From Pempheris klunzingeri (lineage: Eukaryota; Chordata; Actinopteri; Acropomatiformes; Pempheridae), in NCBI RefSeq assembly GCF_042242105.1, contig NC_092012.1, forward strand, positions 20,369,043 to 20,433,042: a stretch of 64,000 bases of DNA, in the 5' to 3' direction. Both the position numbers and the translations under genes were made by a program. Positions 1 through 64,000 of this stretch are shown here, piece after piece. The notes beneath the pieces were generated by a model. It did no database searches. It saw only the letters and a list, made by a program, of their open reading frames with translations, and was not told where the DNA came from. Within the stretch, counting starts at the first letter, position 1. Each line of letters opens with the position of its first letter.

Positions 1-114
1 TGTAACAGCTGCTCTGACAATGAGCTCCCTCTGCCCGCCTCACCAAAACCAGTCAGAGTGTGTGACACCTGCCACGCCCTCCTCCTCCAACGATGCTCTT
101 CCAATCCTACGTGA
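1..114 (+). CDS. rufy2: RUFY2-like protein, C-terminal end of FYVE domain (partial)
   Basis: This is the last 37 codons of a gene that begins before the window; TGA is at 112-114. The peptide carries the second half of a FYVE zinc finger: a CNSCSDNE cysteine pair, then PVRVCDTCH, then a short tail ending RCSSNPT. In RUN-and-FYVE proteins this finger binds phosphatidylinositol 3-phosphate on early endosomes, and the family are Rab effectors. The [16 protein letters not shown] stretch is typical of RUFY1 and RUFY2. I choose rufy2 because hnrnph3, pbld and dna2 follow directly, as in the human 10q21 block; RUFY1 lies beside HNRNPH1 in human. Only the terminal exon is visible, so the RUN domain and coiled coils cannot be checked. 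Confidence 0.85.
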
Positions 115-676
115 AGGAGCCCGACGCCGCTGCCATGACTGCCTCAAACAATCTGACATCTGACATCAGACTCGCAAATTCCCCCCCCCCATCCTTTCAA
201 ATCTATCTCCCAACTTCTCTCGACAGTGTTTGCTGCTAGAAAAGGACCACATGCATGAACATTTAGTACATTTGTCTTCATTTCCAGTCCCTCAGATGAA
301 ATGAGGGACATCTCATCATTGTGACTCACCTTTGTTTGATGTCACTACGTTCTTTGCAGTGCAAAACATTCAGACGTCTTCTCTTGTAATCAGGCGCAGA
401 GAAGGAGGCAATCAGTCCACTTTAACATGGGCCAAAATGTCTGACTGTTGAAGGAGTGAGACTCTTTGACAGATTAGGTGACATAGCCAACATATCTATC
501 CTAAATATACAGACAGATACAGTTGAGACCATTTAGCTACAGTAAATTTCGATGTCAACGACTTTGACGCTTGCTAAGTGGAACTGTCCCCAAGTGCCCT
601 TTGGGTCAGTGCGAGCAGTGAGCTGGCCAGGCTTGGAGAGCTGCACCTTCCAGAACTCAATATGTGCTCACTACAA

Positions 677-862
677 TCCATCCGCTGTCTAGAACTCTTG
701 TCCTTGAGGGTCGCAGGCCGGAGCCAATCCCAGCAGACATTGGGAGAGGTTTACACATAGAGACAGATAACCACTCATGCATTTCTGCTGGCCGGCTGAT
801 TCGAACCCAGAACCTCCTTGTTGTGAGGCAACAGTGCCGGCCACCTCACCACTGTGCTGCTC
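677..862 (-). repeat. tRNA-related dispersed repeat fragment in rufy2 3'UTR
   Basis: On the minus strand this reads as a short form of the same family seen whole at 46239-46541. Both share a Pol III B-box-like GGTTCGAATC core (complement near 798-808), the GTTGCCTCAC.A block, and a far end with the remains of the ATCCATCC and GCTGGGAT motifs. The middle is deleted relative to the other copy. It sits inside the rufy2 3'UTR in antisense orientation. Confidence 0.7.
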
Positions 863-2849
863 TCAATACAATACAGCAAATTTAGAATACACATTTTTAA
901 ACTTCTACAGTACAGGGAACTGCGAGAGCAGGCAGCCAGACTGTCCGTGTGGTAATAAAAGCTGCCAGGAAGCTGGAAGCACTTCAGTCTTCCACCCCTC
1001 CATCCTCTATCTGAGTGGTGTCACATTAACACCAAACAGACTCTAAAAGGCACAACAGGTGTGACTATATGGAGGTCACCTGCATACTGAAGCTCATGAG
1101 CAGGTAGACGCTCCTGTAAAAAGAGTTCGGGTATGAAAGGAGATGCGACTTTGCGATGGACTTAAAGTGAAGCTGCATTGTGATGAGCAGCATGTTTTTC
1201 TGAAGCACACCTCCAGTCTTACGTAGCACTGCATCATTAGTACACATGTATCAAGCCTCAAATTGTATACAGTGAGTGTATAGCCAAACAGAAGAGATTA
1301 TATCATGTAGTGTCAGCCTTGCTACTGGTAGTTTCTGACTCCAGAGCACCCTCTTCTGAGGTGGAGGGAAATGAACACAGTCTATAGCAGCATTTACTCA
1401 GGCACAAAAGATCAAGCTGCTGAATCCAACTTCACTAGACACTAAACTGAAATAGAACCTGGATATTTTTCTGTTTAGTTGGCAGTGAGAAGTTCAGAAC
1501 TGTGCCACAAAATGAAAGTGGTCTCACTTTGTCCCTGTTTTAATTGCAGTTGTCTCACAGGAGCAGCGTGGGACTATTTGTGCCCACCATCATCTGTTCA
1601 GAACAAAGTCAGATCTGACCTCCTCACAGCACTCTGTGCAATGAGAGTTTTCTGCAAACTAATTCCAGGAACACACACCGCTCCAAGCAGGTTTCGCTCT
1701 GCTGACACTACGACTAGATCAGTTCCCTGTGGGGCTGTGGTTTTCAAAGAAAAAAAGAATCTAGTCTTTTAAACATTTGTGCCTGTGTAAATGCGGTGAA
1801 TGTTACTTGTGCTTCTCACGTTGCCAAAATGAGCCCTATATTTCTACAGAGGGTTTCTGTAGTGAAATATTTCACTGTAGCAACACTAGCCGATACTCGC
1901 CAGGCAAGCAGCCCGGACTTAAGGCACATTTCACGGTTTGTCTGAGACACTAAAGGACCAAGAAGAGCAACAGACACCGTCTTTTCTGGTGACTGATTTA
2001 AATACATGTCAGTCTAACTCTTCTGTTAATGAACCACTGACTAGCTGACCACATGACCACTTCACTGACTAATTGGTGGTTGTTAATTACAAGCTAGCAC
2101 TTCTGACGACATAGCCACAAAGTATGTACGCTTGCCAATCCTATATTTCCTGTAATATAGATTGACTTGAGAGTATTTATATTTGATTTTGTGTTCTGTG
2201 CACATTAATTTTTACGTTCAGAAGTCCAGGGAACGTTCAGAAGTCCAGGGAACTTGTTTGAGCTTCCACTTGAAGTTAGTTGGAATGTGTGCAGATGTTA
2301 TGATGAACCACATTTTACTGCTGCTCCATTCCCGAGTCAAACTCTAAACCGTTTTTGTTCCTTTTTCTTAAAGTCAAGATTCAGACATGTCGTGTTTCAA
2401 ACTAACACTGATCACTGTTTGGTTGATGGTATTCAGTGTCGGGTTATGGTGTGAGCTCCACTGCACATTCTGGTTTTATACTTCTATACAATGTTTACAA
2501 CCCTCTCAAGAACTGGAAGTATTCATTCCCATGAAGAGATAAAACAGGCCTGGGTCCATTTCAACAAGTGTTTTTCTTATTTCAAATATTTAAAAACGTA
2601 CCAATTCATCATATCATCGAGCACCGTAGGCAGGTGTTTTCTGAAGTGCGCCCAGGCCTGAAGGGTTTTTCTACATTGTGGCTCTTGTAAATCTCCCTGC
2701 TTTCAATGGGACTTGTACAGTGTTGATACCACTGCGTGTTGTAAATACATGTTTATAATCACTGTGGCCCTTTAGCTTACTAAATCCTGCCAGTTTAACA
2801 TTAACTCTATTGCCAAGAATATGTTGCCTTGACTGTGTAGCGCTTTCTG

Positions 2850-2855
2850 ATTAAA
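2850..2855 (+). promoter_or_regulatory. rufy2: Poly(A) signal ATTAAA of rufy2
   Basis: ATTAAA on the plus strand is the last good signal before the facing hnrnph3 poly(A) signal at 3015-3020. An earlier AATAAA at 954-959 could produce a short 3'UTR form. Confidence 0.5.
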
Positions 2856-3014
2856 TTAAGTTACAAACTGAATCCTTCATGTTGTTTGCTGTCATTTAAA
2901 AACGTTCTCCTGTTGTTGCACTGTTGGGTCTTTTTCCTGTGTCCAGATGAAAACAGCTAACACTTGAAATTGAAAGTCAGAGTCAGGGACACTGAAGGAG
3001 AATTAAATATAAAA

Positions 3015-3020
3015 TTTATT
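3015..3020 (-). promoter_or_regulatory. hnrnph3: Poly(A) signal AATAAA of hnrnph3
   Basis: TTTATT on the plus strand reads AATAAA on the minus strand, 858 bp past the hnrnph3 stop. The sequence 3021-3877 between them is non-coding 3'UTR. The facing rufy2 signal is only about 160 bp away, so the two transcripts end almost back to back. Confidence 0.55.
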
Positions 3021-3877
3021 AGGCAAATGTACAACAGCTGAATAAGCTATCTTACAGCTCAAATATAGAGACTTTATTTTACTTCCCCTCTTTGAGAGTG
3101 GAATATAATATTCAACTTAGTTTTAAATTCTGTAATGAACTGTGAAAACATTCATAAAAAACACACTGGCTCACATTTATCAAACTTTTCAAAGCAGGAG
3201 AGCTAATCTGAATCAAATCTTCTGTGGAACATAATATTTAAAAAAAAATAATAATAATAATTGAAGAGACTGCTTCACCTCCTAAACAACAAGCAGAGTG
3301 TTTAAAGTTATTGGATTGGAAGTAGCCAAGCTCAGTTCTGACAGTGCAGTGATTATTTCCTCCTGTATCGAGTTCCTTAGCTATTTTTCTATATCCTATG
3401 AAATTCTGTCTCTGTCCTGCATCTGCACTGACTTCCATCTCCTGCCGACAGTGAGATGTGAAACAAGACCAATTAAAGTGCATCACACTGAAAACAAACA
3501 TTCTGTTTCTGTCCTTTCAGTGCCATTCAGAACTGTGGAAAAATAATCAGGTATTTGAAAAAGTGTGAGATAAACAAGAAATCTCCCACACGACCATCAA
3601 CCATGTTCAGCACCTACAACAGCTCCAACATTTTACTACTGACAAGTTGTTTTGTTCTTCATATGCTTTTAGGAATGGTGCTTGTTGAGATCTTGTCTTG
3701 TCTGTTCTGGTATCTGAAGTGAGGTTTTCGTGCTACCCTACAAAGAAAAGAACGACTGGAACACGGCGTGAGTGACTTCAGATCAGCTTTCCTGCTTGCA
3801 AACAATAATTGAGTAGATGTGGCCTACGGAGACGTGAAACAAACGTCAGGATGGATTGGAAGAGTGGGATGACATCA

Positions 3878-6800
3878 TCAGTATGAGCCACGCAACCCGC
3901 TGCTCCGTGAGCCGCCGCCCCCTCCTGAGTTACCATAGTAACCACCACCACCACCGCCACGACCTGAAACAGTTTTGAAAAGTCGGTGTAGAAAGTTTGA
4001 GATCATTTGTAATGACAGTGAAAGAAGAACCAACACCTAACAAATCTTTGTCACATCTCAATATGTCATCTGTGCACAAATGAATACATTTGCCAATGTG
4101 GATCAGAAAAGTGATCACACTTAATTTGTTGTATAAGTTAAGGAACACTCACTCATTTCAGCTGCTCCACTAGCTGTTGAGTTGAGAAACAGCTCAATAT
4201 AGCGATGCTCTGTGGAGAAAACATCAATTCATCATTCATATTGAAGAGCCAGCATTTAATCTGCAGATGAATGTAAATGAGGTTTTCTTACATACGTCAG
4301 GCAAGGTTGTAATCTGAAATATCTCAAATACTGTCAGGAAAAATACTTAGCAACAGGCTGCTTAAAAAATGTATTTGAGGCTTAAAACCAGGATTTGTGT
4401 TTTCTTAGCCATTGAAAATTGATTCCAACATTAAAACCTGCCCCATCAGTCAGCATCCAAACCTGTGCCAGTTTATCAGTAGAACTGATCCGCTCCTCTG
4501 CTGTTGGTCAACAAGCAGTTCTGTGTCATAAACTCAGCATGAAAGAGTGGTGTCACAGGAACCAACAGGAGGACAAACATAATGGAGGACGTACGCATGT
4601 GGTTCTTGTCTTTGGACATGGCTGCCACAGCGTCTTCGTGGGAGCGAAACTCCACATCTGCTTCTCCAGTCGACTTGCCGTTCGGAGCCACGTCAATATG
4701 GACCCGCAGTGGGTTCAAAGGAGAGAAGAACTATGAGGGATAAAAAAGATCTTTACATACAGAACATGACAGATTCTTCACCCAGTGTTTATTCAACAAT
4801 AATCACACCTGTAGTGTCTAACGTCTTCTGACCGCCCACAATCACACACAACATTTTATAGACCAACATCACTTCCTCAAAGCAAGAGAAACTATTTAAG
4901 ACTAATGTACATTTCATTGAAGGAATTTAATACTTTGTAAAGGCTTTTTTAAGGAAACTGGAGTCAGTGCTTTTATAGACATTTTACACCTACAGATTCA
5001 CTGCATAGATCCCCATTTTTTGACACCTTTCAAGAGAAATAAGAAGTGTGACTGGTCTCGGTGCGAGCCCTTACTTTAGCGATGTCTCCCTCTGTGGCAC
5101 GGAAAGGTAAACCCCTCATATGGACAAAATGGCCACTGTGGAAGCCTGAACAACTGTCACTTTGACTGCTGTAGCCGTGACCTCCCATCCCTGAGCCAAA
5201 ACACACACACACACACAGATCACCACCACCGCCTTTAGTGATGTAGCAGAGTGAATAACTAAGTTATTATAACTTTTATCAGCAGAACTTTTCTTTTATT
5301 TAATGATACTGAAACAAAGACCAGAAGAATAAGAATAAAAACATACTTTACACATGCGTTTGTTTGACCATCTTTCTTGTTAAATGTATGAACCCTTCAT
5401 ATAACCTCCTGTGAGAGGTCTTGGCTTCATTTTGGAAACTACAAGTCAAGATGGTCAAAATCTACTGCGTTACTGAACACATTTATTTATATCAATACTG
5501 TAAAATTTAGGTCTAGAGGTGTTAAAGTTTGTGCCAATGGGCCATTCATTAGAAAGAGACAATGAACGCTGAGAAGAACAAAAAGAAGTCGCTAATGAGA
5601 ATTATTTGAGCCTTACAACGGGATGCTGTGGAGCATTAACAGCAGAGAGTGAGAAACACATTCTGGACTTTACCTCTTCCTCCCCTCTCTCCCCTCACTC
5701 GCTCATCAAACATGCCGTTGCCAAAACAGTAGTTGTTGAAGCCGTTGTAGCTGTCAAAGCCACCGTAACCTGGACACAGACACCAACACAGACAAGACAG
5801 CAAAACTCAAACTGAACTTTAACCCGGAGAAAAGCTGTAATTGAAGCTGTGGAAGCAGGCCTCACCAGCTGGCTCAGCAAAGAAATAATGACACTTTGTT
5901 TTTATGATGGAAAGGTTGGCAAATGGTCAGAGGGACAACTAAAAGTTTTATAAAAGAATATATGTATTAATCAAAATCCAAAATAATGTCTGACCTCTTT
6001 ATACATGACTGTGTGCTACTGATTTGACTGTTTTGTTTATTATATATTTCAATACTAAATAGTAAACTATTCTTCTGTTGTGATTGTTTTGTGAAAATTA
6101 ACTAGTATGAAATTTCAAACAATGAAGAAGAATTTAACCATCTATAGCTTAAAAATATCCTTATAATATATTGATTCATACTGTATATCTAGTGTCTTGT
6201 CTGCATCTCAGTTTGAGGTGATTTTAAGCCCATCACTGCTTATTAATTTCCTTCTATTCATTCTTTTATTGCAGATGCTCAGAGGACTATATAACCAAAA
6301 ACACACTTGGAGTCTGTTTAGATTCCTGTATGCAGAAACACTAAACGCTGCTTACCTCCTCCATAGCCCCCTCCACTCCTCATGGTGTCCATCAGAGCCC
6401 CACCACGGCCAGGCCCGGGCCCAAAAAACCCTCCTCTGGGCCCCCCCATCATGGGTCTATCGTAGGGGCCTGGTCTCTGTCCTCCCATCCCCCGCCGCGG
6501 CAGCTCATAGTAGGCTCTGATCTCATTTCGACTGCTCTTAAAAATCTCTATGTACCTGCAAATATGAGAGTCCCATGGAGTGGAGGGGGGGCAAAGGAGA
6601 GGGTTAAGGTGTAGAAATGGCTTAGCGCTGCTTAATACATAGACATGATTTACATAAAGAGAAGATAAACACACAAAAGACAAATATTCTAAATAGTAGT
6701 CTAAGCAGCTTTAATCTGGAGCTGTCTAAACAACCTCAGCAGTAGCTGGGCTACGGGCTGTAGTAAAGGACTTCTACACCAACCTCACCTCTTGTTGCCT

Positions 6801-9800
6801 ACAGTACACAAAATCCTTTAAGGTCCTGAAATAATACTTGGAATGATTTAGAACTCCAGAAAGTAGTTTGATTCTTTAATAGTAGAGGCTGCCTTGACTG
6901 CCCTCTGCTATACTTCTACGATTAATCCCCTCTTCCACTCTAAATTATCAATAAGGTACTTGTATAAAAAGGATGTGAAGGAAGTGCCAAATGCTGCTCT
7001 AACACAATTACACAGAGCTCCCAGGTCTTAGATGGCCAACAATAAAATGTCTATGGCATAAGATCCTCATACCATCTTTATTTCATAGACTTGATACACG
7101 ATCTTTCATCCCTTTCATTATTCAACAGTCACCATTATTACAATACATAAACCCATTGAACCCCTCCCATAAGCATTTTAGTAAATATTATACATAAAAT
7201 ATATGTAAGACCCACCAAATTAATTTACCCACATTATCATTGTTTCACCATAATTATTCCAGCACACCAACCCATGCTTATCATTCAATCATAACAAAAC
7301 CCATCCCATTAATACCATCATTACTCTAATATGACCACCCATTTAACACTACAATAGTAGCCCAACCCAGTCCAGCCCGTCCCTTTCCCGTCTGTCCCAC
7401 CTGTGCCCTATTCTTTCCTTGTGTTTCCCCAGAGCCTTTTCTGCTATCTCCTTTGAGGCAAACTGCACGAAGGCTTCCCCTGTGCTCCTCCCCTGGTAGT
7501 CCACTGGCAGAGTAATCCCATTTGGCACGATTCTCAACCCTTCAACCCAAGCACACATAAATACATAGGTCGGTAGGTAGACTGAGAGATATATAGAATA
7601 GATAGAACAACACCCACTGCATCACTGGAGCTTTAGGATTAATATATGTCAAGATAGCGAATAAATATTAGCTGCATTCAAAAGGGGCATCTCAGAGGAC
7701 TGAATTTACACTTAGAAGGCGCCCAGCAGGGGAATGACATAAATACTGGCCTGGAGTCAGCAGCTATGAAATCAAAGTGGATACACAACTGAATTTAGGT
7801 CACTGACAAAATTATAATTCATTGAGTGTTGAGTGATTCTGGCTGACAATATCTCATTAGTGTTGATTATCCTTGATAAAGGCTGCCAATAAGCAGAATC
7901 ACAGAACTGACCCCAGATCAGTGTCATGGGACTGCCTCCCCTCAGCCAAACCAGCCCAGCCCACCCTATCTTTGAGGAGGCATGATGTTAAGGTCTTATT
8001 GCTTAAGCAGATTAAATTACGTGTTAACACAACACTAAAATGGTAAGAAGCATACTAACAATTCATAACAAGGACATTGTGACGTTAGCCACACTATGAA
8101 TATACTACAACAAACATACATTAGGCCTTTAAGCCATGACACAGACATGTTGACTGATTATTAATATCACTTTGTAGCATGAGAGAAATCCAAAAAGGAA
8201 ACATGGCATTAGATGTTGGTAAATCTGTCTCCTTTGAACTTGTTTCTGTTCATCTCTTTCTATAAAAAGGCCTATTTGACATATTCTTTATATATTTTAT
8301 ATTGTACATTTTTCTGTTTTATATTTATGTTTCTTGACTTGTTGTACTTGCTTTTCACTTTATGTTCTCTTAATATGTTTATTGTTTGCACCAAAACACC
8401 AAAGTAAATCCCTTCTGTGTAATAACGTGTGTATATTAATATTTCATGATACAATCACTGTCGTATTACCTAATATCATGATACTGTTTAAGACAGAGCC
8501 TGTAAATATTTAGTTGACCGTTGTTCTCCATAAATTTGCTGTCAGAATAATGTTAGCGACACTAGAATCAGATGTAAATTCTACATATTGTGGCTATGAG
8601 GTCTACCTGGGCCTTTAGAAGTGATAGTGGGTATTTTCTTAAATTTTAATGATCTGAACCATCTGATGGCCTCATTTTAATGAATCGTATGGATTTTATA
8701 TGATGTAAATGGGCTAAAATGATTGTAATGTATATGTATATGAAATGTATTCAGAGCCTACATGCATCTGACACTTCTTTTAGTGGTTTTGTCTCATTTG
8801 ATTAGTACACACTGCATCCTAACAATGCTTTTGTACATTGTACACTTTAGTACATTTTGTACATTAGCTAGCTGCAGTTCAGCAACCGTAAACTGTGGTG
8901 CCAGAGGAAAAAACTAAAATACCTAGTGAACAGTGGGTCTATAAAACTATCCCTTGGCTTAACATAAATGGTGTAATATCAGTACATTTCAATGGAGTAG
9001 AAGTACCTGAGAAGAACTGAACTATCTCCTCCTTGCTGCAACCAAAGGGAAGGCCTCGAAGTCTCAGCATGCAGCCGCTGCAGCTGTCATAGTCAGCAGG
9101 ACCACTACGTTTCAGCACCCAGTCCATCTCACTACGGTTTGACTTGAAAACTGGTTAGGATACACAGACAGGTGGGCACACACACGTCAAACATGTCAAG
9201 ACATGAAAGGACAATTAAACTTAGAAAATTTGAATTTTTCATTGCAGTTTGGCTTAAAGCTAACCACGGACACAAGCTGGGAAATGTTTGTTTGTACAGG
9301 CACATCAATGGAGGTGAGCCAACAAACAGACCTTTACTTACAAGGCAAGTACACACTCTAAGTTACACTTTGACTTTTTGTATCTGTGATGCCAGATAAT
9401 GCAGCAATTATTCAAAGAGAAAGTCGACAGAATAAACACTCATCAGTCTGTTATGATTGTTTGTAGTGCTCACCCTCTATATATCGGTGTCCCATGTATT
9501 TACGGTCCTTGGCGAGTGCATTCTTGAAATCCTCTGCCATTTTCAGCTCAATAAATGCCTCTCCACTGGGACGGCCTTCTTTAGAGTAGGTGAAGCACAC
9601 TCCGTTTACTTTCCCAACAATGTCACAGTCTGTGAATAAATGAGATTGATTGGAACTACTTCACAGAGATGTTTCCTGTCAGAAAATAAAAACTCACAAT
9701 AGAAGGCACAACTGGATCCTGTCTAATTTCACCTGTTTGTGTACCAACAATATGCCATTCTCTGGTTCATCTGAGATCCTAACAGCTCTCTCTAATGGCT

Positions 9801-10413
9801 GAAGTCAGGTGAAAGTTGAAACATTAAGATGAGGTAACAGCTCAGAAAAGGTTGTTTCTGTGCATAACAACACATGTTGTAGGGGGAGAGAAGAGTACTG
9901 GACACAGTCACAAATCAAATGTCAATGAGGCCAGTTAAATTCCACTTATACCCATAAAAAAACAAGTTTTGTAGCAGATTTATACTGTAGAGCTGAGAAA
10001 AATGGTGTTGCAGCGCAGCCCTGAAGAGACAAAAACGCAAGTAATTTAGATTTTAAAATGCTGATTGACTTTGATGTCTACCAACACTAAAAATTGTTCA
10101 GGTGTGATTCTGATGCTTCGCGTTTACATTTCTAACCACAGCCTAACGGTGAAAACACTTTTCTGTCAATTTATAATCACATTACAACTATTATGACACG
10201 GATTAATGTCATCATAACACTTATAACAAAATAGTTGAGTTTATCGTTTAAGATGTCATTTCAGTCTTGCACTTACTAACACCATTCATGTCTCAAGCTG
10301 TAAAGATACGTGTCTGTATTCTCACCAGAGAAGAAACTGGCAACCTCCTCCTGTGTGCAGGACCAGGGTAGTCCTCTGATCCGAACCACATAACCCTCGT
10401 CATTCAAAGACAT
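3878..10413 (-). CDS. hnrnph3: Heterogeneous nuclear ribonucleoprotein H3, three-qRRM form (10 coding exons, 405 aa)
   Basis: Coding exons (5'->3'): 10413-10326, 9629-9474, 9150-9007, 7539-7401, 6555-6356, 5769-5674, 5190-5075, 4730-4595, 4209-4153, 3963-3878; all phases agree, giving 405 aa. hnRNP H/F proteins bind G-runs in nuclear pre-mRNA and steer splicing. Three quasi-RRMs are visible: about residues 8-85 ([24 protein letters not shown]), 97-180 ([23 protein letters not shown]) and 292-368 ([26 protein letters not shown]). A Gly/Arg/Tyr-rich linker precedes qRRM3 and a [11 protein letters not shown] tail ends the protein. The linker and GGYYG tail match H3 rather than H1, as does the pbld/rufy2 neighbourhood. 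Unlike mammalian HNRNPH3, which starts at a Met-Asp-Trp-Val equivalent to residue 90 here, this gene encodes a complete extra N-terminal qRRM. The start ATG lies just after an acceptor, so the 5'UTR is spliced. Confidence 0.93.
7401..7539 (-). other. hnrnph3: Candidate regulated (poison-when-skipped) exon of hnrnph3
   Basis: This coding exon is 139 nt, not a multiple of three, so skipping it shifts the frame. Its donor is the weak GTGGGACAG. Its acceptor region (GTGTGCTTGGGTTGAAG) has almost no pyrimidine tract. The intron just downstream holds seven G-triplets within 62 nt, seen as CCC on the plus strand at 7396, 7387, 7381, 7376, 7366, 7361 and 7338, with more further on. A second G-run cluster lies upstream in the preceding intron (about 7937-7967). 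GGG is the known binding motif of hnRNP H/F. Regulation is inferred; the splice-site sequences and G-runs are directly visible. Confidence 0.6.
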
Positions 10414-10879
10414 CCTCACTACAACAGAGAGCACAACACAGCAGCAACACGTTAGATTACTGAGTCAATTATACTTACTAGTGCCTGTACTTAGAAAAGT
10501 ACAAACACTTGGCCCGAGCACATTTACACATATAGTATCCCTCCAGAATCTACTAGCACTCTTCATTCAGCCCCTCACCCAAAGTCTGACAGGTCTGACC
10601 ATTAGCTACACAGATACCTATCATAAAGGACTAATAGTTTTGCATACTCTTGCATATGCTATTTCTATTTGGCTGATACTTTATTGCATTCAGTTATGAA
10701 ATACGAACATCGTTCACAAATATCCTATTCCACAGTAATACACTGCATGACATGATTTCTGCAGGTAGTTAATGTTGGGGTTACGAACAACAGTTTTATA
10801 GCTTGTAGGAAAATTGACAATTGCCACAGACGACAACATTGCAACCGGAATTATAAACAGTGGGCCACAACTAAAACCT

Positions 10880-12075
10880 CATTAGGACAGAGTTATAGCT
10901 AATAATTCAGCACTAGAATTCAAGTTACTGAAGCTGCCTCCACAGCTAAACAAGCTAACGTTGGTTACTTCCTCTTTCCAACTGTATAAAATGTTGGTAG
11001 GAACCAAGAGGGTTGCAAGCTAACGTAACCACACTTCTTAACTCACTATGACCTCTCCAAACATATCATATCAAGACGGTAATCATTCTTTAGAAAAGTT
11101 ATTTCTACGAAGTTCGCCGTGGGAGCATATCTGTCAGCCTGGATAGTGAGTTAGCTAATGATGCTAACGATGTTGCATCATTAATGTTAGCTTGATAACA
11201 TTAGCAGTTAGCGGGCTAACAGCTAAGGCTAACTGTAGGACACTGACAGCGGTCAAATGTACAAGACACATTAGCTCTATTCCCAACGGCCGCGCACTGT
11301 CAACGGGAACCGAAACATGTCCCCGGACAGAAATGTGTCAGACATCAGTGACAAATGTGAGGGAACGATGAGACTATCTTACAGTCGCCTGTTGTCCCCG
11401 GTCTCCTGCTCCTGCCCTGAGCCTCAGGTGTCACTGCCAGCAAAGTGAGCGAACTCGCTCAGGTATAATGTCGCGAGACTTGGACACATTAAAAGATGTG
11501 ACGTTTGTCCTTTAATAACAATAATACCACAAAGAATACTAATACTGCTGCTAAAGGTACTTCTACTGATACTACTACCACTACTGTTACTTCTACAAAT
11601 AACAGTAATAGATGTACTTTTGTACTATAAGAGGAGGAGATATGGGAGCTGTGTGTGTGTGTGTGTGTGTGTGTGTATGAGTGAGAATAAACTAAGACCA
11701 AAAATGTGATGATTATTCTTTTGATCATCTAAGAGAAAAGAAAAAAATTCTTCTGGTCTCGGTTTATTAGTAATGCATGTGTGACTGGTAGAAATCCAGT
11801 ATGAGAGCTCCAAATGTAATGTCAGATTTGACACATCAAAAAGGCTGTTAATTCATTAGCTTATATCACAGGACTCGACTCCACATGACAATACCCAACT
11901 GGTCTCCGACATCACACACAGGCCCCTGGTGGGGACAAGGTGCCGCTGAGTGGCGCACGGCCTGCTGACGGCACGCACACAGGGTGTGAAGTCCACTGAC
12001 TGCAGAGGGTCAATGGTTCAGTCCTCACTGGAGACTCTTCCACTCTGATCACTTCATCTTTAGCCAGACAGAAAA
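10880..12075. promoter_or_regulatory. Bidirectional promoter region of hnrnph3 and pbld
   Basis: The two genes are divergent: hnrnph3 transcription starts near 11470 (-) and the pbld ATG is at 12076 (+). About 11100-11480 has several CpGs. The flank 10880-11280 holds about 13 GCTAA or TTAGC pentamers. A (GT)n tract lies at about 11651-11676. No other gene is seen here. Confidence 0.55.
11393..11470 (-). promoter_or_regulatory. hnrnph3: hnrnph3 non-coding first exon and promoter edge
   Basis: On the minus strand a good donor (GACT followed by GTAAGA) ends a GC-rich stretch at 11393. It pairs with the acceptor just ahead of the ATG at 10413. The upper limit near 11470 is approximate, because no TATA box or initiator is clear. 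The exon would carry only 5'UTR. Confidence 0.5.
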
Positions 12076-12292
12076 ATGGAGATTCAGGTCTTCACGGTAG
12101 ATGCCTTCACTAACTTACCGTTCAAGGGAAACCCTGCGGCAATTTGTCCTCTTATGCATGTGAGTATTAGGTTCAAGTACAGTAATGCCTTAATGTAGAC
12201 CCATGGAGGCCTGCACGAGGGCTCAAGGATCGCTTATTGATTAACTTGGCAGTTTTAGTCAGCAGAGTTTATCCGTTCAGTTGCTGTCTCAG

Positions 12293-12344
<52 letters not shown>

Positions 12345-15300
12345 ACGTGATCAAACCGTTTGATACTAAGTTGGCACGGTTTAAACTTCTGGCCATTTTT
12401 GTCTATGAATATGTATTTAATGATCATATGTCATAACAAAGGATGTATTTGTGTGTGTTTGTATCAGGAGCTGAGTGATGACCTGTATCAGAAGATAGCA
12501 GCAGAGCTTAACCTGTCAGAAACAGCTTTCATCACCAGGATCAACCCCTCTGACACTTTCACCACAGGTCGGATCATGTTTCATATAACACCATTACAAA
12601 ATATGTCACTGCTCACAGAAAGCAGTTTAGCTTTGTCAGATTGCAGGCATTTGGTGGTATGTGTGTAAGAGTACTTGTAAAGAAGTCACCCCAGACAGCA
12701 GAACTCACTCTCTGATGATTGCACATGTTCTCATCAAATCAATCAGGCCTCAGATATGTTGTGTACAAATGTCTGGGTCCAGTGTGCACAGTTATTTTCA
12801 TGGTAATATACTCACTCCAACTGGCTTGACATGGTACAGTGTAGAACATGCAAAATCACTTACTGTTTATGCCTTCATTGTAGGATCTGTTTGGATAATC
12901 CAGGCACACTGATGAGAATGAGACAGATTGACTAAATTGATAAAGGAAGGAAGGAACAAAGGTAGAATGGTCATGCTGAGGTCATTTTGCCATTTTGTTT
13001 TCTTGTGTGTGCATAAACTGAAAAGAAAAAAAAACACCTGTCCTCAGCAGTCTGACAGGTAACAATGTTAAACACACAACTAAGACTTGCTTTGTTGAGA
13101 ATGTGAAGAACAAAGCAATGAGCTGTCAGTTAAAAATGCAGCGTTCAGTCGCTGCGTAGCACACAGAGAGGAATGTCAGTGTCATACACACAGCTTAAGA
13201 ATCTCTTGAATGTATGTAAATATGTCACCCACAGTCATGCTGTGGAACTGTGGAACTTCAATAGGTCTCAGGCTTCACATCCTTTGATGAAGAAGTCATA
13301 TGTAGACTACATGTTAAAGTGTTAAAGCATTCATCTGCACTTACAGGATCAAGGTTTTGCCTTAGATGGTTTACACCAACCAATGAAGTGAATCTGTGTG
13401 GTCACGCCACCCTGGCCTCTGCAGCAGTGATGTTCCAGTATAAGAGTGAGACACAAAACAAAACCACACAGACATGAACACACAACAAGGTTAATTCCAG
13501 TTAAAATGCAGTTATTCATTGACTTGACTTGGAACACAGGAAAAGACACACACAGAAAAATCTATAAAGTTGAACAGAGAGGCATTTTCAGACACTTTTG
13601 TCAAGGTTAGTCAGTTACACATAAACACTTTAGTAAATCTATTTCATCAGCTAGCCCGTGAGAATAACATTCTCTGTATGTGCTACATCTGTTAAGAGAA
13701 CATCAACCCCACACTGGTGTTTGAGACCAAGAGTGGAGATCTGGCGGTCACCCAGAGGGGGGAAGGGTACGTCATGGACTTTCCTCTCAACCCACCCACC
13801 CAGGAGGTACAGTATGTGGTCACACAGACACATCAGGACAATGTCGCAGGACCAACATCTCCTACTATAGGTTCAATTATATGTGCCTAGATGTGCATTT
13901 CAATGGACGACACACTGTGTGAAAACATAACCAAAAGTGTGTTGACATAAAACCATATTGTGACAAACATTCAACAAAATACACACAGTTGGTCCTTTCT
14001 CCATCATCTACACTCTATCATGTAAATTAGCATCCCCATTAAGAAACAGGTTTATGAAACCCAGAAACTCGGCCACCATCCTAGAATAGTGTAATTTACT
14101 GCAAAACTGGAGCTGGATTAGAAGAACTCCATCTTCCTGCATTAACGCTGCAAGATTTTCCAAAAGAATATTTGTCAGTAAGCCTTCAAAGTGAAATGCT
14201 ATTATTCTAAAAGCTTTTTCCTTCTGAAACCACTTTTCTCAGGATCCCAATGAGTTCCGAGACATCATCAAGGTCAGTAAGACGTTTTACAGCAGACACC
14301 CACTCTCTCTGCAGTGCATGTTTTATAGTACTGACTCCCGCTTTATGGTCTACACAGCCCTTTTTATGTATAGAGATATGCTAGTGTGATTACTACATTC
14401 TTTTTGTTTTTGTGTGGGTCAGTGCTTAACTGCGTCTCTTCTTCTGCATGTGTGATAAAGGCTGCAGTTGGAAACCACATGATCCAGGATGTTTATCTGA
14501 GCTCCAACACTAAGAAACTGATGGTTCGACTGGCTGACAGCTGTGACAGGTTACAATCACAACACACACCATTAGACAGAAGTATATAGTGTAATAGGTA
14601 CTTATCTTCACACCTACGGAGTCTTCACAGGAGCAACAAGGATGAAGTGCCTCGCTGGAGAGCCACTTATGCACTCACATCTCTGTAAACTTACCAACAG
14701 CCAGCCAGAAACTGAAGCCACTAACCTCTCAAATGCAAGCCTGTCTGTCTCAAGATCACATCCAGGTTCTTAAATCTCTGTCATGTCTTGGTTTGTTTGT
14801 GTGTTTTCTTCAGGGCAGTGCTAACCAGTCTGAAAGTTGACCCTGTTGCTCTTCAGCGCAGTGAGAAGACTGGAAAAGTCAAAGGACTAATCATCACCAT
14901 GAAAGGTAACCAGAGCTAACTGAGCTTCCTTGTTGGGCCGGACCACATGCAGTGGTAAAAAAAACAGTGGTACCACGTGTCTACCAAGTGGTAGACAAGC
15001 AGTCCTCCAAAGAAAACTTGTTTAGTTAGGATTATTAGTTACAGTGCTTGACTTCATGTTGCATCTGTCCATTGGAGGTTTCTGCCTATTAATCAACACA
15101 TATGACATAAATGAACAGTGACGAGACCAGTCTTGTGTGAAAAGTACAAACTATGATCGATCAAAATGCCCCCCCCCCCCTCCTCTTTAAACAGTCTGTG
15201 TCTGCCAACAGGATCCCCAGACTGCCCGCCAGGATATGACTTCTACTCCAGATTCTTTTCTCCATGGAATGGTATCCCTGAGGATCCCGTCACTGGTAGA

Positions 15301-15907
15301 CTGCGGCTATTACTACCCCCACTACAGCCACAGTGGCCACACTCAGACACTCTTTGTTTGGTCACAGTTTGTCATCAAATTAGACTACCTCACACATGGC
15401 TTCACTTGTACAGTATTCCTACACATCTGCATAGAAGCAACATGTATAAAAACTCTCTACACTGTCAGATGTCTGGCTCTCCTGCTGTAAAGCTGGGGAA
15501 CGTTCAGTGTGTCTTGTGAAATGCACCTAAATGTTAAATTCTGTAACCAATTTCTGGCTCATGTCTCGTCTGTCCCTGCAGGTTCTGCCCACACTGTGCT
15601 GGGCAGCTACTGGTCTAAGGAACTGGGAAAGAGGAAAATGCTGGGTAATTGAATTCCACATTGTTAAAGTTTGATAAGCAACCTGTCAAACTCTAAACCA
15701 GTGCAGTTTACAGGTGCTGTTTCCCACTATAAACAGTCCCTTACTACAGATCTAAACCATACTAACACCCATTTTATGCTGTGCGTTTGTGTAGCTTACC
15801 AGTGCTCCAGTCGAGGAGGGGAGCTGGAACTGGAAGTGAGAGATGATGGAAGAATCAACATAGCGGGACAGACTGTCACTGTGCTGCAAGGAACAATGAC
15901 ACTATAG
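12076..15907 (+). CDS. pbld: Phenazine biosynthesis-like domain protein (PhzF family), 10 exons, 287 aa
   Basis: Exons: 12076-12159, 12468-12567, 13347-13445, 13697-13806, 14243-14272, 14461-14549, 14814-14905, 15212-15295, 15582-15644, 15795-15907; phases agree and TAG is at 15905-15907. The 287-aa product is close to the length of human PBLD (288). PhzF-fold proteins are diaminopimelate-epimerase-like isomerases; the substrate of vertebrate PBLD is not settled. Family marks: an N-terminal VFTVDAFT start, GNPAA at 18-22, the LSETAF motif carrying the presumed catalytic Glu46, [10 protein letters not shown] from residue 78, and PEDPVTGSAH near residue 235. The C-terminal [13 protein letters not shown] segment matches the second half of the fold. 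The gene shares a promoter region with hnrnph3 and converges on dna2. A 50-bp (GT)n lies in intron 1. Confidence 0.95.
12294..12343. repeat. (GT)n microsatellite in pbld intron 1
   Basis: An almost pure GT dinucleotide tract of about 50 bp lies between exons 1 and 2 of pbld. It explains the repetitive short ORFs there. Confidence 0.9.
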
Positions 15908-16005
15908 CCACACACCCATACAAGCTAAGAGGGCTGAGGATGACAGCAGTCATTACGTACCTGCACAGAGAAGCAGACAGGCATTGATACAAATTTGATG
16001 GTTTA

Positions 16006-16011
16006 AATAAA
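16006..16011 (+). promoter_or_regulatory. pbld: Poly(A) signal AATAAA of pbld
   Basis: AATAAA lies 99 bp after the pbld stop, giving a very short 3'UTR. Confidence 0.8.
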
Positions 16012-16108
16012 AAGCAAAACAGACTATTTCTCCAGACTGGTCAGTCTATTATTGAACATGAGTACTCAGCATGCCAACACATCTCACACTTTGTTAGTGT
16101 TTGTATTA

Positions 16109-16114
16109 TTTATT
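16109..16114 (-). promoter_or_regulatory. dna2: Poly(A) signal AATAAA of dna2
   Basis: TTTATT on the plus strand is AATAAA for the minus-strand gene. It lies about 1.3 kb past the dna2 stop and 98 bp from the pbld signal. The interval 16115-17437 is therefore dna2 3'UTR; I see no coding sequence in it. Confidence 0.55.
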
Positions 16115-17437
16115 CACATTCACAACAGCAAAAATCACAAAATTAAAACAGAACATGTAAACTCAGACGTGGTGTTGAAACATTAAAGGTAGAATCACAG
16201 TAAATTACTCAGCAGTTACATCACAGTTCATCAGCATTAGATTACACTGGCCAAAAAGTGTGAGCAGAATCTTTCTTTCTAAATTGGTGACAACTACAAA
16301 TTGCTAGTTTTAGCTGGTTATCATGATATCAGGTAGTTTTCTTTGTAATTCCCCTGTAATGCTTTAGGTCTGCTTGTCCACTGTGCTTTCAGCAAAGGAA
16401 TTAACTCAAATTGGTTTTACTTTAGCTATTATATTCTAACGTTGTAAACTAAAGTTTATAAAGACAAATGATGGAGATTCCAGTTTGTTGTTTGGCCAGT
16501 GTTCTCCGTTTACTGATTACAATCAGTACTACAGTCTAAAGTTTGTCATCCTTAAGACTGCAGTTAATTTGCAGCTGAGTGACATGAAATATAAATAACT
16601 ACCCATTTGGTCTCCATATTCACATTGCTAATGATTTGGTGCTGTGTGCATAAATGCGTGGTGAAAGGACCTATAATCAAGATTGAAACAGTGAGGCAGA
16701 GGTATCTGAACAAAAATATGTGCATTTATGAAGAGTCTTACTTGAGGTTTGATGCTTAGTACCATAAATCCACCACTGTCAGTTCAACTCAGTATCTCAG
16801 TTTGTGTTTCACAGCATAGGCATTTAAAAAGTGAGGTGCTTACAAAGCTTGTTGAGGTTCAGTCTGAAGATTTAGCTTATGAGATCTTGCGCTCCCCTCC
16901 ACTTAGATCACCATGAATTCTTAAAGGCCAAACTGAATATGCTGAATGGCGCATGGTTGTTAATATTTATCTTATCAACAAACCCACCCTTATTTCCAAG
17001 TGCTTTGCACATTCAAGTCTGCAAAATTATTAAAAGTTAGAAAACTGGCAGCGCCCCACTGAAAGCCATCAGGTGTCAGTCCTGGTGTGTAGTCAGAAAC
17101 ACACACCACCAAATGCTTGTTAGCAGGGATACAGAATAGTCACAGGTGGAGCTCTGACATTAGCAGATAGCAGCTTTTACAGCCTACAGTCCCTGTCTGA
17201 CATACTTCTAGCAGACTTTTTTTCCAAAGATGGACAGGACAGTAATGACTAGGCTTGGAACCGTTGACAGCTGACACCTCTCCACATGAACAGTATTTTC
17301 TGCTCATAGGTTTGATCACAGCTTCTTTACAGATAATTCGGTGCTTCTGCAGATTGTGGAGCTGATCCACATTCACTGGCCGCTCTACTGTAAGAGACAG
17401 GTGACCTGAGACACCATGACAGCTTCATAGACTTCTG

Positions 17438-20400
17438 TCACAGGCGCATGCCCTGTAAGGCGTTGTGGGCAGCAGGCGGGAGCTGAATAATGTGGAGTCA
17501 GGGTTCAGGAAAAAAAACATTGTAGACACAAAACATGTAACATATTGTTATTCAAAACTGCATAGAAGCATTTTTTTAGCCTCAAACACTATTTGTGGGC
17601 AACATTAGTGGCTTGCTGTTCACATGTAAAGCTTAATTCTGTAGGAAGAACTGAAGAATCTAACAAATTTAGAAACACCAGATTTAACAATAAATTACTA
17701 GAATTAACTAACTAACACTAATATTACTCAGAATTAACACTAATATCACTCCTATTAAAGAGTATGAGGTTTTCTATTGCATGAAAATATGCTTCTTGGT
17801 AGCACAGAGCTTTATGTAATGTATTTAAAGGATATCATGTTCTCTTGCTGGAGATGGTTGAGTAGTTTCTCCACTGGTGCGTAGCGTCTTAGCGTTGTGG
17901 CAGAACCCACCATCAGCAGCTTGTGTTTGGCTCTGGTAATGGCCACATTCAGGCGACGCCAGTCCTTCAACAGCTCTCCTAACTATGAATGGAGAAACGG
18001 GACAATCAGGTCGGGTTCCCCCTCATATATTCACTAACTTGTTCGGATGAGACACATGAAAGATGAGCCAAGAAGGGAGATGGGAAGAGAAACACTCACG
18101 TTTCCTTCCTCTGCAGTGCTCCTGACAAAAGAAAAAATGATGAGACTTTTGTCCCGTCCTTGATATCTATCCACTGTGTTCACCTCCACACCGGTGAAAG
18201 CAGAGGACTTCAGCAGAGCAGTTATGCACTTTATCTGCTGTCTGTAGGGGGCAATAACACCTATATCACTGGGCTTACACCCTGCCTGAAAGAAGAAAAA
18301 TAAGTAGGGGTCAGTTTTATTATTTCTCTTTCCATTTTCATTCACTGTTTTAAAACCACTTGATGACTCTAAACGCCTCTTTAAAAGCTCACAGTATTAA
18401 GCTATCAATACATCAGTTGTGTGACAGACGTACCTTTATCAGCAGTGAAAGCAACTTGTGTATGAGAGCAGCCTCGGTGTGGTTGCTTATGCCCCCCTGC
18501 TCCACAGACTCCAGGGCTGGCACCTAAAGGAAGCAGCAGAGAGAAACAAGATGTAGACCAGCACACCTCCACTGTCTCTACTCACGACAGTCAGTCCTAA
18601 AGTGCATTCTTCTTATTGCACATAAACCACTTCCTTCAACAGTTGAAACAGTGGATTTAATTCTTTGACGTTTCTCCAGAGAACAGAGCAGCATGTGTCA
18701 GTTGCCTGAGATAAATATTCCTTTTAAAGTGCATCTTATCTTTAAGACATTAATGTAACTCAGAGCTGACAAGGGGATGTTAGACTATTACAGAACTCAT
18801 CAAGCAATACTGCAGCATCGCCAGCGTGCAAATAACAGACAGCAGGATTGGACAGTGTGAACTAACCAGCAAATCTCCACTTTCCAGTTAAACATTAACA
18901 TCTTTTCTCTTGACTCAACACATTTCAAAAACTTCTACTTGAAGTGAACCATTTATTTTACCAACCATTGAGCAATCTAGGAAGCAAACAGGGTTGCTAG
19001 GCAACAGTGTGTCTTGTATCCAAGCAAGGTCGTGCTGGGGATCAGTCTTGGAGTAGGAACTGAGCTCCGACTGGACAGACAGCAGGAAGGGCAGGGTGAG
19101 CAGGGCCGTGGCCGTCCTCTCTGATCCACACTCCAGCCGGCCCTCATACATCAGGGAGTTACTGAGAGACATTATCTGCCTGAAAGCAGTTAGAAACTGA
19201 CGTGTTAACGCATTGTTAGCAGTTAAGAGCTGAACTGATGAATAAGACGAGATTGCTGAAGCATACAGGGTCGTCTGTGTGTGCAGCTTCACCTGTTCAT
19301 CCGGTACTGTACATTGAGTTGGACCACTGCTTCACTATGGAGCTCGAGTCGCTTAAAGAGACTTTCGTCCATCCCAAGTGACCTGGAGAACGAGACAAAG
19401 AAACTGATGTGGACATTCTTTTAACACTGACTACATGTTGAATGTGACAGTGTTTTACCCTCATGAAGACAAACAATTACAATAACTGTATTTAAGGCAA
19501 TAGCTTTTGTTTTCACCTCCACACACACCCCATTTACACAAAATGCTCACCTAGCTTCCTGATTTTGTACTATTGGTGGCAGTTGTTGGTGATCCCCAAC
19601 CAGGACAAATCTCTTGGCATAGAACAAGGGTCCCAGACAGATCGGCTGGCTGATCTGTGAAGCTTCGTCTATGATGCAGAAATCAAACCTGCGACGAGTG
19701 AAGATGGGATGCTTGATGCCCATACAGGTGGTTCCCACTACCAGCTAGAAAGAGAGAGGGGGTTGGTATTACTTAGTAAGACTTACTTATTTATTTTAAT
19801 GTTCTAAATGTGAAATTATGTGATGCAGGAAATCAGATGTCAAATATTCAGTCCTCACCTCCTTGTTATAAAGCTCCTCCAACTCCGACAGCGTGTGAAC
19901 TCCCTTCTTCCTCTTACTTTCCTCTGTGTAAGGCAGGATGTCTGGATGGACCTGAAGAATGCATCAGAAAACAAAAGAAAAGTCAGAGCATGTCGGGGTG
20001 GGGTGGGGTACTAATAAAAAACAGTTTATTCCATTTTCCACCATATTACTTAAATAATATTATACAGTGATTTGTGCTGTCATAGCTGGGTCTCTGTGCC
20101 ATCACAGAGAGATGTGCACATGTGGGGGCAGAGGCCACCAGATATCGACAGGCCAACAAACAAACGGTTCCAACTCTGAAGTGGCTTTTCATTGAGTCAA
20201 CAAGAATTTACAAACTCAAAATCTCCGTTAACTACAACGGTTGACTATAGTCTTGTGACTGGCTACCAAAGCGGATTTTGCCCCTGAATATCAATAACAT
20301 CAAAAACATAATTACTGTTATGCATAAAGACTAGACGAGTTATACCAAACACCTAACAACAGACATCACACACCTTCTGCCCCTGCCCAAGACGCAGAAA

Positions 20401-23400
20401 GCCAACGCGGAAACGCTTTAGTTTCAGCAGGATGTTGTCAACAGCAGAGTGGGTGTAGCTGGTCAGCAACACACTGAACCCACACGCATGAAGGATGCGA
20501 ACCTGAAAGACAAAGTGGGGAGGAGAAATAGAGCAAAGAGGAGAAGAATAATGGAAGGTGCCACATGGACGAGGAGGGAGAGAAAGGTGGTGGAGAGACG
20601 GTTAGAGTTCTGGTCTCACTTGGGGGTAGATGATGTTGGTTTATGGTTCAGGTTCAGGACTTTACCAGAGTGCAGATGGTTGTGGTTTTGCCTGTGCCCG
20701 GCATGCCAACAATCAGCGTGTAGTCTTTAGATAGCAACACCTTCTTCATGGCCTGCTTCTGAGGTTTGTTGAGACCTACACACACACACACACATACATA
20801 ATTGATTTAAGTATAAAAACTACAACTTCAGCAACAGTGCACAATGTCTGGGGACGTAGAAACAGAAAAGGACAAAAGACAGTAAATGAGACAGACAGAG
20901 TAGAAAAACAGAGCAGAATAGTTTTGTCACCTTTCAGGATGTTGGCTACAGTGTCTTTGGCCTCTCTTGGCAGGACAGAGCTGAGGTTGGAAATAAACTC
21001 TGGAGGACGAAGGTCAATAACCAGCTCCCTCAGACGATCACTGCAAGGACAGACAGTTATATTATAGAACGCCCTTTAACAGGGACTTATTGGTGAAACC
21101 AAGCATAAAATGTGAGACCATTGTTTAAACTGTCACCTAGTAAATCTGATACATTGGATTTACAATGACGTGTGTGCTATGCCATCATATCACAATATTG
21201 CATTTCACTGTACCTACCTGTCCTGACAGTCTTCCATCAGTCTGGAAAGATTAGTGAGGTGAGTGCTGAGGCCCACCACACCTTCATCTCCGTCCAAACG
21301 AAACAACACACCACTGAACTTAGTTAGGTCTCTGTAAAACACATTGAACAGAAAAACAGGTGGAAATCAGGACAGTGACTTGTCCAACCAATTCACTGTC
21401 CTTTAGTTGTCTTCAGGTTGAAATCCTTCAGACAGCAGGTATACATGTTCATTCTCACCTGTCCAGAGTGCAGCTGATCGATGTCCTGCTGACCTCACAA
21501 AGATATCCTGTTGCCAAACCAACCAGACGGCCTTCCTGGTCGCTAACGACGACGCGATCCCCGCTGGCCAAACCGGTGTTGGCCAGACCCTTCTGTGGGA
21601 CCGCACTGCTTCGCTGGAAACGATGGAGGAAAACCCCTTCAGACTGCACAGTCACTGGTCCACTCAGCTGCATGTTCCCCACACAGCTCCCTTTCTTCTC
21701 ACTGGAAACACAGGTCAGAGGAGACGGAGCTAAAGAGCGGTCCAATTTAGGCATTAAAAAAAAGAGCTGGAACATTGAATGAAGGTAAAAGACTGAGTGT
21801 GTACATGCTGAAATCTGAGAGACCAGCCTCTCACCTCTCCTCAGCTGTCTGAAGCCATACATGCTTTCGGCCATTCTTGGCCTCCATGGTGGCAGCCTCA
21901 AGGCAACAGAGGAGCAGCCAATGGGAAAAATAGCTGAGATGTGGTGGGGTCAGGTGGCCCGTCTCCTGCTCCAGGAAGTCACGCACAACATCCTCGTGGA
22001 CTTCTGCAGAGCTGCCATGAACCGCCCTAGGCGAAGGGTGGGGACAGGTTTTGAGAGAAAGTAAAGAGGAAGAAGAGAGGAAATGAAATCTGAAATCTCC
22101 TCAGAAAAGTATTCCTGTAATAACTGCAGCTTCCTGACTCTGAGAGTGAGCTCCCACCTTATGTAGCATTAGGAGGCTCCTAGGAAAAGCTTTTTGAGAC
22201 ATAGGCTTCTCTGTAATAGAGGGCTGAACCAGCAGACCTCGGTGGGCCTTCATTTGATTTTGATTGACACACATAGGGTAACTGACAATATGAGGAGGGA
22301 TGTTTCCTTTCCTTTGCATAGTTTTGGCTAAATCATAGACTGCACCTGCCCTGGAGCTCTGCAGCTCTTTGCTCCTCCCTAGTAGTTAATGAGCCCCACC
22401 TGCCTAGTAGTTACCTGAGACCACATGTAGCTTACTACCTACTCAGGGGGAACAAAAGCCTGAAGCACTCCGGCCCTCCAGGACTAGAACTGAACAGCCC
22501 TAGACTACACAGTGGACTCACTCAAATGGTTTGAGATCATTTGTTTGCTCAGCTTGTTTCTCTGATAACTGAAGATCCAGACCTCCGATGATTAAAATCC
22601 TTCGTCCAGTCAAAAAAGTGTTTAAAATGCCCAAGACCAAAAAACTGACGGCGATTTGAAACAGTAAGAAAGTGGTCAGCTGACAATGTTTTCATATCCA
22701 GCCATCTTGCTGACAGCTGGAGTCCTAGCTAAATGAGACCATTTATTAAAACTCACCATCTCAATACTCCGCACTAATTTTTTTTAGTTTTTTTTTTTTT
22801 AAACTGGGATATGCTTCAAGATAAGTTTCATAAAAAAATCGAACTCTTGAGATTTTCATGGGTGCAAAATTAGTTTAAAAAGTTTACCTCTCATATATCG
22901 CACAGTTTCTCTTCTGAGGACAGTACCGGCAGGTCTGTCTGTCCGTCAAGATGTCAGGAAGTGTGGACAAACGGCTCCGCTCCGGCCCTTTCTCCACACA
23001 GTTGTGAATGTGATGAACCAAGGTGTTCCTCAGCTTCAGCAGCTCTGAGATAAACACAGTTTAGCCATAAAGGTGATGGAGGAGAGGCCACTGAGAAAAA
23101 GTGTTTGTAGATACATTTTGATCTTCCTTTACAGAATTTAAAATATTCTGATTATCATTGATAACAAATGATATTTTGTTCACAGCTGGTGTTGAGCATG
23201 TGTGTGTACTGTACCTCTGCGGTCCATGTGGCTGGGCACTATAGGGTGCATGTTGCCAGTCTTGAGGTAAAGCAGGAAGCCGGCTTCAGGATTGTATCTC
23301 TCTAAGCTCATTAGAGTGTAAAGAATCACCTACACACAGAGAAAACACATGCATACAGGCATCTTGAAAATATTTGCATATAGTAATGTAAGCCTGCCCT

Positions 23401-23421
23401 TTCACCTGATCCCACCAGTCT

Positions 23422-23464
<43 letters not shown>

Positions 23465-26400
23465 TGGCTGAGCACACTGTGATCCACAAACCTGACTGCG
23501 ATGCTCTATCGAGTTTGACTCCTTTCCGGTTTTCAGCTCCAAGGGAACGGTCCTCTCCTCCGAGTTTCTGTGACTACTGTTTCGTGGTCTTTGGATTCGA
23601 ACCCGTGCCGTCACGTCGATTTTCCCTTTCAGACCAAATCTTGGTGACCAGACATTCTCCTCTATATCTGCCAGCTCTGCGACTGTGACAACAGTTGGCG
23701 GGTCCTGACCCTTGCTTGGAGCTCTGCTGTTGCTAGGGATGAAGACAGAGACACATATAATAATATATATACATATATACAGCATCACAAGTCTCACTTT
23801 TAACATCCACGACACTGATTAATATCAGATATGGACACAGTTCAGGTCGACTCCCGCAGAGCGGAAAAAGCTTTCAAACTTTTTTTTTTTAGTAAATCTG
23901 AAGCGCTGAGTGTGTTCGTACATTTTCAGGCTGATGGCTTTTGGTGTTGGGGAGCTGAGGTATTCCTTTGCCCATTGTTCCAGTGAGGGCAGATAATCAT
24001 GCAGTTCCTGCTTCATCTCCTCTTGACTTACACCTAAACTATACCTACAGACACAGAGACAAAACACAAACATAACTGAAAAAGGCAGAGAACATCCACA
24101 CAAACATACTGTGAAAAGCCAATGTAACACATTGTTAAATCTACATGAAACATTCACAAAACTGTCTAACCTCACCACTTACATGTCTCCCAGGTACTGA
24201 GGACTGCACAGGGCCTGGTCAGCCAGCTTAGACAGAGTCTCCAGAGAAAAATCTTTAGCTGTAGCTGCTCTCTGGAAGACCTCATGGACCATGGTGCCAT
24301 TCAGCATTTGCTTGGAGCCACCGTCAAAAGTCTGCAACGTGGCAAAAATAAAAAGTATACTACTGTGTTATTCAAGGTGTATCATAAATAAGATAAACAC
24401 AATGAGATGCACCAACATCAAACTAAGGCCTAAAAGATTATTCAAATCAAAATCTTTCAAAAAACCTCTTGACATTTTAAACCAAACAAAGGCTTGGTGT
24501 AGTATTTACTACAGGGCTATTGCATTGCTTTGCATTGCATTGTGTTAACACCTTTTGTATGTTTTGGGTACTAAACTGACAATACACAATGGTTTATGAG
24601 CGGGACACTTGACTAACATGATATATGGATGCTCATACAAATTGCCTAGAGCAGGAATTTTATCTTTCACCAAGCAGACACAGAGAAGGCTCTCTAACAA
24701 CCACTACAATCACTTCTACTTCCTAAATGTACAATTTCTGCTGATATACACAGCACCTCCTGCAAGCATTTGGGTACCAAAGCATTACATTTTGTTGTCT
24801 CATTATTGTGTACCTTGTGGGTGACATTATTAATATGAAATAACTGTTAGCGTTCACATTGTTCAAAATAAACTGGGCACTTAAAAAATGTGAAAATATA
24901 TAAAAAAAAATTATGTTGGTAATGAACTGTATTACCTTGAACATGTCTCCCAGCACGGCTCGCCTCATGCAGCGGATGGAGCTAGAGATGCTGGTACCTG
25001 AGACGAGGCTATCAGGTAGTAAAACCAGAAAGCCCTGTTCCCGGTCCACCAGCCAGGATCCACCATCAGAGCGGCCCTCCAGATGTACCACATCACCGCG
25101 ACAAACAGGCGTCATCTCCCTGGAAACACCCATGGAGCAATCATTTCATACTCATAAAGACCTATTGTATGAGTAAAGTTATATAAATACATCCAAACTA
25201 GATGTGATGATCATCACAGAAGGTCAGTTTATCAGACACACAAACCAAATAAATACAGAGGAATGAAAAGCTGATCAGTTAACTGAGTATTTGCACCGAT
25301 TCGTACTATGAAGGTGAAAAGTCAGAGCTACTTTCACGACTGCATCTGGGCATTGAAGGGAAGAATGTGATGTACATTATGATGAAAATGAGAAATTAAA
25401 CAACAGTGGGATCAGCAACACACGCAGCATTACCATCCATCTTTCAGCAGACACGTCTCAGTGGGATGTAGAGATTTGGAGCATGTGATAGTCAGTGTTT
25501 TTCGGCCTGGCCTCTCCTCCACATCTAAAACCCAGTAGCGGTTGTTTAGTCCTGCAGAAAGGATCACGTGGTCTGGCACCTTACTGTGGGGACAAAGAGG
25601 ACCTCAGTCATCTGCATGAATCACTTCTAAAAATCAGAATGACTTTTTTCACCAGGAAAAAACATACAGGTCTTCATGTCATTAGCAACTTCCAAGTCAC
25701 AGTCTCACTTCAACTGTGAGGCTAAATCAGCCCATAGAGGATGGACAGTGACATAAAAGCTTTTCAGCAGCTTAGCGGTCACTAAGTTAAGAGTTTGAAC
25801 CCACATATACACATGCACCATGTGCTCTGACTTCTGTTTCATCTTTCTCTCTCCATTATTGTGATGAGCATTAATTGAGAATAACTGAACCTAACCAAAG
25901 TCTTCAACGTTCTCCAAACCTGTGTTCTCGTGTTTCTCACCGGGGTTTTTTGGATTTATCTTCTGTGACGAGATCCATCTGCTCTGCAAACCAGCTCTCG
26001 TCCAGCACCTCTTGCACAGGACATTCTGATGTCATTCCTGCATGTTTTTTTTCAGTTGTTGTTTTTCATGTTTAAAAAAAAAAAAAGGTCACAAAATAAA
26101 CAAAATCAAGTTAGCAGGGAATAAAAACAAACTATACACTAGCAAAGGAATTTGGACCACAGCTGTGTGTATTCTGTATGAACGGGTTATTGTCACTGTA
26201 TGACACTCAGTATGCAGTCATGTGTGATTTGATAATATCGTTAAATAGGTGACACCTTGTTTTAATGCAGGATCGTCACACAGACAGTTTGCTATGCATT
26301 TACGAGGGGTGGAGCATTGTGCATCATCAGTTGTTTTTTTTGTAAAAGATGGCAAACAAAATTCATGAGTCTACCTCCAGCTTGCTCCTGATCTGACGAT

Positions 26401-28230
26401 GCCACATTGCCTCCGTCTCCATTCGTTGATGTTATTGCTGCTGTCGTAGCTCCATTCTTGTTAAAGGCTCCCCCCTTTGCACTTCTCTGCGCTACACGTG
26501 TGGTTGTTTGTGCACTAGGTCTGTGCCCAGGAGCAGTAAGAGGGAGAGTGTCTTTGTCCAGACAAGTGTGTGCGTTTCCATCGGCCTGCGCTTCACTTGC
26601 CTCCTGCTCTGTTATCACAGTAAAATCAGAAGTGTTTTCATCTCTCTCTTCCTGACTTTTTGTCTGTTCCCCGAAAGAGTGGTGAGAAACAGATTTCAGT
26701 GACATCATTTTGTTTCTGCTGTCATTGAGGACCACTTCATTATCTCTGCTGTGACCCTCTGATTGGCCACAGGAGAAATTGGATGTCTTCAGAGGGCCAA
26801 TTATTACAGGCTTTGTTACTTTCAGGTTGCTACCTGAAGGGCTAGGTGCAGTTCTTTGTGCAGGTGAACTGGCAGTTCTTGGTCTCTTGGCATTGTGAGA
26901 CTTTTGGGGAGGGCTGAAGAGTCTTTTTAGGGAGCCAGAGCTTCCCTGTTCCCTCTTAGTTTTTCCTCCCTCCTCAGTCATAACTCTCTGTACACTCTGT
27001 CCTTTGGAGCGGGGACTTCGACAGATGGGGGACAGTTGGCCGAGCCTCTCTAGGCTCACCGCGTCTCTGCTGGGCTGAGGGCTCAGCTGACCTGGCCCTC
27101 TTGAGGAAGAAGAAGGAGCAAGTCTGATCTGACTCTTGGGGGTTTCAGGAACAGAGAGGAGAAGATCTGGTGAGGAGGGCAAGAGGTTTTCAAGGTCCCC
27201 GAGGATACTCCTCTTTAAGGGGGAACAGGGTCTGAATGTAGAGGTTTCTCCATCTCTGATCTGAGGTCCAGTGCCGATGACTGATAATTTTGTGGTGGAT
27301 GACAAGTCCTAAAATAAACCCAGTCCAGTGAGTATTTAATAAATAATTTACAAAAGTTTAGTGGCAAATTGCTCATGTAAATTAAAGAGATATGCAATTA
27401 GTACAGACTATGAGGACAATACAAACAGAACAGATGAAAGACACAAGTGAAGAAATGACAGACACGTATGCACAAATAAGTTAAATAAAAAACTTCAAGA
27501 TGCGTGTAATGACGCACAAAGGAATTAGACGTGGTAGATACTTTACTGATGAATTTTGTTATCCTAAAATAGTTAAACATGTAGTATTTTCCTCATCCTA
27601 AAGGTTGTATTACGACAATTTACAGTTAAGAGCTGTACTTTTCTGGATCTGAACGTATCTGATTGTTTTTAATGAGAGAGAAGACCAGCTATGCCTCCGT
27701 CTGCCTGACCATTATTATGCATAAAAGAAATAGACATAGACTATCAAAATGTTCATCTGTCTAAAAGATCAATAATGGCACTAAGTAGTAATATCAGGAT
27801 GCCATGATGACAGTCCTGTCGAGAAGGAAAGACAGAGAGAAGCACGTAAGCTTACCTTGTGGTGGTTCTGAGAGGAGAAGAAGGATAAGATGTTGTTCGG
27901 CCCTGCTGGTGCCTGGAAGAAAACATTTACAATCAACCCACTAGTGTTTGCTGTCTCTTGTTTCATATGGCAGCACATGTAGCAGCTTAGACTTTAGTCT
28001 GATCCACAATCTCAGCTGTGCTGTTCACATGTGACTGTATGGACTTGTTTGTTTCTGATATGCTACGTTGTTGACCAGAGAATTAAAGGAGTGCAGAGGA
28101 GTGAAGCAGCCAGACACACAGCTGATGTAACAAACATAATCACATAATAAATAAAACCAGGTGCCTCGTTAACTCCAGCTAATTGACCTCCTGAACTTAC
28201 CTTGGGTTTCTTCAGTTTGGTCCTGTTCAT
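17438..28230 (-). CDS. dna2: DNA replication ATP-dependent helicase/nuclease DNA2 (25 exons, 1400 aa)
   Basis: Exons (5'->3'): 28230-28201, 27912-27856, 27308-26375, 26037-25941, 25583-25434, 25119-24936, 24331-24183, 24044-23922, 23732-23492, 23329-23215, 23044-22888, 22026-21835, 21701-21459, 21331-21218, 21040-20931, 20775-20666, 20502-20374, 19951-19859, 19744-19551, 19382-19293, 19179-18966, 18523-18434, 18285-18100, 17982-17836, 17491-17438; all phases agree. DNA2 trims Okazaki flaps and resects broken ends. The PD-(D/E)XK nuclease is marked by GKID (D614) and LELKTGK (E640, K642). Its Fe-S cysteines are C473, C732, C735 and C741, with the C-x2-C-x5-C spacing of the family. The SF1 helicase shows Walker [11 protein letters not shown] (K995), DEASQ 1102-1106, [13 protein letters not shown] and [10 protein letters not shown] ~340-aa disordered N-terminal extension, mostly one exon, is absent from human DNA2. 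The last intron is U12-type AT-AC. Confidence 0.95.
17492..17835 (-). other. dna2: U12-type AT-AC intron (last intron of dna2, 344 nt)
   Basis: The exon ending GAGAACATG is followed directly by ATATCCTTT, a perfect U12 AT-AC donor, and no usable GT donor lies nearby. At the other end TTCCTGAAC (17511-17503) is one base off the U12 branch consensus TTCCTTAAC. Twelve nt past the branch A the intron ends in CCAC. Joining ATG to ATTATTCAGCTCCCG gives ENM-IIQLPP, which lines up with the human C-terminus EKL-IIDLPS (from memory). Confidence 0.9.
23424..23463. repeat. (GT)n microsatellite in dna2 intron 9
   Basis: A GT tract of about 40 bp lies 29 bp below the exon 9 donor. On the dna2 sense strand it reads (CA)n, a known class of intronic splicing-enhancer tract when close to a donor. 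Confidence 0.9.
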
Positions 28231-28600
28231 GGTGACTCTGGTTAAACCACAGGCAGGTGAGTTATTGATCTATCAGTCTACCACAGGTAAACCGGCCGTT
28301 TTGTCTTTTCCGCTGACGTACCGACGGCTAACAGAAGGCTGAGCTCACCAGCATCAGCAAGTGTTACCTCTTCTTTCACCTAAAACAGACCAGTCTGCTC
28401 CCCGCAGACACGACATTACTCACTACACCGGCAGTGGAGTGTGTAATGTAAACCTGCGGACTGGTTCAATGTTTGCAGCCGTTTTATTAGCGGTCTTTCC
28501 GCTGTGTTTTTATTAAAACGTTTAAAAGTCCGTGGCGCCAAAGTTTCAGTTTCGCGCAACGGAAATGACATCAGGTACTCTACTACTTCCTTTTCCTGTT
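28231..28600 (-). promoter_or_regulatory. dna2: dna2 5'UTR and promoter region
   Basis: The ATG at 28230 has an ACC ATG context. Upstream sequence to about 28600 has scattered CpGs and cell-cycle-gene-like GC-rich pieces such as TTTCGCGCAAC at about 28550, which resembles an E2F site (TTTSGCGC). No TATA box is clear. A pure (TC)n tract at about 28638-28668 and LINE sequence bound the region. Confidence 0.5.
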
Positions 28601-28634
28601 TACGTTGGTGCATTACCGCCACCTTCTGCTCCGG

Positions 28635-28637
<3 letters not shown>

Positions 28638-28668
<31 letters not shown>
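28638..28668. repeat. (TC)n microsatellite
   Basis: About 31 bp of pure TC lie between the dna2 promoter region and the 3' end of the minus-strand LINE. The tract may have grown from the LINE tail. Confidence 0.85.
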
Positions 28669-28673
<5 letters not shown>

Positions 28674-29575
28674 AATGTGATTCCCTGCATCCTGTAATTC
28701 CTCCAGATTCTTCCTCATCATTCCTCCCCTCACACCCCCTACAACTCAGAATCGTGTTCTCCACCCACTCCTCTTCCCGACAGTCCTCACACCTGCCTGT
28801 CTGGTGTTTCCATACCACACCACCCTGTCGACTCAGCTTCTACTCTGCTGTGTCCACCAAATACTCCTGTAACACTGATATAGATGTTCCCCTTTCCCGC
28901 TTTGCATTTTTCTTGCCACATTTAGTTGTCCCCCCCCCCAAACTACATATTGAACCTCTGCTTTACTGATATATTTCCCTCCTTCCTCTTTCTTCCTTGT
29001 CACCCTCTTTGCTAACTAATGCACCCTCTAATCTACCTCTCATCCCTGCTTGTGCTGAAACCCACAGAATTTTTCCCGACCTTGCTGATTTGCTGACTGA
29101 AGGACTTCATATGGTACATCCTGACTGCTGTTTGACGTTTAGGACCTTAAACTTGCAGGGCTGAGGATGAATCTGAACATATGAACCATATGAATTTATT
29201 TGATGTTCTTCTATTCATTCCAGTTCATTTCACTGGTATTACCACCTTCATATCCTGTGACTCCTGTGTCAGGTTTCTTAGCACTATCCATATAAATCTA
29301 CGTAAAATCATTGTCCGCTATCATTACATGGTAGTTGAATGTGATCTATTTCTTTCCTTTTTACCTCTAGCTCGTGGTAGTCTAGACACAAGCATCCATG
29401 GAGCCACCACCAGATAATCCACACCCCTGCTGGAATCCAACACAGATCCTATCAAAGCCACGTACGTCCTTTTCAACAAGGAGCAACTTACTCCCCATTC
29501 CCTACCCGTCAAGCATCTTAATGTTTGTTCCTTTTGTTTTGCTTTTTTCTTCTATCTTCCTGATATGCTCTGCTC

Positions 29576-30230
29576 ATGTTAACCATGAAAAGGAACTCCC
29601 AACTTCCCCAGGGCTGTGTTTTGTCACCTATCTTGTTCTCTGCATACACTAACAGTATCACCTGTAGCAGGGAAGGACTCAGACTTTTTAAATATGCAGA
29701 TGACATGGCCTTGGTGGCACACATCACTAACACCCAGGCCCTGACACGGTATAAACAGGAGGTCCATACCCTGGTCCAAACATTTGCTGAGAGCTCATTA
29801 GAGCTCAACATATTGAAAACCAAAGAGCTATGCTGTGGATCCTCAGGGAAAAACCCAGACCTGTTCCAACCCCTGCAGATCCATGGTCTGGGTGTGGAAC
29901 AGGTGCAGAGCTTTAAATACCTGGGGACGGAAATTGACACCTGTCTGTCCTTTGGACCACATGCGGACTCTGTGCACAAGAAGGCTCAACAGCGACTCCA
30001 CCTGCTCAGGAAGCTCAGGTCTTTTAATATCAGCATGGACATTTGAACTCTCGTTTATAAATCACTCATTGAATCCATCCTCACCTATAACATCTCAACC
30101 TGGTTCAATCTCCTCACCATCAAACACAAAACAAATCTCTCCCGAATAATAAACCAGGCCAGCAAAATCACCCAAACAGCCCAACTAACAAACAAAAGAA
30201 AAATGTCTGTTTTTACCTAGAACAGACAAT
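29576..30230 (+). mobile_element. LINE reverse-transcriptase fragment, plus strand
   Basis: A 156-aa open frame (29576-30046) contains the RT core PQGCVLSPILFSAYTN and the catalytic motif FKYADDMAL, followed by GLGVEQVQSFKYLGTEID. After a stop the same frame continues with TLVYKSLIESILTYNIS to about 30225. These are motifs B to E of jockey/L2-like fish LINE polymerases. There is no endonuclease and no start, so this is a truncated dead copy lying antisense inside the minus-strand LINE. Confidence 0.8.
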
Positions 30231-30861
30231 GAAGTTTAATTGAATTGAATAAATTTAAACGTCCCATTTCCTTTCTAATTCTTTTCCATAAATCCTTAGC
30301 TTCATCCCCTCTTCAGTTCTTTGACAGTTTGCATCTTTTCTACAATCACAACCCCACTCACCACCTCATCAATTGCTGCTTTTACTGTCCTGGTTGCACC
30401 CCATGAGGTGTTTCCAACCAGATACTGATTTAGGTCCATACATGAGTTTTTCTTCCAAACAGAAAATCCTTTAAGCAGTTGAAAATACTCCCACCAACAC
30501 CCATCATGTGCAACTTAATTAACAGTCCCTCATTCTACATTATGTCATGGGGTGTATCAGTATCAAAAACATTGCATTTGCTGTCTTTTTATTCACCTGG
30601 GGCTTTTTATTTCAATCTCTATTTTTCTCACTGAGTCCATTGTATTCCTTCCTTTCCTCAGACCACTCTGATAACTTGCCAGCATTCCTCTCTTTTCAAG
30701 CTCATATACACTCTCTGTTATCATCTTTTCCATTACCTTGCATATATTAGATGTTAGTGCTATTGGTGTGTTGTCAGTCAAGAGGTTGGATGGATCCTTG
30801 CTAGATTTTCTTACAGAATCACTACTGTGTCTTATGCACTTGTTAATCTTCCCTCTCACAC

Positions 30862-31020
30862 TCTATTAGAAACGTGTGGTAATAAAGAATGCCTCTTCCC
30901 CTTGATGCCTAAGCATAACATGGTGTATCTGTATCTATAGGAGAGGTCAGACGGAATTTCATTCTACTTTGCTGTATGATGACAATAAATCTGATTCTGA
31001 TTCTGATTCTGATTCTGATC
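30862..31020 (+). mobile_element. Short 5'-truncated retroelement end with (TGATTC)n tail
   Basis: The segment ends in GATGACAATAAATCTGATTC followed by further TGATTC units. A short hexamer-repeat tail after an AATAAA is typical of fish LINE/SINE 3' ends. It interrupts the minus-strand LINE frame between its linker (ending SPG at 31021) and its RT segment. Confidence 0.6.
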
Positions 31021-31475
31021 TCACCCTGGAGAGGTTGGTCCTGTTCTATTCATTGCTAGCACCATTTCTGCCAAAGCAAATGGTTCATCAATTACAGGAC
31101 AATGTATGATCTTTTCTTCCCATCTGTCCAACACACCAGGATGGTGCACACAGAGTGTTCGGAGGCCCCGTTCATTCCTATGAATGTTCCGCACATGGAC
31201 ATCCATACTTGCACATTGTGAGTTTTTGACTAACTGCCCCGTTAACAAAGAGCTCATTTGCAAATTTCTAAATTGAATTTTTTTTCCATCTACAGCCTGT
31301 AAAATATCGTCAGTGTTTTTATTATATTGCCAAAATGTCATCCAGCTATCAGTATACGTCCTAATGTGAGGCATAGTTTTTCCTCTGGTGTCACTAAATA
31401 GCAACTTTTTACATCACAATCAGTTTAACTTTGGAATGAACATCATAAAGAGGAAAAGAGAATAGACCAAACATA

Positions 31476-32740
<1,265 letters not shown>

Positions 32741-32742
32741 TA

Positions 32743-33146
32743 CGTACACAGTAAGGATTAAAGGTTACACTGCCAGCTGTACCACCTGAGCTTGTTTACG
32801 CTCTCTCATCAGTATTCCAACTTTCATGTGACTGTTATAGCAGAAAATGAACGCAACCACACCAGAGTAAACGTTATTAAGTCTTTACATCTTTTTAAAA
32901 GTGTGTGTTGTGCCATTTAGGTTTAATATGCAGTGTGTACCAACCGTTTTTCCTCAGGCAGGTTGTTGGGTCAGTGATGTCTGTGAAAAGGAAAAGGATG
33001 TCTGCAGGTGGGACACTCAGGTTCCCAGAGTTCAATAACACAATATAAAGGCTATTGAGTTATATGACTGGTATATATGACACGTGATTTGTCTTCCAAG
33101 AATGTTCACCTGGAGCAGACAAAAGGCAGGCATTTAAAAAGCACTG
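32743..33146. other. Intergenic, no feature recognised
   Basis: This AT-rich spacer lies between the Tc1-like element and the zinc-finger gene's poly(A) signal. No ORF, RNA or repeat was recognised. Confidence 0.5.
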
Positions 33147-33152
33147 TTTTAT
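33147..33152 (-). promoter_or_regulatory. Poly(A) signal AATAAA of the zinc-finger gene
   Basis: TTTATT on the plus strand lies 642 bp past the zinc-finger stop. The interval 33153-33793 has no coding sequence and is the likely 3'UTR. Confidence 0.5.
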
Positions 33153-33793
33153 TTAAGTTTTTAAATAGTATGTAACACGTGATTCTAAAAAATTAACACG
33201 TATGACACAGATGATGGTAAAATCAGACATAATAAAAACAAAAATCCCAAACATACAGGAGTATTTATAATTTATACGAAGAGCCTGTTAGATGTCAGCA
33301 TTATTTGGACATCACTGACAATGTGCAAAACCTCATTTAACTGGCTAGTCGGGGGGGATTTCTAATCCTTGTTCGGTGTTATATGCAGCTCTTCATTGTA
33401 TAATATGTATTTGGTTTGGTCACATATTTGTGACTGGATCTTAAAGATTTCCATCCTCAGTAGGAATGGATTTGGGCTGAGTCACAGACAGGGTAGGGAA
33501 GTTAGAAATCACTGATATCACATTGTTTGTTTTGCTCTTATCATGGTATTTAGTGACGGTTAAAAAGTAACTTTGGAAAGAGCATCACTGACAAACTGAG
33601 GGTAATTTTGGAGGAGATAAAAATGTGGCCTTTCGTTCAGCAGATATTAACAACTTAAATCGTTTGTACAAGGTTTAGTTTGGTTCATTTCTGAAAGTGG
33701 TAAAGCCTTCATTTTATACATTTTACTCCAGTAACATCAGTCCTTGTCCACTCCACCTAAGAAATATGCAAATAAACGCTACAAATTCTTTTT

Positions 33794-35985
33794 TCAAGTC
33801 TCCAGATTCTCTCCTGCGTGGGTCTTCATATGAATGATTAAGTGAGAGCGACGAATGAATCTTTTTCCACAAGCGGTGCAGCCGAACGGCCTCTCCCCGG
33901 AATGAGTCTTCATGTGGCGCGTCAGATTAGACTGAGCGCTGAATTTCATGTTACATACAGTGCAAATGTAGGGTTTCTCACCAGTGTGAATTATTGTGTG
34001 CTTGATCAGATCGGCTTTCTCCCTAAAACTTTTACCACAGTCAGCACAGCTGTGCGGTTTCTCTCCCGTGTGGATTCGTATGTGGGCGTTCATGTTTCCA
34101 ACTTGTGTGAACCCTCTGCCACAGAAGGTGCACGTGTACGGTTTCTGTCCAGAGTGAGAGTTCATGTGAGTCTGCAGGTAGGAGCGCTGGATGAAGCTTT
34201 TACCACAGACGTTGCAGCTGTGAGGTTTTTCTCCCGTGTGCGTCTTCATGTGTCGGGTCAGAATGGATTTAATTCTGAAATTCTTGTTGCAAACGCTGCA
34301 GGTGTACGGCCTGTCTGCCGTCTCACCAGCTTGCTGTGGTTTCTTCCTGTTTATACCCGAGTGATACCTTCCACCGTCTCTCCATTCATCGTCACTCCCT
34401 TCACTCATCTGACAGTCACTGGTCGGCTCTGATGTAACACAGCCTTCCTTACTGGGCTCTGATTTCAACTGTTCAGATGAGCCACTGGACAAACCGCCTC
34501 CACTATTTTCAACCTCTTGGTTTTCATGCAGGAACTGTCTCCCATCTTCTACGCTTCTTTGCACGTAAATGATATTGAACATAGAGTCCTTGGTATCAGC
34601 CTCCTCCTGCGTTTCACCTGTCGGAGTGGTCCATAGTTCCTCGTCCTGTTCCTCTTTAATCTGTGGGGGCTCTGGGTCATCCTCACACGGGTCAGTCTCA
34701 CAGCGCTCAGAGGGAGTGCCCCCTTCCTGGACAGAGAGCTGCTGCTGGTGGGCTGTACGGCATCACACACACAGAAAAGAGATTCAGGCTTTAGTTAGAT
34801 CAAATACAAATGATGATTTGTAAATATTTAGCTGAGAGCAAGAGCATTCACAGTTCTTTACGCAAGACGACAGGTGCAGTGACACTTGTGTTTCAATGGG
34901 TCTGCTTTGTGATGAGGTCTTTGCAAATGAAAGTGAAATTCATTACAAATGCAATGTAATCTAATCAAACTTTGCACTCATTTTGTTACAACCCTTAGTA
35001 TCATGAAATACACATGTTTTGGGGTCATTATGATGATTATTGGGGTCATTATGTCCGTATGGCAGTGGAGAAGATGGCAGATAAGTGTAAAAATACAGTG
35101 TAAATAAGGAAACATATAAAACAGTGTAAAATAAGTGATAACTGTGTTTACTTGTGCTCACAAGCATTTAAAATACAGGGCATCACAGGCACATTCAATC
35201 AAATAGACTACAGCCAAATTATGCACAATATACATTTAGAAAGACAGTGATTAGAACAGAAATTCTGCATTATAATACTGCATGTGCAAATTAGCTCCAT
35301 TTACAACTGACAGCTTAGGTAATTATTTTAATTTCCACTTCCTGCTGCCCAGTGTGTGAAGGAGAGGTGAGCAGACGCTGTGCAGTCTGCTGTGACCAGT
35401 GGTGGAAGAAGAGCTCACATCGTTTCCTTCAGTACAAGTAGCACTATGGTGTAGAAGTAAACTTTTAACTCAATAAAAGATCAGCACCACGTATACTAAA
35501 AGTACTCCCCTGAGTACAAGAACTTCTAGAATGACCTAATTCAGAATCATCATCAGATTGCAGTGATCGGTGCATTAATGTGGACATCTCTTTAATGTCT
35601 CACCTGCTAAAGGTGGAGCTCCTTTGTGGACGTTAACCCTTAATGTAAAATAATGAGATTGTATTGTATTAACTAATAATACTGTATTAGTTGGGTTTGT
35701 ATTAATGATCTGAATCGAACTAATGCTGCAGTGGAGTAAATAAAGCAGTGCAGTATAAACACAAAGGAGGTGAAGGTGTTACTTGCCTCTGGCTTAGACA
35801 GACATCATAACACCATAATGTGTGAGGGCAGACATGCCAGAGCAGTCACTGGCTCATTAAAGTCACCTACTGTGCAGCAGCCTGTTGTTCTGCAGGAGCA
35901 GGGTGCAGCTCAAGCTCTGTAGTGTGTGAACACCTGCACGTGTTAGGAGGCACCTGCTCCACATGGCCTCATCACCTCCACCCTG

Positions 35986-36017
<32 letters not shown>

Positions 36018-36471
36018 GAGGGGAAGAGCTCTGGGACCCACATTCTGCTGCCTGGAATCCGCGCTGTTATTCAGCACTTTCTTAAAAAAAAATAAATAAA
36101 AAAAAATAGAGACAACCTTTGTGTCCATTGACAGCCATTTTGCATCCCCCTCCCCCGTTCAGGGATGCAAAATGGCGCTTGTTGCAGTGTGCAGTGTGAC
36201 TGAGTGTTCAGGGAGGGTGTGTGAGACCCTGGGGGCTCAGCTCTGACCATCACCCCTCTGACTGAAGCTGGACATGAGGTCTGCAGCCTAAAGTTTACCT
36301 GGACGTCATGTCGTTACCTTTGAGCCGTCGGTGTTGCTCGACCTCCTGCTTTGGACGGAAAACTACCTCCTCATATTCTTTCATGGCTTCTTCAAAGATG
36401 CTGAATATGTCCTCAGCTGCGGCCGCCAGCCGCTCACTGACCGCAGCTTTCAGCTTGTCTGTCTGGAACAT
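33794..36471 (-). CDS. C2H2 zinc-finger protein, six fingers, fish-type N-terminus (2 exons, 370 aa)
   Basis: Exons 36471-36318 and 34752-33794 join in phase to give 370 aa. Exon 1 encodes an acidic/helical N-terminus (SERLAAAAEDIFSIFEEAMK, then EYEEVV..QHRRL). This is the amphipathic segment that precedes zinc fingers in the large fish-specific ZNF expansion. Exon 2 begins with an acidic linker containing EPPQIKEEQDEELW, another hallmark of that family. It ends in six tandem C2H2 fingers (about residues 200-365) joined by TGEKP-type linkers: TGEKPHS, SGQKPYT, TGEKPHS, TGEKPYI, SGERPFG. It is probably a nuclear DNA-binding transcription factor; its target is unknown. There is no obvious counterpart beside human DNA2, so it is likely lineage-specific. 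No exact orthologue is assigned. Confidence 0.9.
35987..36014. repeat. Poly(G) tract, 28 consecutive G
   Basis: Twenty-eight Gs run without interruption on the plus strand. On the zinc-finger sense strand this is poly(C). The true length may differ, because such tracts are error-prone in sequencing. Confidence 0.85.
36134..36176. repeat. Perfect 15-bp inverted repeat with 13-nt loop
   Basis: GCCATTTTGCATCCC (36134-36148) is followed after 13 nt by its exact complement GGGATGCAAAATGGC (36162-36176). It lies 142 bp below the zinc-finger exon 1 donor. Confidence 0.85.
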
Positions 36472-36720
36472 TTCGGCGGCTGTCAGAGGACCTGAGTCCT
36501 CACAGAGTCCTCACAGAGTCCTGACTGAGGGCTGACTGCTGCTGGGCTGCCAGATACCGAGACACAAACACGCAATTTCAACCACCAAATGACCGTGGCC
36601 AGACACAGTGTGTTAGTGTGTGTCAGTGTGTTAGTACAGGGTTATTACTGACCCTCACCATTCACCCACCCTCACCTCCCTATTACCACTACTACTATTA
36701 CTACTATTACTACTGCTACT

Positions 36721-36790
36721 AGATTCAAGGCCTTTATTTGTCACATACACAGTATAAATGTGCAGTGAAATGTTCTGCATGCCTATTCCA
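36721..36790 (-). repeat. LINE/SINE 3'-end remnant
   Basis: On the minus strand it reads as an AATAAAGGCCTTGAATC tail preceded by a TGACAAATAAAG-type end, the form of fish retroelement 3' ends. It is followed on the plus side by an (ACT)n tract near 36682-36720. No coding part remains. Confidence 0.45.
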
Positions 36791-38169
36791 GACTGAAACA
36801 ATAATTAAATTAAATAAATATAAGATAACAAGTGAAACAATAAGAGTAGAAACACAAGAAACGCATTAACTGAATTAATTAGGAAATCCACTGGAAGATG
36901 GACTCCGTTATGTATTTTGATACATAACCTGACAATTATTCCAATAACTGGATTGGTAATTTATATGGTGGGCCATCGCTGTGCCTCATGCAGTGGACAT
37001 AGTGAATTTGAGCTGTGATGCTTTTGTGCTCTGTTAAACAAGAAAGATTCAGGAGACAAAACGTGCTGAACAAGGAAAGTGGCTGCAGGAATAAAAAAGG
37101 CAGAGTCGCTTATGATAAAACGGACATGGCAACACAAGCCGCTAACAGAGACTGAGGCACACAATGAGTCGCTCTGCATGATGGAGCTTTGCTGCCTCCC
37201 ACTGGCCATGAAAACAGTGGCGCAAGACCAGAGGAATGGGAAGTGTCAACAATTCCAATAAACCTTTTGGCCACTTCATATTCTTTTAAGATCATCTTTG
37301 GCTTAATGTGGAAAATCTCATAGACTGAAACTGCAACACATACAGGATGGTTTTATTTTGTAGGACAACCTACCTTCCTACCTACCTACCTACCTACCTT
37401 ACTGTCCCCTTGGTTTAAATAAACCAGGTTTGCAGTTTGCATTTGCACCAGGAGATGACATCAAACATCCAGGTAAAGCCTAGGGTCTATCAAAACATTA
37501 ACCAAAGCACCGTTAACCAAAGGTCCAGGTTGAGAGCCTCTTGACTGCCTCTGTGATACTAATAACAGCTGCACTTTCATGTGACACTTGTGCCAATGCT
37601 GTTCAGTGTCAGTATCAGCATGAATGATATTTGCTCCAGTCAGAGCTGCAGCTAGAAAATGCTGATTCATCTGGATGGGCGATGAAATACAAGGTAGGAT
37701 AAGTTAACTGGCACTTTCAGTAGATGTGATTCTTACTTTTTTCTTCAATTTTTATTCTCCAAACGGATGGAAGCTTGCCTCTCAGCATGCTCTAACGAAG
37801 CAAATGCTTTGCTTAAATCAACAACTTGGTTCATCAGCTTATGTTGTATCATTTAACTTCATTTTATGTACTGTTCGCAATTAATGTAGCAACTGAAATA
37901 TGCAAAAATATTGACCTTTTAATTGTAAAGACACATTATTGTCAGTGATCAATCATTTAGTTATACTTCTTTACTTTCTCATTATTACTCATATTTCACT
38001 TTATTCCATTCATATATACTTTATTTTTACTATTTCTTTTCTGTCAGCTTATTCCTGTGAGTCCCCGTCAGGCCAGAAGTACCATTCATGGTATTGTTCG
38101 TTTAGACGTGAGGATCAAAGTCCAGTGTTTCAGTACGGTCAGACAATAACATACCATTGGGAGTGGAGG

Positions 38170-38171
38170 CA

Positions 38172-38216
<45 letters not shown>
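38170..38216. repeat. (AC)n microsatellite
   Basis: An uninterrupted AC tract of about 47 bp, the source of the Thr-His repeat ORFs in this area. Confidence 0.9.
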
Positions 38217-40479
38217 CTGAACAGAGATCAGGTCAGGCATCATGTAAACTTTACATGCCAATGTGACACACCAGCTGATTGTGCACAGACCCCACACCTC
38301 TGGCTGTCTATTCTGAAAGCCCAGCTGAAGTTAAAACACATTTTTGTTTTCCACACAGCAGTATCGTGTTTTTGCCACTCAGTCTGTGTCCTCAGCTGTT
38401 AGTCAAATGGAAAAAAGCTTTTACAGTGGATATGCTCACAGGTGGCACTCTTGTGAATATTTAAATATATTTATCCTTTTGAGAAAAGACATAAATCACA
38501 TGAAATGAATAGTGATGTCTGTATGGTTCTGGGATGTTCTTTCTGCTTTAAACTGAAAAAGATGAAGATAAGTAGGTGTAGTAGGTAGTAGGTGTCCTGG
38601 AACAATTGTTCTTAATAAAATCTAATACAGCAGATTGCAGTGGCTCCGACACTGTGATTTAATTACACTTAGCACCAGAGCATTTTGCACATGGCAGGTC
38701 CAGCTGTCAGTTGAACGTGCCCTGCAGTAACATAAGGCTTTTCTTCGCTTTCATGCTTCTTTGCCAGTTCATTGTATTTCTGATAACACGGGAAAGAAAA
38801 CATTCTGGTGCCATTTATAGCACGACATGTGTTTAAACTTCGTCACGCTGCACTTGAGGGAATCATGAGTGATTCAGACTAGGCCTTTTATATTTTTTTC
38901 AGTTCAGTTCAGGGGTTCAATTCATATCAGAGCTCCTTTAATTATTCTGCCTCTGATAGCAGCTGACGCACTCCTGAAATGTGATTCAGCCAAGGTAATT
39001 TCCTTCAGACGTTTGCCAAAGAGCTGTATTGCACTTATCACACCGTCATGAAAATGGGGATTGTTCTCTCATTGTACCACAAAACATCAATCTTCCAAAA
39101 CTTAACAATGTACTGTTCACTGAGAAACATACTGACTCTTTGTCACTGACTCTTGTCTTTCATTTTGATCTGGTTGTAATTGGGTGCCATGTTACCGTTT
39201 CGCCCCTGGAGTCAACAACAGTGTGTTGCAACTCCACATTAGCTTACATGCTTGCGGACAAAGTGACAAAGTTAACTTCTCTCAGTCACTGGTTTTTTGA
39301 GTGGGCTCACAAAGCCATGCACAGAGATAATGAAAGAGCATTTCACAGCTGAGAAACATTAAAGCTTATTATACTTGTTAGCAAGATGGCTCATTTGGCA
39401 TAAAGGAGCACAATGTTTGATTGATATTGATTGATATTATTATCTGGGTTCATGTCCTGTTTTTTAATAAAACTGTAAAAGAGTACTCCAAAAAGAACAC
39501 AGGTGTTGTCCAATTACCAACAACTGAGGCCTGTCCCATCACCACTGATGCCATCAAACAATCAGCTGACACATCTGGTATTTATTAGCTGTTGTTTTCC
39601 TCAACCCCAAACCTGCTCGGCTTTAGAAGTAAAAGCGAAAGCTTAAAAAAATCAGTTATCTTCACATTCTAAATATCAGCAGGTCTCCTGATGGCCACAG
39701 TTTTAAAAAATGAATTTCTTAGATACAAACTACAACACAGTGGAGATCAGCTATAGGTCACACTGTTTAATATAATACTTGGCTAGCTTTAGTGTCAGCT
39801 GCACTCTGATGAGACGACTAAGTCGGCAACACAAGAAGGTGACTTGGCAAAAACACTGGAAGAAGATAATGGTGTTAACATGGATGTCATAAAAAACACT
39901 AATGATCAGATTGTTGTCTGTCCTTCTCAGATCAATTGATCTATCGGTGAATACAGATTTGAAAGAAGGGCTCATTGTCTAGTCCATTTCTGCGACTCTA
40001 ACCATAGCACACACTGCAGATAACCATATCTACTTGCTATTTTTGGTATTGCAGTTGTAATCAAGAGACTGAATTGTGACACGAAACAACAAAATCATGG
40101 TTTCACAGCTTGCAGAAGTCACAGTACTGCTGCAGTTTAAGTTGTAGATGAAGCCTGTGAAACATACTGATATGAGTTTGCTGCAGAGCTGCACCTGCTG
40201 CAAACTGTGGAAGCAGCAGTTCAGAGGGCTTACAGAATGAGTCGGTGTCACAAGCTTTCTGCGAACCGCCATGATGCAGGTGTCAAGGAGCTACAGGCCT
40301 GTGAGGGAGAATTAGTCAGTCAACTGGTGTTTACTGCATATTCAGCATCCCCTTTTAGATATCATTGGAAAACTGATTTTATAGTGAACATTGGATTTAT
40401 TTCTACATTATTGTAACTTATTGCAATATTCCTACTCCACTAGTATTTACTTTGACCAGTTTCTTACCAGTTTGTACTG

Positions 40480-40575
40480 TGTAACCCTTTTACTGCTTTA
40501 ACTACATTCTGTTTGCAGAGCACTTAGTAACCATGTTTTGACTTGTGCTATATAAATAAAGTTTTATCATTTTTG
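40480..40575 (+). repeat. Retroelement 3'-end-like sequence
   Basis: GAGCACTTAGTAACC followed by GTGCTATATAAATAAAGTTT closely resembles the common 3' terminus of fish LINE/SINE families (a 'gtgctatataaataaag' tail). The upstream extent is unclear. Confidence 0.5.
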
Positions 40576-41405
40576 TCATCTATCATCTCATTAACACATT
40601 CTGATCCAGTCACTTCACTCTCATTTTCCCGTCTTTGTACTATTTCGTTTTGTCTTTGTTACAGACGCTTGACTTTTTCCTGCCTCTCCACCACTTCTAA
40701 CAAAGGTCACTGCCAAATTTAGAGAGGCAGAAAAAAAAAGAGAGAGACACACACACATGGAGTAGAGAAACAGACAGGTAGTTGGTCTTTGCTAGACTCA
40801 TTAGCATCATACACTGAACAAAGTACTTGAATGCTTGACTAAACTGACCTTTCGATCTCCTTCTACATATTAATCATCCAGCTTTTTAATACGCACAGTC
40901 AGGTGTAGCTCACTGAGCGCTCAGTGTAGTTTATCAAAGACTAAATTCTCACAGGCACATCATATCATCTAACTTTTCATATTTAAAAAGAAAAGTTCTG
41001 TTCTCTGTAGCAATGTAGTGTAACTACAACAAAGTCCAAAAAGGTAAAGGTGATATGAGTTGAGTTCTTTGTCTTGATTTTGTGAAGTCAAACCTGACAT
41101 CATCATAATCATAAATGGAAATCACCTCCTCTGAAAAAACTTGGTGTGACAGTTCAGTCTTGACTCTGGAAGGCTGGAGAGTGGATCTGTTGTTGTCAGA
41201 CCCTGAAAATACATAGTTTTAGTTACTGATTAACTAAAATCACATGACAGAAATAATTTCCAGACTAAGAGAGTAGTATCTGAGAAGAATACTCAGCTGG
41301 AGGGATTTAGAGCACTCCGTCTGATACAACTGTGATATTTGACTGGATGGTCTTTGTGCCCTTTACAGCTCAGCTCTGTCTTTTTGTTGAGTGATGAAAA
41401 CACAG

Positions 41406-41672
41406 CATAAATGTCTTTCAGCAGACTTTGGTGGATGTCTGCCTTTTAATCAGGGAAGCAGCTTCTTGTGTAGCTTTCATCGTGAAATTGAAAGAGAGAG
41501 AGGTGGAGATGAAAGGACGAGACTCTAAATAGTGTCAATACGGAGTGTGAAGCCATGCTTTCAGTTGATTACATCTTTATTTTTATTCTTAGTATTCATT
41601 TTCTTACCTCTGACATTAATCTTCTTCTTTTCTCTCCTTATTTGACAACATGGCAGCAGAATGACCGTATGT
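41406..41672 (+). repeat. Duplicated segment, copy 1 (267 bp)
   Basis: This segment is collinear with 45041-45320. Shared blocks include GCAGACTTTGGTGGATG, a GA-rich tract, GAGACTCTAAATAGTGT, GAAGCCATGCTTTCAG and GGCAGCAGAATGACCGTATG. Both copies are in the same orientation and diverge by point changes and indels. No protein is encoded. Confidence 0.85.
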
Positions 41673-42239
41673 GGGTTCTTTATGGATCTTCGACCACCCA
41701 TCAAAAGACTTTTTGATGGTATTGATGTTAAGTGATGTCCGTTTATTTGTATTGCAAAATTCTTAACATCGTTACTGTAATGCCGACTGAGGAAATCTGA
41801 ACACCGTGAACTTCCTCTGTTAATAGATCCAAATGAGCCACATCCTGCATTATAACCTGTGAGTGTCAAGCCGGAAATATTGATATAGATGGAGAGAGAC
41901 AGATAAAATGTCAGACCAATTTCATGGTCACAAATATCAAGTTTCTTGAGTTCTTAAAATGATTGTGATTTTAGCTGTCAGGTCAGCGACAACAGGCCTC
42001 CATTCAAGATCAAGAGCTCTTTCTTCCCATATTACTTAATAAGTCAACATGCTGTGCTTCAGATCATCTGCAGAACCAAAAAACCAAATTCAGGGTCCAG
42101 ACTGAGGGACTGTGTGCAGCTGTGAGTCTGTGTGTGGACATCAGAATAACTGATAGATTTTCCTGTCTCCAATTATCTCCAGGAGAGGAGGAATCAGGAG
42201 TGGATGAGAAGAGAAGAGCTTTCTTGGCAATTGCACATA

Positions 42240-43834
42240 CAGTGGGGCAAAAAAGTATTTAGTCAGCCACCAATTGTGCAAGTTCTCCCACTTAAAAACA
42301 TGAGAGAGGCCTGTAATTTTCATCATAGGTACACTTCAACTATGAGAGACAGAATGGGGGGAAAGAATCCAGGAAATCACATTGTAGGATTTTTTATGAA
42401 TTAATTGGTAAATTCCTCGGTAAAATAAGTATTTGGTCACCTACAAACAAGCAAGATTTCTGGCTCTCACAGACCTGTAACTTCTTCTTTAAGAGGCTCC
42501 TCTGTCCTCCACTCGTTACCTGTATTAATGGCACCTGTTTGAACTCGTTATCAGTATAAAAGACACCTGTCCACAACCTCAAACAGTCACACTCCAAACT
42601 CCACTATGGCCAAGACCAAAGAGCTGTCAAAGGACACCAGAAACAAAATTGTAGACCTGCACCAGGCTGGGAAGACTGAATCTGCAATAGGTAAGCAGCT
42701 TGGTGTGAAGAAATCAACTGTGGGAGCAATTATTAGAAAATGGAAGACATACAAGACCACTGATAATCTCCCTCGATCTGGGGCTCCACGCAAGATCTCA
42801 CCCCGTGGGGTCAAAATGATCACAAGAACGGTGAGCAAAAATCCCAGAACCACACGGGGGGACCTAGTGAATGACCTGCAGAGAGCTGGGACCAAAGTAA
42901 CAAAGGCTACCATCAGTAACACACTACGCCGCCCGGGACTCAAATCCTGCAGTGCCAGACGTGTCCCCCTGCCTAAGCCAGTACATGTCCAGGCCCGTCT
43001 GAAGTTTGCTAGAGAGCATTTGGATGATCCAGAAGAGGATTGGGAGAATGTCATATGGTCAGATGAAACCAAAATAGAACTTTTTGGTAAAAACTCAACT
43101 TGTCGTGTTTGGAGGAGAAAGAATGCTGAGTTGCATCCAAAGAACACCATACCTACTGTGAAGCATGGGGGTGGAAACATCATGCTTTGGGGCTGTTTTT
43201 CTGCAAAGGGACCAGGACGACTGATCCGTGAAAAGGAAAGAATGAATGGGGCCATGTATCGTGAGATTTTGAGTGAAAACCTCCTTCCATCAGCAAGGGC
43301 ATTGAAGGTGAAACGTGGCTGGATCTTTCAGCATGACAATGATCCCAAACACACCGCCCGGGCAACGAAGGAGTGGCTTCGTAAGAAGCATTTCAAGGTC
43401 CTGGAGTGGCCTAGCCAGTCTCCAGATCTCAACCCCATAGAAAATCTTTGGAGGGAGTTGAAAGTCCGTGTTGCCCAGCGACAGCCCCAAAACATCACTG
43501 CTCTAGAGGAGATCTGCATGGAGGAATGGGCCAAAATACCAGGAACAGTGTGTGAAAACCTTGTGAAGACTTACAGAAAACATTTGACCTCTGTCATTGC
43601 CAACAAAGGGTATATAACAAAGTATTGAGATGAACTTTTGTTATTGACCAAATACTTATTTTCCACCATAATTTGCAAATAAATTCTATAAAAATCAGAC
43701 TATGTGATTTTCTGGATTTTTTTTTTTTCTCATTTTGTCTCTCATAGTTGAGGTATACCTATGATGAAAATTATCTTTTTAAGTGGGAGAATTTGCACAA
43801 TTGGTGGCTGACTAAATACTTTTTTGCCCCACTG
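42240..43834 (+). mobile_element. Apparently intact Tc1-like transposon, 1595 bp, with TA target duplication
   Basis: The left end is CAGTGGGGCAAAAAAGTATT; the right end is its inverse, ending CCCCACTG at 43834. TA flanks both ends (42238-39 and 43835-36). Similarity between the ends extends about 150-200 bp, with small indels and one right-end A-rich patch. It encloses a full-length transposase. End sequence and size are like the Passport/PPTN group of flatfish and salmonid Tc1 elements, from memory. Confidence 0.93.
42606..43628 (+). CDS. Tc1-like DDE transposase, full length (340 aa)
   Basis: One uninterrupted 340-codon frame runs inside the transposon. It has an N-terminal paired-like helix-turn-helix DNA-binding region (residues ~1-115, [19 protein letters not shown]), with an AT-hook-like RSGAPRK at 57-63 between its two halves. 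The catalytic domain carries D153 (WSDETK), D244 (FQHDNDPKH) and E279 (NPIENLW). Exactly 34 residues separate D244 and E279, the DD34E signature of Tc1 transposases. Glycine box [18 protein letters not shown] is at 188-205. Length equals that of active fish Tc1 transposases, and there are no stops or frameshifts. It would cut and paste the element at TA sites; activity is inferred, not shown. Confidence 0.93.
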
Positions 43835-43836
43835 TA

Positions 43837-45040
43837 TGAGGATATAGTCTGAGCCAACGTGCACTTTACACCCTCCTGCTGAAGCTCTAATTGGCAGATG
43901 AAAAGAAGCAGCTGATGAATTCATATGAGGTGGAAGAGGCATGATGCTGCCATCAGTCAGGTCGTACAAAAGCGAAAAACACGGATTTTCCTCATAGATA
44001 TGAACAATTGTAGTTGTTCATTTCAGTCACTCAGATGCGCAATGCACACTGTTCAGGGTAACTTGAACCTGCAGAAGTTCAAAAACTGACTTGCAAGAAA
44101 GGTTATGGTGTTAAACTTAAATGAAGTACTGCTTCAGTAATAACTAAGTTCAAAGCTCAGTGTCTTCTTTTTAAGAATGATTATTCCGTCTCCAGTTTTC
44201 CAGCTGTTGTCTGACCTTTGGATGATTGGTCACACAGCAGTGTTTGTGACTGTCTTGAGTCCAAACCCAGTCATATTAGCCACCACTGCAGCCCTGTCAT
44301 GTCACATGGACATCTTCACTTTGCAGCAGTCTGGCAGCAGACACATGATGAGCTATAAATCCACTTTAAGCTGCACTGCTGAACTACTTGTTTTAGTGTC
44401 ATGCAAGTACAAAGATTAGCACACTTGGGTTACACAGGGATAGGGGAGCTTGTTTATACTTTGTATTCAGTTCAACTTTGCTCTTTTAATATTGAAAAAG
44501 TTTCAAGTAACATCTTCTGCTGAAAAATATGATTTGTGCATTTTATATGACAGCCTGATCCTGGCCTGCCCTGAATATACATTTCTGTTCAGCAAAATGC
44601 ATTGGCTGACATCAGGCTGCTTTGTGCTGTTCACCATCTCAGGAGCACACAGAGTGCACACTATATCCACTATACATACACATAAATGTATAATAATGAT
44701 ACACAGCAGTGCTCATCAGCCTGTCATCTTTATTCAGCCACAGTTCTCATCCACATCACACCTCATGTCCTCTCCTGTGATACTTTGCATGCCTCTCCAT
44801 GGTAATCTTCTGCCGATATGTCCAAACATTCAGCATTCATTGCATTCAGGAGCGATTTCTGATAAAGTGGAAGGTGTTCATACACCTCAACACAACTCTC
44901 CACTTCCAAGAGGAAAAATATACGCCGTGGTTTGGTGAAAGTGTGAATACAAACCCCTGCTTTTACAACAGTTACATGTCAAAATATGAAAAAGTTTTAT
45001 GGTGTACTAGAATGAATGTATGTAAAATGTATAAAGTCAA
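43837..45040. other. Intergenic, no gene recognised
   Basis: The longest open frame here (44450-44938, 162 codons) has no recognisable domain and atypical composition, and looks like chance. No RNA gene or repeat family was identified. Confidence 0.5.
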
Positions 45041-45320
45041 CATAAATGTCTGGCAGCAGACTTTGGTGGATGCTTTTAATCAGGGAAGTAGCTTCCTGTG
45101 TAGCTTTCATCATGAAATTGAGAGAGAGAGAGAGAGGGAGAGGGAGAGGTGGAGATTAAAAGAAGAGACTCTAAATAGTGTTCAAATGGAGTGTGAAGCC
45201 ATGCTTTCAGTTGATTAGATCTTTATTTTTATCATTAGTATTCATTTTCTTACCTCTTCTTAAATCTCTTTCTTTTCTCTTTCTCTTATTCGTCAACATG
45301 GCAGCAGAATGACCGTATGT
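45041..45320 (+). repeat. Duplicated segment, copy 2 (280 bp)
   Basis: Direct repeat of 41406-41672, about 3.6 kb away, with an expanded GA/GGGA tract (45121-45150). The Tc1-like transposon lies between the copies. Confidence 0.85.
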
Positions 45321-46238
45321 AAGTATATGACAAACTGGCAGATGACCCTCACATTACCTTGTGATTGGAACAAATTTAAATACCCTCACACTTAAACACA
45401 GGTGAATCCACATAACCTATGCAGATGTAAGTTAAATCAGCTACAAAGAGCGTCAGGGGGCCCTCCTGTGTTATGACACCTGTGGGTGCACCTTGGGATG
45501 TTGGGAAGAGGACAGGAATGAATTATAATTAATGAGTTGTTAGAATGCCATCACATAGATTACAATGAGGTGCACACACACACGGCACACAGCATGGGGA
45601 CATCACTGTGTTCAGACTCTACTGGGTAGGGCAGGCTCACTCACGCTATAGTTCCTGCTTTAAAAATGACTGACCTACAATTTACAATATCACAACTGGC
45701 GCTGCTTGAATGGTAGTTTATGATATGAGTCCGAATAGTTTTTACGTTTCAGTGCAGCAGCTTACTGCTACTTGTAAAATGTTTCACACACAATCACCCA
45801 AGAGAGGCTGCAGTCGCTGTTTCCTCTGTTGTGAGAGAACCCGAAGACTTCAAATTATAGTTAATTGAGGGTCAAAGATAAATCAACTTGTTTTGAGACT
45901 GACCAGCCTTAAAGCTTCATAAGGTATCAGAACATTTTCTATAATCATCTATAAAAACATGATTATTCTAAGAAATATAAAACAAGAAACATATGAAAAT
46001 TAGAGTTACACAACAACTGCAGATATACCTGCATAATGAGTTATCTGAGGACATCACAGGTGTTTCTGGGAGTGTAACTGGAGTGAACAGGCAGGGGAGA
46101 CTGAGGCTGTACTGAGAAATGTCGTTTATTTCCTCTTTTTTATTTCTTAGGTACATTATTGCCTATTGCTGTGAGTTATTGACATATTTATAATTATGTA
46201 TGGTCTGTGAAATAGAGAACTGCAAAGAATTGCAAAAT

Positions 46239-46541
46239 CCATCCAGCCATCCATCCATTTTCTATACAGCTTATCCGTCAGGGTGGCGGGGGACTTCGGG
46301 CGAGAGGCGGGGTATACCTTGGCCAATCACAGGGCCACATACAGACAGACAACCACTCACTCTCACATTCACACCTACGGGCAATTAACCTAATGTGCAT
46401 CTCTTTGGATTGTGGGAGGAAGCCGGACGCGGAGAACATGCAAACTCCACACAGAAAGACCCCGGGGTCAATCCGGGATTCGAACCCTGGACCTTCTTAC
46501 TGTGAGGCAACAGTGCTAACCACAGCACCACCATGCTGCCC
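46239..46541 (-). mobile_element. tRNA-related SINE-like repeat with 12-bp target-site duplication
   Basis: GAATTGCAAAAT occurs perfectly on both sides (46227-46238 and 46542-46553). On the minus strand the unit starts GGCAGCATGGTGGTGCTGTG and carries a B-box match GGTTCGAATCC (complement of 46476-46487). It ends with ATGGATGGATGG-like units. The internal sequence (TTTGCATGTTCTCCGCG, AATTGCCCGTAGGTG) is a very common fish dispersed repeat. It has inserted into the L1-like fragment. Confidence 0.85.
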
Positions 46542-46553
46542 GAATTGCAAAAT

Positions 46554-47590
46554 GTTGCAAGAAATAAAAAAGGTAAAACAGGTGATGGGGAAGTTAAAAA
46601 GTATTAATTACAAAATCAGTTTTCTTCAAGAAACCCGTTGGATGAAGACATTAGGATTCAGAGGAGCCAAGCAGGAGGGGTCATGACTCTCTTCAATAAA
46701 TCTATTCAGTTTTGCACAAAGTTCAACATTGCAAATGTATCGGCTAACAAAGCAGGTAATAATTCAAGGCACGATATTAACCGAATTTCTTAATTTGGTT
46801 AACATCTATGTATCTGATACAGGGCCGGCTCTAGGCATAGGCCATATAGGCGGTCGCCTAGAGCGCCAGCTGCTGGAGGGGCGCTGCTGCAAGCCGGTAA
46901 TAATTTGCATAATATTGAGCCCAAATTCTTCAGGGACTTGTTTTTCAATCTCTCCCTTCAATTTTGCATAGAGAGCCTTTAAACAAACTATCCTTGACCA
47001 AAAGGAAAAATGGTGGCACGCTACATGAAGCAACTTCAGACCAGAAGAGCTATTACCATCCCCTAAAGTCAGGATGGTACTATCAGAGGACCTTTTGAAA
47101 TGAACAGGGCATTTAGAAAGTTGTATAGTTCTGAAAGAGATCCTGAACTACTAGACTTAAGTCTATACCCACATAATCTTAACATCCCTAATATCTCAGA
47201 CGGGGAAAGGATGATGTTGGGGGAGGACGTGACCTTAGAGGACATCTCTATGGCAATTAAAAAGCATGGCACCGGAGAAAGCTGCGGGACCAGATGGCCT
47301 GCCTGTTGATTTTTTTTATAGAGATATGAATCTTAATTAAAGACACCTCTTCTGCTCTTCTGGAAATGTTTATTGAATTCTTCTTCTTCATCATCACCAT
47401 CATCTTCATCGTCATTATTTTCATCTTCCAGGAATTATAAAGGTTCACTGTGGGCCTTAAGGGATTTTAAATATATAAGAAGAGTTTTAAACTCCTTACA
47501 TTCCCAGAGAGAGGAACCTGGGTTCTAGGCATTAGATGCAGAGAAAGCTTGTGCCAGGGTGGAATGGGCATACCTGTTCAAAACTTTTTT
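46554..47590 (+). mobile_element. L1-like LINE fragment (endonuclease to RT), degenerate
   Basis: Broken plus-strand frames match L1-type ORF2 in order. 46570-46690 has an endonuclease start with ISFLQETRW. 47090-47330 has an interdomain segment (DPELLDLSLYPHN, TLEDISMAIKKHG), then, after a frameshift, the GPDGLPVDFFY motif that opens the RT domain. 47535-47590 has DAEKACARVEWAYLF, the L1 RT block that normally reads DAEKAFDRV. Frameshifts, stops and an insertion near 46821 show it is dead. Confidence 0.75.
46821..46900 (+). repeat. Terminal fragment of a dispersed DNA repeat
   Basis: CAGGGCCGGCTCTAGGCATAGGC followed by GGCGGTCGCCTAGAGCGCC forms an imperfect foldback. It resembles the end of a common fish hAT-like non-autonomous element. 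The other end is not recognised here. Confidence 0.45.
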
Positions 47591-47599
47591 TTATGATTT

Positions 47600-48360
47600 A
47601 GGCTATTTGTAATCATTTCTATATTGTTTGTCCATTAATGTATGTGTATCTAACTATATATCACATATATGTATATGTTTATATCATTATAACACTTGAT
47701 AATTGTGAGTATGCATATATAATGTATTTACTGTATTTATTTACTTTTGCTAAATGCTAAAAGAATAAATACCTGAGGAAATACTCTCTATTTTTGAGAC
47801 CATTACTCATTTAACCTTTATCCGCTTGCTGTGAAGTGAACAGAAAATTAATTTCCATGAGGAGGTGACAGGCAACAGCATTTTTCAAGGGCATCATGAC
47901 AGAAGTTATTAAAGTAGGAGAGGATGTTTCTCTGTTCATTCATCAAAATGTATCCAGGCCTTAAACTTTAACTGGCACCACAAGGTCACAAGCCTTCTTC
48001 ACCATTGTTACCTCCAACGGTTTGCTGTTCCAGTATTTATGCACTGCTGCCGTGCATCATGATCTTTATGATCTTTGTTAAGCATTGGACCCAGTAATCT
48101 CTGGACTGTTTCACAGTCGCTGCACCGAGCGAAGTGGGGCTGAAAATAGGATCCAATTTTCCATTTTGAATGGAAATCTGCGCTGTACAATCCATGGAAG
48201 CAGACAACCAGCACCCCCTCCTCCACAAAGTAAATCTACCCATAAAATCAGCTTGTGTGTGTCTATTATTTTCATAAAACTCTTTAATTAAACATTATAA
48301 AGACACAGACACTGAAGCAAATGATCACACATGAAACTCAACATGACATGACACCAATCA
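47600..48360. other. Intergenic, no feature recognised
   Basis: AT-rich sequence with TATATA stretches near 47650-47730. No gene or identifiable repeat is seen. Confidence 0.5.
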
Positions 48361-49606
48361 TAATTAAAGCTGCAAGCAGTGTTGAAGGGCCCTCGCACCT
48401 TTGTGCATGTCGGGGTGTGCGGCGGCTTCGTCCTGTTGCCGGACACCGACCGTTCCATGCGGCTCAGAATTTTCATGTATTTTGGACAGTGCATCAAGGA
48501 GTTACATCTTCACTTCCTGTGTCTCATATGTGGCGCTAGAGAACAGCCACTAATCACATCCTATATTTCAGCATATGAAGTGTTGACTACACCGTGAAAA
48601 TTTCATGCAAATCAAATGATGATTGGCACAAAAGTCTTACTTCCTGTGGTCGCTAATTGGCATGTAGATGTCTTCAGGCCGGGAGTCTTATTAATCATGA
48701 CAAGTTTGGAACAGATTGGATAATGTACACTGCAGATACAACAATTTCCTGTTTCATGGCGAACACAGCGTCGCCACAGTGACAGCGTTTGACGAAACCT
48801 CAAAAGCTTCATAAGTGAGCATCATCCACGTCTTGGGAATGTTTGGACCGAATTTGAGGTGGCTGTGGTTAACCTGCTGAGAGAGAGACATCTGAGAATA
48901 AAACATGCACTTCCTCCCGCCACTAGGTGGCGCTATGACTATGGTTCAAAATTGGCATGTACATGTCTTCAGAGCCGGACAGTCATCAAACAGTATAAAT
49001 GTGGTGAAGATAGGACCTTGTTGAGTGTTACTGCACTTTTAATTTCGATCGAAATTTGCTGCGTTGCCATGGCAATGCCTTTTGATGAAAACTCACAGTT
49101 TTCACTACGGACCAACATCAACGTCTTGAGGCTTTCCTGACCAAATTTGAAGTGGATCTGGTCAACTGGCTGGCTTGAGACATCATAGCGAGACTTTTAA
49201 TACTTTTCATCGTCAATGCCTTTTCTACCAGCTGACCAAGTTTGAAGTGGATCGCTTCAACCCACTAGTTCGTTCATTTATGACCCCAGTAAATTCCTGT
49301 TTGGTTTAGGTCATCCCTCCAAGAGACTTTTTTGTACATCTTGAAGAGACACATGAACCCACCAAATTTTGTACACGTACATAAAACGCAGTTCCAGGGC
49401 TTGAAATTAGGGGGCGCTATGGAGCCATTTTGCCATGCCCATTTGCAAGACCCATAAAATATGTAATTTTTCACCAAGACTGATGCATGTGCAACGTTTC
49501 ATGAGTTTTCGCGTATGTTTAGGCCGTCAAACTTGCAATTTATTTCGGATGCATTTCCTTACATTACAATAAGGTCCTCGCTCCGCTTGGTGCTCGGGCC
49601 CTAATA
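48361..49606 (+). repeat. 1.2-kb dispersed repeat with imperfect terminal inverted repeats
   Basis: The segment opens TAAAGCTGCAAGCAGTGTTG and closes GTGCTCGGGCCCTAATAA. The ends share an inverted motif: AGGGCCCTCGCACC at 48386-48399, and AGGGCCCGAGCACC as complement of 49589-49602 (12 of 14 matches). Inside, a phrase close to 'TTTGAAGTGGATC' recurs at 49146, 49231 and elsewhere, with variants of 'GGCATGTAGATGTCTTCAGG' at 48659 and 48953, so it is partly made of degenerate internal repeats. It has no ORF. It looks like a high-copy fish non-autonomous element whose class I cannot name. Confidence 0.7.
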
Positions 49607-49611
49607 AAATG

Positions 49612-49870
49612 ATACTCAGTGAAGGACAAATGGTAAATTGACTGAACCAATGCCTTATTAGATTCACCCACTCACACACCATTCCTGTGCTGATGGCAGG
49701 GGCTGCCATGCAAGGTGCCAACCTGCTCCTCAGGGGAAGACTGACCATTAAAACACACACTCGCATGTCGAATCACAGCCTTGGAAGCTTTGGCATGCAG
49801 AATGGAGGAAACCAGGGATCGAGCTGCTGGCCTTCTAATTACTGGACCACCTGCTCTACCTCTGAGTGGT
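49612..49870 (-). mobile_element. tRNA-derived SINE
   Basis: On the minus strand the unit begins with a tRNA-like head: A-box-like AGGTAGAGCAGGTGGTCCAG (complement near 49848-49865) and B-box-like GCTCGATCCCTGG (complement near 49813-49825). An unrelated body and a TGAATCTAATAAGGC-type tail follow. The cloverleaf is not intact, so it is a SINE rather than a tRNA gene. It differs in sequence from the repeat at 46239-46541. Confidence 0.7.
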
Positions 49871-50438
49871 ACACAGCAGTAAATGGTACTACAGGCTGTG
49901 CGAGGGAATTTATGACTTCAGAGCACGTCTGTGTTTTTAAAGAACAGTTCTTTCTCATCCAATTGGAACACTTCAAATAACTTGAATCAAAGTAGTTGTC
50001 ACAGCATTTCAGAGTAATGATTTGCACGCTTCCCTTTTTGTACATTACACCAGTGAAATGTTCAGATCAATTTGTAACTCTGGAACAGAGGTCATAGAGG
50101 CTTTTACTACGGTGGCCCACAAGTACAAAGCACAGCGACATTTCACTAAACATACCAGTACTATAACAAGGGCAAAAAAGATAGGATGCATATGCGCCTG
50201 TCTGTTCGTGGCTAATCTCTCACAATACTGGGCCGATCAACCAATTAATATTTTTTGTGTACATGTATGCCTGTATGCTTAATAACCTCTCTAGGTTGTG
50301 GTGATCCACAATTTTTGAAAAACGTATCTCTATGGCTGTTTTTACCAACCTTGACTGCTGACCCCTCACTCTTAGCTGGCAGGTAGCATAAATAAATTCA
50401 CATAAATTCCATACCCAGTATGTTATGATCCCCTAAAG

Positions 50439-50562
50439 CAGTGTTTTCCATTCCTGGTCCTGGGGGGCCACTACCCTGCATGCTTTAGATGTTTCCCTGC
50501 TGATACACTTGTTTTAAATGATCAGCTCGTCATCAAGCTCTGCAGAAGCCTGATAACAATGC
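50439..50562. repeat. Half of a palindromic fish MITE
   Basis: TTCCTGGTCCTGGGGGGCCAC, then CATGCTTTAGATGTTTCCCTGC and TGATCAGCTCGTCATCAAGC, match in style the left half of a common fish foldback element. The second half is missing. Confidence 0.5.
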
Positions 50563-50689
50563 ATTCATTTAAGCCCAATATTTCTAGGCTGAAAGATTGG
50601 ATGGACTTTGGTGATCCCTAAACCTTTCCTATGTATATATAGCATACTATATAGCATAAAATCAAGTAAAATACAACATACAGGGCAGC

Positions 50690-51330
50690 GGTATGTCAGG
50701 TCTGTATCAGGAATGTTATAAACTAGTTAAAGGCTGAATTATTTTAATTTTAAAAATATTAAGAGAGCTGACTTGATACATGTGGGTCATGTGTTCCATA
50801 ATTTGGTGTTGGGAATCTCCAGTAAAGCAGCTGCAGGTGACTGCTGTGTTTCTAAGGTGGAAAATGATGTTTTCCTCACTTTGTTAATGTGGAACTGAGT
50901 TTAAATCTAAGGAGTTAGTTGATTCCTTTCTTCCTTTGATATATGTTTTGAACCAATTTAACACACAGTCATGATTGATTTCAATATCATGAGCAATCAT
51001 ACCAAATGCTGCCCTTAGGTCTAAGAGGAACTGAGACTTTTATTCCATTGGGGTGTAGACTCTTTTGTTTCCTGCTTTTGTATTTGCTGAAATGTTTAGT
51101 TTTGGACATCAGAGCCACTGCTGCTTATTGATAAAGTGGTAGACAGACAGTTCCTGAGGCCACCTTGAAGACATGACAGAAAAAGAAATTGATTGTCTCT
51201 TTGAAACGATCTGGGTTAATCAATCTCTGTTCGTTCCTCAAGATTCTGGCCACCTAGTTGACCTTTTAATTTTCAAGCTCAGTGGCTCATGATCCCTTAC
51301 AACTTGGAACTAAAATGGAGTAAATGTAGT
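50690..51330. repeat. Possible old dispersed repeat copy
   Basis: The stretch around ATCATACCAAATGCTGCCCTTAGGTCTAAGAGGAACTGAG resembles a phrase I associate with a high-copy fish repeat (…GCAGCACTGAGGTCTAACAGAAC…). It is diverged and has no ORF. Low certainty. Confidence 0.3.
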
Positions 51331-54300
51331 CCATCACCTAGGGCCCAGTTTCATCCCAAAACACATTCTATATTTGGAGACTTGACAGAAGTCTCTGCCT
51401 GAATCCATATCTCTAAAGAACTAATTTTCAGTTTCCCTTACTGCATGACCATTTCAGTTACTGTGTGTACATAGAAGGAACACTAGAGCATTAAAGATCA
51501 TAGACTCCACAAGTGCTCAGTCTATTCCTATTGTTAGTTTATTGAGTGCTGTCATTGGTGTTAAATGCCAGCATCAGATCAGACTGATTACAAGACTAAT
51601 AAATGAGTCTCCTATAATATTGGCTGACATTGCATGGTCACTTGCCTTGAAATATTCAAAAGAGCATGTCTATTGATTAAATATCTCATCTCGAGCCAGT
51701 CACAGTGAGAGGAGTATATTGATGGCCACAGTCCACTAGAAGTGTTTCTGATGTGGTATGCATGAGTGTGTTTGCCTCTTAGCGTTTGTAAAGAGGCATG
51801 GACGACAAGCACCTTCCCACACATTACTGGACACAGTCAGTGCATGTGTGTGTGAGAGAGAGTGTGTATGTGTGTACACACGTGTGTGAGAGAAAAAGAG
51901 TAGAGTAAATCTGCACAGGAAAAATGATATTCATGGATTTTCAATTAGCCAAATGCTCGATGATTTCTGATTTTCCACATGAAAATATTAGAGCTAAAGC
52001 ACACAGAATTCTAGTTATCAGTGTTTATTCATGGGTCCGCCAGTGTAAAGTGGGCTTCTTGTCACAAGTTAAAATTGTGTCTTTGAATATATGTTGAAAA
52101 CATCCTTTTCTGTCAGCTGAAATAATTAGATGAAGGTCTATTGTTCTTTTATATCCTCATTAGCTCTCTGATTGAACTTATCACACGTACGCTAATAGCA
52201 AAGAACCCATTATCTGTGTAACATTCTTTAAAGTTAAATGTAATTGAAATGCACATGCTCGGATTTAAGAACAAGTCATTTTGTTGGTGTTCAGGCGGCC
52301 AAGCGCAGATGTGTCTGTGGAAAAACGTACATACAGAACAAAATGAGTAAATAAAGCTGCATTACATGAACAATTATCTTGTGTGCATGAATTAATCCAA
52401 ACGTGGACGCTCCCACTTGCCTCTGAGGACTGCTTTAAGTCATATTTCAGTTGCAGTGATATTACTGGGATAAGTGTTTGGAGTATAGTGCTTCAGTCTT
52501 ACTGAACTGGCTCTGATTTGAATTGAGTTCTTAGGCACAGTCAAGTAGAGCAAGAATTTAATTTAACAATGTAGTTTTGCTAGGACCATTAACCTTATAC
52601 AAGCAGTCCATTAATAGAGGTTGAGTGGGTGTGTATGTGTGTGTGTATGTTTGGCAGGTTGGTCGGTCTAACTGTTTCCAGTTCTGGTCTCTGTATGTTG
52701 GGTTACAGTTTGACAGTCATGATAAATAACACCGCAGGAGCTGCACCAATGAGCCACTAGTAAGAGCAGCCTTCCATCCCTTTACTACACACACACACAC
52801 ACACACGCAGTTCCATGCACATGTATTGTGGTGTGAGTTGGTCCTGCAGCTTGGTAGATGGTATAAACAGCATATAAATTCAGTTTGTACATCAAGGGTG
52901 GGCCACACACACACACACACACACTTGAAATCTTCTCTACTGTGAGATGAGTTTGTTGACATGTATATATGCTTTTCTGTTTGCTGATGTATTTTCTGCT
53001 TTCAGCACTTTTCAATGACAAAATAATTCAGTTTGGGAAAACGTCTGAGGAAATAAAATGAGTTACTAAACTCTGGACTAATAACAGTGCAAGATCTGAG
53101 AGTACTTAAACTATGAAATAACTTCTGACTCAGGGGGTGCACAAGATAAAAACCAGCAGACTACAAATAAGAAGTTTGCTTGTGGCTAAAAGTCAGTGGA
53201 GTGAAATCTTGCAAACCGCCCTTGACAAGCCAGCACACTGGAGGGGGACTTACGCCTCTGTGTGCGATGGTGGCCCTTCCTTCCAAACACAAAATATATT
53301 CAGTATTCGTAAGTGACAAGCTTGATGTTGCCTTCAGTATCAACAATGTCTGCTGGTGCTGAAAACCAAAAATATTTGGCAAATCAGTTTTATTGAAAGG
53401 CTGCCGTAGACAACACAGTAAATAGATACCAGCGAAACATCCCTTCCTCTCTCTGTACATATATCAGCTCAGTGTGATGTCACATGTGGTCAGTGCGAAC
53501 AGCTGAAGAGGAGAAGTGAAAGTCAAGGGAACGACAGATTGAGAGTGAGATGGGCAGGGATGACCTACGCTCACAGAGATCAACACAAAGTTTCTCACAC
53601 GAGAGGCAAATAAACACTGTCAGCAAGGTCAGTGACACTTCATAGTAGATGCAGAGGTGGAACCGTTCCACTCTGTCTCATCTCATATCTGTGGCTTTGA
53701 TTAGATAATATAAAATAGGCATTAGACAAATAATGAAGTATATTATATATATTCAGTTTCAACACTGATGAAAGCAAATGTCATCCCAATAAGTATTTGT
53801 GCACAGTGATATGTCACCCAAATTTTGGTTTCATAAACATGACCTCTAGACTGATTGCATTCTGCATGCCGCAATTAAGTCTACTGCCAACGTTAGTGCC
53901 AATAAAGAAGTGAGCCCTTTATACAGCGAGGCGGAGGATGATGGTAGACGTCAGACTCTCATGCATGAGATCACAGTTTGCCACAGATGCCACAGATCTA
54001 CAACAAACATTCTACAATTGTTTGAACCTGTAATCACATCTTTCCCTAACCGTAACTTAACCATATCATGGTTGCTATGCACAGATATTGTATAAAGATA
54101 CAAAGATATTAAATTAGGTCCCAAGCATTCATGCTGGATCCTTGGCTCAGGAGGCAGTGAGGGAGGCGGGCTGGTCTGCAGTTTCAGAGGAGAAGCAACA
54201 CACTGGAAAACATGGAGGTAACATGGGGGTTCCTGGCAGTGGTGGAGAAATATTGGAAGACATGAATAATTTCAGAATGATGTCAAACGTATTTAAGGAC

Positions 54301-57300
54301 AAACTACTGCTTGTTGCAGGACAGGTGTGACACATCTCATGTGACCTTTGCTCTCATATGATCGTCTATGTGATCACGCCACTTACTGGTGACAAATAGC
54401 GGTTTTATCTTATGATGCGATCACCTTTACATTTGGACACATGGCAGAAGGGCTGACCTTGCAGAGAACAAGAGTTAGAAAGTTATTTTAAGCTGTGTGT
54501 TGATAGACCAGAGCAACATGACCAGACCTTCCAGACCTTTCCACTTCGTTTGGTGATGTGTTTGTGATAGAAATAAAATATTAATAGGTCCCATGCATCA
54601 GAAAGCCCCGAAAGCAGCAGGTGATGCAGGAATAAGAGGATGCAAAAGATAAACACCGAGCCGCTCTGTACACACAGCACAAGCTCCTCCACAGTGTAAA
54701 TGAGTTGAAAAGGTTACCCAGGGCCAAGTAACACTGAGATATGTACAGATGTTTCGAAGAGATCTTATCACAGCATAATCTCACCATAATTCACGTGAAT
54801 GTTCAAATCAGCAACTTCATTTGTTTGCATTTGGTCAAACTCTCACTTACATAATAAGTTACTTATCGGTCATGCTGATTAAACATATAACAAATAATAA
54901 ATAATGTTTTTAATGTGAAGTAACCAGGACATTTAGACACTGCTAGTGACTCGGGGTGAAGCCTGTTAGAAAACACACAGTGTGATGCTGCATCAGTCAT
55001 CATTTATTTAACAGTGCCCCAACCCACAAATATCCCTTTACAGGAAAATCTATTCAGTGCTACAGTCAATGATAAAGCAGTAAATCATTTTATTTCCCAC
55101 CCTAAACCAGGCAAAACTATTCAACAACATGCTTCTTTCAGTAAGTGTAGGTTTATGCAACTCACTAAACGATGATTCATCAACTTTTAAAGACAGATGA
55201 TGAAATTCGCAGTGAGGCTGCCCACATATTAAATGTATAGGACATGGCAAATTAATAACATAACTTACATCTATGGATCAGCTTATTCCTTTAAAGAGAC
55301 ATTGGCACTTCCACTGTCACGTATATGTTCTGTGATTGAAGAATATAGTCAAGATTTTTACATAAGGTTATCATTACACATAAGAGGCCACTATGGGCTT
55401 TCTTTGGTATAAAATATGCTTATACTTCTCCAAAATTAATGACAATACAGACTATAAAATGTAAATAACAAATACGCACATTCAGAGCTGGGTCAATACT
55501 TTTTCAAAAAAAATTTAAATAAAGTCAAAATTGCTGAAACTACTTTATACTGCCGGTTACCCTAATAACCATGACGGTCCTTTCAACTCATCACAATTAG
55601 ACATGTCTGGTTTAATGAAACGTGTGGAAACCAAAAACCCAGACCTTTTCTTCTAACTGCTTTTTGAGTGGCGAGCAGCGAGTGTGTTACTGTACACTGA
55701 ATGTGACGTTTCCTGTTTATTGACACTAATGAAAATGTGTCTAAAAGCCATAAAATGTGATTCGGTGTGAATGCTGCAGAAGTAAGTAGTACCTGTAGCA
55801 GATACAGATTAAATCCTCAACCACTTGATTACATACACATAGCTTTTACCTACAACCCACCAGCCAAGGGCTTCACAATAACCAATCGAGTCGTGCCTGA
55901 GAAGAAACATAAACGACTATTTTCTAATAAAGACCTAACAGAATGAATCAGGGCGAAAGTCAAATGTATCATTTTTTTTGCCCTGACATGTGATCATGTC
56001 AATGACCCTTCAGTGCAAACAAGGCAACATGAAGCCCTGTGTGTTTGTGTGCACACCACTGAATAGAAGCAATGACGCCAACATGTCACAGTAATGTCAC
56101 TACAGTAAACCATTTTTCCAACTTCACGTCAAACCAAACAAAGTTTAGTAGCACATTAACGTCACATTACTCAACTATGTCATGAGTGCATGTCTGTGAA
56201 ACTTAAAACCACACTGGATTATATGATACAGGATGCTCTGCGCAATTTTATATACAGTATATCAAGACTAGCCTATCTTAATATGTTTATATGCAGACGT
56301 GTCTCGTTGAAATTACACGTCTAATTCGTGGAGTGAACCTATTTTGGGGGAAACCTAACTGACATGTGGATGCTCTGTTCAGTGACAAAGATTTTTTTTT
56401 CAAGTCACAAGTTGTAAGAAAGTGGTCTGACAGAGAGTATAAATCACAGGAATACTGAAGCCTGATTCCAGATGAGTTAAGATTAGGGAAAAGAATAGTG
56501 GTTTCAGTTTAATGGTAATAAAGTAAAGACCTCTAAAGGTTTTTTTAACTTGTAACTCTGTACGCTGTTTTTTCTGACTAAGCCGATATGTTCCATAAAT
56601 CATTTCATCATGTTGATAAAAAAATGTAATGCAGGTGGCGCTGCCGTTCTCACAGATTGTGAATTAGTAGTCCTTAAATATGGTTATTCTGAAACAGGGT
56701 CCCTATAGTTATCATTAACCCTGAGATATCCTCTACTTATGGCAGTGGCACTGCATTAGCATTCATCTTTTAAATCAACATACAACTGATCATCTGCAGG
56801 CTCTCAGACCTGACACTGCAGGGCCTGCTTTGCATTTTCTCATCACACCAGTGAACTGAAGATTACACCAAAATGTGTTCACTTATAAAAAGACAAAAAC
56901 AAAACCACAGCCTTCGACTAAAATCAGGGGTCAAAGTTAAGGCTTTGATGAAGAAAATGCCTATAATAATAATTATGATCATTGCAGCACTTTCTGAAGG
57001 TTCCCTGAGCACTTGTGGTCATAAGGGGGTGTGCAGAGTAGTGCATAAATACTTCTACTTCTAAATTCTACAGGCTTAAATGTTTTAGTCTCAAACCTCA
57101 GAGCTTTACCAGTTATATACAAATGAGGCAAGCATGTGCTACTTCCAGATGAACAGTGTCTTAGCCAACTATTTTTGTTTTGTTTTGGCAACAGTAGTGA
57201 TTCAATGAGAGGACTGGCTCCATCAGTATCAGAAATTAGTGGTATCAGAAAAATACAAAGAACACAGGTACAAAAGTAAGAAAAAATGTCAGCGCTATAG

Positions 57301-57724
57301 AAAGGGTGTGATGTGTGATCAGTTTCATATTATCAAACCAGGAGCAATAGTGGTTGTATTGGTTTCTGTGTTTATCCCTGAGACTGTCTGAGGCACAATG
57401 CAGCTAAAAGCACAGATCTAAATGAGCTCTTATTTCCCACACTTGCCTTAGTGCAGTTTATGCTAACACGTTAATGAATCATTTTTTAACACAGTTAACC
57501 CTGTAAATATTGTCTTGGACATTACATATAGTAACTAAAAACTTAAATATCAATCTCCTAATTAATAATCTGCTGAACAATTCCTTCTTCCCAAAAACAC
57601 ATATAAAAACACACATTTCAACACTGGAGTGATGATATAATAAACCTGCAGTTCAAAGGCAGGTTCCCACATCTTCTGCAGCAGTATCTGGATCGACTGG
57701 ACTGCTTTCAATTTTTTGTCTCCA
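51331..57724. other. Non-coding region downstream of tspan15, including its 3'UTR
   Basis: No gene is recognised in 6.4 kb. (AC)n tracts lie at about 52789-52806 and 52904-52922, and GT/GA-rich sequence at 51845-51900. The part nearest 57724 is the tspan15 3'UTR, but no single poly(A) signal stands out, so its end is unknown. The stretch 52030-52330 has low repeat content and several ATTA-core motifs, and could be a conserved non-coding element. Confidence 0.45.
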
Positions 57725-57899
57725 TCAGTCGATCTCTGGCATACACTTAAACCATTTGGCCATGCGGCCCTGGCTCCTCGCTGCTCTTTCATGTGCACTT
57801 GAGTTCAGTAGTCCGTCCGTGTAGTGACCACACTCACTGATGGCGTCTTCAACACGAGTGATGTACAGCCAGCTGACTATCACGCCAAAGAACTGGACA

Positions 57900-57935
<36 letters not shown>

Positions 57936-60900
57936 TGGAAGGAAAGGAAGAGAGATCTCCATGGGGCGTTTATAAAGTTACTGCTCAGACATCAAAAGCA
58001 CATAAGCAAACAACGCTATATTTCATTATGAGTGTCACATAATTTGTAGAAATAATTTAGCAGCAAATATGTTTTAGGGAAAGAGGAAAACAATAAATAT
58101 AAATATATCTCATGCCAAAACATATTGTCCCTGATGCACATGGATTTTTTCACTAACTGAGTCAGTCCTATAAAAGACGTTCACAAAGGAAGAAAGCCTC
58201 CTCGCTCATCGCTCCTCCCAACAGAAATAAGGGAATTCAGATGGCCTTCATGATGGTGGACCAGAGCAGGTCATGAAGAGAGAAGAGACATGAAATATGG
58301 CTAATTAGAAGCCCCCCTGTATGGACTGAATGACTGCCTGGCTCTCCTTTCCTAAATGCACAGCTTAGTGGTGTCCAACACGCTTATTTAAGTCCAGCAC
58401 GATCTACATATTGTGCAAAAGTCTTAGGCAAGAATGCTTTCAAAAATCTAAAATGTAAATGTTTGTTTATAAATTTACAAAATGCAAAGTGAGCAAAGGG
58501 GAGCAAAATCTAAATCAGATCAATATTTGCTGTGACCTCCCTTTTCCTTCAGAACAGCATCAGTTCTTCAGGTACACTTGATCACAGTCAGGGATTTTGT
58601 AGGATCATAATCAGGTGTATGATTAACCAATTATACCAAACATGTGCTAATGATCATCAGTTTCATATGTAGGTAGAAACACAGTCATTAACTGAAACAG
58701 AAACAGCTGTAGGAGGCTTAAAACTGGGGGAGGAACAGACAAACTCTGCTACTGAGGTGAGGCTGTGGAAGACAGCTTCATGTCTCAGGTCATCATGTTC
58801 AGACTGAACACAGCAACAAGACACCAGGTAGTTCTACTGCATCAGCAAGGTCTCCCCCAGGTAAAGATTTCAGAGCAGACTGGGGTTTCAACATGTGCTG
58901 TTCAAGCTCTTTGGAAGAAGCACAAAGAAACAGACAACGCTGAGGACCGTAGACGCAGCGGTCGGCCAAGGAAACTTAGTGCAGCAGGTGAAAGACACAT
59001 TATGTTTACTTCCCTCAGAAATCAGAAGATGTCCAGCAGCCATCAGCTCAGAAGCAGCAGAAACCAGTAACACCATCTACTGTCTGGAGAAGTCTGACCA
59101 GATGTGGAAACATGGCCAAGAGACTCAACTGTGCTCAACAGAAGGATCTGAGGCAGCCGACATCCTCAGAAGATCTGTGGTTTGTTCTCTAAGATGTTTG
59201 GAACAACCTTCCTGCTGAGTTCCTTCAAAAACTGTGTGCGAGTGTACCTGAAGAACTGATGCTGTTTGAAGGCAGAGGGAGGTCACAGCAAATATTGATT
59301 TAATTTACATTTTTCTTCTGTTCGCTCACTTTGGATTTTGTAAATTGATAAAAATAAACATTTACATTTTAGATATTTAAAAAAACTTCTTACTTTTCAC
59401 CATTTCTTCACACCTGCCTTAGACCTGTGCACAGTACTGTGTATTCAGATCTGTCAGTCAATGTGTGTCTGTATTTTAAAGTATCATAAGTTAAATGATA
59501 TGTAAGGAGCCAGGAATGACAGATGAAATGAAAGCTTTCCAATTCTGCTAATGGATCTGGTAAAAAAAAAATGTATATGAAGGGAAAGTGGCAGATGTAT
59601 AGTGGAAATGCTTGGCGTTCATATGTGTATTTCTAAGTGTCACAGTGTCAAAAAGACGGTCAGACAGTTTCAAAAATCTTGTAAAAAGGCTTTTTCAAAA
59701 ATGTTCCCTGTTTGTACTTAGTGTAGAGCAAACCCAAAGGAAATGGACCAGCATGCAAAGCATTTTGTGAAAATGCACAGCTTATTTTATCACTGCTCAT
59801 ATTGTGAAAATGTCAGGTGTATCTGATGTGAAGCAATTTACATTTTCTCCCACTTAGTCATTAGAATTGCTTAGCTGCGTAAATGTTTGATTTCAATGTG
59901 CTTCTGACATTCACGGACACTGAAACTAACGCTGCTCTTCTTAAACCCCTGACAGCGGTGACAGTTTTGAGAAATATTGTCACAAGTACAAAAGTTAGGT
60001 ATATAGTACACCTCTACCCTCCGAGTAGGGTAAGGCTTGGGTTTGGCACGTGGTGGTTGTGGTTCAAGTCTTCAGGGAGTGAATGTTAGCTAATGTCCCC
60101 TTAGTTAGGTGCCACTATGTTGGTTATGTCCTGTCAGCAAGAAGCCCCGGACATCTGCCAAGGTGATTGTTGCTGACCTGGCCTCTTCTGGAGTTGATGT
60201 TTCAAGAAACACAGTTGTGAGGGCACTTCATCGTGGTGGGCTTCAGGGTCATCGTCCCAGAAGAATCCCTTTACTCAAAGAGCAGCACATCAGAGCCAGA
60301 CTGAGGTTTGCCGTGAACATTTGAAAGGTAAAGATGAGTTTTGAAAATCTGTCCTTTGGTCTGATGAGACTAAACTGGAACTGTTTGGGCACATGGATGT
60401 TGCTTGTGTTTGGCAGAAAGGGAGAGGCCTTCAACCCAAAGTACACCGTTCCCATAGTTAAACATGGTGGTGGGAGCATCATGCTGTGGGGCTGTTTTGC
60501 AGCCTCAGGCACAGGGAGCCTGATTCGGGTACTTGGCATCATGAAAAAAGAAAATTGTGTTGACATTTTGAGGGATAATATGAAGAAATCTGCTCTTAGT
60601 CTAGGCTTAGGTCGTCGCTGGGTCTTCCAACAAGACAATGACCCAAAGCATACGTCAAAATTGGTCCAACAGTTCTTAAAGGACACCAAAACCAAGGTCC
60701 TGGAGTGGCCCGCACAGAGCCCAGATCTCAGTCCTATTGAGAATCTGGGACGGGTGCTCAGAGTGAATGTCCATGCTCGGAAACCATGCAATTTGGACCA
60801 GCTGGAACAATTTGCATTGGAAGAATGGGCCAAAATCCCTCAAGAGACATGTGCCAACCTTGTAAAGAACTACTCTAAGAGGTTGTTGTCAGTTGTGGCT

Positions 60901-62198
60901 CAGAAAGGGTACACCATTGACTATTAAGGGGGGCTAATCATTTTGGCCATTTCATTTTTGCCTTTTCTTGTTTCAATTGCATCAGTAAAATATCCTACAT
61001 CAAACTTAGTGAATATTTTGTCTTTGTTATTTTGGAAACAAATAAACTATAAACACTTGTTGTTAATGGTCATTTCCATGGAGAAATCAAGGGTTTTGTC
61101 TGATTTCACAAGGGGGGCTAATAATTTTGGCCTCAACTGTACAAGTGCCCAGCCCACTTTGACTCACGGGGTTGGAGCAGTTCTTAACTCTTATGAACAA
61201 TAAAACATGAAAAGTACGTCATTGTCAGTCAAACCCAAATCACATAAAGAATTCTCTCTCCTGGAAGACCAGTAAACCTGTAAATCTGTTTCTTACAGAT
61301 GTACATTAATGTTCATAATGTGCATTCATGTAACTACACACAGAACACACAATTCAAATCTGCACATAACTGTTATACACAGCAGTTGTTTTTCTTCAGA
61401 TTAGAAATGTTTGGTTCAAATCTAAACTACGAACATGTAGACCTCCTTGCCTTGTACATGCTGAGCATCATGTATATTATACTGCCCTAAGTTTGTGTTT
61501 ATACATATAGGAGGCGTGGATGTGTGTGTACCTGAGGCAGTAGGATCCCCAACAACAGTGCAGCCATAGTCTTATAGTTGTCCATCAGCCAGATGAAGAA
61601 AGCATCAGTGCAGCCTCTGATATGGATGATTTCAATCAAATCCAATCGCTGCAAGACACAAATCGCTTGTTAGCTGTATTTTCACAGTTAGTGGTTACAG
61701 TCGAGTTTCATACACAGTTTCATAGTCAGTTTGGTTTTTACTTCTACTTCTACTAGAATATTTCATACTAAACAGTCCTACATTTCATGCTGCACTTAAA
61801 ACTGAATAATGGAAAACGTGCCAGCAATCCATCACAAATATGACAGCTTTATTTTGCTTTAATTCATGACTGTAAAGTCTTTATTTGTGAGTTGTAAAGG
61901 ATGTGCTGCACTAATGGTGAGTGTCACAAAATGCATGTCAGCTAGTCACTATAATCATTATGTTGAATACACAGAACAAATGTATGAAATCTCCACATGA
62001 AATCATTATGTTCTGGCTGTCAAAGCAGACAAAAACTGCACTAAATATTTAATATGCTATCAATCAAGACGAGGAGCAGCACTTGAGGTTAAAAACACAT
62101 TAGTCTTTTCTCAATTCAGTCATGTGCATCAGTCTTTGAGGTCTTACCTCTTTTTTCAACACCTCGTACCCGCACAGAGTGTTGGCCACTTCATTAGC
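57725..62198 (-). CDS. tspan15: Tetraspanin-15-like, last three exons (partial at 5' side)
   Basis: Exons 62198-62148 (17 codons), 61648-61532 (39 codons) and 57892-57725 (55 codons plus TGA) join in phase 0. The first carries NTLCGYEVLKKE, the end of the large extracellular loop with one of its conserved cysteines. The second has HIRGCTDAFFIWLMDNY, the last loop cysteine, then the start of transmembrane helix 4 (MAALLLGILLPQ). The third finishes TM4 (FFGVIVSWLYITRVED) and a cytoplasmic tail of about 35 residues. RGCT..WFMDNY, GILLPQF and YITRVED match TSPAN15, a C8 tetraspanin that escorts the sheddase ADAM10. Human TSPAN15 lies on the same chromosome arm as DNA2. Upstream exons are beyond 64000; none was found in 62199-64000. 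The last intron (3.6 kb) holds two Tc1-like remnants. Confidence 0.85.
57901..57930. repeat. (GA)n microsatellite at the tspan15 last-exon acceptor
   Basis: On the tspan15 strand this is a (CT)n tract directly ahead of the last exon (acceptor at 57894-57893), so it serves as an unusually long pyrimidine tract. Confidence 0.8.
58407..59439 (+). mobile_element. Degenerate Tc1-like transposon in tspan15 intron
   Basis: The left end TTGTGCAAAAGTCTTAGGCA and right end GCCTTAGACCTGTGCACAGT are inverse copies of a Tc1 end of the type CAGTACTGTGCAAAAGTC. TA precedes the left end. Between them is an N-terminal transposase piece (58765-59070): helix-turn-helix HQVVLLHQQGLPQVKISEQTGV and the hook RRRSGRPRKLSA. 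Scrambled, frameshifted sequence follows with no D-D-E core. About 1.03 kb, internally deleted and inactive. Confidence 0.8.
60135..61139 (+). mobile_element. 5'-truncated Tc1-like transposon in tspan15 intron
   Basis: The transposase remnant starts mid-domain (60135), has a stop and frameshifts at about 60320-60410, then an open run to TAA at 60925-60927. That run contains [29 protein letters not shown] and SPIENLGRVLR. The right end shows an inner repeat AGGGGGGCTAATCATTTTGG (60926) and an outer repeat AGGGGGGCTAATAATTTTGG (61110), ending CCTCAACTG next to TA: the IR/DR layout of Sleeping-Beauty-type elements. No left inverted repeat is present. The catalytic triad is broken around the first Asp. 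Confidence 0.88.
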
Positions 62199-64000
62199 CT
62201 GAAGGGGGGGTGGGGCAGAGAGAAAGAGATGTAGAAATATTTCATAGTATCCTAAATAAAGGAACACTAGGACACAACAAATCTAATTGACTTTTCAAAA
62301 CAACACACCGCCCATCATCACCCTTCACACCACTATGTGTGTACATGTACACCAAACAACAACAGCAGCAGACAGAAGACAGAATTTAATCTACTCTAAA
62401 AAAGACAGACTGCCAATGAAACACACACAATGACCCACATTATGACGGCTTCTCTCATGCACACGCACACACCAAAGTGCTGAAAGTATCATTACTACAA
62501 TCCTGTTGACTGTAGAAAGCTCAACTGTAAAAAGTGTTTGTTGCCTTTTAGCGAAGACTACGTGAGTGTGTGTGCATGAAAAAACTAGCCAGTGTGTATG
62601 CGAGCGTGTACCTTGTGACCTTGGGTTTGTAGTTTTCCATATTCAAATATATCCACATATTCAAATTAGATAAGATAAACTGCCAAGCTCTTGTGACCTA
62701 CTGGCACATGAAGAGGAGTCGCCATTTTTAAGACATTGCACAATGTCAGTGCAGCAAAAATCATAAGACCAAGAGTCAAGAAAATTGGTAAGTGTCTTGC
62801 AATATGCACCCAACACTCAGGCACATAAAAGGACACTCACTGACCTCAAGGTGGCGCTGTGCCAATCAAGGATATGTTTTCACAATTATCTCTCTCTTTT
62901 GCTATATAAATGTCAAATTTTACTACTTTTTCTCCTTTTTTGAGAACTTGTGAGAAACTATAGTCAAAGGAAATTTCAATATGTCAGTCTATTTTCACAT
63001 AATACATTTTCAGACCCGTGTCTCTAAGTTCATTTTTATTATCATTTATTTATTATATCTCTCTTTATATTTATCTAGATACATTTGTATGAAATTTGGT
63101 TTGCACAATCTATGGTTCAGAATTTTATCATCACATTTTGACTGTTTTAATTATTTCAAGTTCAAGCTAAAATAAAATACTCCAGTTTTGTACAAGTGAT
63201 GTCATTTCCATAACTTCTGAAAGGGTCAGTAAGTCACTTTCTCTGCAGTTTCTTTCCCTCTACTTGAATGTCTAATGCTTGACTACCACCATTAATGATT
63301 AGCAGCAATAAGAATGGTGGGGTAATTCACCAAACCACGCTGTTATCATATTTTCCTTATGATTCTGCAAAGAAATTGAGTGCAATACAGTCTTCTGTGG
63401 TATATCATAATGTACCGGAAGAGAAAAATACTCCAGTAAAATGGCAAAGATAAGGAATCGGTGTATGGTTATGATCACAACTGCAGGCATCATTGACAGC
63501 AAAAGTATCATTTTACACTGAAAAGCCTACAGTAAGAATATATAGATTTGTTTATTTATATATATTGGCTGGCCCTAGGCTGCCTCACAATTTTGCCTGT
63601 TATCAATAATGAGCGACTACTGAAAGGAACCAACATTAATAGACAAAAATTTATACTAAAGACTAGTAGTTATCAATTAATTGAAAACATAAAGACACCT
63701 TACATTTTTGTCACTTAATTAACCCTGTTATTAAAAGGGACTCACAGCGAAGCAAAACTGGAAATGAATAAAACATGAATGAATTGCTAGTGGTTTTAAT
63801 ATTGAGAAGACAGGATAAAGAGGCGTTAGTTTCCTGAGTCCAACTATGAGGCAGAGTGTGTCCGTTCAGCAAAATGTTGTCTTTGTGAATAAAAAAAAAG
63901 TTTCTGTTTGTTCTCTCTTTCCTTGTCAACTCTGGGAAGTGTAGGTGCATAAATTAAAGGGAGCACATGTGCAGTTTTGCGTGGGAGAAAATTGCCTGTT
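62199..64000 (-). other. tspan15: tspan15 intron sequence, no exon recognised
   Basis: The sequence upstream of the first visible tspan15 exon is AT-rich. No CCG-motif exon of the large loop and no transmembrane-coding exon was found on the minus strand. No other gene or clear repeat is seen. Confidence 0.5.

Follow-up and report, generated by a model that had tools for sequence, protein, structure and literature searches.

Locus and gene context

The window analyzed here is a 64-kb stretch of Pempheris klunzingeri DNA. Its minus strand carries a gene whose translated exons matched mouse DNA2 (PDB) with E values of 6e-202 for the helicase half and 3e-96 for the N-terminal half. On the basis of this homology across the nuclease and helicase parts, the gene was assigned as the predicted gene for the DNA2 helicase/nuclease (dna2). 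Mapping of its exons extended upstream to ~26005. Directly upstream of the mapped exons, a 338-residue open frame without a Pfam family was found (26295–27308, minus strand), which may extend dna2 at its N-terminus in a way not shared by mouse. On the plus strand, an open frame of the PhzC-PhzF family (pbld-like) occupied 13265–13477, so this gene and dna2 converge. The gene order and the compact introns suggest a fish origin.

The remainder of the window was surveyed in less depth. Minus-strand frames at ~2–10.5 kb presumably belong to an hnrnph-like gene, and two tested pieces of these frames contained no Pfam family. Another minus-strand open frame (33797–34762) encoded several C2H2 zinc fingers. 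A weak match to reverse transcriptase (RVT_1; 30596–30862, minus strand; E 0.0024, under the curated cut-off) is perhaps a retroelement remnant. No Rfam family reached the gathering threshold in the whole window.

The features at the 3′ end of dna2 are as follows.

17836..17982, minus strand: penultimate coding exon of dna2, translation ending ...LNHLQQENM, exon end in phase 0
17827..17835, minus strand: putative U12-type AT-AC 5′ splice site, ATATCCTTT, 9/9 matches to RTATCCTTT
17492..17835, minus strand: putative U12-type AT-AC intron of 344 nt, last coding intron of dna2 (from the letters, the splice-aware alignment, and the terminus-blind scan)
17503..17511, minus strand: putative branch-site motif, TTCCTGAAC, 8/9 matches to TTCCTTRAC
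17492..17493, minus strand: predicted 3′ splice site AC (from the letters and the terminus-blind scan)
17438..17491, minus strand: final coding part of dna2, 17 residues and a TGA stop (from the letters and the mouse DNA2 alignment)
17812..17814, minus strand: in-frame TAA reached on intron retention (first base 17814)

Behind the dna2 stop, in the presumed 3′ UTR, lies a 94-residue open frame running from stop to stop (17140–17424, minus strand). It contained no Pfam family, and a coding function was dropped.

Splice signals of the last coding intron

The consensus sequences of U12-type introns are RTATCCTTT at the donor and TTCCTTRAC at the branch site. The original prediction had placed a perfect AT-AC donor behind a dna2 exon ending in ATG, and both its coordinates and its letters agreed with the sequence: the exon ends AACATG up to 17836, and the intron begins ATATCCTTTAAATACATTACATAAAG from 17835, where the donor ATATCCTTT matches at all nine positions. 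At the other end, the intron closes with TTCCTGAACCCTGACTCCAC at 17492 and the exon resumes with ATTATTCAGCTCCCGCC (in longer form, TTTTTTTTCCTGAACCCTGACTCCAC followed by ATTATTCAGCTCCCG). The near-consensus branch site claimed 12 nt ahead of the AC was also confirmed, the distance holding from the second A of the motif (17504); the sole mismatch to the consensus is a G in place of T at position 6. Between the branch site and the exon, the sequence CCTGACTCCAC had no polypyrimidine tract by eye, and a run of T lay directly upstream of the branch site.

The predicted join is in phase 0, ATG onto ATT, and the spliced message would read ATG-ATTATTCAG. Reading through the intron adds ISFKYIT before the TAA. 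The GT nearest ahead of this stop is at 17874, and no GT occurs from there to the stop.

Protein homology at the junction

To locate the junction by protein homology, we aligned 1004 residues of mouse DNA2 (lacking residues 1–11, 409–412, 486–519, and >1053 in 5eax numbering) with positions 17300–26200 of the window by splice-aware dynamic programming, using a single self-chosen set of penalties and gap costs in which AT-AC was penalized 8 points above GT-AG. When AT-AC was allowed, the total score was 2380 and the final intron was AT-AC at 17835–17492; the GT-AG-only model scored 2366, and its last intron began at 17805, past the in-frame TAA, and ended at the acceptor 17483. Additionally permitting GC-AG and AT-AG left the result unaltered. 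The peptide joined across the AT-AC intron aligned with mouse DNA2 (PDB) over 62 of its 66 residues (E 1.9e-18) and reached position 1053 of the 1056-residue chain, where the mouse side ends ...AEQLILDLPSREHESLS, thereby bearing out the claim that this join restores the matching C-terminus.

The alignment mapped 22 dna2 introns, comprising 21 GT-AG introns and the AT-AC intron at 17835–17492. One GT-AG intron (21655–21536) was taken as an artefact of the missing query residues 486–519. The 21 GT donors matched RTATCCTTT at 2–7 of nine positions, against nine of nine in the last intron, and none of them was a full U12 donor. The donor at 22887 (GTAAACTTT, minus strand), which opens an 861-nt intron, matched at seven of nine positions and lacks the TCC core; this intron was taken as U2-type from its donor sequence.

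We also performed an ungapped homology scan without regard to intron termini, in which junctions started 20 codons into the exon, acceptors lay 60–3000 nt away, and, for free termini, the best six acceptors were retained per junction. The top score was 196, reached equally at five offsets; 17835–17492 was the only one of these with AT-AC, GT-AG, GC-AG, or AT-AG ends. Read-through scored 145. Among models with specified termini, the best AT-AG model reached 186 (17838–17249, with the donor ATGATATCC, which is no U12 donor), the best GC-AG model 166, and the best GT-AG model 153, with its donor at 17805 beyond the TAA. The mouse-tail match past the junction scored 27 points, the highest within 3 kb downstream (next, 21), and ranked second over both strands of the window, behind an unrelated place with 28 points. 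The next acceptor, at 17245–17242, scored 192 against 196, albeit without usable termini. Because this rival was just 4 points lower, homology alone was not decisive for the 3′ end, and the U12 signals settle the choice between acceptors that homology leaves close.

Relatives of the spliced tail outside eukaryotes were sought by pattern matching. Viral contigs yielded 16 pattern-matching stretches, none of which was confirmed as a relative, and prokaryote genomes yielded 203, of which seven loci were confirmed, all bacterial. In tblastn, six of the seven matched only query residues 1–43, ahead of the junction at residue 49. The other (L007) reached residue 62 with 43% identity and 11 gap columns, and it was not accepted as an orthologous tail; none of the seven was used.

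Chance occurrence of the signals

The frequencies of the U12 signals in the window were compared with those in shuffled sequences. RTATCCTTT matched once (shuffle mean, 1.09), the 8-base donor ATATCCTT occurred three times (shuffle mean, 2.00), and branch-like sites (no more than one mismatch) numbered 26, against 36 expected. We then defined a combined signal as a donor followed, 60–3000 nt downstream, by a branch site (at most one mismatch) 11–13 nt from an AC. With ATATCCTTT as the donor, this signal occurred once, at the dna2 junction (shuffle mean, 0.16; at least one in 12 of 100 shuffles); with the 8-base donor, it likewise occurred once (shuffle mean, 0.48; at least one in 29 of 100). 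By themselves, the U12 signals are thus only mildly unusual in 64 kb. The strong point is that they fall on the junction picked by terminus-blind protein homology, which raises them above chance.

Class assignment and alternative readings

From the combination of splice signals and protein homology, the last coding intron of dna2 is very probably U12-type and of the AT-AC subtype. The same donor could instead be joined to an AG 9 nt downstream (17483, TTCAG/CTCCCG), either as an AT-AG U12 intron or as a less-used alternative to the AC acceptor. That AG is in frame and is the acceptor of the GT-AG-only alignment, and mistaken selection of U12 3′ splice sites has been described (PMC3584512). However, its use would lose the residues IIQ, which follow the AT-AC junction and pair with ILD of mouse DNA2, and would place the branch site 21 nt away; AT-AG combinations also appear to be disfavoured (PMC3584512), and we regard this choice as very unlikely.

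It is extremely unlikely that the intron is kept and that the P. klunzingeri protein ends in ISFKYIT, the mouse-like match downstream being a relic or a product of chance. Although the frame is open as far as the TAA, the tail homology alone is modest, and the signals alone were present in 12 of 100 shuffled windows, the donor coincides with the homology-defined junction, and the best mouse-tail match within 3 kb begins right after the AC, 12 nt past the U12 branch motif. A conventional GT-AG (U2) intron with other boundaries would be of the class found in 21 of 22 mapped introns, the artefact included, but the last GT before the stop, at 17874, lies upstream of the final 13 residues that align to mouse, and the best ungapped GT-AG model (153 versus 196) needs the donor past the TAA; such an intron is vanishingly improbable. 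A twintron was dropped, as no GT donor lies between 17874 and the stop.

Relation to known U12-type introns

The U12-type AT-AC intron of dna2 shares its donor, branch site, and termini with AT-AC U12 introns in general. U12 introns are defined by the donor and branch site, have no distinct polypyrimidine tract ahead of the 3′ splice site, and may use either of two As at the branch site (PMC3584512). The branch site, at 12 nt from the end of the intron, falls within the 11–13 nt reported as optimal (PMC3584512). In zebrafish, 22% of U12 introns are AT-AC, and phase 0, the phase of the dna2 intron, is under-represented among U12 introns (PMC7367187). Host genes of U12 introns include DNA replication and repair genes, and loss or conversion of these introns is rare in vertebrates (PMC3584512).

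According to a 2023 review, DNA2 is entered in U12DB as having a U12-type intron, and a dependence of DNA2 splicing on the minor spliceosome has been suggested there (PMC10676203). The passage concerned does not name the number, subtype, or species of the listed intron; given that no other of the 22 introns mapped here has a full U12 donor, the last intron of dna2 and the listed one are probably the same. In searches of openly licensed papers that paired DNA2 with minor splicing, we found no other report of a U12 intron in DNA2, and the parts of the mouse DNA2 structure report drawn on here (PMC4716839) do not address the last residues. The intron is therefore a feature of a known kind, in a gene from which a U12-type intron had been reported before; its novelty is modest, and it is useful for annotation. 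A dependence on the minor spliceosome would accordingly be less surprising than first rated, and the present intron supports the printed suggestion.

For annotation, gene prediction restricted to GT-AG introns would probably assign dna2 a wrong C-terminus here, as the GT-AG-only model crosses the TAA. Where the original prediction speaks of loss of the 17-residue tail, retention of the intron would put ISFKYIT in its place.

Predicted processing and consequences of retention

The minor spliceosome most likely removes the last intron of dna2, and this removal is most likely needed for the proper tail of the helicase, as judged from the sequence. The donor ATATCCTTT would be recognized by U11 snRNA, and the branch site TTCCTGAAC by U12 snRNA (PMC3584512). 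The donor would then pass to U6atac snRNA, which takes part in recognizing U12-type donors. Joining of ATG to ATT in phase 0 would then produce the conserved C-terminal end of DNA2.

Retention would stop translation 7 codons into the intron, in what would then be the terminal coding exon. With no coding-exon junction further down to mark the message, decay may not be triggered, 3′ UTR introns permitting, and a protein with an alternate tail is possible. Between 17835 and 15900 on the minus strand, the sole AATAAA is at 16114 and there is no ATTAAA; thus, neither signal lies inside the intron. Retention could conceivably act as a regulated switch, in which, for want of a coding-exon junction behind the stop, a drop in minor-spliceosome activity would lead to a stable ISFKYIT-tailed DNA2 with altered function and so couple minor splicing to replication and repair, but we consider this unlikely. 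The suggested link between DNA2 and the minor spliceosome bears on Rothmund-Thomson-like disease, for which both DNA2 and the minor-spliceosome factor CRIPT have been discussed (PMC10676203).
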